From the NCBI GenBank assembly GCA_013204395.1, contig JABMNZ010000022.1:1-38698 (forward strand): a stretch of DNA of 38,698 bases, given 5' to 3'. A program made the position numbers and the translations under genes. The number at the start of each line of letters is the position of its first letter. The first letter of the stretch is position 1. Origin of the DNA: Parcubacteria group bacterium (GTDB taxonomy: Bacteria > Patescibacteriota > Patescibacteriia > UBA9934 > GWF2-40-263). Below the pieces are notes generated by a model that had not been told where the DNA came from, did no database searches, and saw only the letters and a program-made list of their open reading frames with translations. This document shows, piece by piece, positions 1-38,698 of the stretch.

Positions 1-24
1 CCAAAGCAGGCGGGATTTTTCTTT

Positions 25-60
25 AAAAAAAATAAGTGGCTCAACGCCGCTTATTTTTTA
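25..60 (-). terminator. Terminator of the murC-murB-hpf operon
   Basis: Positions 31-40 pair with 46-55 (10 bp with one G-T pair) around a 5-nt loop. Read on the minus strand the hairpin is followed by an unbroken T run, as expected for a Rho-independent terminator. It also has a T-rich flank on the plus strand, so it may work both ways. Confidence 0.8.
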
Positions 61-91
61 TCCCCTCCTCCACCTACCGAGATGTTAACAC

Positions 92-170
92 CGGCGAAAG
101 ACGTAGCCGACAAATTTTAGTCGGCCCTCTGTTTAGCCGATCTTAAATTTAGTCCCGACGGCTGTTCGCC
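92..170 (-). other. Structured 3' UTR or small RNA downstream of hpf
   Basis: GGCGAA at 93-98 can pair with TTCGCC at 165-170 and encloses two hairpins. One is GCCGAC/GTCGGC (106-111 with 120-125), the other AGCCG/CGGCT (135-139 with 159-163). Together they form a three-way-junction-like fold between the hpf stop codon and the operon terminator. The two inner hairpins resemble each other in sequence. I see no open reading frame and no separate promoter, so a processed 3' UTR RNA is the simplest reading. Confidence 0.45.
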
Positions 171-192
171 CAACACTCAACTCACTGTCTAC

Positions 193-540
193 TCATTCCT
201 TCCCAGGCCTCCCCCCTCTCAAATCACGATCCTTCAGTTTATTTTTATAATCCTTAAGTTGTCTTCGTATCTGATCACGTGCCTGTCCAATAGCATGATA
301 CAAATTTTCCTCTTCAGTGACGGCCCGTAAATCATTACCAGGAACACTCATCTGAAACTCAGCTCTGTAGTATGGTCCTTTACCGTGATGCTTAGTTGAC
401 TTACCAACTTCAACTCTCAACTCTGTTGCTGGATCAAAATCTTTTGTTAGTTTACCTAAAGCCACAGCCTTTGATTCCACACGAGCTTTAATCGCGTCGG
501 TAAGAGCCATGTTAGTGCCTTTAATCGAAGTGATGCGCAT
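193..540 (-). CDS. hpf: Ribosome hibernation promoting factor, short HPF/RaiA type
   Basis: This 115-residue protein matches the short HPF/YfiA (ribosomal S30AE) family: a beta-alpha-beta-beta-beta-alpha core with basic patches. It starts MRITSIKGTNMALTDAIKARV, followed by a KSTKHHGKG turn and a basic C-terminal helix (RRQLKDYKNKLKD). Family members bind the small subunit at the mRNA/tRNA channel and silence idle ribosomes. There is no long dimerisation tail. It is the last gene of murC-murB-hpf, 16 nt after murB, with no SD sequence before the ATG. A structured 3' UTR and a terminator follow. Confidence 0.9.
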   Translation of the reverse strand: MRITSIKGTNMALTDAIKARVESKAVALGKLTKDFDPATELRVEVGKSTKHHGKGPYYRAEFQMSVPGNDLRAVTEEENLYHAIGQARDQIRRQLKDYKNKLKDRDLRGGRPGKE

Positions 541-556
541 AGAAACAAGTTAAGAG

Positions 557-1519
557 TTAAAAACCTACGTACTGCACTTCCTCCATAAGTAGAATACCAT
601 ATTGATCCCTTGCCTTGGTCTTTACCACCGCAATCAATTGTACCACTTCATCTGCTGTAGCCGCTCCGGTATTCACCAGAAAATTTCCGTGCACGTTACT
701 TATTTGTGCGCCACCAATCTTCATTCCCTTCAAGTCAAGATGGTCGATGAGCCAGCCGGCAGATAGTCGCCGGCTAGCATTCATCTCTGCAGGTATATCG
801 AGCTTTTCACTCAATCGTTGCAGCTCAGTATCGTCAGTAACATTATAGTTCTTAAATAAGCATCCAGCCGAACCAGCATCTTGTGGTTGTGACTCTTTTC
901 TTTTCATTAACTTATCAGCCAGCTCCATTTTCAACTCATCCACATCTCCATCTTCAAGTTCGAATGTCGCCGCCAGCACGATGTCATCCGTATGTTTGAT
1001 CACACTCTCGCGATAACCAAATTTAAGTTCCTCTTTTGAAAGCTCAACGATTTTTCCCTCCCGTAGCACTTCCACCATAACAAGGTGATCCCGCATTTCT
1101 CCACCAAAGCATCCAGCATTCCCTCGCACACCCCCGCCAACCGTTCCTGGAAGTGAGATAGCCCACACAAGCCCCTTGCGACCACTGTTGGCTGTGGCTC
1201 GCGCCAGAGCCGCAGAAAGAACCCCCGCCTCAGCACGAACACGGTTTCCATCAATGCTGTAAGCCCGCATAGCCATCTTAATAACGATACCGTCAAAACC
1301 ATCGTCATTTACAAGGAGGTTAGATCCTCCTCCAAACACAAAGGTCTTCAGACCTTCATCTTTAGCAATTTTCAACACATGCACGATCTCCTCAATGGTA
1401 CGCACTTCTACGAACCATTTTGCGGGCCCACCAATCCGAAAATTCGTGTGTTTACTCATGGGCTCATTTTCACTAAGCCTTGAGCCAACGATCAGTTTCA
1501 GCTGCTCTGTAATACTCAT
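557..1519 (-). CDS. murB: UDP-N-acetylenolpyruvoylglucosamine reductase
   Basis: MurB makes UDP-MurNAc with FAD and NADPH, the second committed step of peptidoglycan precursor synthesis in the cytoplasm. The FAD-binding signature GGGSNLL is at residues 63-69, the PGTVGG loop near 124-129, the catalytic Tyr/Arg pair in FGYRES at 167-172, and the C-terminal Glu near 313. The proton donor, Ser in the E. coli enzyme, is Cys220 here (AGCLFKN), a natural variant of the family as far as I recall. The length of 320 residues is normal. The start overlaps the murC stop by 4 nt (ATGA), so the two are translationally coupled. Confidence 0.95.
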   Translation of the reverse strand: MSITEQLKLIVGSRLSENEPMSKHTNFRIGGPAKWFVEVRTIEEIVHVLKIAKDEGLKTFVFGGGSNLLVNDDGFDGIVIKMAMRAYSIDGNRVRAEAGVLSAALARATANSGRKGLVWAISLPGTVGGGVRGNAGCFGGEMRDHLVMVEVLREGKIVELSKEELKFGYRESVIKHTDDIVLAATFELEDGDVDELKMELADKLMKRKESQPQDAGSAGCLFKNYNVTDDTELQRLSEKLDIPAEMNASRRLSAGWLIDHLDLKGMKIGGAQISNVHGNFLVNTGAATADEVVQLIAVVKTKARDQYGILLMEEVQYVGF

Positions 1520-2889
1520 ACAATAATTTTTCTTGCTAACTCATCAATATCACCGGCCCCCATAATGAGAATCACATCCCCAGGCTTCACGAGATCCCTA
1601 AGCTCATTTTCCGCATGGTGAAGATCTGGTGCATACCGGATATCTTTGGCAGGGTCACGTTTCTTGATCGCTTCGACGAGTTGCTTTGAACTCACCTCAT
1701 GATCCTCGTTTCTTCCGGCCACGTCATAGATCTCTACCAAAACTATGTGATCAGCTAGGGATAAGGTCTCAACAAAATCATCGAACAACTTTATGGTTCG
1801 GTCATGCTGGTGTGGTTGATAACAAAGCACAATTCGCCGACCTGGGAAAAATTCTCTTGTGGCCTCGATAGTTCCAGACACTCCAGATGGATGATGGCCG
1901 TAATCAGAGACAACGTCTGCCCCATGCCACACTCCCACACGCTCAAAACGGCGCCAGATGCCACTAAACTCTGCCAGTGCCTGTCTACAAGTAGCAAACG
2001 GCACACCGAGCTCCATGGCGGCGGCAGTGGCGGCTAAGGCATTTTCAATATTAAACGCACCGGGGACATTCAAATCCACATCCCCTAGGTACACCTCCTT
2101 CTCTTCTTTTCTAAAAACCATCGCCCTTTGTGATCCTGGCTGCGTTTTACGATCTCTTGAAAAGTAATCTGTTTCAACATCTGCCCCGTAACCAATCCCC
2201 TGAGGAAACTTCAACGCTTGAGTTCCCTTATCTTTAACGTTGTACACAACCATCCCCTGCCCCTTAAGCTTATCCACAAATTTCTGAAACGTTTGTTGGA
2301 TGTGCTCAAGGTCGCGATAGTAATCAAGATGATCCTGTTCGATATTTGTCAGGACAATCATCTCAGGTTGCAGATGCATCATGTTAGCCTTGTACTCACA
2401 CCCCTCAATCACAAAGAACCGACCCTTACCCACACGTAGGTTACCGTCCTTAAAACCTGGTACCAGTGAACCAACTAATACTGTCGGATCGTAACCAGCG
2501 GCTTCAAGAATAAGTCCAAGCATGGCTGTCGTGGTGCTCTTGCCGTTTGTGCCTGTAACCACGATTGTTGAATACGAACTTGAAACTTCACCTAATAGTT
2601 CAAAGTTGCTCACAATTTTGATACCACGGGCAGTAGCTTCTTTGAGTTCAATGTTATCTTCTGGCACAGCAGGTGTGTGCACAACAATATCAACTCCCTT
2701 AGCCACATTTGAAACAGCGTGACCAGAAAAAATCTTTATCCCACGATGCGATAGAGCATTCGTAATGTCGCTTGTGTGAATATCCGAACCCGTAACCTGA
2801 ATACCCTCATGGAGCATCCATTTTGCCAGAGCGCTCATTCCAATTCCGCCAATGCCCACAAAATGGGCGTGTTTGATTCCTGTAAACAT
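1516..2889 (-). CDS. murC: UDP-N-acetylmuramate--L-alanine ligase
   Basis: MurC adds L-alanine to UDP-MurNAc using ATP. Visible motifs are the N-terminal Rossmann loop GIGGIGMSALA (residues 12-22), the Mur-ligase P-loop GTNGKSTT in the central domain, an NIEQDHLD segment, and YGHHPSG in the C-terminal domain that marks MurC. At 457 residues it is close to the usual 460-490. It leads the murC-murB-hpf operon. The ATG lies only 17 nt from the T run of the preceding gene's terminator, so its promoter must overlap that terminator and the leader must be very short. No SD sequence is visible. Confidence 0.96.
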   Translation of the reverse strand: MFTGIKHAHFVGIGGIGMSALAKWMLHEGIQVTGSDIHTSDITNALSHRGIKIFSGHAVSNVAKGVDIVVHTPAVPEDNIELKEATARGIKIVSNFELLGEVSSSYSTIVVTGTNGKSTTTAMLGLILEAAGYDPTVLVGSLVPGFKDGNLRVGKGRFFVIEGCEYKANMMHLQPEMIVLTNIEQDHLDYYRDLEHIQQTFQKFVDKLKGQGMVVYNVKDKGTQALKFPQGIGYGADVETDYFSRDRKTQPGSQRAMVFRKEEKEVYLGDVDLNVPGAFNIENALAATAAAMELGVPFATCRQALAEFSGIWRRFERVGVWHGADVVSDYGHHPSGVSGTIEATREFFPGRRIVLCYQPHQHDRTIKLFDDFVETLSLADHIVLVEIYDVAGRNEDHEVSSKQLVEAIKKRDPAKDIRYAPDLHHAENELRDLVKPGDVILIMGAGDIDELARKIIV

Positions 2890-2894
2890 ATAGA

Positions 2895-2905
2895 CCTATA
2901 GCATA
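2895..2905 (-). promoter_or_regulatory. Tentative murC -10 region, near-leaderless
   Basis: Between the terminator T run and the murC ATG the minus strand reads TATGCT (2905-2900) running into TGCTATAGG, an extended -10-like motif. Either choice puts the transcription start within a few bases of the ATG. No good -35 box is visible, because that position is occupied by the terminator hairpin. Confidence 0.35.
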
Positions 2906-2906
2906 T

Positions 2907-2933
2907 CAAAAAGCGCTAGGGTACGCCCAGCGC
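2907..2933 (-). terminator. Terminator of the propeller-like gene
   Basis: On the minus strand GCGCT and AGCGC close the stem, GGG/CCC extends it, and TTTTTG follows. It lies 13 nt after the stop of the 2946-4196 gene and directly before murC. Confidence 0.8.
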
Positions 2934-2945
2934 GGAGAGAGTGGG

Positions 2946-4196
2946 TCAAGCAGCCCGAGCCGCCATTCCTGTGCGATCGACCCACTTGAGGATCTGGTCG
3001 CCGTGCACCGTATTCCAGACGACAGCGCCGTCAGGAGCATGGTGAATGTTCCAGGCCAAGGGAACTGCTGTGCAGGCCCCTCTGTTGACCTCCGGGAAAT
3101 CGTGTTGCCCGTCGGTCAGAATCACACCACTGATGGTTCCATCGTCACTGACAAGGACCTCCTTTGCCCTCATGCCACGAACCAGACTCTGAGAATCAGA
3201 TGGCGTCACGATCCTTTCGGATACGCAACCATCGTCATCTTCCTCCTGGATCACCGCCGCGAACGAACGTCCGCGCGCAGACCATGTCACTTGATCTTGA
3301 TCCAGAGTGAAGTTTCCTTGATGGACAAGATGTCCAGAGTTGAGGTACAGCCGCCTACGCGTCGAGCCCTCACTTGGCTGAACGAGGAGAGCAATGGACT
3401 CACCACCTGGTGAAGACCACACCCTTTCGATCCTGCCAGTGACCGGCAGGTGAATGGGTGGATGCATCCTGTCAGTGGAGCCGATCTGGGTGATCTGCGA
3501 ACCACGAGCCGATGATTGCGCAACCATGAGTTGCCCCTGCCATCTCACCAAAGCCAGTGGCTTGAAGCGACCGTCATGGAGGTGATAGAACGGCTCGATC
3601 TCCCGATCCTTGAGTTGGTACGCGTAGGACCTGCCGCCGAACAGTTCGACGATTGCGAGATCGCCACCCACGTATGAGTGGACATGTGCACGCGAATCGA
3701 GTGGCCAAAGCCCATCGGAAGTCAGTACACACACCTGCCCTGGATACAGAGGACTCTCTCCTAGATCCATTCGTGACGGACCCTGTCCAATCTTCCCAAT
3801 CAACTTGTCGACGGGGTAGAGGAACTGTGCGTGTCCTGCGGAAAGCCTCCAGACACCCGTTGGCTCTCGATCGGTTCGTCCCCAAACGAGAACGTGATCG
3901 TTTCCAACCTCGAGAATCCTCGTCCCCAACCCTCTTGAGGGGTGAGCGCGAAAGAATTCCAGATTGGTATCAAGGGCTGTGTGGTGGACGCGCTCCTTAG
4001 AAGCGTCGATGATTTGCACCATGGCTACGTCGGACCCATCTGCAGAAACAGCGAGCTGATCTCCGGTCATCAGCATTCTCAGCGTCAACGGATCTGGGGT
4101 CTTCGGAAGTTGGCACAAGGTGTGCATCTCTCCCTGAAAGTAGGGCTGGTTGAGACGCACGACATGGCTTAACCGGGGTGGTCTGATGTCTAGCAT
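2946..4196 (-). CDS. Unknown protein, probable beta-propeller
   Basis: The 416-residue product is not recognised by name. It contains recurring blade-like segments with an S/A-x-DG-x-x-x-A pattern (ADGSDVAMVQI, SPGGESIALLV, SDDGTISGVIL, APDGAVVWNTV), as in WD40/TolB-like propellers. It has no signal peptide or membrane segment, so it is probably cytoplasmic. A start further upstream at 4235 is possible, but ATG 4194-4196 is preceded by GGGAG at good spacing (4203-4207), so I use it. The gene is GC-richer than murC and glyA, monocistronic, and has its own TTGACA promoter and terminator. It belongs to the orphan-gene class interspersed through the window. Confidence 0.65.
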   Translation of the reverse strand: MLDIRPPRLSHVVRLNQPYFQGEMHTLCQLPKTPDPLTLRMLMTGDQLAVSADGSDVAMVQIIDASKERVHHTALDTNLEFFRAHPSRGLGTRILEVGNDHVLVWGRTDREPTGVWRLSAGHAQFLYPVDKLIGKIGQGPSRMDLGESPLYPGQVCVLTSDGLWPLDSRAHVHSYVGGDLAIVELFGGRSYAYQLKDREIEPFYHLHDGRFKPLALVRWQGQLMVAQSSARGSQITQIGSTDRMHPPIHLPVTGRIERVWSSPGGESIALLVQPSEGSTRRRLYLNSGHLVHQGNFTLDQDQVTWSARGRSFAAVIQEEDDDGCVSERIVTPSDSQSLVRGMRAKEVLVSDDGTISGVILTDGQHDFPEVNRGACTAVPLAWNIHHAPDGAVVWNTVHGDQILKWVDRTGMAARAA

Positions 4197-4238
4197 CGTT
4201 AACTCCCGTCTGAACGCGCAAAAATACGCGGTCATATA

Positions 4239-4267
4239 AAACTAGCCACTTTTTCTCTTGTTGTCAA
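4239..4267 (-). promoter_or_regulatory. Promoter of the propeller-like gene
   Basis: TTGACA (4262-4267) and TAGTTT (4239-4244) on the minus strand are separated by exactly 17 nt. The leader contains a CGCG...CGCG inverted repeat around 4215-4230 that could form a small hairpin. Confidence 0.8.
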
Positions 4268-4396
4268 CAGCGCCACGGTCTTCTAAAATGATTTTACGTC
4301 ATGGGGATAACTCAATGACCAATTCTCAAAAACCTATGTTGTGAGCCGCTGGACAAGAAAAAGACCGTTAACTCATTTTTTTGTTCATAAAATAGT

Positions 4397-5680
4397 ATGT
4401 TGTTAAGCGAATACGACAAGATCACCGCTAATGCTCTTAACGAAGAACTAGCACGCCAGCAGGAAGGTCTTGAAATGATCCCCTCAGAAAACTTTGTAAG
4501 CCCAGCAGTACTGGAAGCATTAGGATCAATTGCCACAAATAAATACTCCGAGGGATATCCTGGAATGCGCTATTACGGAGGATGTGAAATTATTGATCGA
4601 ATTGAAAACTTGGCCCGAGACAGAGCAAAAGAACTGTTCGGAGTCGATCATGTAAATGTCCAAGCCGCATCTGGATGTGCAGCAAACATTGCCGTCATGT
4701 TTGCCCTCTTAGAACCAGGTGACACACTCATGGGTATGAACCTCTTCTATGGAGGTCATATGACCCACGGCTTAAAAGTAAACTTCTCAGGTCGCTACTA
4801 TAATTCCGTCCAGTACACATCTACAAAGGACGGTCTTCTAGACTTCCAACAAATGGCCGATTTGGCAGAAGAACATAAACCAAAATTAATCATTGTAGGG
4901 GCAACGGCTTACCCACGTATTATTGACTGGCAGAAAGCACGAGAAGTCGCCGATTCCGTTGGAGCCTTTTTGCTCGCTGATACGTCTCATATCTCTGGCC
5001 TCATTGTCTCTGGAGATCATCCTTCCCCAGTAGGAATCGCGGACGTGATTACAACCACGACGCATAAAACTCTGAGAGGACCTCGTGGGGCCATGATCAT
5101 GGCAAATGGAAATCCATCTCGGCCCCTAAAACCTGCAAAGGTTCTAAAGGAAAATATTCCAACACTTGTGGATCGAGCAATTATTCCTGGAATTCAAGGT
5201 GGCCCACACAATCACCAAACTGCCGCTATCGCCGTGGCATTAAAAGAAGCACTTGAACCTGGCTTCAAAGAATATGGTCATCAAATCGTTCTAAACGCCA
5301 AAGCCCTTGCCACAGAGCTTACTGGCATGGGATACGATCTTGTTACCGGTGGTACAGACAATCATCTTATGGTTGTTGATCTAACAAACAAAAATACCTC
5401 AGGCAAACAAGGTGAATGGGCACTTGAAAGAGCTGGCATCACCGTGAATAAGAACACAGTCCCTTTTGAACCGAGAACCCCTTACGATCCTTCTGGTATT
5501 CGTCTTGGAACCCCGGCCCTTACCACGCGTGGAATGAAGGAAGAAGAAATGAAACAAATCGGGGCCTGGATAAATGAAGCGATAAAGGCACAGGATAATG
5601 ACGAGGCCCTTGAGGCCATCCGTAAGGAAGTCAAACTCCTTACCGATCGCTTCCCTCTTTATCCAGGACTAAAATACTAG
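4397..5680 (+). CDS. glyA: Serine hydroxymethyltransferase
   Basis: GlyA interconverts serine and glycine and loads tetrahydrofolate with a one-carbon unit, using PLP. The PLP lysine lies in TTTTHKTLRGPRG, and the IPSENF, YSEGYPG and RYYGG signatures are intact, as is DTSHISG, which keeps the Asp and His that contact PLP. Two spots differ from E. coli: the phosphate-binding SGSQAN reads SGCAAN, and the SAYSG segment reads TAYPR. Its length of 427 residues is normal. There is no SD sequence; a TAAAAT box lies only 3 nt from the ATG, so the true start or promoter is uncertain. Together with folD (2 kb away) it supplies one-carbon units. Confidence 0.95.
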   Translation: MLLSEYDKITANALNEELARQQEGLEMIPSENFVSPAVLEALGSIATNKYSEGYPGMRYYGGCEIIDRIENLARDRAKELFGVDHVNVQAASGCAANIAVMFALLEPGDTLMGMNLFYGGHMTHGLKVNFSGRYYNSVQYTSTKDGLLDFQQMADLAEEHKPKLIIVGATAYPRIIDWQKAREVADSVGAFLLADTSHISGLIVSGDHPSPVGIADVITTTTHKTLRGPRGAMIMANGNPSRPLKPAKVLKENIPTLVDRAIIPGIQGGPHNHQTAAIAVALKEALEPGFKEYGHQIVLNAKALATELTGMGYDLVTGGTDNHLMVVDLTNKNTSGKQGEWALERAGITVNKNTVPFEPRTPYDPSGIRLGTPALTTRGMKEEEMKQIGAWINEAIKAQDNDEALEAIRKEVKLLTDRFPLYPGLKY

Positions 5681-5684
5681 AAAC

Positions 5685-5718
5685 CAAAAACATCCTAGCC
5701 TTAGCTGGGATGTTTTGA
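5685..5718 (+). terminator. glyA terminator
   Basis: AACATCCTAGC pairs with GCTGGGATGTT around a CTTA loop (one G-T pair), followed by TTTTG. The A-rich 5' side would let it also stop minus-strand transcription. Confidence 0.85.
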
Positions 5719-5721
5719 ATT

Positions 5722-5775
5722 AAAAAACGGAGCTCAATTCACAAAGGCGCCGTTAGGCCCATGTGAAGGCTCCGT
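5722..5775 (-). terminator. Long branched terminator overlapping the zinc-ribbon gene stop
   Basis: ACGGAGC (5727-5733) pairs with GCTCCGT (5769-5775), and TTCACA (5738-5743) with TGTGAA (5762-5767), with a GC-rich apex. On the minus strand it is followed by TTTTTAATT. The 5' arm of the RNA hairpin lies inside the last codons of the gene ending at 5753. Confidence 0.75.
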
Positions 5776-6100
5776 TGAGGGCAGTGTGCCCAGATGTGAC
5801 TTCCACGCCAATCTCTATGACCCCAGAGTCCAGGAGACGCTGAAGGGCACGAGAGTAGTGCAACCCAACCACCACTACAGATCTGACTCGGTCAGTTGCT
5901 TTCAGTGGCACCAGGGGCGCTTGACCGATCCGCTCGATGAGGGTGACTCGGACAGGACCGTCGGGCTCGCTGTCCACGGGAAGTTCCCAGGCAAGGGGCA
6001 CACCAGCTTCGATGTGTCGCAGTCCGCAAAGCAGACAGACGAGCGTGTCGTGTACGGCAGTGTGCGGACCGAGTTGGCCGCTACAGTTCGTGCAGGTCAT
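5753..6100 (-). CDS. Small zinc-ribbon protein of unknown function
   Basis: The 115-residue protein opens with a CxxC pair (Cys3, Cys6) and a second CxxC (Cys22, Cys25), a treble-clef or zinc-ribbon pattern. A compact hydrophilic domain follows that I do not recognise. A strong SD (AAGGAGGAG, 6105-6114) decides the start. It is monocistronic, GC-rich in third codon positions, and divergent from the IMPase-family gene. Both promoters lie in the 190-bp gap, which suggests but does not prove shared control. A nucleic-acid-binding or regulatory role is only a guess from the zinc ribbon. Confidence 0.7.
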   Translation of the reverse strand: MTCTNCSGQLGPHTAVHDTLVCLLCGLRHIEAGVPLAWELPVDSEPDGPVRVTLIERIGQAPLVPLKATDRVRSVVVVGLHYSRALQRLLDSGVIEIGVEVTSGHTALNGAFTWA

Positions 6101-6153
6101 AATGCTCCTCCTTTCCTGTCTGGAGTGTTTCCTACGTTTTGGGAGAGCTGGGG

Positions 6154-6182
6154 AGGTTAACCGACAGATCCGTACCTGTCAA
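6154..6182 (-). promoter_or_regulatory. Promoter of the zinc-ribbon gene
   Basis: On the minus strand TTGACA (6177-6182) and TAACCT (6154-6159) are 17 nt apart. The predicted leader is about 45 nt and contains the SD. Confidence 0.8.
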
Positions 6183-6221
6183 GGGAGTACCTCTAATCTC
6201 AAAGAAGTCCAGCAGCACCGG

Positions 6222-6250
6222 TTGACATACACGATATCACAGGATAACGT
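6222..6250 (+). promoter_or_regulatory. Promoter of the IMPase-family gene
   Basis: TTGACA (6222-6227) and TAACGT (6245-6250) with a 17-nt spacer. Its -10 resembles that of the divergent zinc-ribbon promoter (TAACGT versus TAACCT). Confidence 0.85.
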
Positions 6251-6291
6251 CTCCCCCAACGTTCTTTACACGGACGAATGGAGGAGGATCG

Positions 6292-7248
6292 ATGCAGACA
6301 GAACGAACAGATCTGATCAATGGCCCCGTCATGGGCATCATCATGCGAGAAGCGTGTCGACGTGCCATGTACCACGCACGCACGCGATGCTTCGATGCCA
6401 AGGCAAAGGTCAAAGGCAGGAAGGCAGACGGCCGCGAGGACTGGATCACCGAAGCTGATCCCGAGTGCCAGAAGATCGTCGTTGATCTCCTGCGTGAGTG
6501 CTTCCCCGACCTTGGCATCATCGCTGAGGAAGAAGGCTTGAACGTCCCCTGTGCCATCGTGGGCGAGGACATCTACTTCACCGTGGATCCCATCGATGGA
6601 ACCAGCGCATACAAGCGTCACCAGTCCCAGGGATGGGGCTTCATGCTCGCCCTGGTGCGAAATGGCGTGGTCATCGCTGTGTGCATTGGAGATGCCAACT
6701 CTGGCGATCAGTACTACTATCGCCCGTACTCCGAGAACAATCACCGCCTGTTCAGGCAAGGTGAGTTCGTCGAAGACGTCCCCTTGGAAATCGACAAGGC
6801 GAACCCCCTGGGCCAGCAAGCCGTACAACTGCGAGATCTGCCAGATCGCCACAACCAGCTGGTGCAGGAGCTTGTCGCAGGTAACTTGTTCCTGCAGGAA
6901 CCCAAGGGAACCAAGGTCAAGATCGCAGAAGGATCCATTGGCCTGTCCATGGCCCAGCTGTGGAAGGGTGAGGTCGGCGCCTGCATCCTACGCCCTGGCA
7001 ACGCGACGCCATGGGACGATACGCCGGTCATAGGCATGAGCCTGCGTCTAGGCTTCGTCTTCCTACGTCTGATCCCTGGGGAGGGCGAAAACGAGAAGCA
7101 CAAGCTCGTGATGTTCACACCCACTCCCCCCAAGGCCGAGACCCCTCAACCACACCAGATCCTGGTGATCCACAACAGCCGCATGGACGAACTGTGCAGG
7201 TGGTGTTCGAGCCACAATCTCGATGTTGTGGTCTTTGCCGAGCGCTAG
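6292..7248 (+). CDS. Inositol monophosphatase-family phosphatase
   Basis: This 318-residue protein carries the metal-dependent IMPase superfamily motifs in order: TEAD near 53-56, the AEEEG cluster at 78-82, DPIDGT at 99-104 (metal ligands Asp99 and Asp102), and PWDD at 240-243 for the C-terminal metal Asp. Relatives hydrolyse inositol phosphate, fructose-1,6-bisphosphate, histidinol phosphate or PAP; nothing here fixes the substrate. A stretch around 140-215 and the C-terminal tail are longer than in typical 260-residue members. It has a strong SD (GGAGGAGG at 6280-6287), its own promoter and its own terminator, so it is monocistronic. Confidence 0.85.
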   Translation: MQTERTDLINGPVMGIIMREACRRAMYHARTRCFDAKAKVKGRKADGREDWITEADPECQKIVVDLLRECFPDLGIIAEEEGLNVPCAIVGEDIYFTVDPIDGTSAYKRHQSQGWGFMLALVRNGVVIAVCIGDANSGDQYYYRPYSENNHRLFRQGEFVEDVPLEIDKANPLGQQAVQLRDLPDRHNQLVQELVAGNLFLQEPKGTKVKIAEGSIGLSMAQLWKGEVGACILRPGNATPWDDTPVIGMSLRLGFVFLRLIPGEGENEKHKLVMFTPTPPKAETPQPHQILVIHNSRMDELCRWCSSHNLDVVVFAER

Positions 7249-7266
7249 ACTAGCGCAACGTGACAT

Positions 7267-7293
7267 CTCCGACCCTCGCGTCGGAGCTTTTTT
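7267..7293 (+). terminator. Terminator of the IMPase-family gene
   Basis: CTCCGAC (7267-7273) pairs with GTCGGAG (7280-7286), followed by CTTTTTT. Its T run leads directly into the -35 box of folD. Confidence 0.9.
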
Positions 7294-7294
7294 A

Positions 7295-7323
7295 TTGATA
7301 AAAATGCTTTGATTTGTTATCAT
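7295..7323 (+). promoter_or_regulatory. folD promoter, near-leaderless
   Basis: TTGATA (7295-7300) and TATCAT (7318-7323) with 17 nt between. The ATG is 10 nt past the -10 box, so the leader is about 3 nt. The -35 box starts just after the T run of the upstream terminator. Confidence 0.8.
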
Positions 7324-7333
7324 TCGCGCCGTT

Positions 7334-8182
7334 ATGGCAATGCTTCTAGACGGAAAAGCGCAGGCACTGCGCATCCGGGACAAAATTAAAAACCGCGTTG
7401 GGGCACTATCAACACAGCCTGGACTGGCTGTCATTTTAGTTGGAGACGACCCTGCATCACATACCTATGTCGCTCTCAAGCAGGACGCCTGCGAAGAAGC
7501 TGGCATCTATTTTGAAAAATTTCTCTACAGTGCCGAGGTTGAAGAAGGTGAAATTATTAAAAAAGTCCGTGAGCTAAATACGCGGAAGGACATCCATGGC
7601 ATCCTTGTGCAGCTTCCCCTTCCAAACCAAGACGCAAACAATGTAATCCCTGAGATAGACCCGTTAAAAGACGTCGATGGTTTTCACAAGGAAAACTTGG
7701 AGCGATTGCGTCGCGGTGAGCCAGCTATCGCCTCTGCTGTGGCTCTGGGAGTGATGAAGTTAATTTCTACAGCTCTTGAGCACTACCCTAAGGGGGTAAA
7801 TAGAACTGCCGTTATCGTCGCTTCAGTTCTCTTTTCTGAACCAATTGAAATCCTTCTTAAGGAGCACAACCTTCCCACAACCGTGATCCAAGCTGAGAGT
7901 GACAACCTTGCGGAGGTAACCAAAAGCGCTGACATACTTATCGTCGCTGAAGGGATACCAGGCTTGATAACGGGCGACATGGTAAAGCCGGGCGCTATCG
8001 TTATTGATGTTGGAACCACTCGTGTTGACGGCAAGCTCATGGGTGACGTGGAAGAGGCTTCTGTTGAAAAAATTGCCGGAGCCCTCACACCTGTTCCAGG
8101 TGGTGTCGGACCAATGACCGTTGCCATGCTCCTTGTGAACATCCTCAAGGCCTACGGATTCCAATTAAGAATTGACAAATAG
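7334..8182 (+). CDS. folD: Bifunctional methylene-THF dehydrogenase/cyclohydrolase
   Basis: FolD oxidises 5,10-methylene-THF and hydrolyses the methenyl form to 10-formyl-THF. Typical segments are VGDDPASHTYVALKQ (folate site, with the family Y-x-x-x-K catalytic pair), GILVQLPLP, DPLKDVDGFH, and the C-terminal PVPGGVGPMTVAMLL. The segment after the DVDGFH motif that normally reads G-R-S-x-x-V-G-x-P reads VASVLFSEPIEILL here, so the NAD(P)-binding site is divergent. At 282 residues the length is normal. A second ATG two codons in is an alternative start. No SD is present and the leader is nearly absent. Confidence 0.95.
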   Translation: MAMLLDGKAQALRIRDKIKNRVGALSTQPGLAVILVGDDPASHTYVALKQDACEEAGIYFEKFLYSAEVEEGEIIKKVRELNTRKDIHGILVQLPLPNQDANNVIPEIDPLKDVDGFHKENLERLRRGEPAIASAVALGVMKLISTALEHYPKGVNRTAVIVASVLFSEPIEILLKEHNLPTTVIQAESDNLAEVTKSADILIVAEGIPGLITGDMVKPGAIVIDVGTTRVDGKLMGDVEEASVEKIAGALTPVPGGVGPMTVAMLLVNILKAYGFQLRIDK

Positions 8183-8200
8183 CTGATTTCCATGTAGCTT
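8172..8200 (+). promoter_or_regulatory. Promoter overlapping the folD stop codon
   Basis: TTGACA (8172-8177) lies in the last folD codons, 2 nt before the stop triplet (8180-8182). TAGCTT (8195-8200) follows after 17 nt. It serves the 8254-8583 gene. Confidence 0.8.
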
Positions 8201-8246
8201 AGCCGGTCTGTGAGCGTAGGGTTCATGGTCCGACAAAGCCACATGG
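8190..8246. repeat. Interrupted inverted repeat around the 8254 gene leader
   Basis: CCATGT-A-GCTT (8190-8200) is the inverse of AAGC-C-ACATGG (8236-8246), 10 of 11 positions matching, with a 35-nt spacer. One arm covers the -10 box and the other touches the SD. It could be an operator, or a fold of read-through folD mRNA that hides the SD. Confidence 0.4.
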
Positions 8247-8253
8247 AGGGGTA

Positions 8254-8583
8254 ATGATCGCACTGAAAGATGGCAACGGGAACAGGTACGACGGAAGCGT
8301 TGTGCTAGAGGACGGAGAACGAGCACTGCTCGTAAAGCTCAGGTTCGGCAACGAGCCCGCCGGCACCCTTCGGTTGGATCAGGCCAATGTGGAAGAGGCT
8401 CTCTCGAGCCTGGAAGCCTGGTGTGGATACCACTCGCTCAATGAGGCCAGTGTGGCAGCTTTGTGCAGCACGGTCCGCATCGAGTTCACGCAACTCGAGC
8501 GACACCGCACCCATGGACCGGACGCCAGCCTGGACTGGGCCGGCAGCCGTAGTGACCGTCAGGTCCCAAGCTCCATCGCCTGA
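8254..8583 (+). CDS. Unknown small protein
   Basis: The 109-residue acidic protein is not recognised. The first 75 residues have well-formed alternating hydrophobic patterning (LKDGNGNRYDGSVVLEDGE, then VEEALSSLEAWCG), and the last 30 look disordered. The start is fixed by the SD GGAGGGG just upstream of ATG. It has its own TTGACA promoter and terminator and a G/C-ending codon preference, so it is a real expressed gene of the orphan class despite its size. No membrane segment or signal peptide is visible. Confidence 0.6.
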   Translation: MIALKDGNGNRYDGSVVLEDGERALLVKLRFGNEPAGTLRLDQANVEEALSSLEAWCGYHSLNEASVAALCSTVRIEFTQLERHRTHGPDASLDWAGSRSDRQVPSSIA

Positions 8584-8607
8584 GTCTCCCACAAGGACGG
8601 CTCAACC

Positions 8608-8633
8608 CCCGCATACGACATGCGGGTTTTCTT
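8608..8633 (+). terminator. Terminator of the 8254 gene
   Basis: CCCGCAT (8608-8614) pairs with ATGCGGG (8620-8626), loop ACGAC, then TTTTCTTAT. Confidence 0.9.
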
Positions 8634-8683
8634 ATATAAAAAATCCACCCCTCTCTCAAAAAACACTCAAAAAAAGCCCGTGG

Positions 8684-8704
8684 GTCGGAAGCTTAGCTTC
8701 CGAC
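8684..8704. repeat. Perfect 9-bp palindromic hairpin between two terminators
   Basis: GTCGGAAGC (8684-8692), TTA loop, GCTTCCGAC (8696-8704). It lies between convergent terminators and is not directly followed by a T run, so it is not itself a standard terminator. It could be a small dispersed palindrome or a transcript-end stabiliser. Confidence 0.6.
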
Positions 8705-8710
8705 AAATAA

Positions 8711-8741
8711 GAAAAAATCCGCTCACCTTGTTAGGTGGCGG
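8711..8741 (-). terminator. HAD gene terminator containing the stop codon in its loop
   Basis: On the minus strand CCGCCACC (8741-8734) pairs with GGTG-A-GCGG (8727-8719, one bulged A), followed by ATTTTTTC. The TAA stop codon of the HAD gene (8731-8733) is in the 6-nt loop. Confidence 0.8.
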
Positions 8742-9624
8742 AACGTCCCTCTCGGTAGAAGGGCAGAATCTGGGAGACCTCGATCAGGACGCGTGCCTGA
8801 GGATGTCCATCCAGGTACTTGATCTCGTAGTCCGGAGTGGCTGGATTGCGGAGCAGTCCAAATTGGGCCCCTCGTGCCATTGGGCAAGCCCCATCAAGCT
8901 CGAAGATGTCGCCGACCACCGTCAGGTCTGGCCATTTACAACCCAAGGGTCCCATGAGCTCAAGAAGAGCCCGCTCGTAGTGAGGACGCAGGCAGTAGAC
9001 CATCCGATCCGGAACAAGACCTATGAGTTCCAAGCGGGACTTGGACGGATCGTCCAGATGATCCAAGGCGACGTACTTCTTGGCGTTGCCGAGCACGCGT
9101 GGGATCCACCAGTTGAGAAAGGCACCGCCGGTCTCCGGTCCGCAGTCGTCGGCCAGATCCATCGCCAGCTTGCGCAGCTTGCTGATCACCGCGTCCGTGT
9201 GGGAGTTGGTGATGATGAAGGCATCGTCTGCAGCCAAGAACAAAGCATGAAGCAGTTCCATGGCCCCCGGGCGGAAACACGTGCCAGAGAGACGGTAGTT
9301 GTTCTTGTACAGAAGACCTGTCAGCAGGTTCTGCTGCGTGCGCGGATCCATGCGACAACCCGTCTCTTCCAAGATCATGGTTGCGATGGGCTTGATCCGC
9401 AGATACGGATCAACGGAGGCTGGCGCCACAGGCAGGCCGTCCATCATCCACGCGTACTTGTGCGGCTCAGCCAGGATCCGGGCTTCAAACTCAGCGTGCA
9501 TCTGCACGATCTCAGCAAGGGGCCTTCCAGTGAGTGTGGCCAGATCATCTAGAAACCCTGCTGTGAAGGGCTTCCCCTCTTCCTCGGCGTCCGTGAGGGT
9601 TCCGTCAAAGTCGAGTATTAGCAC
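8731..9624 (-). CDS. HAD-superfamily hydrolase
   Basis: The 297-residue protein has the HAD signature DFDGT at residues 5-9 (nucleophile Asp5, acid/base Asp7), a motif-II Ser/Thr in IITNS at 137-141, a basic helix after it, and motif IV in VVGDIFELD (Asp239, Asp244). A helical cap lies between residues 15 and 120. The substrate cannot be read from sequence; HAD phosphatases are the commonest fit. The start is GTG (9622-9624) with AAGGAG upstream. It is a monocistronic orphan-class gene with its own promoter, and its terminator overlaps the stop codon. The long plus-strand ORF across it is a shadow. Confidence 0.85.
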   Translation of the reverse strand: MLILDFDGTLTDAEEEGKPFTAGFLDDLATLTGRPLAEIVQMHAEFEARILAEPHKYAWMMDGLPVAPASVDPYLRIKPIATMILEETGCRMDPRTQQNLLTGLLYKNNYRLSGTCFRPGAMELLHALFLAADDAFIITNSHTDAVISKLRKLAMDLADDCGPETGGAFLNWWIPRVLGNAKKYVALDHLDDPSKSRLELIGLVPDRMVYCLRPHYERALLELMGPLGCKWPDLTVVGDIFELDGACPMARGAQFGLLRNPATPDYEIKYLDGHPQARVLIEVSQILPFYREGRSAT

Positions 9625-9658
9625 AGCTTCTCCTTCTCTTTGAATGGTGAGCGCGGTG

Positions 9659-9687
9659 ATAATAGCTCATGAACTAAAACAAAACAA
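9659..9687 (-). promoter_or_regulatory. HAD gene promoter
   Basis: TTGTTT (9682-9687) and TATTAT (9659-9664) with a 17-nt spacer on the minus strand. The -35 box is made of the T run of the terminator that ends the upstream membrane-protein operon. Confidence 0.65.
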
Positions 9688-9706
9688 CCCTTTGATTTGG
9701 GCTGTT
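9676..9706 (-). terminator. Terminator of the permease/membrane-protein operon
   Basis: On the minus strand AACAGCCC pairs with GGGTTGTT (one G-T pair), followed by TTGTTTTAG. The tail overlaps the -35 of the HAD gene. Confidence 0.75.
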
Positions 9707-9719
9707 TTTTTCAGTGATT

Positions 9720-10106
9720 TTAGGCTAAGTAACTTTTGTGTGCAGCTGTTCCCCCAACAATTATGGCAATAAGATTCATCCATTGTCCATTGACGGCATC
9801 GAGTGTGAAAACACCCTGCCATGGGTATCCATAGACAGGCTCGATCAAAAGTGCCGACAATAGAAATATCATTAACATCCACCCAAAAGCTGTCACAAAT
9901 CTCGCTGGCCAATCATTGCGCGCCTTTCTAAAATACAGGTAGCCCATAATGAGAAGCCACAGCGGTGTCATGATCTGTGCTACCAGGAACAACCATCCAG
10001 ATCCAAAGACTTCATACGATGTGGATACCAATAAGGCTGATGGGTACCATGGAATGAAAAACAGGAAAAAGAAGATGAACCAACGTTTTGTAATATAACC
10101 CTCCAT
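9720..10106 (-). CDS. Small polytopic membrane protein
   Basis: The 128-residue protein has about four hydrophobic segments, roughly residues 8-29, 38-59, 68-88 and 107-124, and no recognisable family motif. It begins 6 nt after the permease stop codon, so it is co-transcribed with that gene. GGAGG occurs just inside the coding region rather than upstream, so the start at 10106 is accepted without SD support. Its role may be linked to the permease, but only the operon suggests that. Confidence 0.65.
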   Translation of the reverse strand: MEGYITKRWFIFFFLFFIPWYPSALLVSTSYEVFGSGWLFLVAQIMTPLWLLIMGYLYFRKARNDWPARFVTAFGWMLMIFLLSALLIEPVYGYPWQGVFTLDAVNGQWMNLIAIIVGGTAAHKSYLA

Positions 10107-10112
10107 ATGAAT

Positions 10113-11264
10113 TTATTTTATCAACACCCGCGCCAACTGCAAAATGACACCAGTGGAAAATAGAAGAATAAGGACCCAGGTCAGTGGCTCTGGGAAGTTG
10201 ATGCAGTGATGCTTTCTGCACAAAGGACCTCGCCGCATATTCCAGTAGCTTAGGGCAATCAAAATCGACAACATGCCACCGAATACCCCTCCCACAAAAC
10301 CAATAATACTAATGAACTCCCTCACGCCAGCTGTATAAAGCAAAATGGGGACAAAACACACAAGCGCCCACGCCACCTTATGAGGCATTGTGAAATCAAA
10401 TTTGAACGTGTTCAATAGCTCAATTCCAAGAACCATGTAGATAGAAATAATGGTTACGGCGCCAAGCAGAGTTGCTAGTACGCCGAATGAGCCACCCAGA
10501 ACTCCAATAAGACCCTCGAATGCCGTTTGTGTGGTCCCTGGGCCTGTCACACCAACAACAACCATAGCAAACAAAGCATATAGACTGAGAATGATAGTCA
10601 TGCCCGTTATGAGAACTGGGGCCATCTCGCGCTTATGTTTTTTTCCAAGAACATCTTTTATCTCAGGAATAATTCCTACACCAGCCGCAGAGAACAATAT
10701 GACTCCATAAGGCAAGAAAGCTTTTGAAAAGTCGACAGAGAAATAATGGGACACATCAACATGAGGAACACTCATGAGAATAATGAACAAGAAAAGAAAC
10801 AAGAGAACAGCCACGACGACGATTTCAATTCGAGAAGCAAATCTGAGACCGCCGTAAATCATCAGACACACAAAAAAAGCTACTATGTACGAGTAGACAA
10901 ACTGAGCACCGCCAAACACGGGTGAAAGTAACAAAAATAAAAACTCGCCCCCAACGACCATATAGGCAAGCATGGCCCCCCAAATTCCTAGCCCCATAGC
11001 CATCAGCGCCACCCATTTCCAGGGTCTACCCACATGAATCTCAACAAGTGAGACAAGTCGGTGTTTACCAGGAGTTTGAACGGAGACCTCACCTAGCATC
11101 AATTGCAAGATTAATAAAAAACCGCCGAGCACTAATAACTCAAGCAGTCCGAGCCCAACTCCGCTTTGAGCAAAGGCATATGGGAGACCAAAAACCCCCA
11201 CCCCTATGATGGCCCCGATCATCATGCCAACGGCACGGAGAAAATTCACATTTGGATGAACCAT
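10113..11264 (-). CDS. Amino-acid permease, APC superfamily (aromatic/hydroxy amino acid-like)
   Basis: The protein has about 383 residues and 11 predicted membrane helices. The first helix contains GAIIGVGVFGLPYAF, the unwound-helix signature of APC/HAAAP transporters such as the Tyr, Trp and Ser permeases. A cytoplasmic KDVLGKKHKRE loop follows the fifth or sixth helix. The substrate cannot be assigned; import of an amino acid suits a host-dependent organism with reduced biosynthesis. ATG 11262-11264 is chosen because an extended -10 promoter (11286-11294) lies between it and the upstream in-frame start at 11321, and because the extra 19 residues do not look like this family. It is divergent from dnaB. 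Confidence 0.8.
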   Translation of the reverse strand: MVHPNVNFLRAVGMMIGAIIGVGVFGLPYAFAQSGVGLGLLELLVLGGFLLILQLMLGEVSVQTPGKHRLVSLVEIHVGRPWKWVALMAMGLGIWGAMLAYMVVGGEFLFLLLSPVFGGAQFVYSYIVAFFVCLMIYGGLRFASRIEIVVVAVLLFLFLFIILMSVPHVDVSHYFSVDFSKAFLPYGVILFSAAGVGIIPEIKDVLGKKHKREMAPVLITGMTIILSLYALFAMVVVGVTGPGTTQTAFEGLIGVLGGSFGVLATLLGAVTIISIYMVLGIELLNTFKFDFTMPHKVAWALVCFVPILLYTAGVREFISIIGFVGGVFGGMLSILIALSYWNMRRGPLCRKHHCINFPEPLTWVLILLFSTGVILQLARVLIK

Positions 11265-11285
11265 GTGTCCACAGTTTACACTCAA

Positions 11286-11294
11286 ATTATAACA
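11286..11294 (-). promoter_or_regulatory. Extended -10 promoter of the permease
   Basis: TGTTATAAT on the minus strand is a perfect extended -10 (TGnTATAAT). No clear -35 is visible. The leader would be about 15 nt. Confidence 0.7.
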
Positions 11295-11304
11295 CAAACA
11301 TGGG

Positions 11305-11332
11305 TTGCTCCCCCACACCATAGTGCTAAGAT
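11305..11332 (+). promoter_or_regulatory. dnaB operon promoter, near-leaderless
   Basis: TTGCTC (11305-11310), 16-nt spacer, TAAGAT (11327-11332) preceded by TGC (extended -10). The ATG is 9 nt past the -10, so the leader is only 2-3 nt. Confidence 0.7.
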
Positions 11333-11341
11333 GCCCTCGCT

Positions 11342-12856
11342 ATGGCAAAACAACGCATCCCCCCTCAGAACCTTGAAGCTGAACAATCATTGATTGGGAG
11401 CTTAGTGATAGATAAAGATGCTGTTGTAAAAGTTGCCGATAGAGTCCGACCCGAGGACTTTTATCGTGAGTCACACGAAAAAATCTACGAAGCAATTATT
11501 CAGCTGTTTGAACGTCATGACCCAATTGATATACTTTCACTTGGGAACAGGCTTGAGGAGCAGGGTTTATTGCAGAGGGTCGGTGGCCGCGCCTACCTTG
11601 TTGAACTTTCAAACGTCGTACCAACAAGTGCCCATGTCGTTCACTACGCGGAGATCGTCCAAAAGAAAGCCACCTTACGACGTCTCCTACAAGCCGCCAC
11701 AGACATCACTTCCATCGGATACAACGAGGACGAAGATGTTGACATAGCCCTAGATGCAGCTGAGCGATCACTCTTCAGTGTTTCAGAAAAATTTAACAAG
11801 AACACGTTCGTTCACATCCGCAGTGTTCTTCATGACGCCTTCGATCGCATTGACGAACTTCACCGTGACAAAGGAAAATTGCGGGGTGTAGCTACTGGCT
11901 TTAAGGAGCTAGATAATCTCCTGGCGGGTTTTCAAAAATCAGACCTTATTATTTTGGGAGCCAGACCTTCTATGGGGAAAACTTCCCTTGCCTTGGATAT
12001 CGCCAGACAAGTCGCCGTAGGAACAAAACTGCCCGTCGCCTTCTTTTCCCTAGAGATGAGCAAAGAACAACTTGTTGATCGTATGATCTGCGCTCAAGCA
12101 GACGTAGACCTTTGGAAACTACGTACCGGAAGACTCTCAGATCGAGATGATGATTTCCCCCGTATTGGGCACGCTCTTGGAGAACTATCAGAAGCACCTA
12201 TCTTTATAGATGACTCAGCCACCCTAAACATCATGCAACTGCGCACAAAAGCCAGACGCATGAAAACAGAACATGGCCTAGGGCTCATAATGGTTGACTA
12301 TCTGCAGCTAATGGAGGGGCGATCCAATAAAGGATCTGATAATCGTGTGCAAGAAGTATCGGAAATTTCACGTGGTCTCAAACAAATTGCCAAGGAACTT
12401 GATGTGCCAGTCCTGGCACTTGCCCAGCTCTCACGTGCCGTTGAGTCAATCAAGCCATCAATCCCACGACTCTCTCACTTGCGCGACTCTGGATCTATCG
12501 AGCAGGACGCAGACGTGGTGATGTTCATCTATCGAAAAGCGGCTGATAAAAACTATCGCCCTGAGGATGTCCCTCCAGAAGAACAAAACATTGCAGAGAT
12601 CCACATTGCAAAGCACAGAAACGGTCCAACTGGCATGATGCGGCTCTTCTTTGAAAAGAAACGTGCCTCATTCAAAAACCTTGGTGTCCAAGGTGGAATA
12701 TCAAGCCTTCCACCAGCGAGCGATGATCGATCGGCTGGGTTTGCTCCGTTGGCAATAGCTCAGCCACCACAACAAATGGCTCCCCCACCCCTTGATCCAA
12801 ATCCAGGGACGATAACTCCTGACATTGAGCCACCACCCTTAGGTGAGGTAAACTAG
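11342..12856 (+). CDS. dnaB: Replicative DNA helicase
   Basis: DnaB is the hexameric 5'-3' helicase of the replication fork. The N-terminal primase-interacting domain covers residues 1-110 (PPQNLEAEQSLIGSLV), a linker follows, and the RecA-like ATPase has Walker A GARPSMGKTS, Walker B LIMVDYLQLM, and the SRAVES...LRDSGSIEQDAD segment. There is no intein, which some dnaB genes carry at the P-loop. The C-terminal 60 residues form a proline-rich, presumably disordered tail. It leads dnaB-ybaB-recR and has no SD. Confidence 0.97.
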   Translation: MAKQRIPPQNLEAEQSLIGSLVIDKDAVVKVADRVRPEDFYRESHEKIYEAIIQLFERHDPIDILSLGNRLEEQGLLQRVGGRAYLVELSNVVPTSAHVVHYAEIVQKKATLRRLLQAATDITSIGYNEDEDVDIALDAAERSLFSVSEKFNKNTFVHIRSVLHDAFDRIDELHRDKGKLRGVATGFKELDNLLAGFQKSDLIILGARPSMGKTSLALDIARQVAVGTKLPVAFFSLEMSKEQLVDRMICAQADVDLWKLRTGRLSDRDDDFPRIGHALGELSEAPIFIDDSATLNIMQLRTKARRMKTEHGLGLIMVDYLQLMEGRSNKGSDNRVQEVSEISRGLKQIAKELDVPVLALAQLSRAVESIKPSIPRLSHLRDSGSIEQDADVVMFIYRKAADKNYRPEDVPPEEQNIAEIHIAKHRNGPTGMMRLFFEKKRASFKNLGVQGGISSLPPASDDRSAGFAPLAIAQPPQQMAPPPLDPNPGTITPDIEPPPLGEVN

Positions 12857-12862
12857 ACTCCT

Positions 12863-13165
12863 ATGTTCAACAAACTCAAACACATCAAAGACATGAAGAA
12901 GCAGGGTAAGCAAATGCAAAACGAGCTTGCCACCATTGTGAACGAAGGCTCAGCTGCTTGGGGTAAAGTAAAGATTGTGGTGAATGGCAATCGAGAGATC
13001 TGTGACGTCACCATCGATCAGTCCATGATGGAAGACAAAACAAAACTAGAGGAAGCTGTCAAAGAAGCCTTTAAGGATGCCACGGGCATGAAGTTTCAGA
13101 TGAAGCTCGCCAAGAAGATGCAAGAGATGGGCGGCCTGGACATGCTCAAGAATATGGGAGGTTAA
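12863..13165 (+). CDS. ybaB: Nucleoid-associated protein, YbaB/EbfC family
   Basis: This 100-residue protein has the YbaB pattern: an N-terminal helix rich in K/Q/M (KLKHIKDMKKQGKQMQNEL), a beta core (KVKIVVNGNREICDVTID), and a C-terminal amphipathic helix. Family members dimerise and bind DNA, and are classically encoded next to recR, as here. It starts 6 nt after the dnaB stop without an SD, and ends 2 nt before recR. Confidence 0.9.
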   Translation: MFNKLKHIKDMKKQGKQMQNELATIVNEGSAAWGKVKIVVNGNREICDVTIDQSMMEDKTKLEEAVKEAFKDATGMKFQMKLAKKMQEMGGLDMLKNMGG

Positions 13166-13167
13166 TC

Positions 13168-13773
13168 ATGAGACGTTTTCCAGAACCAATTACAAATTTA
13201 GTCGCAACGTTTTCGCGACTACCTGGCGTGGGGCCCAAGACGGCCCTACGTTATGTTTATTACCTTCTAAAACAACCGTCGCATGATCTTGAAGTAATGG
13301 CGCGCGCGCTCACCCAACTCGGAGAGCGCATAGGAACCTGCCCCCGATGTTTTACCTACACAGAACTTGAGACCTGTTTCATCTGCCAAGACCCAAAGCG
13401 AGATCCGTCTATCCTGTGCGTGGTAGAAGAGTCACGAGATATCTCAACCATTGAGGCAACAGGGCAATACCACGGCTTTTATCACGTACTGGGTGGAAGC
13501 CTGAACCCCATAGAGGGAATGACCCCAGACGTGATTCGCTACAGAGAATTGGAAGAGCGCCTTAAGGCAGAAGAAGGAATCAAAGAAATCATATTAGCTC
13601 TCTCCCCCACCAACTATGGAGAAACCACGATCATGTTTTTGCAAAAACAACTGGCTCCTCTTGGTCGATCATTCAGCCGGCTAGCCCGCGGTCTGCCGCT
13701 AGGAGCCACACTAGAATTCGCAGATGAGATAACCCTTGGCGAAGCACTTAGTCAAAGACGTTCAATCCAGTAA
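13168..13773 (+). CDS. recR: Recombination mediator RecR
   Basis: RecR acts with RecO (and RecF) to load RecA on gapped DNA. It shows the N-terminal helix-hairpin-helix (LPGVGPKTALRYVYYLL), a four-cysteine zinc finger (Cys58, 61, 70, 73), and a Toprim domain (CVVEESRDISTIEATGQYHGFYHVLGG). The usual NPTxEGExT motif reads SPTNYGETT. Length 201 is normal. GGGAGG precedes the ATG by 7 nt, inside the end of ybaB. Its terminator is formed by one copy of the palindromic repeat that brackets the PaaX/Cas2-like gene. Confidence 0.95.
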   Translation: MRRFPEPITNLVATFSRLPGVGPKTALRYVYYLLKQPSHDLEVMARALTQLGERIGTCPRCFTYTELETCFICQDPKRDPSILCVVEESRDISTIEATGQYHGFYHVLGGSLNPIEGMTPDVIRYRELEERLKAEEGIKEIILALSPTNYGETTIMFLQKQLAPLGRSFSRLARGLPLGATLEFADEITLGEALSQRRSIQ

Positions 13774-13788
13774 AATTACAATCACATA

Positions 13789-13834
13789 AATGAACGTAGC
13801 TATCCCACCTGGGATTATTACGTTCATTTTTTTT
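13789..13834 (+). terminator. recR terminator formed by repeat copy 1
   Basis: A long hairpin (10-bp outer stem, 3-nt internal loops, 6-bp inner stem) is followed by eight or more T residues on the plus strand. The hairpin is the left 36-bp palindromic repeat plus an extra AA/TT pair on each side. Confidence 0.85.
13791..13826. repeat. 36-bp palindromic repeat, copy 1
   Basis: Arms TGAACGTA and TACGTTCA, then 3-nt internal segments (GCT, TAT), inner arms ATCCCA and TGGGAT, and a 2-nt centre. The pairing of the arms is perfect. The stop codon of the PaaX/Cas2-like gene is its last three bases (13824-13826, TGA on the minus strand). It shares the exact 17-mer TGGGATTATTACGTTCA with copy 2. Confidence 0.9.
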
Positions 13835-14363
13835 CTACAATAAATACCTTTACCCACTCTTCTATACCAAGCAACTTGACCATGGCTCTCATATCGTTGA
13901 TAACAGTATATTTCGTTGAGTATAAGCTGTCGTGCACTCTGGTAAAATCAAAGATGCGAATAAGTGACCTCCAACGACCTCTGATCTTTGCTCCTTCTGG
14001 AATGTCAAAAGAGATCATGCAAACTTTTCCATCTTCAATTTCTTCCGTGCACTGAATTATCCTCTGTTTTAATGCTGCAACCAAAGCATTGGAAGAGAGG
14101 GAGATGATAACCTTATCTCCTTTTCGACAATCATTAACCCACTTCTTTCGACGAAGATCCCTAAGTGCCCGTCTCTTATCTTTCTCCTGCCCATACAGCT
14201 CCTGCCACAATTCCCACTCAGCTTGAAACTCAACATTCTGTCTGGGACCACAATAGGCTGGCAATCGAAGCAATTCATCCAAGAAGCTTACTTCTTCCAG
14301 CAAATCACACAGCACGTCACCCTGGATCGTTAACCCCTTCTTTCTTCTCTTTGTTCTGGACAT
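13824..14363 (-). CDS. PaaX/Cas2-like protein: winged helix plus Cas2-fold domain
   Basis: The 179-residue protein has a basic N-terminus (SRTKRRKKG), a helical region to about residue 60, a winged-helix-like segment (RRALRDLRRKKWVN, then KVIISLSSNALVAALKQRI, 64-102), and a ferredoxin-like Cas2/PaaX_M domain from 111 to 177. The latter starts KVCMISFDIPEGAKIRGRWR with Asp120 at the end of strand 1, where Cas2 nucleases have their catalytic Asp, and continues with the F-x-R-V-H-D-S-L-Y-S-T segment. Such proteins are common in this group of bacteria without any CRISPR array, and none is present here. The start codon and stop codon both lie inside copies of one palindromic repeat. Possible roles are an autoregulated repressor or the DNA-acting protein of a mobile unit. 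Confidence 0.7.
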   Translation of the reverse strand: MSRTKRRKKGLTIQGDVLCDLLEEVSFLDELLRLPAYCGPRQNVEFQAEWELWQELYGQEKDKRRALRDLRRKKWVNDCRKGDKVIISLSSNALVAALKQRIIQCTEEIEDGKVCMISFDIPEGAKIRGRWRSLIRIFDFTRVHDSLYSTKYTVINDMRAMVKLLGIEEWVKVFIVEKK

Positions 14364-14392
14364 ATAAATACCAGGTGGGATTATTACGTTCA
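14357..14392. repeat. 36-bp palindromic repeat, copy 2
   Basis: Same architecture and spacing (8-3-6-2-6-3-8) as copy 1. The right half is identical to copy 1 over 17 nt, while the left half is decayed: arms TGGACATA and ATACCA. The start codon of the PaaX/Cas2-like gene (14361-14363) lies within the left arm, and a TAATAAT box in the right half may be its -10. Confidence 0.85.
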
Positions 14393-14411
14393 GGTAAGAG
14401 AGGGCCTGAAC

Positions 14412-14446
14412 AAAAATAACCCTCCGAAATTATCGGGGGTTATTTA
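14412..14446 (-). terminator. Terminator with no assigned gene
   Basis: AATAACCCTCCGA pairs with TCGGGGGTTATT around a short AT loop. The better T tail (TTATTTTTGTTC) is on the minus strand. The minus-strand sequence to its right holds no gene until 14623, whose own terminator precedes this one. Confidence 0.7.
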
Positions 14447-14535
14447 ATTGATATCAGATTTGTGAAGGCCTTCACTACATCGATACCTCTATGGCATCAC
14501 GAAAACGCCCCTAGGTCAATGGTGACTCTGTGGAA
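14447..14535 (-). other. Gene-free stretch with a 14-bp perfect palindrome
   Basis: No ORF is seen between the terminators at 14446 and 14534. GTGAAGGCCTTCAC (14462-14475) is a perfect 14-bp palindrome. A TTGACC box lies on the minus strand at 14515-14520 but lacks a good -10. A short untranslated RNA ending at the 14412 terminator is possible. Confidence 0.35.
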
Positions 14536-14604
14536 AAAGAAGAGCCCCGGGTGAAATCGGAGACTCCACCCTACGATCTGGGTCGTACAAGGGGGCTCTT
14601 CTTT
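14534..14604 (-). terminator. Branched terminator with a 13-bp outer stem
   Basis: The 13-mers at 14536-14548 and 14592-14604 pair perfectly. Inside are two hairpins: GGGTG/CACCC (14549-14553 with 14567-14571) and TACGA/TCGTA (14572-14576 with 14583-14587). The minus strand ends in CTTCTTTTTCC. It is a three-way junction serving as the 3' end of the 14623-15210 gene. Confidence 0.75.
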
Positions 14605-14622
14605 CACGCGGGGCGCGTTGGA

Positions 14623-15210
14623 CTACTGAGTGGTAGCGGCCTGTGCCTCATCGTGCACTTCGAGCACCTCACGCCAGTTGGTGATCTCCGGTTCGGGCAT
14701 GTGTGGCGTCCACACGATGGCGTGGCGGCACCAGAAGTCGACAGATGCAGTACGCTCAGGCGTCCCAGGCAGGGTGTTCCACGGCTCGTTGGGCGTGACG
14801 CAACCAACGTAGGCCGTCTTGAGGTTGTACTCGCCGTCGATGAAGCGTCGGGCCCCCTCGATCCAGTTGAACCGCTGGGCGACCACAATGACGAAGGTTG
14901 AGATCTGCGGCACACGGTCGTGCACCACGATCACTCGGCTGGGACCTCGGCGTCCCGGGCGCTGCACGAACGACCCAATGATCTCGTCGATGGTCACCAG
15001 TGGAGTTGCCAGCAACGTTGCGGAGCCGATGGGACGTCCCATGTCGATCTCGAACGCGTGGTTCTGGGTACCAACGGGAATCACGAGCGTCCCAATGACC
15101 TCTTCCAGCAAGGTCACCAACCTCTCGTCCCTGGCCCAGTACTCATCAGCGTTCTTGTACGAAAAGACGGTCGAACCGTCGGCCATCTGGTAGGTCTTCT
15201 GCAGGGGCAT
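14623..15210 (-). CDS. Unknown protein
   Basis: This 195-residue protein is not recognised. It has no signal peptide or membrane helix; its beta-rich middle part (SRVIVVHDRVPQISTFVIVV) and aromatic-rich C-terminal part suggest a compact globular fold. The ATG at 15208-15210 is preferred over the one at 15225, because GGAGG overlaps the earlier ATG and is correctly spaced for the later one. It is GC-rich at third codon positions and monocistronic. Its -35 box is in the loop of the ABC-transporter terminator, and its own terminator is a three-way junction. Confidence 0.65.
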   Translation of the reverse strand: MPLQKTYQMADGSTVFSYKNADEYWARDERLVTLLEEVIGTLVIPVGTQNHAFEIDMGRPIGSATLLATPLVTIDEIIGSFVQRPGRRGPSRVIVVHDRVPQISTFVIVVAQRFNWIEGARRFIDGEYNLKTAYVGCVTPNEPWNTLPGTPERTASVDFWCRHAIVWTPHMPEPEITNWREVLEVHDEAQAATTQ

Positions 15211-15246
15211 GTTCTCATCCTCCATGCTGCGTTGCGCAGACGAAAT

Positions 15247-15275
15247 AAGATAACAAAAAACAGGCCCTTTGTCAA
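15247..15275 (-). promoter_or_regulatory. Promoter with TTGACA inside a terminator loop
   Basis: TTGACA (15270-15275) and TATCTT (15247-15252) are 17 nt apart on the minus strand. TTGACA lies in the loop, and the spacer covers the 3' arm and T run, of the ABC-transporter terminator. Confidence 0.85.
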
Positions 15276-15290
15276 TGCATTAGGCCTGTT
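15255..15290 (-). terminator. ABC transporter terminator
   Basis: On the minus strand AACAGGCC (15290-15283) pairs with GGCCTGTT (15266-15259), followed by TTTTG. The 16-nt loop holds the next gene's TTGACA. Confidence 0.85.
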
Positions 15291-15300
15291 GTATACGTTT

Positions 15301-17073
15301 TTACTTTGCGAATCCTCCTGCTTGGATCTCCCAAAGTTTTTTGTAGATCCCGCCCTTCTTGCGCAGTAGTTGCGTGTGCGTCCCTGTGTCGATGAGTTTA
15401 CCACCATCGATCACCAAGATCCGATCCATCATCATGATGGTGGAGAGCCGGTGAGCGATGACAATCGTTGTCTTACCTTTCATCAACTTTTCAAGGGCGT
15501 CTTGAATGAGCGATTCAGATTCTGAGTCCAGGGATGACGTTGCTTCATCCAGAACCAGTATGGGGGCGTTCTTTAGAATCGCACGTGCGATGGCGACTCG
15601 CTGGCGTTCTCCACCAGAGAGTTTCACACCACGCTCTCCAACAAAAGTTTCGTAACCCTGAGGCAACTCTTGAATGAATTCATCCGCATGGGCCTGACGC
15701 GCAGCTTCAATGACTTCTTCATCTGTGGCATCTCGTCGTCCATAACGAATGTTTTCCAGAACGGTCCTATGGAACAGGATCGGTTCCTGGGGTACCAGGG
15801 CGATATTAGCTCTCAGGCTCTTCTGAGTAACCCTTGCGATGTTTTGGTTACCAAGATAGATCTTTCCCCTTTCTACGTCGTAGAAGCGAAATAGGAGCTT
15901 TGTGATCGTTGACTTACCTGCCCCAGATGGACCCACAAGGGCCACCTTCTCACCAGGTTGAATTTCTAGATTAAGACCCTTGAGAATCCGCCTGGTCTTG
16001 TTGAAGCTGAAGTAGACGTTATCGAATACGATCCTCCCGTTTTGTGGATCCAGTTCCTGGGCCTTCTTTTGATCCACGACATCATGTGGGTTATTCAAGA
16101 TCTCAACCATCTCGTCAGCATCAGCCATTGCTTCAAAGGTTCGTCGAATTGAACGTCCGATATCCCAAAGCATACTAAAGAGTCCAACCAGATACCCCTG
16201 GATCAAGGCAAAGTCACCGATTGTGAGAACACCATCCTGCCAAAGCTTGATTGCGTAGTACATGATCACGAACTCGATCAGGACCATCATTCCACCCTGG
16301 AATGAATCCATGATCTCCCCAAGTCCCCATGTAAAAGTTCTGGCTTTTCTGAGACGGTCTGTAACGTCCTCGTACAGGTCTTTCTCGAACTTCTTACCAG
16401 TGAACAATTTTACGGTGATGGCATTGGTGATCGAATCAGCCAGTACCCCCGTAGCTTCAGAGTCTATCTTGGACGCCATGAAGTCGTACTTTGTTTTCCA
16501 GAAGGCAAAGGCCGTATTAAGAATCAGGTACAGAATAATCCACGCCAATAGTATGGCTCCAAGAATCGCACTTCGTGTCCAGAGCACAATCATGTACCCA
16601 AAGATCGTGATGGCTATTGGAACGAAGGTGTATTGAATCTGGTCAGCCAATACTTCAAACGATCGTGCGAGTCGATTCACTTTTCTGATCAACGATCCTG
16701 TGAAGCTATTGGAAAAGAACTTATAGGAATTGTTGTGCAGATAGGCGTGACCAGTCTGCACAATGTCCGTCATAACTCTTGGCTGGAGCCAGAGGTTGAT
16801 GGCACTTGAAAGGCGCCATGACAGCCATGACCCCCCATGAATAATCAGCACCATTGTGATCGTTCCCACCAGAAGTGCCGGAAGCGCTTCTGGTGTTGCT
16901 GGAATCTCTCCTGCCATAAGGTCGAAAAACCTTTTGTAGAACAGTGGTGCCAGGACATCCAGCCCCTTGGCTATTGCTATGAATCCCAGTAGTACGAACC
17001 AGCGACCAGCGTACTTACGCAAGTGCTGCCACATGACCAGCAGAATTCCTTTGGTATCAATTTTTTGTCTCAT
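15301..17073 (-). CDS. ABC exporter, fused membrane and ATPase domains
   Basis: The 590-residue half-transporter has six predicted membrane helices in residues 20-320 (type IV exporter fold) and a C-terminal ATPase with Walker A GPSGAGKST, Q-loop VPQEP, signature LSGGERQRVAIARA, Walker B ILVLDEATSSLD and the H-loop IVIAHRLST. It should act as a homodimer, exporting a lipid, peptide or drug; the substrate is unknown (MsbA/MdlB-like). A GGGAG lies 8 nt before the ATG. It is preceded by rplU and its terminator, so it probably has its own promoter, which I could not define. Confidence 0.92.
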   Translation of the reverse strand: MRQKIDTKGILLVMWQHLRKYAGRWFVLLGFIAIAKGLDVLAPLFYKRFFDLMAGEIPATPEALPALLVGTITMVLIIHGGSWLSWRLSSAINLWLQPRVMTDIVQTGHAYLHNNSYKFFSNSFTGSLIRKVNRLARSFEVLADQIQYTFVPIAITIFGYMIVLWTRSAILGAILLAWIILYLILNTAFAFWKTKYDFMASKIDSEATGVLADSITNAITVKLFTGKKFEKDLYEDVTDRLRKARTFTWGLGEIMDSFQGGMMVLIEFVIMYYAIKLWQDGVLTIGDFALIQGYLVGLFSMLWDIGRSIRRTFEAMADADEMVEILNNPHDVVDQKKAQELDPQNGRIVFDNVYFSFNKTRRILKGLNLEIQPGEKVALVGPSGAGKSTITKLLFRFYDVERGKIYLGNQNIARVTQKSLRANIALVPQEPILFHRTVLENIRYGRRDATDEEVIEAARQAHADEFIQELPQGYETFVGERGVKLSGGERQRVAIARAILKNAPILVLDEATSSLDSESESLIQDALEKLMKGKTTIVIAHRLSTIMMMDRILVIDGGKLIDTGTHTQLLRKKGGIYKKLWEIQAGGFAK

Positions 17074-17100
17074 AACTATTTCTCCCGTTAAAAACCAGTG

Positions 17101-17126
17101 AAAAAAAAGTGCCGCTATTAAGCGGC
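17101..17126 (-). terminator. rplU terminator including the stop codon
   Basis: On the minus strand GCCGC and GCGGC pair around TTAATA, followed by AC and eight Ts. The TAA stop of rplU lies in the loop. Confidence 0.85.
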
Positions 17127-17435
17127 GATCTTTTCAATCTTGATCTTGGTGAATGGCTGTCTATGCCCGACGTTTCGTCGGTACCGAGATTTGGGCTTAT
17201 ACTTCATGATTGCAACTTTTGCTGAGCGCCCTTGCTCGATGACTGTAGCCGACACCTTAGCGCCGCTTATGGTGGGAGTTCCCACTTTTGTATCCGTTGC
17301 TTCCTCGTCAGAAACAAGAAGCACCTCAAAATCAACCGTTGCGCCCTCTTCGAGCTCCAACTTCTCAATCTTAAGCTCCTGTCCTTCACGGACGAGGTAC
17401 TGCTTCCCCCCTGTCTGTATTACAGCAAATGTCAT
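17118..17435 (-). CDS. rplU: Ribosomal protein bL21
   Basis: The 105-residue protein is a typical bL21 of the large subunit: FAVIQTGGKQYLVREGQ at the N-terminus, then VEVL-like VDFEVLLVSD, the G-x-P strand (VGTPTISGAKVSATV), and the basic KYKPKSRYRRNVGHRQPFTKIKI tail that contacts 23S rRNA. It is not followed by rpmA (bL27), its usual partner; an ABC exporter is next. The 68-nt gap to the DUF192 gene upstream has no terminator-like T run, so part of its transcription could come from the chaperone operon. Confidence 0.96.
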   Translation of the reverse strand: MTFAVIQTGGKQYLVREGQELKIEKLELEEGATVDFEVLLVSDEEATDTKVGTPTISGAKVSATVIEQGRSAKVAIMKYKPKSRYRRNVGHRQPFTKIKIEKIAA

Positions 17436-17503
17436 AGCGTTTTCGTCGCGGTTCCTCGAGAATAATCTCAGTGTACCAGCGAATTGGAATTACGGGCAGA
17501 ATC

Positions 17504-18001
17504 CTATGACTCTGGGAGCGTAATGTCAAGACGATCTCCTGCAATAACGCCATGTTCTTCAATAAAACCGGCGGAAACCTCCAAAACTCTGTCCACAGGC
17601 ATAGACGGAGTATAAATAGTTGAAGCGGGGTCCTCAAGAGGTAGATTGCTGTCTAAATCAATAACCAAGTCTCCATCGAGCCAGATCAAATCTATTGAAA
17701 ACAGCATATCTTTCATCCAAATACCGGCCACCTTCTTTTCCTCAAATAGAAATAACATTCCTTCCTCCTGACCCAGAGGAGCATGTCCAGAAAGCCCATG
17801 TACACGCTCCTGTCTTGAATCAGCAATCTCAACCTCCATAACTGTCTGGTCAACAAAGACAATCAAACCTTTTCCAGAATCAATGACTTCGTCTATTTCA
17901 GAATCGTTGTAAAAAAATACAGTCCCAACCAACAGGACCATAATCATCGCAATCAAAAAAACTTTTTTATGAAGTGGCTTTATCTTTTTTAACAATGACA
18001 T
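17504..18001 (-). CDS. DUF192 protein, membrane-anchored
   Basis: This 165-residue protein has an N-terminal membrane anchor (about 14-31) and one DUF192 (COG1430) domain with its signature: R-Q-E-R-x-x-G-L, GMLFLFEE, then W-M-K-D-M-L-F-S-I-D-L-I-W-L-D. The domain function is unknown and it is predicted to lie outside the membrane. ATG 17999-18001 is chosen; the longer ORF would start at TTG 18010. It overlaps the end of the WecA-like gene by about 35 nt and is the last gene of the chaperone operon run. Confidence 0.85.
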   Translation of the reverse strand: MSLLKKIKPLHKKVFLIAMIMVLLVGTVFFYNDSEIDEVIDSGKGLIVFVDQTVMEVEIADSRQERVHGLSGHAPLGQEEGMLFLFEEKKVAGIWMKDMLFSIDLIWLDGDLVIDLDSNLPLEDPASTIYTPSMPVDRVLEVSAGFIEEHGVIAGDRLDITLPES

Positions 18002-19004
18002 ACGCACCAATCATCAACAGGATAGTTAAGAGTACCAAGGCCACAAGCTTTTCCTTACTCTGCAAAAAGAGTGCCGACGATCCAAATGTAAGGGCAACAA
18101 ATAGGTACACGGCCACAATCCTATGCTGGCTCCAGCCTCTATCCAATAGTCTGTGATGAAGATGTTTGCGGTCGCCTACAAAAATCTGTTTAATACCACC
18201 AACCCTAAAACGCCTAACCACAACCCATACCGCATCAAAAAGAGGGATCCCTAGTACAAGTAATGCAACGGCGAGTTTACCACCTGAAATGACAGAGAGC
18301 ACCCCGAGAAGATAACCAACGAATACGCTTCCACCCTCTCCAAGAAAGATTGAGGCTGGATGAATGTTCCAAAATAAGAAACCTAATAGCGCACCGATTG
18401 AGATTGCCGAAAGAAGCGCAACGTCTGGTTGAAAGTATGCGGCAGTAAGTGCCAGAAGCATGATCATCAATCCTCCGGTCGCCGTAATAGACGTTGCCAG
18501 ACCGTCCAGACCGTCCAAAAACTTCGTTGTGTACATCACCACCATGAGCCAGACAAAAACTAAAACAGCAGAGAGACCATAAGAAAGCTCAATCACTCCA
18601 CCAAACGGGTTTGTGATCTTATCCACCTCAACCCCAAAACCAATCGCAAGTGTTGCGGCTATCGTAGGGCCCAAAATTGCCGTGTGAGGTGGCAAACCCC
18701 ATCTGTCATCAATGTAACCCCAAACCATTAAAACGAACCCGCCAAGAAGCACGCCAAAATAATGGTTTGATGTGATTTCTCCAGCCGTAAGCTGATCGCC
18801 TGAAAATACTAATCCAAGAATGACCGCTGCTACCGCAAAATAAATAGCGACTCCACCACCTTGTGCAATGGGTCGCTTGTGGATTTTTCTTTTTAAAATT
18901 GGCTCATCGAGCACTCCAAGAACGTGAGCGAACCTCTTTATCAGAACGGTCAGACAAAACGACAGGACAAATGCCGTCACCCCCCAGATAATTAATATGT
19001 TCAT
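17967..19004 (-). CDS. Polyprenyl-phosphate sugar-1-phosphate transferase, WecA/TagO-like
   Basis: The 345-residue protein has about 10 membrane helices and the motifs of the MraY/WecA family: DEP..R-K-I-H-x-R-P-I-A-x-GGG at the N-terminus, DDRWGL near residue 98, KFLDGLDGLA, and GDRKHLHHRLL, the His motif of the WecA/TagO branch rather than MraY. It should attach a sugar-1-phosphate to undecaprenyl phosphate, starting a surface polymer. The conserved FLGDxGS reads FLGEGGS here. Its start overlaps the ClpC-like stop by 4 nt (ATGA). Confidence 0.9.
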   Translation of the reverse strand: MNILIIWGVTAFVLSFCLTVLIKRFAHVLGVLDEPILKRKIHKRPIAQGGGVAIYFAVAAVILGLVFSGDQLTAGEITSNHYFGVLLGGFVLMVWGYIDDRWGLPPHTAILGPTIAATLAIGFGVEVDKITNPFGGVIELSYGLSAVLVFVWLMVVMYTTKFLDGLDGLATSITATGGLMIMLLALTAAYFQPDVALLSAISIGALLGFLFWNIHPASIFLGEGGSVFVGYLLGVLSVISGGKLAVALLVLGIPLFDAVWVVVRRFRVGGIKQIFVGDRKHLHHRLLDRGWSQHRIVAVYLFVALTFGSSALFLQSKEKLVALVLLTILLMIGAYVIVKKDKATS

Positions 19005-21598
19005 AAATCGCTGCCTTTCTCTATTTCGATTCCACCCCCCACCTTTAAAACAATCGTATCACGTCTACCAACCTTTCCTTCGAGCAGGGCATTTGCAATA
19101 GCATTGTCCACTTCTTCTTGTACAAGTCGTCTGAGTGGACGGGCACCGAACTTTGGATCGTAGCCTTTAGCCCCCAATTCACGTACAGCCTCTGGGTCCG
19201 CGCGAAATCCAATACCCTTTGGCTCAAGATGCCGCGCCACTTGTGCCATGAACAATTCAGTAATCTTAATCACCTGTTCCTCGGTTAATGGCGTAAAGAC
19301 AATCACTCCATCAAAACGATTCAGAAATTCTGGCCGATAGACACTTTTAAGCTCCTCTTCAAGCAGAACTGTTTTGATTGATTCCAGATTATCTCCGCGC
19401 GCCACAGCATCTTGTATGTACTGTGTACCAGCATTAGAAGTGGCTATAACAATCGTATTTGTAAAATCAATCGTTCTCCCAGCTGAATCTGTGAGGCGCC
19501 CATCTTCAAACACCTGCAAGAACACGTTTAAAATATCTGGATGGGCTTTTTCAAGCTCATCTAGAAGAACGATGGCAAAAGGGGTCTTACGCACCGCCTC
19601 AGTTAGTAATCCACCTTTTTGTGAACTCGGTGATCCTAACAATCGATCGATGCTATCAGCGGCTTGATACTCGGACATATCAAGACGAATCATCATATTC
19701 TCGTCCCCAAAATACGTCTGGGCAACCGTCTTGGCTAGCTCAGTCTTACCCACTCCTGTAGATCCTAAAAATAAGAAAGTGGCTATTGGACGTCCCTCTG
19801 ATCGCAGTTGTGTACGTGCTCTTCGCAACGCAGCGGCAACCGCCTTGACCGCTTCCTCTTGCCCAATCACCCGAGCGTGCATCCTATCCTCAAGCCCCAA
19901 AAGCTTTTCTTTCTCATCCTCTTCAACAGCCTGAGTAGGGATTCCCGTCTTAGACGATATGATCGCCGCAACATCTTCTCCGCTAACCAGTGTGTCGTCC
20001 CCTCTTTCTTTGTGAGCTAAGAGTGCAGCTTCTTGAGCTATCTCAATGGCTTTTTTAGGCAAGTAACTTTCATGCATGTATCGATCTGAAAGTGCCACGG
20101 CCTTTTCGACGGCATTATAACTAAATATAACCTTCTGTTCGCTTTCAATACCCCCAATCTTAGATTGAAGCATGTGAATAGCCGAAAGGTTATCAGGTTC
20201 TTTTATCTCAATTTTTTGGAACACTCGAGAAAGAACAGATTGCTCCACAACGGCGACATATTGCTGTGGGCTAGTTGTTGCTACCACAAACGTCCCTGAT
20301 CTAGAAAGAAAATCGACAAGGGTTGAACCCAAATCCATTGCCCCTCCACCGGCAATGAGTTGATCGATGTCGCTGATGGCCAGAATAATGTTACGACTCT
20401 TTGCAACCTCTGAAAGCATCTCCATAAAACGCTCCTGAGCCTCCGCGGGACTCGTGCCAGAAACTAAATGTGGAACACTTATTCGGACAAGTCGTCTGTC
20501 TTTCAAAACATCAGGAACCTTCTCTTCAACCATCAACTCAGCTACACCAGCAAGAAGGGTATTTTTTCCAACCCCACTTGGGCCAACTAACAGAACACTT
20601 TGACGTCCACCCTCGATAATCCGAAATAATTCTTCTAGTTCCGAATCTCTTTCAACCAGCATTGGCAACCTTCCACTGGCAGCCGCTAAAGTAAGATCCT
20701 CACTTACCGCATCCAACGTTGGTGTGGCTAATGAAGTCATGGAACTATTCATTGTGCCAGTAGACTTGTTGGCGGCAGCGCTTCTGAAACGATCGTATCG
20801 CTCCCGCAGACGTTCGTGAATTCTTAGCCATTCAACCATGTTGGTAAATTGCTCTTGATTCACACCACTCTCTAACAGAAGATCACCTAAAAACGGATCA
20901 TCAAAGAATGAAGCGGCAAATATCTCTAAGGATGTGACATGTGGACGTTCAAGTTCAACAGCTGTTCCAAAGGCTCTGAGAAGGGTCTTTTGCCCAAGCT
21001 CGCCAATCACCGTTGGTTTCCCAAGCTCCCTTGTAGACAATCTGCGACCCAACGCCTCCTGCATAGCTTCAAACGAAAGGCCTAATCGAGAAAAAGCCAC
21101 GGAAGCCTCCCCTGTATCCATGACTCCGATAAACAAATGTAAAGCCTCAACTTGAAGATGCCCAAACTTCACCGCTAGCTCATAGGCGGTCTCAACAGCG
21201 GCTGTGGCATCATGTGTAAACAACTCCCCTATATTTTTGACACCCTTTGACATCGTAATCTCTTCAATCTCTGTTGGGATTCCCGTTGGCATGGCGTCAC
21301 CGCCCTTATCAATACGTGCGTGGTGGTAAAACAAAAACAAACCAAGTAGTCCAGTAAACCACACGCTCACAGTTGCCCAGGATGGCGTCATCCAAAATGT
21401 TAATGAAAATGTTCCTTGCCCTTCAATAAACAAGAGGACTAATGCAAGAATTCCAACAACCGAAAGTCCGAGAATGGTTGTGATGGTGATAAACTTAGCA
21501 ACCTTCTCATGAGCGCTTCGTTTTTTAATCACCACCGGATTCATCACCTCTGTCCAAGAGTAGACCCGATCCCCAATTTTTCGTCCAAAACTTGTCAT
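19001..21598 (-). CDS. Membrane-anchored ClpC-like double AAA+ protein with degenerate pore loops
   Basis: The 865-residue protein has two membrane helices (about 36-58 and 73-92), a Clp_N domain (125-265) and two AAA+ modules. D1 has Walker A GPSGVGKNT (339-347) but its Walker B reads LAISDID instead of the usual FIDE, and the KYRG pore loop is replaced by SPAE near 383-386. D2 has Walker A GSTGVGKT (612-619), Walker B LLDELEKAH, sensor TSNAG and RPEFLNR, but the GYVG pore loop is deleted (SPSSQKGG, 656-663). No IGF/IGL ClpP-docking loop is visible after the D2 sensor. It resembles a ClpB/ClpC machine that may no longer thread substrates or feed ClpP. It overlaps both neighbours by 4 nt. Confidence 0.85.
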   Translation of the reverse strand: MTSFGRKIGDRVYSWTEVMNPVVIKKRSAHEKVAKFITITTILGLSVVGILALVLLFIEGQGTFSLTFWMTPSWATVSVWFTGLLGLFLFYHHARIDKGGDAMPTGIPTEIEEITMSKGVKNIGELFTHDATAAVETAYELAVKFGHLQVEALHLFIGVMDTGEASVAFSRLGLSFEAMQEALGRRLSTRELGKPTVIGELGQKTLLRAFGTAVELERPHVTSLEIFAASFFDDPFLGDLLLESGVNQEQFTNMVEWLRIHERLRERYDRFRSAAANKSTGTMNSSMTSLATPTLDAVSEDLTLAAASGRLPMLVERDSELEELFRIIEGGRQSVLLVGPSGVGKNTLLAGVAELMVEEKVPDVLKDRRLVRISVPHLVSGTSPAEAQERFMEMLSEVAKSRNIILAISDIDQLIAGGGAMDLGSTLVDFLSRSGTFVVATTSPQQYVAVVEQSVLSRVFQKIEIKEPDNLSAIHMLQSKIGGIESEQKVIFSYNAVEKAVALSDRYMHESYLPKKAIEIAQEAALLAHKERGDDTLVSGEDVAAIISSKTGIPTQAVEEDEKEKLLGLEDRMHARVIGQEEAVKAVAAALRRARTQLRSEGRPIATFLFLGSTGVGKTELAKTVAQTYFGDENMMIRLDMSEYQAADSIDRLLGSPSSQKGGLLTEAVRKTPFAIVLLDELEKAHPDILNVFLQVFEDGRLTDSAGRTIDFTNTIVIATSNAGTQYIQDAVARGDNLESIKTVLLEEELKSVYRPEFLNRFDGVIVFTPLTEEQVIKITELFMAQVARHLEPKGIGFRADPEAVRELGAKGYDPKFGARPLRRLVQEEVDNAIANALLEGKVGRRDTIVLKVGGGIEIEKGSDL

Positions 21599-21972
21599 AC
21601 CAGCACACCTTTAAGGTGAGTAATAAATAGATATAACAAAATCGGTAGCACTAACACGTAGGCCACCGTTGCGATCAATATTACTATCACAAGAAACAAG
21701 GTCCCGATTCCCCTGACAAAAATCATGAACGACCTAACTCCAAAACTTACAAGCCGACCAACAAAAGATGTGTCTCCATACATGGGAACAAAAATATTCT
21801 TGACCCATACTTTTAAGCCAAAAAAATCAGGGGCTCCTTTGATGGAATCTATCATCCACTTCAACGTACGGATCATACCCCCCGTGTACCACCAAATTGG
21901 AAGCATCAAAACCTCGCGGAGCCAGTCCACGGTTAACGTTCTGAGAACAAGAACAACTGATGGTTTAATCAT
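21595..21972 (-). CDS. Membrane protein, probable partner of the ClpC-like ATPase
   Basis: The 125-residue protein has an amphipathic or membrane-embedded N-terminal part (VVLVLRTLTVDWLREVLMLP) and a strongly hydrophobic C-terminal hairpin region (about 82-118). No family motif is recognised. It begins 4 nt after the tgt stop and overlaps the ClpC-like start by ATGA, so the two are translationally coupled. With the ATPase itself membrane-anchored, a common complex is a reasonable inference. Confidence 0.7.
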   Translation of the reverse strand: MIKPSVVLVLRTLTVDWLREVLMLPIWWYTGGMIRTLKWMIDSIKGAPDFFGLKVWVKNIFVPMYGDTSFVGRLVSFGVRSFMIFVRGIGTLFLVIVILIATVAYVLVLPILLYLFITHLKGVLV

Positions 21973-21976
21973 GCCT

Positions 21977-24122
<2,146 letters not shown>

Positions 24123-24126
24123 GTCA

Positions 24127-24702
24127 TTAAAAACGATTATCTAAAAAACGAAGTAACACGGCTGCAGTTCTCTCTTCTTTAACTTCTCCACTCAAGCAAA
24201 GTTCTTTTACCTCATCGAAGCTCATCCATAAAGGCTCAATAACCTCACCATCTTCAAGCTCCTGTCCATGCTCATGTTTAGCAAACTGATCCACAACAAA
24301 GTAATACAGATCCCATGAGATTGTCGCCCCAGGTGAAGTTGTGTGAATATGCTTAGCCTCAGTTACCACATGGCCAGTCTCCTCAAGAGCTTCTCGCTTC
24401 AAGGCTTCCTTTGCCTCACCAACTAGATCAGCACCATTTTTCAATGCGGTATTGTAGTCCTCAAGTCGATCAAACACTTTTCCACCAGGTAAACGATAGT
24501 CATCACCACCAAGCTCTGCTCGATATTCTTTTGTAAGCAAAATCTTTCCATCCTCAACAAGAATCATTCTAACACCAGGAGACCGTCTTGCTGTTTCAAA
24601 ATCAATAACCTTCTCACCAACCTGATGCGGCTGATGAACAATCTCAATAATCCGCCCCTGAAAAGCAATCTTCTCATCCCCAATTGGTTTTGGATAACTC
24701 AT
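24127..24702 (-). CDS. NUDIX hydrolase, ADP-ribose pyrophosphatase-like
   Basis: The 191-residue protein contains a NUDIX box ending in REALEETGH, with an insertion of about 15-20 residues between the RLPGGKV loop and the acidic helix. The first half (FETARRSPGVRMILVEDGKILLTKEYR) fits the ADP-ribose/nucleotide-sugar pyrophosphatase branch. The substrate is not determined. It begins 1 nt after ybaK ends and precedes dnaJ in the stress operon, which suits a metabolite house-cleaning role. Confidence 0.85.
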   Translation of the reverse strand: MSYPKPIGDEKIAFQGRIIEIVHQPHQVGEKVIDFETARRSPGVRMILVEDGKILLTKEYRAELGGDDYRLPGGKVFDRLEDYNTALKNGADLVGEAKEALKREALEETGHVVTEAKHIHTTSPGATISWDLYYFVVDQFAKHEHGQELEDGEVIEPLWMSFDEVKELCLSGEVKEERTAAVLLRFLDNRF

Positions 24703-24703
24703 A

Positions 24704-25177
24704 TTATTCAGTTACATCTACTTCCACTGGCTGCTCGGCGAGTATGTAATCCTTATACTGCATACGAATCGAGTTTGTAAGCGAACCAGCATTAAAGAAT
24801 ATCTCTTTATCTTTGTCGAACTTACTGTCCACACGCGTCTTCATTCCAATAGCCGAACCAAAAGGCGGCACAGAACCTGGAATGCATCCTGTTTCAGCAA
24901 TCACTTCCTCTGCAGAAGCAAAACTCACCTTCTCACCAACAAGCTCTTTAACTTTTTTCTGATCAAGTCTTAGATCGTCAGGCAATACAAAATGATAAAA
25001 CTGCTTCGTCTTCTTCCCCTTAAGCACAATCGCCTTAGCACCCTCATGATGCGGTGTCTGCTCAGGATCAAATCCCATAGCCTTCTCAGAACCATTCGGT
25101 TCATTAGGATGCTCCTTAGTAAAGTACTCAACACCCTTCTCCTCCAAGAGCGCCTTTATTTTTTCAAACGGATTCAT
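24704..25177 (-). CDS. YbaK/ProX-type aminoacyl-tRNA deacylase
   Basis: The 157-residue protein matches the YbaK/ProXp editing-domain family, which hydrolyses mischarged tRNAs. Features are the N-terminal helix MNPFEKIKALLEEKGV, the conserved lysine region AKAIVLKG, and the GCIPGSVPPFGSAIG motif. ATG 25175-25177 is chosen over the upstream start at 25228: it overlaps the stop of the preceding gene by 4 nt (ATGA) and begins at the family's usual N-terminus. Confidence 0.85.
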   Translation of the reverse strand: MNPFEKIKALLEEKGVEYFTKEHPNEPNGSEKAMGFDPEQTPHHEGAKAIVLKGKKTKQFYHFVLPDDLRLDQKKVKELVGEKVSFASAEEVIAETGCIPGSVPPFGSAIGMKTRVDSKFDKDKEIFFNAGSLTNSIRMQYKDYILAEQPVEVDVTE

Positions 25178-25893
25178 AGTTTTATTTCTTTCTCTCGGCA
25201 AATTCTTCTCGCTGAACCAATAGTACAACCTCCTTTACCTGTTCGAATAAATTCAACTCTTAGAGAAACTAGTGGGAAAATTAATACCTCTGGATAAAAC
25301 CTAAAAATTGAATAAAACTGCTGACCTCCTACACCTGAATAATTTACTAACCAAACCCCAGAGTCCTTCTGATCAGCATCTCTTGGGAAGAGATCTTTCA
25401 ACATATGCGCGAAAAAAGTACCACCAGAATCAGTACCATACCCCTCATTAGGTATCACAATATTGAAGTTTACTTTCTGATCACCCACTCTTGGTTCCAA
25501 GATTCTACCTGGTTCTTTTTTAAAGATTGGCTCGTACACATGCAATGAACCTTTAAGAGGAGATATCTGTATATTGTATGCTGGACCAAATCCAACGTTC
25601 TTCAATCGAAATTCTAAGACTGGATTTATGTTTGAGGAATCTAAGTACTGAACATCCAGGTTGAGCATCGGTCGCTCCTGAATATCGTTGCTTTTTTGGG
25701 CCGCCTTTGTATATTCCCAGACGATATAAGCTGTAACCGTCAAAACTATCAATGAACCCCACTCTGGCACATCTGATCCATTTGGATTCCCAAAGTACCC
25801 AAAGAAGGAATCAAGTAGATAAGGGAAGCCGACTCCAACCATCACCAAAATTATCACGAACACACTAAACAAAAGTGCTCTAAGATAATTCAT
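25174..25893 (-). CDS. Unknown membrane protein in the chaperone operon
   Basis: The 239-residue protein has two N-terminal membrane helices (about 7-30 and 46-66) and a C-terminal beta-rich soluble domain with LEFRLKNVGFGPAYNIQI, a pattern seen in immunoglobulin-like or C2-like folds. I do not recognise a named family. Its codon and base usage match the AT-rich chaperone genes. It lies 2 nt after the next unknown gene and overlaps ybaK. Confidence 0.65.
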   Translation of the reverse strand: MNYLRALLFSVFVIILVMVGVGFPYLLDSFFGYFGNPNGSDVPEWGSLIVLTVTAYIVWEYTKAAQKSNDIQERPMLNLDVQYLDSSNINPVLEFRLKNVGFGPAYNIQISPLKGSLHVYEPIFKKEPGRILEPRVGDQKVNFNIVIPNEGYGTDSGGTFFAHMLKDLFPRDADQKDSGVWLVNYSGVGGQQFYSIFRFYPEVLIFPLVSLRVEFIRTGKGGCTIGSARRICREKEIKL

Positions 25894-25895
25894 AA

Positions 25896-26294
25896 CTATT
25901 CCCCCTTCTCTTCCTCTTCAGGATTCTCTTCTAAATTAGTGCCTTCCGCCTGATCTTGAAGAAGATCCCTCATATTTTGTTCTACCAAAGTTGACCCTTG
26001 TGCATCTCCCGGCCAGAGCTCTGACATAACATACCAAAACCCTACAGGTGCGCCTTTCCCCTTCTTTGCCTGAAACAACAGTGTCTGGCTTTCTTTAACT
26101 ATGAGATTTTCTGTTTTTTGCTCAAACTCACTTCCATACATCCAATCTGAAATTGGTATCTTAGGATTTTCGTCGTCGCCAATTCCAACTGAAAACTCAA
26201 GCTCAGAATCCAGTTCGGAAGAATAAAAAGACACGGATGCTACCCTTGAACCAACTGGACCGTTCGGCCAATTGTAACGAATTTGAATATCCAT
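25896..26294 (-). CDS. Unknown soluble protein after dnaK
   Basis: This 132-residue acidic protein starts 2 nt after the dnaK stop. The first 90 residues look like one beta-rich domain (IRYNWPNGPVGSRVASVSFYS, SQTLLFQAKKG), and the last 25 are a Glu-rich tail (EENPEEEEKGE). No family is recognised. Placement inside a HrcA-controlled operon suggests stress-linked expression with its membrane-protein neighbour. Confidence 0.6.
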   Translation of the reverse strand: MDIQIRYNWPNGPVGSRVASVSFYSSELDSELEFSVGIGDDENPKIPISDWMYGSEFEQKTENLIVKESQTLLFQAKKGKGAPVGFWYVMSELWPGDAQGSTLVEQNMRDLLQDQAEGTNLEENPEEEEKGE

Positions 26295-26296
26295 AG

Positions 26297-28264
26297 TTAT
26301 TTCTCTTCCTCCTTAGTCCCCTCTTTCTTTTCATCTTTGACCTCTTCTTTCTCATCAACCTTCTCTTCAAACTCAGCATCAATCGGCTCGTCCTTCCCGG
26401 CGGAGCCGGGTCCGGCTCCGCCGGACTTTTCTCCACCACCTTCACCTTCTTTAGCTGCCTCCTGCTCGGCCTGGTGCATCTTCACACCAACGGCTTGAGC
26501 AACTTTTGTTAGTTCATCTGCAGCTTTCTTGATTGCCTCATGATCATCACCATCCTTTACAGCCTTAAGAGCCTCAATCTTTTCCTCAACACCCTTTCGC
26601 TCGTCGTCAGTGATTTTGTCACCGGCGTCCGTGAGCATTTTTTCAGAGGTGTACACCATGGTATCTGCCATGTTCTTGTGTTCAACCTGTTCTTTCTTTT
26701 TCTTGTCATCTTCAGCATGCAATTCAGCCTCTTTCTTAATTCGATCAACCTCTTCATCAGAAAGACCAGTCGCACCTTGAATAGTAATCTTTTGAGTTGT
26801 TCCACTTCCCTTATCTGTAGCACTCACATTAAAGATTCCGTTTGCATCGATATCAAACTTCACTTCAACTTGTGGAATTCCACGTGGAGCCATTGGGATA
26901 CCAGAAAGGATGAATCGTCCAAGAGTCTTATTACCCTCAGCCATCTCACGCTCTCCTTGAAGCACGTGAATCTCAACCGTAGTCTGACTATCTGCAGCGG
27001 TAGAGAATGTCTGTGACTTACTCGCAGGGATTGTTGTATTTCGTTCGATAAGTTTTGTCATCACTCCACCGAGAGTTTCAATTCCAACTGAAAGTGGTGT
27101 GACGTCCAATAGTAATACATCTTTAACCTCTCCTTGAAGAACACCAGCTTGAACAGCTGCCCCCATGGCAACTACTTCGTCAGGGTTCATGGAAACATTT
27201 GGTGTCTTCCCAAAGAAATCCTCAACAACTTTCTGCACAAGTGGCATACGTGTCATACCACCAACCATGATCACTTCTTCAATATCACCTTTAGCAAATC
27301 CAGCATCCTTCAAAGCTGCCTTCACTGGCTCAAGAGTCTTATTCACAAGATCGTGACAAAGCTCATCTAAGTTGGCACGTGTCATTGTAAGAACAAGATG
27401 CTTTGGGCCTTCATCGTTTGAAGTAATGAATGGCTGGTTAATCTCCGTCTGGTTTGCAGTCGAAAGCTCGATCTTTGCACGCTCAGCAGCGTCCTTTACG
27501 CGCTGAAGGGCCAGAACATCATTAGAGAGATCAATTCCTTCCTGCTTTTTAAACTCAGCTAAAATCCAATCAATAATTACGCGATCAAAGTCGTCTCCAC
27601 CCAAGTGAGTGTCTCCGTTTGTAGACATCACCTCAACGGTATCATCGGAAATATCCAAAATAGAAACGTCGAAGGTTCCACCTCCCAAGTCATATACAGC
27701 AATCTTCTGGCCAACCTTCTTATCAAAACCGTAAGCGAGAGCTGCTGCAGTAGGCTCGTTAATAATACGACGAACCTTCAAACCAGCAATCTCACCAGCA
27801 GTCTTAGTTGCCGCGCGCTGAGCGTCGTCAAAATATGCAGGCACAGTAATGACAGCTTCTTCGATCTTCTCACCAAGACGTTCCTCTGCGTCCGCCTTAA
27901 GCTTCTGCAAAATCATGGCTGAGATTTCTTCAGGAGTGTATTCCTTATCACCCATCTTAATAGCCACCCCGTCGCCTTTTTGAACAATCTGATACGGCAT
28001 GAGCTTTTGATCATGCTGAATCTCTTCGTCGCTCCATCTTCGACCAATAAGTCGCTTGATAGAAAAGAGTGTGTTTGCTGGATTGGTTACGGCCTGACGT
28101 TTTGCGGGTGTACCCGCTAGACGTTCGCCCGTCTTATTCACAGCAACCATCGATGGTGTTGTGCGAGCTCCTTCTTTATTTTCTAAAACCTTAGGCTGAC
28201 CACCTTCTATGATGGCCATACAAGAGTTTGTTGTTCCAAGGTCGATTCCTAGTATTTTTGGCAT
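26297..28264 (-). CDS. dnaK: Chaperone DnaK (Hsp70)
   Basis: This 655-residue Hsp70 has the ATPase signatures [26 protein letters not shown] and [14 protein letters not shown], the [14 protein letters not shown] linker region, and a substrate-binding domain with a helical lid. The C-terminal tail is charged and low in complexity and contains a [12 protein letters not shown] stretch encoded by a GC-rich palindrome, which also occurs in the grpE N-terminal tail. It is 3 nt downstream of grpE. Confidence 0.98.
26397..26424. repeat. GC-rich palindrome in the dnaK tail
   Basis: CCGGCGGAGCC (26397-26407) and GGCTCCGCCGG (26414-26424) form a perfect 11-bp stem with a 6-nt loop, in-frame in the disordered C-terminal tail. 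GGGTCCGGCTCCGCCGGA (from 26408) recurs identically in grpE. Confidence 0.8.
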
Positions 28265-28267
28265 ATA

Positions 28268-28813
28268 TTATGAAATATTATTAACAATGACTTTTGCTGG
28301 CCTGACAACACGGTCTCCCATGCGCCATCCTCGTGTTTGCACCTCGAGAATTTCTTGATCCTCCTTATCATCTTCTGTTCTCTCCGCGGCCGCGTCATGG
28401 CAATTTGCGTCGAAAGTCTTTCCAACATCACCAAATGGCTCAAGACCCAATCCTCGCAAGACTTCATCAAACTGATTTTGCACATGACATACACCCGCAA
28501 CCCAGTTCTCGACCTCTTTCGTCAACTCAGCGGGTTTATATTTTACAGCTTGGTCAAAGTTATCTAGCACCATCAAGAGCTCCTCTGCCAGTCCCATCTT
28601 GATGTACTGACGCATTTCATCACGCTCTCGACCGAGATCTTTTTTTAAATTATCGTAATCCGCCAGAGCACGTTTCCACCCAGCGAGATATTCTGGACAC
28701 TTCACGCAATCGGCATGCTCTATCACCTCTTCCTCTACAACGATGTTTTCTTCTTCGGTCTCTTTCCCCGCGTGGCGGGGTCCGGCTCCGCCGGATTTAT
28801 CTTTTTTACTCAT
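28268..28813 (-). CDS. grpE: Nucleotide exchange factor GrpE
   Basis: GrpE releases ADP from DnaK. The N-terminal 45 residues are disordered and acidic, with a KSGGAGPRHAGK stretch like that of the DnaK tail. The long dimerisation helix (YLAGWKRALADYDNLKKDLGRERDE) and the C-terminal beta domain (GRW...DRVVRPAKVIV) follow. A CxxC (DCVKC) sits just before the helix. Three in-frame ATGs (28813, 28819, 28825) are possible starts without SD; I take the one whose ATGAGTAA overlaps the hrcA stop. Confidence 0.93.
   Translation of the reverse strand: MSKKDKSGGAGPRHAGKETEEENIVVEEEVIEHADCVKCPEYLAGWKRALADYDNLKKDLGRERDEMRQYIKMGLAEELLMVLDNFDQAVKYKPAELTKEVENWVAGVCHVQNQFDEVLRGLGLEPFGDVGKTFDANCHDAAAERTEDDKEDQEILEVQTRGWRMGDRVVRPAKVIVNNIS
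28766..28795. repeat. GC-rich palindrome in the grpE N-terminal tail
   Basis: Two adjacent hairpins, CCCCGC/GCGGGG (28766-28780) and TCCGGC/GCCGGA (28781-28795), stand out in AT-rich surroundings. The second shares 18 identical bases with the dnaK palindrome. Confidence 0.8.
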
Positions 28814-29507
28814 AGACATATTCATCAATTACTTTTTTTGCTCGCTCTACTAGTGCTAAATTTCTTCCGTAGTCCATGCGAAGTGGCCCCATAAGCCCAA
28901 GAAGGCCTGGCTGACCCCCGAGGTCAGTCCTCACTACGATTGTTGCCATCAGTGGACTAAAAGGATTTCTTGATCCAATGAAAACTTGTGGCTCATCTTG
29001 AATACTCGGCCGTATGCTTTGTAAGACTTCATCAAACCCATCAATCATTTCAGAAAGTGACTGAGCAAGTTCCAGTGAACGGAAATCAGGTTTGTGAAAT
29101 AAGTTCGAAACGCCGACATAGTAACTCCATCGTGGGTCCATGGCAACGATTGCAGTCTCCCCTGAAAGTTTTGAGAGTTGCTTCGCCACACTTTTCATGG
29201 CCGCCTGCGTATCAACTGAACTCTTAATTGCCTGACGCATTGGACTACCTTTGATTACAAACGTTTTGTCACGCAAGTTCTTCAGGTAGTACATGTAGCC
29301 ACCCTCTGTAGGAATACGACCTGCTGAGGTATGTGGAGCGCGAAGAAAACCATGCTTCTCCAAGGTGGCCAGATCAGCCCGAACTGTTGCATCTGACACA
29401 CCAATTTTGTACTGCTCATTTAGATACTTCGAACCTACCGGCTCAGCCGACTTAATATAGTCCTCCACAAGGAGCTTCAATATTAGTTCAGTTCTTGGTC
29501 GAAGCAT
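28806..29507 (-). CDS. hrcA: Heat-inducible transcription repressor HrcA
   Basis: HrcA binds CIRCE and represses chaperone genes. The N-terminal winged helix (RTELILKLLVEDYIKSAEPVG, DATVRADLATLEKHGFL, HTSAGRIPTEGGYMYY) is well conserved. The protein has 233 residues against about 340 in Bacillus, so the central dimerisation/insert domains are shortened. The C-terminal LGLMGPLRMDYGRNLALVE is kept. It is the first gene behind a consensus promoter that overlaps a perfect CIRCE, so it is autoregulated. Confidence 0.96.
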   Translation of the reverse strand: MLRPRTELILKLLVEDYIKSAEPVGSKYLNEQYKIGVSDATVRADLATLEKHGFLRAPHTSAGRIPTEGGYMYYLKNLRDKTFVIKGSPMRQAIKSSVDTQAAMKSVAKQLSKLSGETAIVAMDPRWSYYVGVSNLFHKPDFRSLELAQSLSEMIDGFDEVLQSIRPSIQDEPQVFIGSRNPFSPLMATIVVRTDLGGQPGLLGLMGPLRMDYGRNLALVERAKKVIDEYVYE

Positions 29508-29516
29508 AAAAAATAA

Positions 29517-29543
29517 TTAGCACTCCACATTATAGAGTGCTAA
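29517..29543. promoter_or_regulatory. CIRCE operator, perfect match
   Basis: TTAGCACTC (29517-29525), 9-nt spacer, GAGTGCTAA (29535-29543): the exact consensus inverted repeat. It covers the -10 box and part of the promoter spacer of hrcA. Confidence 0.98.
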
Positions 29544-29556
29544 TTCTTATTGTCAA
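29529..29556 (-). promoter_or_regulatory. hrcA operon promoter
   Basis: TTGACA (29551-29556), 16-nt spacer, TATAAT (29529-29534) on the minus strand: consensus SigA-type boxes. TATAAT is inside the CIRCE spacer. TTGACA is 7 nt past the stop of the PP2C gene with no terminator between, so read-through from that gene is possible. Confidence 0.93.
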
Positions 29557-29562
29557 CTACCA

Positions 29563-31347
29563 TTACTGTGCCTGCTCTTCTGCAAGTCTTTTTAGTGAAA
29601 TAATCTCATTTAAATGCATTTCGTCCTTATGCTCTTGTTCCCGCTGTTTCGCTTCTACATAAAACCGGGCTGCTGCCCCCAATCTCACCCTTCTTTTCTC
29701 TGCAAGAAAGAGCTCATATTTTGCATCATCATTTGCCTGTGAAATAGGCACCTTCACGTATTGAAACAGCTTTGGCCCAATTTCTTTTGAACAAACAAGC
29801 TTTCCGTCACTTCCAAAAGAAATGACACTCCAATCCCCTTGCTGGTTCTTGATTGGCATAACGTCTCCGGGACTTGGAATAACACGTTGCCAAGATTCAA
29901 GATTATACCGACTCACCTGCACTGGCATCTCACCGCTGGAACGAATCGTATACATTCTAGTTGATGGATTATAAGCCGTAACGGTCCATGGTTTTGAATC
30001 GCGCCCTGGTGGGTCAATATCATCTCTCCACATTTCAACAGACATTCCATCAGTAAACTTGTAGGGCATGCGCATCTCAAAAATATCTAACTCAGCCTGC
30101 TCAGCATGCGCCTCAAAGAGCGCTTCGTACTTAATAGCCGTTTCCAAGGCCAGTAGTTCAGGCAGAAGCACTGATCTATCTGGAAGATTCCCCAACTCTT
30201 TTATGTTTCCAAGAACACGAGTCTTCTGTCTCCGCCAAGCTACAGCTTTCTTTACCGAGTCTTGCGCACGCTGATTTAAGTCTACAAAAGACCTCTCTTT
30301 CTCAATCTCTGGCTTAAGATAATCGCGTGATGGCCCTCTGTCTGAAACAGTTTGAACGCTAACAGCGATGTCATCAGCTTCGGCACGCCAAGATTGTCCA
30401 TAAAGGGACATCTCCATAGCCTTCTGCTGAAGAACTCCTTCAGCGCGATTGTCATCTGGCTGTCCAAGCAACAGAGCTTCAATTTCTTTTTCCGTAAGCT
30501 GCCCAAGACCATCTGTATATTCTATGTATCGATCTCCTGGTTTAACATCCACATATCTGACATCAGTATGTGCATCACCATGACCAAGCTTGTTTGTAAG
30601 CTCTTGAGCAAACTTGGTATTTACGTAACGACGCAAATGCTCTTGTAATTCTGATGGGTGCTCTGCCTGATCAATCAAGTGCCACTCTTGATCTGTTATT
30701 GAACCCTGTTCCAAATACGTCTGCAGCTTATTGTCATCGTCTGTAAGTCTCAATAAAGGTTCCCCTTCACGCAAAATGGCCACACGACTGTCACCAACAT
30801 TGGCAAAGAATAGTCGCTGCACATACCCCCCTTCTCCATTTGGTAACTCAACAAGTTTTGTAAAAGATAAAGTTGTGGCACTACCACGAACTTCTGGTAA
30901 AGATTGTGTCTCGCCATGAATCTTCTGATCAGCCGACAAAATGGAACTTTCGATCCTCTCTGCAATATAGTCAGTTAAAACGAAGAGAGGATTTTCCCCC
31001 TTGCGTTGAGCTGCTATTAAAATGTTTTCAATTTCCTTATCTAGTTTTTCTCCAAGATCCTCATATAACAACTCGGCAGTCCTATTCGATGCATACCAAC
31101 CCACCTCCTTAATCCCTGCTTTAGAAAAAGAAATCCCATCAGCAACAAGAGATATTCCCTTCTGGCCGTTTTTTAGTTTGGCACCATCAGAAACTTCTTT
31201 AGTTGTGGTTCGTCCAACCTCAAGCAATCCTCTTTCAGGTGACCGACCCTCATGATGCTCATCCATAAAAGATTCAAAGCCATCAAGCAGCTCTTCCCTT
31301 CTACCACCACCTTCTCCATGTTCACTTTTTGTTGCACTGAACGCCAT
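29563..31347 (-). CDS. PP2C-family phosphatase with a long C-terminal extension
   Basis: The 594-residue protein has PPM/PP2C motifs in the first 330 residues: SLVADGIS (metal Asp70), GSATTLSF, FFANVGDSRVAILREG, YTDGLGQLT and ADDIAVSV (metal Asp). The remainder contains a helical segment (about 345-425), a small beta domain (about 430-540, with WTVTAYNPSTRMYTI), and a C-terminal coiled coil; I do not recognise these. It may dephosphorylate Ser/Thr proteins. A eukaryotic-type kinase gene lies 6 kb away. Its promoter overlaps the terminator of the gene upstream, and the leader is almost absent. Confidence 0.8.
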   Translation of the reverse strand: MAFSATKSEHGEGGGRREELLDGFESFMDEHHEGRSPERGLLEVGRTTTKEVSDGAKLKNGQKGISLVADGISFSKAGIKEVGWYASNRTAELLYEDLGEKLDKEIENILIAAQRKGENPLFVLTDYIAERIESSILSADQKIHGETQSLPEVRGSATTLSFTKLVELPNGEGGYVQRLFFANVGDSRVAILREGEPLLRLTDDDNKLQTYLEQGSITDQEWHLIDQAEHPSELQEHLRRYVNTKFAQELTNKLGHGDAHTDVRYVDVKPGDRYIEYTDGLGQLTEKEIEALLLGQPDDNRAEGVLQQKAMEMSLYGQSWRAEADDIAVSVQTVSDRGPSRDYLKPEIEKERSFVDLNQRAQDSVKKAVAWRRQKTRVLGNIKELGNLPDRSVLLPELLALETAIKYEALFEAHAEQAELDIFEMRMPYKFTDGMSVEMWRDDIDPPGRDSKPWTVTAYNPSTRMYTIRSSGEMPVQVSRYNLESWQRVIPSPGDVMPIKNQQGDWSVISFGSDGKLVCSKEIGPKLFQYVKVPISQANDDAKYELFLAEKRRVRLGAAARFYVEAKQREQEHKDEMHLNEIISLKRLAEEQAQ

Positions 31348-31356
31348 AGTGAATAA

Positions 31357-31365
31357 ATTATAACA
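31357..31365 (-). promoter_or_regulatory. Extended -10 promoter of the PP2C gene, near-leaderless
   Basis: TGTTATAAT on the minus strand, 9 nt before the ATG; no clear -35. The TG lies in the T run of the 31365-31400 terminator. Confidence 0.7.
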
Positions 31366-31400
31366 AAAAAGTCCGCATATTACCCGTGGGCATAGCGGAC
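31365..31400 (-). terminator. Terminator of the 31405 gene
   Basis: On the minus strand GTCCGC (31400-31395) pairs with GCGGAC (31376-31371), with further partial pairing inside, followed by TTTTTTG. Confidence 0.85.
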
Positions 31401-31404
31401 GTCG

Positions 31405-31824
31405 TCAGGCGACCTGCTCGTCTGGCAGGTTCGTTGGGGGTGCGAAAGAAGTTCTGATCGGAGGAAGCCACCACCATGTGGTGAAGAGGTTCAGGTGTAC
31501 TCCATTGGAGTACTGGGAGGCTGGGACAATGCCAAGATCGACGCGGTGGAAACCCACCAGCACGAACCGTTTGACAATGCCGTCTCTGCCTTCAACCACT
31601 CGTTGAACCTTGGACATATACACGCGGTCACCCACTATGTACACGACCTGCACATGTTCCAGGACTGAGGGAACCGATCCCCCTCCTGGCATCTGAACGA
31701 GAAGTCCGGTTTGGTCACCACAGGAATCGAATCCCTGGTGATGCTTGAACCGTTGCAGAACGCGTCTGCAAAACACCTCGCTGTGAAACAGGTTTGTAAC
31801 CTGCGGTGGACGTGGAACACTCAT
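31405..31824 (-). CDS. Unknown small protein
   Basis: The 139-residue protein is not recognised. It has a beta-rich middle part (VQVVYIVGDRVYMSKVQRVVEG, IVKRFVLVGFHRVDLGIV), which could be an SH3- or PilZ-like barrel, and a Trp/Pro-rich C-terminal end. An SD (AAGGAG) precedes the ATG. It is monocistronic, between the Kef-type antiporter and the PP2C gene, and GC-rich like the other orphan genes. Its -35 box sits in the loop of the antiporter terminator. Confidence 0.6.
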   Translation of the reverse strand: MSVPRPPQVTNLFHSEVFCRRVLQRFKHHQGFDSCGDQTGLLVQMPGGGSVPSVLEHVQVVYIVGDRVYMSKVQRVVEGRDGIVKRFVLVGFHRVDLGIVPASQYSNGVHLNLFTTWWWLPPIRTSFAPPTNLPDEQVA

Positions 31825-31853
31825 GTTCGTCTCCTTCCTTTCACCAGAGAGCT

Positions 31854-31882
31854 ACGCTAATAAAAACACTGACTCTTGTCAA
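31854..31882 (-). promoter_or_regulatory. Second promoter with TTGACA inside a terminator loop
   Basis: TTGACA (31877-31882) and TAGCGT (31854-31859), 17-nt spacer, minus strand. TTGACA is in the loop of the antiporter terminator, as at 15270-15275. Confidence 0.85.
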
Positions 31883-31890
31883 GCCAGTGT
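31862..31890 (-). terminator. Terminator of the Kef-type antiporter
   Basis: On the minus strand ACACTGGC (31890-31883) pairs with GTCAGTGT (31873-31866, one G-T pair), followed by TTTTATT. Confidence 0.8.
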
Positions 31891-31908
31891 ACAAAAGATT
31901 TGTTAGTT

Positions 31909-33573
31909 TTACACCATTATTGACTGTTTTCTAAGTGTATTCCAATTTTTCTTTCCAATTTTTGCACTGACCAAAATCTCAGAAAACTTCTTTCCACTCA
32001 GCACCGGCGGAACGATCACATAAGTCGCCCCAAGCTCATAGCACTGCCTTGCCTCCTCATCTGAGTGTACTGAAACCACCACCACCCCCTTAAAGTCTCG
32101 TGATCTTAAAAATGAAAGAAGAGCTGTAGAAATCACGAAATCAGGAATAGTTGAAATGATAAGTCTTGAATGGTCCGCCTTTATCTCTTCCAAGAATGCC
32201 TGATCTCCAACATCTCCATACACCGACGGCTCTTCAATCTCAGCCAACCCCCTAATAGTGACCGGATCAAAATCCACCACCACATAAGGTCGTTTTAGTT
32301 GCTTCAGCGCAGGAAGCAACTCAGCTCCTGTTCTGTGATACCCCATCAATAATATTTCAGTAGCCTTATGTTCTTGAAGCAACTCCGATTCTAAAATAGT
32401 CTTTGGCTCCATCCACACGAACATCGGCTTAAACCGCTGAAAAATCTTTTCGTTATGCTGAATCATAAATGAGCTACCGGCAATCGTCACAAGCCCAACG
32501 GCCGTGGCCATACCAACAACATCTGTGGACAAATGCCCCGCTGCTACACCAGCAACCAGCAAAATAAATGAGAACTCAGAAATTTGAGCCACAGCCGTTC
32601 CAAACAAAAACCCTGTGCGCTGATGATACCCAAGCAATCGCATAAGAAACATTACGATGACAGGATTTCCAATAAGGACGAACAAGCTGAAGACAATAGT
32701 AGGAACAAGAGATGTTGTGACACTAACAAGGCTGAGTTGTGTGCCCAACATGATGAAAAATATGATCAAGAAAAAATCTCGAAGTGGTCTAATGCGCGAG
32801 TTGATTTCTTGATAATACACAGAGCTAGAAAGTGTAACACCAGCAATAAGAGCCCCGAGCTCAACACCAAACCCGAGCATGACCAGGGCACCGGCAATAA
32901 GGAAACACCAGGCGACTGAGAAGATGAAAAGTAACTCCTGACTTCTGGCCACATAAGCCAGAATGCGAGGAAGTAACTTTACAGAAATAAACCAGAAAAG
33001 CGGAATAAGGACTATCGCCTTAAGGGAAGTGCTTGCAATTAAACGTTCGATGGAAACCCCTGAGCTAAACCCACTAATGCCAAGCAATATCAACATGGCG
33101 ATGAAGTCCTGCACGAGCAGAAATCCGATACTGATTCTTCCGTACAGGGAATCGAGATCCTCTTTATCCATGAGCAGCTTCACGATAACAATGGTCGAAG
33201 AAAACGCGAACGCCACTGAAATATAAGCGCTCGTAATGACATCGAACCCTAAAAGAATGGCTATAAGAAAACCTATGGCTGAAGTAAACAGCACCTGCCC
33301 GACACCAGCAGCAAGAGCAATGCCCCCAACATCCTTCACGTTACGCCAGTTTAATCCAAGTCCAACTGTAAACAACAGAAAGGCCACACCAATTTGTGCC
33401 ATCAAATCTAAAATCTCGGGATTACCTGTCAGAGCCAAAAGACTTGGACCCACAATGACCCCCGTAATGATGTAAGCAATTATGAGCGGCTGCTTGAATC
33501 GATACATCAACATCGACAAAGCCGCCGCGATGACCAGAATAATTCCGATCTCAAAAAATAGTTCCTCCAACAT
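31909..33573 (-). CDS. CPA2-family cation/proton antiporter with RCK domain (Kef/YbaL-like)
   Basis: The 554-residue protein has about 12 membrane helices in residues 1-385, with the CPA2 patterns QPLIIAYIITGVIVGP, GLGLNWRNV, SSTIVIVKLL and a QDF pair. A cytoplasmic RCK_N Rossmann domain follows from about 405 (ILLMGYHRTGAELLPAL, VVDFDPVTIRGL, VYGDVGDQAFLE). It probably exchanges K+ or Na+ for H+. The GxGxxG of the RCK loop reads GYHRTG, so nucleotide binding may be altered. It has an extended -10 promoter with almost no leader. Confidence 0.9.
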   Translation of the reverse strand: MLEELFFEIGIILVIAAALSMLMYRFKQPLIIAYIITGVIVGPSLLALTGNPEILDLMAQIGVAFLLFTVGLGLNWRNVKDVGGIALAAGVGQVLFTSAIGFLIAILLGFDVITSAYISVAFAFSSTIVIVKLLMDKEDLDSLYGRISIGFLLVQDFIAMLILLGISGFSSGVSIERLIASTSLKAIVLIPLFWFISVKLLPRILAYVARSQELLFIFSVAWCFLIAGALVMLGFGVELGALIAGVTLSSSVYYQEINSRIRPLRDFFLIIFFIMLGTQLSLVSVTTSLVPTIVFSLFVLIGNPVIVMFLMRLLGYHQRTGFLFGTAVAQISEFSFILLVAGVAAGHLSTDVVGMATAVGLVTIAGSSFMIQHNEKIFQRFKPMFVWMEPKTILESELLQEHKATEILLMGYHRTGAELLPALKQLKRPYVVVDFDPVTIRGLAEIEEPSVYGDVGDQAFLEEIKADHSRLIISTIPDFVISTALLSFLRSRDFKGVVVVSVHSDEEARQCYELGATYVIVPPVLSGKKFSEILVSAKIGKKNWNTLRKQSIMV

Positions 33574-33582
33574 AATAATCGA

Positions 33583-33591
33583 AGTATATCA
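33583..33591 (-). promoter_or_regulatory. Extended -10 promoter of the antiporter, near-leaderless
   Basis: TGATATACT on the minus strand (TGnTATACT) with 9 nt to the ATG. No clear -35. Confidence 0.65.
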
Positions 33592-33599
33592 AAATATAG

Positions 33600-33627
33600 T
33601 TGACGAGAGTAGTAGGCCATGTAATTC
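33600..33627 (+). promoter_or_regulatory. Promoter of the GNAT-like gene cluster
   Basis: TTGACG (33600-33605), 16-nt spacer, TAATTC (33622-33627). It is the divergent partner of the antiporter promoter. The leader is about 135 nt, the longest in the window. Confidence 0.6.
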
Positions 33628-33673
33628 TACTTGTACATATGCGTTTCAACATTGCACAAACTAACTTCTATAC

Positions 33674-33760
33674 ACGTCCGTTGAAGAGGTTCATCGAACG
33701 GTAGGTTTTGTTTTTTTCAAAATCAAGCGTCCGGTGAATCTCTCACCGGACGTTTTATTT
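33674..33760 (+). promoter_or_regulatory. Attenuator-like leader with competing hairpins
   Basis: Hairpin 1: CCGT-TGAA (33678-33685) with TTCA and ACGG (to 33701), followed by a T-rich run. Hairpin 2: a perfect 10-bp stem (33728-33737 with 33743-33752) followed by TTTTATTTT, a classic terminator, only 10 nt before the GGAGG of the first gene. ACGTCCG at 33674-33680, part of hairpin 1, is complementary to CGGACGT at 33748-33753 and its neighbour, the terminator 3' arm, so an antiterminator fold is possible. Confidence 0.6.
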
Positions 33761-33770
33761 TGGAGGCAAA

Positions 33771-34250
33771 ATGGAAATACTACACTCAAGTCAGATTCCA
33801 TCAGTGGTTCCAGACTGGGCCACGCAGCTCGCGGAACTTACCCGAGTTTCCTGGACCTCAGCAGATGGCCACTGTCACTTCCCCTACTTGCCACTCACAG
33901 AAAAACAGGAGTGGATTGATACAGTGGCTCACGACTGGTCCACGGGGGTGATGCATTCGTGGGTCGTCCTTCATGAAGGACTGATCTGCTCGCACGCAGC
34001 GCTGCTCAACAAAGGCACTCACTGGGAACTCGGGCGGCTCGTAGCCCACAAGGCCCCTAGGGGTGCAACTCACGAACTGTGCAAGGTTCGTCTCAAACAT
34101 TGCCAGGCGGGCGGCGTCCACGCACGCATGGAGTGCACGCAAGCCCACACGCGAGCACAGAATCATGCCTCACAGCTACCACTACGGCCGCGAAGACTCG
34201 CGTTTCGCAGGCTCGACTCACGACCGCTCCGATGCGTTGAAAGGCGTTGA
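33771..34250 (+). CDS. GNAT-like acetyltransferase, C-terminus doubtful
   Basis: The open frame codes for 159 residues. Residues 1-130 look genuine: a strand pair (SWVVLHEGLICSHAALL), ELGRLVAHKAPRGATHELC resembling the acetyl-CoA loop of GNAT enzymes, and RMECTQAHTRAQ. From about residue 132 (34165 onward) codons become unlike the rest (CTA, CGA, AGA runs) and the protein turns into an Arg-rich tail, just where a second ORF with good codon usage begins in another frame. The gene may be frameshifted or truncated. GGAGG precedes the ATG by 4 nt. No acetyl acceptor can be named. Confidence 0.5.
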   Translation: MEILHSSQIPSVVPDWATQLAELTRVSWTSADGHCHFPYLPLTEKQEWIDTVAHDWSTGVMHSWVVLHEGLICSHAALLNKGTHWELGRLVAHKAPRGATHELCKVRLKHCQAGGVHARMECTQAHTRAQNHASQLPLRPRRLAFRRLDSRPLRCVERR

Positions 34251-34311
34251 GCGGATCATAGGAAGACTCACTGCAACAGAAGGAAACGGTGATGGAAAAA
34301 AAGAGAACTGA
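34165..34311 (+). CDS. Small ORF overlapping the GNAT-like gene
   Basis: The 48-residue product (MPHSYHYGREDSRF start, charged, ending NGDGKKEN) has the C/G-ending codon preference of its neighbours, while the overlapping GNAT frame has not. It could be a separate small protein or the frameshifted remainder of the GNAT-like gene. The SD is weak. It overlaps the start of the next gene by 20 nt. Confidence 0.4.
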   Translation: MPHSYHYGREDSRFAGSTHDRSDALKGVERIIGRLTATEGNGDGKKEN

Positions 34312-34603
34312 TTCCGTACGGACGACGGTGCTCTGGCTAGAGTTCCTGATCGTAATCGTCTGCATGTTCTTCGCAACCACCTGCTCCATGAGCGCGTTCT
34401 TCTACCCGACTCAGGGCTTGTGTGGTGGTGCTGGTGAGTTCATGTGTGGTCATGGTGGCAGTCTGAAGATGGTCATCGGCAGCCTCGACTATTACCTAGT
34501 CGGCAGTTTCTCCCAGTCGTGGTTGATGTGCGTGGTCTCCATCCTAGGGTGGCTGACCCACGTCAGAATCACGACGAAGGACAGCGAACTGGAAACTACA
34601 TAG
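34292..34603 (+). CDS. Small two-helix membrane protein
   Basis: The 103-residue protein has two hydrophobic helices (about 13-36 and 71-91) joined by a Gly/Cys-rich loop (GLCGGAGEFMCGHGG). The family is unknown. Start ATG 34292 is chosen over GTG 34289 because AAGGA lies 7 nt upstream of the ATG. It is the last gene behind the 33600 promoter and ends before a long terminator. Confidence 0.6.
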   Translation: MEKKRTDSVRTTVLWLEFLIVIVCMFFATTCSMSAFFYPTQGLCGGAGEFMCGHGGSLKMVIGSLDYYLVGSFSQSWLMCVVSILGWLTHVRITTKDSELETT

Positions 34604-34628
34604 ACGCACGCCTAGCTTGCGACCACGT

Positions 34629-34704
34629 GCCACCTGGCACGAGAGTTGACTGCTCCACCCGCCAAGGGTGTGCAGCAGCTGACTCTCGTGCGGGTGGCTT
34701 TTTT
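34629..34704 (+). terminator. Long terminator of the GNAT/membrane-protein cluster
   Basis: GCCACC (34629-34634) pairs with GGTGGC (34693-34698) and GCACGAGAGT (34637-34646) with ACTCTCGTGC (34682-34691); an inner CTGC/GCAG and CCC/GGG hairpin fills the apex. Six Ts follow. The 16-bp stem is far longer than usual. Confidence 0.85.
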
Positions 34705-34712
34705 GTTTCAAA

Positions 34713-34743
34713 CAAAAACACCCAGCTTTAACTGGGTGTTTTT
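34713..34743 (-). terminator. tRNA-Glu terminator
   Basis: AACACCCAG (34717-34725) pairs with CTGGGTGTT (34732-34740); on the minus strand it follows the tRNA and ends in TTTTTGTTT. It can also act on the plus strand. Confidence 0.85.
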
Positions 34744-34744
34744 G

Positions 34745-34819
34745 TGGTGACCCCACGGGGAATCGAACCCCGATTTCCAGGATGAGAACCTGGCGTCCTA
34801 ACCGTTAGACGATGGGGCC
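34745..34819 (-). tRNA. tRNA-Glu (anticodon CUC)
   Basis: The minus strand folds into a full cloverleaf of 75 nt with encoded CCA. The acceptor GGCCCCA pairs with TGGGGTC, the anticodon stem is CCAGG/CCTGG with loop TTCTCAT (CTC at 34-36), and the T arm is CGGGG-TTCGATT-CCCCG. CTC reads GAG; a TTC isoacceptor would be needed elsewhere for GAA. Confidence 0.95.
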
Positions 34820-34838
34820 GTCTTTTGACGACGGCACG

Positions 34839-34867
34839 ATCCTATCATGACCTTTTGTTGAAATCAA
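34839..34867 (-). promoter_or_regulatory. tRNA-Glu promoter
   Basis: TTGATT (34862-34867) and TAGGAT (34839-34844), 17-nt spacer on the minus strand. The short leader could pair (GCCGTC with GACGGC) with the first bases of the tRNA. Confidence 0.7.
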
Positions 34868-34911
34868 GTCTTCCTATGGCAGAGATAGTTGTATATGAAC
34901 TGCTGTGCAAA

Positions 34912-34966
34912 GAAAAAACCGTTCACACTAGAGGTCGCCGTGGGAGGCGTCACTCTTGGTGAACGG
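34912..34966 (-). terminator. Terminator with a branched loop for the 34984 gene
   Basis: On the minus strand CCGTTCAC (34966-34959) pairs with GTGAACGG (34926-34919), followed by TTTTTTC. The loop carries nested AGAG/CTCT and CGCC/GGCG pairings. Confidence 0.8.
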
Positions 34967-34983
34967 ACGTCTGTTGACCTCGT

Positions 34984-35478
34984 TCAGGCCGCGAGCTGCA
35001 GGCAGCGTGCTGCTGCGGGCTCGTAGATCGGGTTCTCGCTGATCTTCGTGATCTCGATGGCCTCGGTGTGCGTGAGGAAGCCGAAGTGGACGGCGAGCAT
35101 GAGCATGAGTGCCTCGTCGGCGTGCTCGGGCAATCCTGAGAAGGAGAAGATGAAACGGCCGGCGCGGATGGCACCCCCGTAGCGGAACTCTGACTCATTG
35201 CGCGTCTGCCAGCTCGAGACTGCGCCGACGACACCGCGGAGGATCTCTGCGTACAGACGAGCGGGCTTTTCGCGACTGAAACCGTAATACTGGCCGGCCT
35301 TGTCTTGATCGGGAACCGTGCCGACCATCCTGGTCTCATTCCGTGTCTTACTGGATTCGAGATCCAGGATCTCCAGGACGGTCAGGTACCCACCACCACG
35401 TGAATGTTCAACGAAGCTGTGCGTACGCATGGCTCCGAGCAATTCTGCTGTCACTTCTTCAAACGGATGTCCGAACAC
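34984..35478 (-). CDS. Unknown protein
   Basis: This 164-residue protein is not recognised. It has a mixed helix/strand pattern (YLTVLEILDLE, RLYAEILRGVVGAVSSW, AGRFIFSFSGLPEHADEALMLMLAVHFGFL) and no membrane segment. The longest frame would begin at TTG 35535, but the promoter boxes (TTGACT and TAATCT) lie inside that extension. The real start is therefore most likely GTG 35476-35478, with GGAG 5 nt upstream. It is monocistronic with its own promoter and terminator. Confidence 0.6.
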   Translation of the reverse strand: MFGHPFEEVTAELLGAMRTHSFVEHSRGGGYLTVLEILDLESSKTRNETRMVGTVPDQDKAGQYYGFSREKPARLYAEILRGVVGAVSSWQTRNESEFRYGGAIRAGRFIFSFSGLPEHADEALMLMLAVHFGFLTHTEAIEITKISENPIYEPAAARCLQLAA

Positions 35479-35513
35479 AGGTGCTCCAATATGTGGGGAA
35501 GTTGCCAACCGAG

Positions 35514-35542
35514 AGATTAAAGTAATCTTCGCCAAGAGTCAA
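35514..35542 (-). promoter_or_regulatory. Promoter of the 34984 gene
   Basis: TTGACT (35537-35542) and TAATCT (35514-35519) with a 17-nt spacer on the minus strand. Confidence 0.8.
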
Positions 35543-35563
35543 TGCTTACTAAGTATGGGTTAA

Positions 35564-35595
35564 ATAAAAAACACCCACCTAATGGTGGGTGTTTC
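35564..35595 (-). terminator. Terminator of the xth operon
   Basis: ACACCCACC (35571-35579) and GGTGGGTGT (35584-35592) form a perfect 9-bp stem; on the minus strand TTTTTATTT follows. Confidence 0.9.
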
Positions 35596-35600
35596 AACGG

Positions 35601-36407
35601 CTACGAAATCTCGATATGATCCCCTATATTTAGATCATGCTTTTTTCTTGCACTTCCTGTGCGAGCTCCCTGGACAACAATCTCAATGAAACGATGATCG
35701 TGGTACCCAGAGCTTCCGACAATAAGTGCCGTCTGGTTGTCAGCCACATCTTTTAACTGACGTGTACAGACAACTTCAAATTGTTTATCAACGTTTACCT
35801 GAACGGTACGTTTTTCACCTGCAACAAAATTAATATCTTCCTCTGTAAAAGTGGTCTTGGCATTACCAAATGAATCGATCCACCAGATAGACGATGGGAC
35901 GTCTGGAACTTCTTCAATCGACATTGGCTCTGAAGGTGCATCCTCATGATCAAACGCGATTCGTGCAAGTCGCGGCAGATAATTCAGGCTGCGAAACTGC
36001 GTTGTGGCTGCTTGTAAAACCGCTGAGTCCTCATAGCCACCGAACTTTAATATTGTTGGGATGTCCGTCACATGAATGGTCTTGGCAAGTCCTAGCTTTT
36101 TCAAAAAACCAAAGGACACCCCATCAACCGTTCCAACCACTAGCTTCTTGCCCACACGACAAAAGCCAAACGGAGAACCGTTCTCCCACTTCTTGGCTCG
36201 ACCACATCGTGGGGCCACATTCACAGCAATAACCCCCGGAGAGTCATCTGACACATCCAATATATCAAGTAAGTTCCCTGCTGCCTCAAGGTCTGTCTGT
36301 GCACCGATAAAACTTATGTGCGTTCCTGGAAAAAGGTGTGCGTAGCGTGTCTCTTGTCTTGTGCGAGCATTATCATCTCGACAATCCGTAATAACCGTTA
36401 CAAACAT
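35601..36407 (-). CDS. SAM hydrolase/halogenase-family protein (DUF62-like)
   Basis: The 268-residue protein resembles the SAM hydrolase (adenosine-forming)/fluorinase-chlorinase family: an N-terminal VTVITDCRDDNARTR nucleotide-site segment, GVIAVNVAPRCGRAKKWENGSPFGF, VVGTVDGVSFGFLKKLG, and a C-terminal barrel with WWIDSFGNAKTTF. Members usually convert SAM to adenosine and methionine. The family's usual VDPGVG strand is divergent (VNVAPRCG), so the activity is uncertain. ATG 36405-36407 is used because the longer frame would start at TTG. It is co-transcribed with xth, 14 nt downstream. Confidence 0.75.
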   Translation of the reverse strand: MFVTVITDCRDDNARTRQETRYAHLFPGTHISFIGAQTDLEAAGNLLDILDVSDDSPGVIAVNVAPRCGRAKKWENGSPFGFCRVGKKLVVGTVDGVSFGFLKKLGLAKTIHVTDIPTILKFGGYEDSAVLQAATTQFRSLNYLPRLARIAFDHEDAPSEPMSIEEVPDVPSSIWWIDSFGNAKTTFTEEDINFVAGEKRTVQVNVDKQFEVVCTRQLKDVADNQTALIVGSSGYHDHRFIEIVVQGARTGSARKKHDLNIGDHIEIS

Positions 36408-36421
36408 AGCGAGTGTGTCTA

Positions 36422-37225
36422 TCAAATAGTTAAAGTAATTCCTACAGGTGCATGGTCTGAGCCCATGACCTCTGGCCTAATAAACGCCTCTTTTACGTTT
36501 TTGGCAATAGCTTGGCTCACAAAAAAGTAATCTATACGCCAGCCGACATTTCTTTCTCTGGACTGAGCGTAATGGCTCCACCAGCTGTAAGCATCTATTT
36601 GATCTGGGTGTAAGTGGCGAAATGTATCGATAAACCCTGCATCGACTATCTTGTCTGCACCTTCCCTCTCCTCGGGAGTAAAGCCTGCATTTTTTAAATT
36701 GTCTTTTGGTCGAGCAAGGTCAATCTCTTTGTGGGCAACGTTTAAATCACCACACATGACCACGGGCTTTTTCTTTTCCAGTTTCTTCACATGAGTCAAG
36801 AAAGCGGGGTCCCATTTCTTATGTCGATATTCAAGTCGCTCAAGAGAATTCTTTGAGTTTGGTGTGTAAACCGTAACAAGAAAATACTTCTCGAACTCCA
36901 TGGTAATAACTCTCCCCTCTTTTAGAGTGTCGCCAAACTTATCAACTAAAGCGCCCTCCTTAACTCCGGGTAGGTCATAGATGATGGAAATAGGTTTCGT
37001 CTTTGTGAAGATAGCCGTCCCAGAATACCCCTTACGCTCAGCTGAATTCCAAATCTCCTCATACTCAGGCAAATCAATCTCTGCCTGACCCTGCTGTGCC
37101 TTTGTCTCCTGCAAGCACAAAATGTCAGGATCCTCATTCTTTACAAATGGAACAAAGACATCCTTACGGATAACCGCCCGAATCCCATTTACGTTCCATG
37201 AAATTAACTTGATGTTCTTGGCCAT
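36422..37225 (-). CDS. xth: Exodeoxyribonuclease III / AP endonuclease
   Basis: This ExoIII/ExoA-type base-excision repair enzyme of 267 residues shows SWNVNGIRA (catalytic Asn), LQETKA (metal Glu), VYTPNS, CGDLNVAH (Asp/Asn pair), GWRIDYFFVS and GSDHAPV (Asp-His). It cuts 5' to abasic sites. It leads a two-gene unit with the SAM-hydrolase-like gene. Its promoter runs through the terminator of the gene upstream. Confidence 0.96.
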   Translation of the reverse strand: MAKNIKLISWNVNGIRAVIRKDVFVPFVKNEDPDILCLQETKAQQGQAEIDLPEYEEIWNSAERKGYSGTAIFTKTKPISIIYDLPGVKEGALVDKFGDTLKEGRVITMEFEKYFLVTVYTPNSKNSLERLEYRHKKWDPAFLTHVKKLEKKKPVVMCGDLNVAHKEIDLARPKDNLKNAGFTPEEREGADKIVDAGFIDTFRHLHPDQIDAYSWWSHYAQSRERNVGWRIDYFFVSQAIAKNVKEAFIRPEVMGSDHAPVGITLTI

Positions 37226-37230
37226 ATGAC

Positions 37231-37261
37231 TGAAACAAAAAACTCGACATTATCGAGTTTT
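37231..37261 (-). terminator. Terminator of the coiled-coil gene
   Basis: AAAACTCGA (37239-37247) pairs with TCGAGTTTT (37253-37261), loop CATTA; on the minus strand TTTTTTGTTT follows. Confidence 0.85.
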
Positions 37262-37277
37262 ACTTACTAAACTGCAA
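37249..37277 (-). promoter_or_regulatory. Likely xth promoter within the preceding terminator
   Basis: TTGCAG (37272-37277) and GATAAT (37249-37254), 17-nt spacer, minus strand. The -35 is in the last codons of the coiled-coil gene and the -10 is in the terminator loop. Confidence 0.55.
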
Positions 37278-37530
37278 TTTCAAGTTTCTTTTCGACCACC
37301 ACGAGCCGTTCCTCTAATCGACTGTATTTACTGCGAAGCATAACCAGCTCTTGATCCAAAGTCTCATGAAGCTTCGCGAAACGATCAACAGATTCCATAA
37401 TATCTGACTTGAATCCAACCAAATCATTTTTTGTTGCATAATCAGTTAACGTTTCATGAAACTCTCCTTTTGTAACCATGTGCTCCTGCAGGAACCCCAT
37501 GATCTCATTTGTGGATACATCATTTCCCAT
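37267..37530 (-). CDS. Small coiled-coil protein
   Basis: The protein has 87 residues: a short N-terminal helix (MGFLQEHMVTKGEFHETL), then a long amphipathic heptad helix (residues 40-85) ending KYSRLEERLVVVEKKLEIAV. Such proteins are frequent in Patescibacteria and uncharacterised. The second ATG (37528-37530) is used, since the -10 box ends only 2 nt before the first ATG. The mRNA would then start almost at this ATG. Confidence 0.7.
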   Translation of the reverse strand: MGNDVSTNEIMGFLQEHMVTKGEFHETLTDYATKNDLVGFKSDIMESVDRFAKLHETLDQELVMLRSKYSRLEERLVVVEKKLEIAV

Positions 37531-37538
37531 ACACATCT

Positions 37539-37566
37539 ATTCTACCACCAACATACATATGTGCAA
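37539..37566 (-). promoter_or_regulatory. Promoter of the coiled-coil gene, near-leaderless
   Basis: TTGCAC (37561-37566), 16-nt spacer, TAGAAT (37539-37544). Eight nucleotides separate the -10 from the chosen ATG. Confidence 0.7.
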
Positions 37567-37570
37567 CTCA

Positions 37571-37603
37571 AATAAAAATCCCTCGCTTGCGTAGCGAAGG
37601 AAT
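37571..37603 (-). terminator. Terminator of the kinase gene
   Basis: On the minus strand ATTCCTTCGC pairs with GCGAGGGAT (one G-T pair), followed by TTTTATTTG, 5 nt before the -35 of the coiled-coil gene. Confidence 0.8.
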
Positions 37604-37614
37604 CGTGTGTGATC

Positions 37615-38598
37615 TCAAAGTGCCTGAGCAGCTCCCACCTGGTCACGGCGGGGTGGTTCGGCCGATGAGGGATCATGGCGCTTGATGATGGCTTTGTTTA
37701 GAACGGATTCTGGAAGCGTTTGGAGGAGAAGCTGACAGCGTACGGCAAACTCGTCTCCGTCACGTGGTGCTCGATCGTGATTCAGGCGAACCACGTCTTG
37801 GAACAAGTCCAGCACGTCGAGATTCACAAGACGATCTTCCACCAACCTCCAGTGAGGGTATTCCCCAGCCGCACAGAGATGGAGTACATGATTGTAACCA
37901 TGGCCAACCCCGTCGATATGGGCTACGCCGAAGTGCCCCGTGATCCACGAGAGCATGGTAAGCCCAAGGCAGTAGACATCTGACGCCGCCTTCATAGGCT
38001 TCCGTGTGGCATGTTCAGGAGAACAGCACGCGGGTGTTGCTGTAATTTCGCCTGAGTCCTTGTTCGGCTCCTCGCTGGCGTACTGTCCAATGCGGACCGA
38101 CATTTCAAAGTCGATGAGCACGGGGACCAACCCTCGAAGAAGCACATTGTGTGGCGTGACATCTGCATGAACACGTCCACTCCGGTGAAGCACCCCGAGG
38201 GCCCCACCCAAGACAACTCCCCCTTCCAAAAACAGTCGAAAAGACCGAGTAAGGGGATGTTGCGCCATCCCTCTTGAAATATGGTGCGATACCAAGGCCT
38301 CACAGACAAAGCCCACCTCACCCCGTTCACCGACCACCCTCTCATGCACTCGGAGCAATCCAGGGTGTGTCTGTCGACGAAGAAATCTTGACACCATTCG
38401 GCTTCGAAGGTTCTTGACCCGAATGATCCTTGGATCTTCCGTGCGCCTTGGTCTTTCTGGATCTGCCACTCGTACAAGCTTGGCAAATCTTCCGTCGTCC
38501 AACTTGAGAATCATGTTTCGTGGCTGGATAACCACCACTTCTGCACCCATCCTCTTGTCGTTACCCGTAACCCACGTACGCTCTCCGGCGCTCAGCAT
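37615..38598 (-). CDS. Eukaryotic-type Ser/Thr kinase-like protein
   Basis: The 327-residue protein shows a protein-kinase fold: ATP lysine region GRFAKLVRV (Lys40), catalytic loop HADVTPHN (144-151, HAD for HRD, with Asp146 and Asn151), metal motif DFE (163-165, for DFG), SPE (193-195, for APE) and DVYCLGLTML (207-216). The glycine-rich loop is not obvious. The catalytic Asp, Asn and Lys remain, so it may be active, on a protein or a small molecule. There is no membrane or sensor domain. GGAGGAGGG precedes the ATG. It is an orphan-class monocistronic gene. Confidence 0.8.
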   Translation of the reverse strand: MLSAGERTWVTGNDKRMGAEVVVIQPRNMILKLDDGRFAKLVRVADPERPRRTEDPRIIRVKNLRSRMVSRFLRRQTHPGLLRVHERVVGERGEVGFVCEALVSHHISRGMAQHPLTRSFRLFLEGGVVLGGALGVLHRSGRVHADVTPHNVLLRGLVPVLIDFEMSVRIGQYASEEPNKDSGEITATPACCSPEHATRKPMKAASDVYCLGLTMLSWITGHFGVAHIDGVGHGYNHVLHLCAAGEYPHWRLVEDRLVNLDVLDLFQDVVRLNHDRAPRDGDEFAVRCQLLLQTLPESVLNKAIIKRHDPSSAEPPRRDQVGAAQAL

Positions 38599-38635
38599 TC
38601 GCCCTCCTCCATCCTATTCGTTCAACGGCTGGACG

Positions 38636-38664
38636 AGTATAAACCAAACCCCCCTCAGACTCAA
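38636..38664 (-). promoter_or_regulatory. Kinase gene promoter
   Basis: TTGAGT (38659-38664) and TATACT (38636-38641) with a 17-nt spacer on the minus strand. Confidence 0.8.
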
Positions 38665-38670
38665 GGGATA

Positions 38671-38698
38671 CAACAAAAAAACAGCCCCCCCTCAACGG
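38671..38698 (-). terminator. Partial terminator at the window edge
   Basis: The minus strand reads a G run, then GCTG and TTTTTTTG, as in the 3' arm and T tail of a terminator whose 5' arm lies beyond the window. Confidence 0.4.

Follow-up and report, generated by a model that had tools for sequence, protein, structure and literature searches.

The 602-bp palindrome–gene–palindrome unit that follows recR in the window (the whole stretch of 38,698 nucleotides analysed) is probably a member of a mobile palindrome system that resembles REP/RAYT and is built on an unrelated protein. Sequence comparisons support this: palindromes bracket the gene and covary with the protein, orthologous sites are filled in some genomes and empty in others, two of the genes evolve under purifying selection, and in the genomes tested solo palindromes are limited to those with the cognate gene. 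The palindrome-bracketed family, whose protein combines a winged helix-turn-helix (wHTH) with a Cas2 fold, appears to be a kind of mobile DNA that had not been recognised before. The features of the unit and of its left neighbour are as follows.

13791–13826, no strand: palindrome copy 1, on the 3′ side of the gene and after recR, holding the TGA stop codon
14357–14392, no strand: palindrome copy 2, on the 5′ side, holding the ATG, left half degenerate
13824–14363, minus strand: ORF of 179 aa, N-terminal winged helix-turn-helix and C-terminal Cas2-fold domain
14049–14363, minus strand: winged-HTH region (residues 1–105), CRP/MarR-like fold by structure and profile matches
13827–14033, minus strand: Cas2-fold domain (residues 111–179), by structure and profile matches
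14004–14006, minus strand: codon of the invariant Asp120 (FDIPE motif), the conserved Cas2 Asp position by alignment
13791–14392, no strand: palindrome–gene–palindrome unit, 602 bp, anatomy common to 85–89 of 99 homologues
13168–13773, plus strand: recR, left neighbour, with a 3′ end that has neither palindrome nor unit in relatives

The original prediction described two 36-nt elements at 13791–13826 and 14357–14392, and both were found there, with 78% mutual identity. As it had also described, the last 17 nt (TGGGATTATTACGTTCA) are the same in both copies, and the ORF ends lie inside the repeats, with the TGA within copy 1 and the ATG within copy 2. The proposed 8-3-6-2-6-3-8 layout holds for copy 1 and not for copy 2, whose drifted left arm retains 6/8 and 5/6 matches, counted by eye. 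Single-strand folding was good for copy 1 (DNA MFE −8.8 kcal/mol, z −5.6) and poor for copy 2 (DNA MFE −1.0 kcal/mol, z +0.6). The direct-repeat score was 17 at the unit, compared with 8 or less for the same upstream region against other windows of the locus, and the repeat pair is therefore not a chance match. Copy 1 had further been proposed to act as the recR terminator. A T-run does follow it, but the terminator scan called neither palindrome copy of the window a terminator and recR of relatives has no palindrome; this claim is not supported. An Rfam search of the window gave tRNA as the only match.

The window case is one instance of a class-wide pattern. The family was present in 36 of 96 relatives in a search with the window protein and in 52 of the 286 genomes of the class in a profile search, at 1–10 copies per genome; the sample consists of MAGs with one genome per species. 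The flank survey covered Ca. Uhrbacteria and other members of its class, with 99 homologues whose flanks were complete. Start and stop regions were compared, and a direct or inverted repeat scoring at least 13 was counted as bracketing. By this measure 89/99 homologues were bracketed, compared with 8/585 mismatched start/stop pairings (direct repeats only) and 1/27 neighbouring genes of the same loci. A stricter, explicit palindrome criterion gave 85/99 homologues vs 6/297 controls. The controls overall were at 1–4%, and detectable flanks were absent in about 10–14% of the homologues. Homologues lacking flanking copies had been named beforehand as a possible refutation, and the observed 85–89 flanked homologues of 99 are contrary to it. 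The flanking repeats are mostly near-perfect palindromes of 28–50 bp, centred on CGATCG (37/83), CGGCCG (18/83) or, in the remainder, other sequences. Their distance is mostly no more than about 100 bp from the start and 80 bp from the stop, so the exact placement at the start and stop codons in the window is no general rule. Ordinary duplicated terminators or chance repeats are a highly improbable explanation: the T-run after copy 1 would fit the former, but the same arrangement recurs across the class with distinct sequences at low control rates, and the scan was negative for both copies. Both the terminator-only and the chance readings were rejected on the basis of the homologue survey, the control rates and the terminator scan. 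When the genome contigs collection was searched, the window protein as query gave no match and a sub-clade alignment matched Ca. Uhrbacteria MAGs. Searches of phage, plasmid and viral contigs with the window protein and the A2 sub-clade found no relative, and vehicle-borne spread is thus unsupported.

The description of the gene product as PaaX/Cas2-like was borne out by PaaX_M matches and Cas2-fold structure matches. Pfam PaaX_M (Cas2-like) matched residues 111–177 of the window protein at E = 6.6e-4, which is under the gathering score when the protein is searched alone, and it matched all 28 aligned family members with a best E of 1.5e-17. The CRISPR Cas2 model (TIGR01573) matched 23 of these 28. 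An AlphaFold (AF2) model of the window protein, calculated with 28 homologues in the input, had a pLDDT of 88 and consists of a CRP/MarR-like winged helix followed by a Cas2 fold, according to structure comparison with VIA-align. The wHTH part reached Z values of up to 8.2 with CRP-family and 6.8 with MarR-type wHTH domains, and the profile search gave ArsR-type matches at E 0.02. The Cas2-fold part gave Z values of 9.3 with PaaX (8a39) and 8.1 with Cas2 (8ia4), and solved Cas2 structures were matched at E 2.7e-4 in the profile search. The chain stops with the Cas2-fold domain, and no PaaX_C domain was matched by Pfam among the aligned members. Asp120, Pro122, Arg128, Arg132 and Ser146 are invariant in all 28, and by analogy with Cas2 we infer that the Asp may be catalytic. 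A PHROGs search gave no matches, and the PADLOC matches were almost all to Cas2 models.

The unit had originally been likened to IS200/IS605. The hairpin ends agree with this likeness, but the protein carries no HUH/Y1 signature, and REP/RAYT or the Rickettsia palindromic elements are closer. A classical IS200/IS605-type or RAYT element would have hairpin ends, one small gene and solo palindromes as found here. The probability of this explanation is nevertheless next to nil, since the protein is a wHTH joined to a Cas2 fold with no match to Y1/HUH families in Pfam, NCBIfam or PADLOC scans of family members. The alignment contradicts it as well, since no His-hydrophobic-His motif with a catalytic Tyr is conserved among the 28 members.

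Every clade of the protein goes with a palindrome of its own. Protein identity correlated with palindrome similarity after removal of pairs sharing neighbours (Mantel r = 0.35, P = 0.0005) and, more strongly, among the paralogues of one genome (Mantel r = 0.60), while the sequence 20 nt beyond the palindrome, taken as a flank control, gave r = 0.00. In G241, paralogues at unrelated loci carry the related palindromes GGGGAAAAGTGTCTGATCGGACACTTTTCCCC and GGGGAAAAGTATGCGATCGCGTACTTTTCCCC. Purifying selection acts on the genes tested, with dN/dS values of 0.07–0.16. At five orthologous solo sites, the palindromes had 1/140 mismatches vs 154/400 in the flanks, the latter figure being inflated by indels in this ungapped comparison. 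Units at the same locus diverge faster across species than their neighbours (55–62% vs 68–83%), and RAYT genes are likewise faster-evolving than their neighbours (PMC2817692).

Solo palindromes were found in three of the genomes tested. The copy number of palindrome 1 is 13 in G006, 9 in its sister genome G024, 2 in G032 and 0 in three other genomes. The two occurrences in G032 are the gene flanks, with no solo copies, whereas 11 copies in G006 and 7 in G024 are solo. Palindrome 2 occurs 9 times in G006 (7 solo), 14 times in G024 (12 solo) and not in G032, a genome in which the window-protein search detected no further family gene. The palindrome of the paralogue occupies 7 places in the window genome, 2 flanking the gene and 5 solo, and one solo copy exists of the window's own palindrome. 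Control searches with the reversed pattern all gave 0 except for 1 chance site with the window half-pattern at 3 mismatches. Among the genomes tested, none without the cognate gene had solo copies. The solo copies are full-length (at least 36 bp), symmetric and near-identical. They lie mostly between co-directional genes, some directly upstream of genes, and divergent promoters were not enriched among the sites. In family f19, sites of the generic palindrome pattern were almost exclusively gene flanks, and solo spread is therefore not universal. At L174 1195–1361 (G006:C10), two palindromes 131 bp apart stand just downstream of an apparent tRNA gene; this site resembles a REP doublet and is empty in both sister genomes. 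At L175 1271–1298, with L116 (G006:C10 50270–50379), a solo palindrome 1 adjoins a palindrome 2 that flanks its gene, which shows that palindromes of different families can cluster.

The restriction of solo copies to genomes with the cognate gene bears on a distinctly improbable alternative, in which the palindromes are moved by another agent (host replication, template switching or another transposase) and the protein silences, protects or maintains them. In CRISPR adaptation, Cas2 is mainly a scaffold and not the integrase, and such a role would suit this alternative, as would the strong purifying selection on the genes and the retention of gene and flanks in G032, where solo copies are missing. 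It is opposed by the occurrence of solo copies only alongside the cognate gene in the genomes tested and by the observation that the palindromes typically bracket the family gene, with no other candidate gene linked to them.

Judged from the alignments of filled and empty sites, the solo copies are insertions. The valS gene of G024 contains the palindrome as an in-frame insertion of 39 nt that is missing in 4 other genomes. In G006 and G024, but not in G032, a palindrome also lies in frame inside two further genes, one FemAB-like and one for a GT4-like glycosyltransferase; these gene names were read off the protein sequences and not from a family search. Intergenic sites that are filled in G006, and often also in G024, are empty in G032, where one intergenic site holds a divergent, possibly decayed palindrome. 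The solo copy of the window palindrome is an insertion of ~56 bp in the 3′ end of trmA, to which it supplies a new stop codon, and trmA is uninterrupted in G001 of the same genus. No clear target-site duplication was seen. The original prediction had proposed comparing occupied and empty sites at the recR 3′ end, and comparison there and at other loci showed that empty sites exist, contrary to the other refutation it had named, syntenic repeats without movement. The paralogue palindrome core is also present twice within one O-antigen-ligase-like ORF of the window genome (L228 1272–1289 and 1438–1455, G000:C27), and these copies may be insertions.

The strongest rival explanation is a PaaX-like regulator. 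The palindromes would then be operators, serving autoregulation and a regulon of solo sites, and would have been multiplied by selection or unrelated duplication. The protein matches PaaX best in both fold and Pfam, a wHTH suits palindromic DNA, and the upstream palindrome copy is close to the start codon. The solo sites are, moreover, strongly conserved across species, as binding sites would be, and some are just upstream of genes. We nevertheless consider this explanation unlikely, because most homologues have a second full palindrome at the stop codon, the solo copies are symmetric and near-identical over at least 36 bp, and copies lie in frame within valS, the FemAB-like gene and the GT4 gene. 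In addition, the sites are mostly between co-directional genes without enrichment at divergent promoters, and orthologous sites are cleanly empty in close relatives. The autoregulator with a duplicated operator, which the original prediction had offered as its second reading, may describe an additional role of the protein, while stop-codon copies, in-frame insertions and empty sites are unaccounted for by it.

The first of the earlier readings, a mobile unit, is supported in its anatomy and in the movement of solo palindromes. The evidence for movement of the whole unit is weaker, because no near-identical copies of the unit were found among the homologues surveyed. Within single genomes, no pair of units exceeded ~72% protein identity and no recent unit duplication was found, from which it follows that the unit transposed long ago, does so rarely, or has recent copies that MAG assembly conceals. 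Related palindromes do accompany family paralogues at unrelated loci of one genome. At the recR locus, the unit is absent in most family members examined, and in several relatives recR is followed directly by an ABC transporter gene with no unit between. G036 has a divergent family member in the opposite orientation at this locus, and its congeners G005 and G023 have empty sites. Three cross-genome unit pairs (L001/L012, L052/L094 and L044/L123) share a neighbour gene and have opposite relative orientation, which suggests that units insert at hot spots or that the DNA between the palindromes can invert.

Returning to the REP/RAYT-like reading, we infer that the protein binds its own palindrome and drives palindrome spread. 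In the mechanism that we propose, the protein of ~180 aa, probably a dimer, would read one arm of its own ~36-bp palindrome with each winged helix, and the dimeric Cas2 fold would be positioned over the dyad. The Cas2-fold domain with its invariant Asp might then nick the extruded hairpin or cruciform, or might present it to replication or repair. Host replication or repair would yield new palindrome copies, which insert in most cases into intergenic sites and at times in frame within a gene, and the whole unit would be moved only occasionally or rarely. We hold more tentatively that the wHTH–Cas2 protein is itself the catalytic mobiliser, copying and inserting hairpin palindromes and sometimes its own gene without an HUH, DDE or recombinase enzyme; this is quite possible, if slightly on the doubtful side.

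The system is REP/RAYT-like in its working and is not a REP/RAYT member. The two share a single gene between two palindromes (85–89/99 homologues here), dispersed solo cognate palindromes (in G006, G024 and the window genome, not in every genome), coevolution of protein and palindrome (Mantel r 0.35, control 0.00), a gene that evolves faster than its neighbours, and palindrome abundance tied to the presence of the cognate gene (PMC2817692). RAYTs, the REP-associated tyrosine transposases (PMC2817692), are however Y1 HUH enzymes, unlike the wHTH–Cas2 fold protein. REPs have a GT(A/G)G or CGTC head, whereas the flanking and solo copies here have no common head and are near-perfect palindromes with a short centre that is often CGATCG or CGGCCG. 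Solo copies number 1–12 per palindrome type, compared with the >100 usual for REPs, and several distinct gene–palindrome pairs occur per genome. IS200/IS605 differs in its TnpA, an HUH enzyme that recognises subterminal hairpins; the HUH signature is absent here. The Rickettsia palindromic elements are found both between genes and in frame inside protein genes (PMC10969869), as are the palindromes here, but are ~150 bp long (PMC10969869) and not ~36–40 bp, and each palindrome here has a candidate cognate gene.

PaaX, the phenylacetate repressor (PDB 8a39), likewise has an N-terminal wHTH followed by a Cas2-like domain, to which the PaaX_M matches of 28/28 members correspond. Its chain has 305 residues in contrast to ~180 aa in the family, which has nothing past the Cas2-like domain, including PaaX_C; 23/28 family members also match the CRISPR Cas2 model, and the genes are palindrome-bracketed. 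The ferredoxin-like Cas2 fold with its invariant Asp is shared with CRISPR Cas2 (TIGR01573, the same 23/28), from which the family differs by the N-terminal wHTH. No CRISPR array or cas1 was noticed on reading the neighbourhood stretches, and the neighbours of the homologues mostly differ. We know of no mobile element with a Cas2/PaaX-fold protein and of no mobiliser for the Rickettsia palindromic elements. A literature search for PaaX or Cas2 with transposons, palindromes and CPR/Patescibacteria, with thin coverage of subscription journals, found no earlier description. No mobile element known to us has a protein related to this family, while the architecture of the system is analogous to a known kind.

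If the protein moves the palindromes, the system would be a counterpart of REP/RAYT that evolved independently and uses another enzyme, would bear on how Cas2 came to act on DNA ends in CRISPR adaptation, and would offer a testable model for palindromic elements such as those of Rickettsia. If the wHTH–Cas2 protein is the mobilising enzyme, the Cas2 fold would gain a role in transposition independent of Cas1. The system would also explain Patescibacteria genes that match Cas2/PaaX models yet have no obvious CRISPR or phenylacetate context. Ultra-small genomes are seen here to carry in-frame palindrome insertions in essential genes.

Two further repeats were observed in the window genome. In the window at 14530–14606, an inverted repeat (GAAAAAGAAGAGCCCC ... 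GGGGGCTCTTCTTTC) of terminator-like appearance lies just past the 3′ end of the small hypothetical ORF 14623–15225 (minus strand), which matched no Pfam family above the cut-off. Downstream of the paralogous unit, at L002 around 1998–2018 and 2938–2957 (G000:C24), CTCTCTGTCATCCGGCAGGG occurs twice, each time just before a small ORF, and represents a second short repeat family.

Follow-up and report, generated by a model that had tools for sequence, protein, structure and literature searches.

Predicted terminator hairpins that enclose the -35 box of the next gene's promoter in a Candidatus Uhrbacteria genome

The primary paper on terminator-promoter overlap in Salmonella is said to be that of Brandis et al. 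2019. In this bacterium, terminators and promoters overlap between operons, with an effect on fitness (PMC7055797). As far as the accessible text of that source goes, the elements described here resemble the Salmonella overlap in that a terminator and the next promoter share DNA, lie in tandem and persist in evolution. Unlike the present case, the Salmonella overlap is described in the same text for core operons with high expression, where experiments showed an effect on expression and fitness (PMC7055797), whereas our elements join mixed genes, carry the -35 hexamer inside the hairpin, and have a 17-nt spacer that consists of the right arm and the U-tract. At E. coli tufB-secE, no promoter passing the motif of this analysis was found within the tufB terminator.

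A related phenomenon is the recycling of RNA polymerase after termination. E. coli RNA polymerase in vitro reinitiated in 37% of terminations, and in 55% with added sigma70, according to the available part of the report (PMC6978380). There as here, a terminator beside a promoter gives the released polymerase a nearby start (PMC6978380, PMC6978322, accessible sections), but recycling was demonstrated in vitro on a terminator and a promoter that were separated. In Thermotoga maritima, short gaps likewise limit the room for signals, and the accessible text of that account presents them without a -35 hexamer inside a terminator hairpin (PMC3636130). Synthetic terminator-promoter bifunctional elements of yeast unite both roles in one element by design and, unlike those found here, are engineered and eukaryotic, as their description reads in the available part (PMC10298055). 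Terminator-promoter overlap is known; in the open literature we found neither the nested geometry nor its repeated occurrence nor a spacer that invites it. For Patescibacteria, our search of that literature returned no description of a -35 hexamer within a terminator hairpin, which is a weak negative, since subscription papers lay mostly outside the search.

We analysed a window of 38,698 nt, which is one contig (JABMNZ010000022.1) of a Candidatus Uhrbacteria genome of 1,104,563 bases in 31 contigs, hereafter the own genome; its gene calls are crude and number 982 in total. The first-pass annotation had reported TTGACA inside the terminator hairpins at 15247-15290 and 31854-31890, and we confirmed this at both sites, with the -10 hexamer at exactly 17 nt (Table 1). 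It had also proposed that a single element of about 40 bp ends one transcript and starts the next, and our analysis supports a predicted terminator and a predicted next promoter within 44 bp at site 1 and 37 bp at site 2.

Table 1. Features of the two nested terminator-promoter elements and their neighbouring genes (window coordinates)
Feature	Coordinates	Strand	Remarks
Nested terminator-promoter element, site 1	15247..15290	-	44 bp; also in BH28, bin.153, G025
Predicted terminator hairpin of the ABC transporter gene	15259..15290	-	9 bp stem, 14-nt loop
Site 1 -35 hexamer TTGACA, within the hairpin loop	15270..15275	-	
Site 1 -10 hexamer TATCTT, directly after the U-tract	15247..15252	-	
Site 1 upstream gene: ABC transporter, membrane and ATP-binding domains, 590 aa	15301..17073	-	
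Site 1 downstream gene, function unassigned	14623..15210	-	195 aa from the start at 15210
3' terminator of the site 1 downstream gene, with GCGCCCCGCGTG flank	14539..14616	-	common to BH28, G025 and a third locus, C15, behind unrelated ORFs
Nested terminator-promoter element, site 2	31854..31890	-	37 bp
Predicted terminator hairpin of the antiporter gene	31866..31890	-	10 bp stem, 5-nt loop
Site 2 -35 hexamer TTGACA, tip of the hairpin	31877..31882	-	
Site 2 -10 hexamer TAGCGT	31854..31859	-	
Site 2 upstream gene: Na+/H+ exchanger with TrkA-N domain, 554 aa	31909..33573	-	
Site 2 downstream gene, 139 aa, function unassigned	31405..31824	-	homologs behind the antiporter in BH28, G025, G031

At site 1, the hairpin begins 10 nt past the stop of the ABC transporter gene and has the arms AACAGGCCT (15290-15282) and GGGCCTGTT (15267-15259), followed by TTTTGTTA, with the U-tract at 15258-15251. 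Its RNA fold of -14.9 kcal/mol was equalled by 2 of 200 shuffles. At site 2, the hairpin (31890-31866) begins 18 nt past the antiporter stop, with arms ACACTGGCTT and GAGTCAGTGT and then TTTTATTA, its U-tract lying at 31865-31858; it folds at -13.3 kcal/mol, which was also equalled by 2 of 200 shuffles, and the first two T of its TTGACA are paired within the stem tip. The -35/-10 spacer is 17 nt at site 1 and 17 nt at site 2. Both sites fit a predicted intrinsic terminator (a GC-containing stem-loop shortly past the gene stop, then a U-run), a predicted sigma70/SigA-type promoter (-35 and -10 hexamers separated by 16-18 nt and preceding a gene) and a terminator-promoter overlap, in which the predicted upstream terminator overlaps the predicted downstream promoter. 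No known RNA family was matched at either site, the lone match in the window being a tRNA elsewhere. The downstream products of site 1 and site 2 had no match in Pfam or NCBIfam. For the site 1 downstream gene, the start at 15210 (195 aa), behind GGAGG, is preferred over that at 15225 (200 aa).

We consider it quite probable that each site is a dual-use element: the downstream gene's sigma70-type promoter serves as the core around which the upstream gene's intrinsic terminator is built. The loop would contain the -35 hexamer, the 17-nt spacer would be filled by the right arm plus the U-tract, and the -10 hexamer would follow the U-tract. The upstream transcript would fold the hairpin and be released in the U-run beside the -10 of the next promoter, and the downstream gene would be transcribed from TTGACA-17-TANNNT. 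We infer from these sequence features that the hairpin terminates transcription and that transcription starts at the nested promoter. A GC core at spacer positions 5-7 and a T-run at 10-13 would provide the right half of the terminator, which a left arm upstream of the -35 would complete, and the promoter presumably came first. In short same-direction gaps, such an element would form at roughly the rate expected from random packing, and selection on both signals could hold it in place on their shared DNA, so that its conservation would reflect a double constraint.

The ordinary promoters of this lineage have a biased spacer. The spacer of 81 own TTGACA-17-TANNNT promoters that no terminator hairpin spans had 52-59% A at positions 1-3, 62-69% G+C at 5-7 and 41-49% T at 10-13, with G at position 16. 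A nested element likely arises easily, because these promoters already carry a GC core and a T-run in their spacer. Part of the T-run bias could have been left by decayed nested elements. The T-run form, TTGACA-N8-12-TTTTT-N1-4-TANNNT, occurred in 57 of the 59 genomes of the order, with 771 matches compared to 35 for the pattern read backwards. A form with an A-run spacer gave 227 matches against 37 for its reversed pattern in the same 59 genomes, and the T-run form outnumbered it in 55 of them. Spanning hairpins of -9 kcal/mol or better were found at 7 of 28 own T-run promoters (0.64 expected), and spanning hairpins at 4 of 12 T-run promoters of BH28, a sibling genome from the same genus (0.32 expected). 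The A-run form, often TTGACAAAA...CAAAAAGTGGTAT, is a second promoter form that recurs across the order.

Genome-wide, the own genome contained 711 intergenic hairpins with a U-run, compared to 106-163 in five shuffles, and a strict terminator set of 421, compared to 11-15. TTGACA-15..19-TANNNT occurred 126 times, and the reversed pattern 42 times. Nested elements numbered ten in the own genome, every one with a spacer of 17 nt; in 552 kb of BH28 there were ten nested candidates, eight of them with a spacer of 17. Among 521 intergenic terminators after a same-strand gene, 8 contained TTGACA, which ranked first among its 180 permutations (mean 1.54), and in 7 of these 8 a TANNNT followed at exactly 17 nt. 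All 8 belonged to the 318 terminators with a tandem next gene, compared to 0 of 203 otherwise (P 0.025). With a strict cut-off (183 terminators), TTGACA was found in 3 and had no clear lead among the permutations. When gene ends were ignored, TTGACA inside any hairpin of the own genome ranked 17, 13 and 5 of 180 at three cut-offs; with a -10 required it ranked first, with 9 occurrences compared to 83 for the other 179 permutations combined at the loosest cut-off. The site elements are not just a pair of coincidences, since there are ten in the genome and several are conserved.

We also assessed hairpins from the promoter side. Strong hairpins (dG<=-9) spanned the -35 in 8 of 155 promoters, where 60 swaps of upstream halves gave an expectation of 1.2 and a maximum of 4. 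At dG<=-3 there was no excess in the 155 promoters (19, compared to 20.1 with swapped upstream halves). The idea that the hairpin is a general promoter feature was ruled out by this lack of excess at loose cut-offs, together with the U-runs and close upstream stops of the strong ones.

The placement of the promoter was examined in 49 gaps of <=400 nt that contained both a promoter motif and a strong terminator, with uniform placement as the expectation. The -35 lay inside the hairpin in 8 gaps (9.3 expected), which is no enrichment over uniform placement. It abutted the hairpin just past the stem in 15 gaps (7.3 expected), an enrichment, lay further downstream in 21 (13.8 expected), and lay upstream of the terminator in 5 (18.7 expected). 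TTGACA leads its 180 permutations, but the nested position is no more frequent than uniform placement predicts. These results demonstrated that the nested layout is real and not avoided, and nothing shows that the genome prefers it over random packing. The median gap was 104.5 nt for nested, 107 nt for abutting and 194 nt where the promoter lay further on. The suggested role as a compaction device is weak, nested gaps being no shorter than abutting ones and shorter only than those with a distant promoter, and nesting being no more frequent than random placement gives. In an E. coli control of 300 kb in six stretches, 0 nested elements were found among 234 terminator-like and 26 promoter-like matches; this control cannot show avoidance, because its promoter matches are too few.

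The site 1 element was found behind the ABC transporter gene in four species, namely the own genome, BH28, bin.153 and G025. The ABC proteins of the last three were 82%, 70% and 73% identical to the own protein, the value for G025 covering only the part compared. The stem and the -35 were unchanged in all three except for the outermost left-arm base in BH28. Four of the eight ABC homologs more than 60% identical (L108, L109, L110 and L111) had a plain terminator instead. The downstream gene was homologous in the own genome, bin.153 and G025 (own-G025 46%, own-bin.153 32%), and in BH28 a 122-aa ORF lay between the conserved element and the homologous 3' terminator region. That this ORF is a frame-shifted remnant of the 195-200-aa gene was ruled out, as there was no similarity in six frames. 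A near-identical 3' terminator (GCGCCCCGYGTG flank and AAGAGCCC...GGGGCTCTT) stood behind unrelated ORFs at 14539-14616 of the window, C15:137-184, BH28 C38:224548-224610 and L073, as if the terminator or the ORF had been exchanged between unlinked places.

At site 2, the antiporter and the downstream gene were adjacent in the own genome, G025 and G031. In BH28 the two were split by a short ORF (C38:208100-208520) that is hydrophobic, has a terminator of its own and is absent from the own genome. As to co-linearity, one downstream gene family followed site 1 in three species and another ORF in BH28; the site 2 pair was kept in G025 and G031 and had the small ORF inserted in BH28. TTGACA-17-TAGNNT was present at site 2 in the own genome, BH28, G025 and G031. 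The hairpin arms were ACACTGGCT in the own genome and AAACCCC in G025; BH28 had a weak hairpin and G031 none, and in G031 the promoter overlapped the antiporter stop. The predicted hairpin was rebuilt in G025 around a fixed promoter core. Among 28 antiporter loci in the right orientation for reading the gap 3' of the gene, a set that does not include G025, the own locus was the only nested one.

Retention in BH28 was checked for 13 own candidates, six of which fell in the compared part of BH28. Four of these six were nested in both genomes and two were not; C8:5410 was abutting rather than nested in BH28. In the four retained elements, 138 of 153 columns were identical between the own genome and BH28; for the 60 nt that follow, the figure was 109 of 248. 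At C9:707-712 (L009) three signals overlapped: the TGA stop of an upstream 91-aa ORF lay inside the TTGACA of the next promoter, and the last codons of this ORF formed the left arm of the terminator (C9:712). This triple overlap was kept in BH28. The same stem carried a compensatory change in BH28, T-to-C in one arm and A-to-G in the other. Identity of >=90% was found in 3 of 5 nested elements compared to 6 of 32 plain terminators (P 0.08), so better conservation of nested elements than of plain terminators is not clear and the difference is suggestive only.

These observations can be read in other ways. Plain coincidence of packing, in which short gaps bring independent signals into overlap without a shared history or added constraint, is possible but on the unlikely side. 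Such a process agrees with the frequency under uniform placement (8 compared to 9.3), with site 2 being split into two elements in BH28 and hairpin-free in G031, and with the abutting layout of C8:5410 in BH28. It is harder to reconcile with the retention of site 1 in four species and of 4 of 6 elements in BH28, the compensatory stem change, and the hairpin rebuilt around the same promoter in G025, although an element that is retained is not necessarily retained because of the overlap. Another explanation is that polymerase ending in the U-tract sits on the next -10 and restarts, so that the output of the second gene is tied to that of the first. The expected release point does fall at the -10 hexamer, and the available part of one report describes E. 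coli RNA polymerase in vitro as mostly staying on the DNA after intrinsic termination and able to reinitiate downstream (PMC6978380). Restart after termination was usually in the reverse direction in another study, in the accessible part of its text (PMC6978322), nested placement is without enrichment, and the gene pairs are functionally mixed; we regard this coupling as unlikely.

The element might also be a docking site, offering an insulated promoter to any ORF that lands behind it, with its cargo being swapped. We judge this distinctly unlikely. The 122-aa ORF of BH28, without similarity to the gene of the three other species, does lie between the conserved element and the homologous 3' terminator, and the same 3' terminator stands behind an unrelated ORF at C15:137-184, but only one of the four species shows a swap, and at a single site. 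FtsH and a glycosyltransferase are among the genes behind other elements, and neither window gene is new, as homologs of each occupy the same position in other genera. The favoured insertion site of the first-pass annotation would have to rest on this other ORF and on the one inserted upstream of the promoter at site 2 of BH28, which is not enough. A hairpin that is a promoter-bound dyad (an operator or extruded cruciform) controlling access to the -35, and no terminator, is highly improbable. Its symmetry is centred near the -35, but the stem sequences vary from site to site, so there is no common operator, and the strong hairpins have T-runs and lie close behind a same-strand stop, with no excess at -3 kcal/mol. 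If each site is instead an upstream terminator built around a downstream promoter, the whole order might be read in the same way: a promoter would be half a terminator that any same-direction pair completes with one left arm, terminators would be repeatedly rebuilt around fixed promoters, and some would be locked as dual-use elements passing polymerase on, with shared 40-bp elements, rather than operons, holding gene order in place. We find this extension doubtful.

If the terminator-around-promoter reading is confirmed, a simple sequence rule would describe how streamlined bacteria use the same DNA to end one gene and start its neighbour, and the promoters and terminators of Patescibacteria would have to be annotated jointly. 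In these genomes, a U-run behind a hairpin may be part of a promoter spacer. The natural minimal terminator-promoter elements, with their matched nested, abutting and separated relatives, make the coupling of neighbouring genes directly testable.

Genes upstream of nested elements include CTP synthase, superoxide dismutase, a penicillin-binding protein, S-adenosylmethionine synthetase and a phosphoglucose isomerase family protein; those downstream include FtsH, a glycosyltransferase and proteins without a family match. No functional pairing of upstream and downstream genes was evident at nested elements. In one relative, a nested element leads to a gene that we take, from its first residues, to be tgt. 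The downstream genes had been described as orphan-class, which fits both window sites and does not hold generally, FtsH and the glycosyltransferase ruling out a single orphan class. High-GC3 genes were frequent behind TTGACA promoters (40 of 71, compared to a background of 127 of 959, P 1e-19), and this bias is not special to nested elements, because it is common to TTGACA promoters generally. The class with GC3 >0.6 comprises 127 of 959 own genes (genome median 0.42), including FtsH and proteins without a family match; the 100 nt upstream of its members contained TTGACA in 28% compared to 4.6%, and GGAGG in 55% compared to 15%.

Several further features of the genome were observed. At 29515-29556 of the window, TTGACA-16-TATAAT with a TTAGCACTC-N9-GAGTGCTAA repeat lies upstream of hrcA-grpE-dnaK (Pfam); we take this repeat to be an ordinary CIRCE operator. 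A 179-aa gene that weakly matches a Cas2-like PaaX domain is bordered by imperfect 36-nt repeats at 13791-13826 and 14357-14392. This gene had no match in the compared part of BH28, so it may be a mobile insertion. On contig C14, two copies of one promoter stretch were found about 2 kb apart (C14:46651 and C14:48609, + strand), and a TTGACA promoter in the opposite direction (C14:46614) lies just upstream of the first copy.
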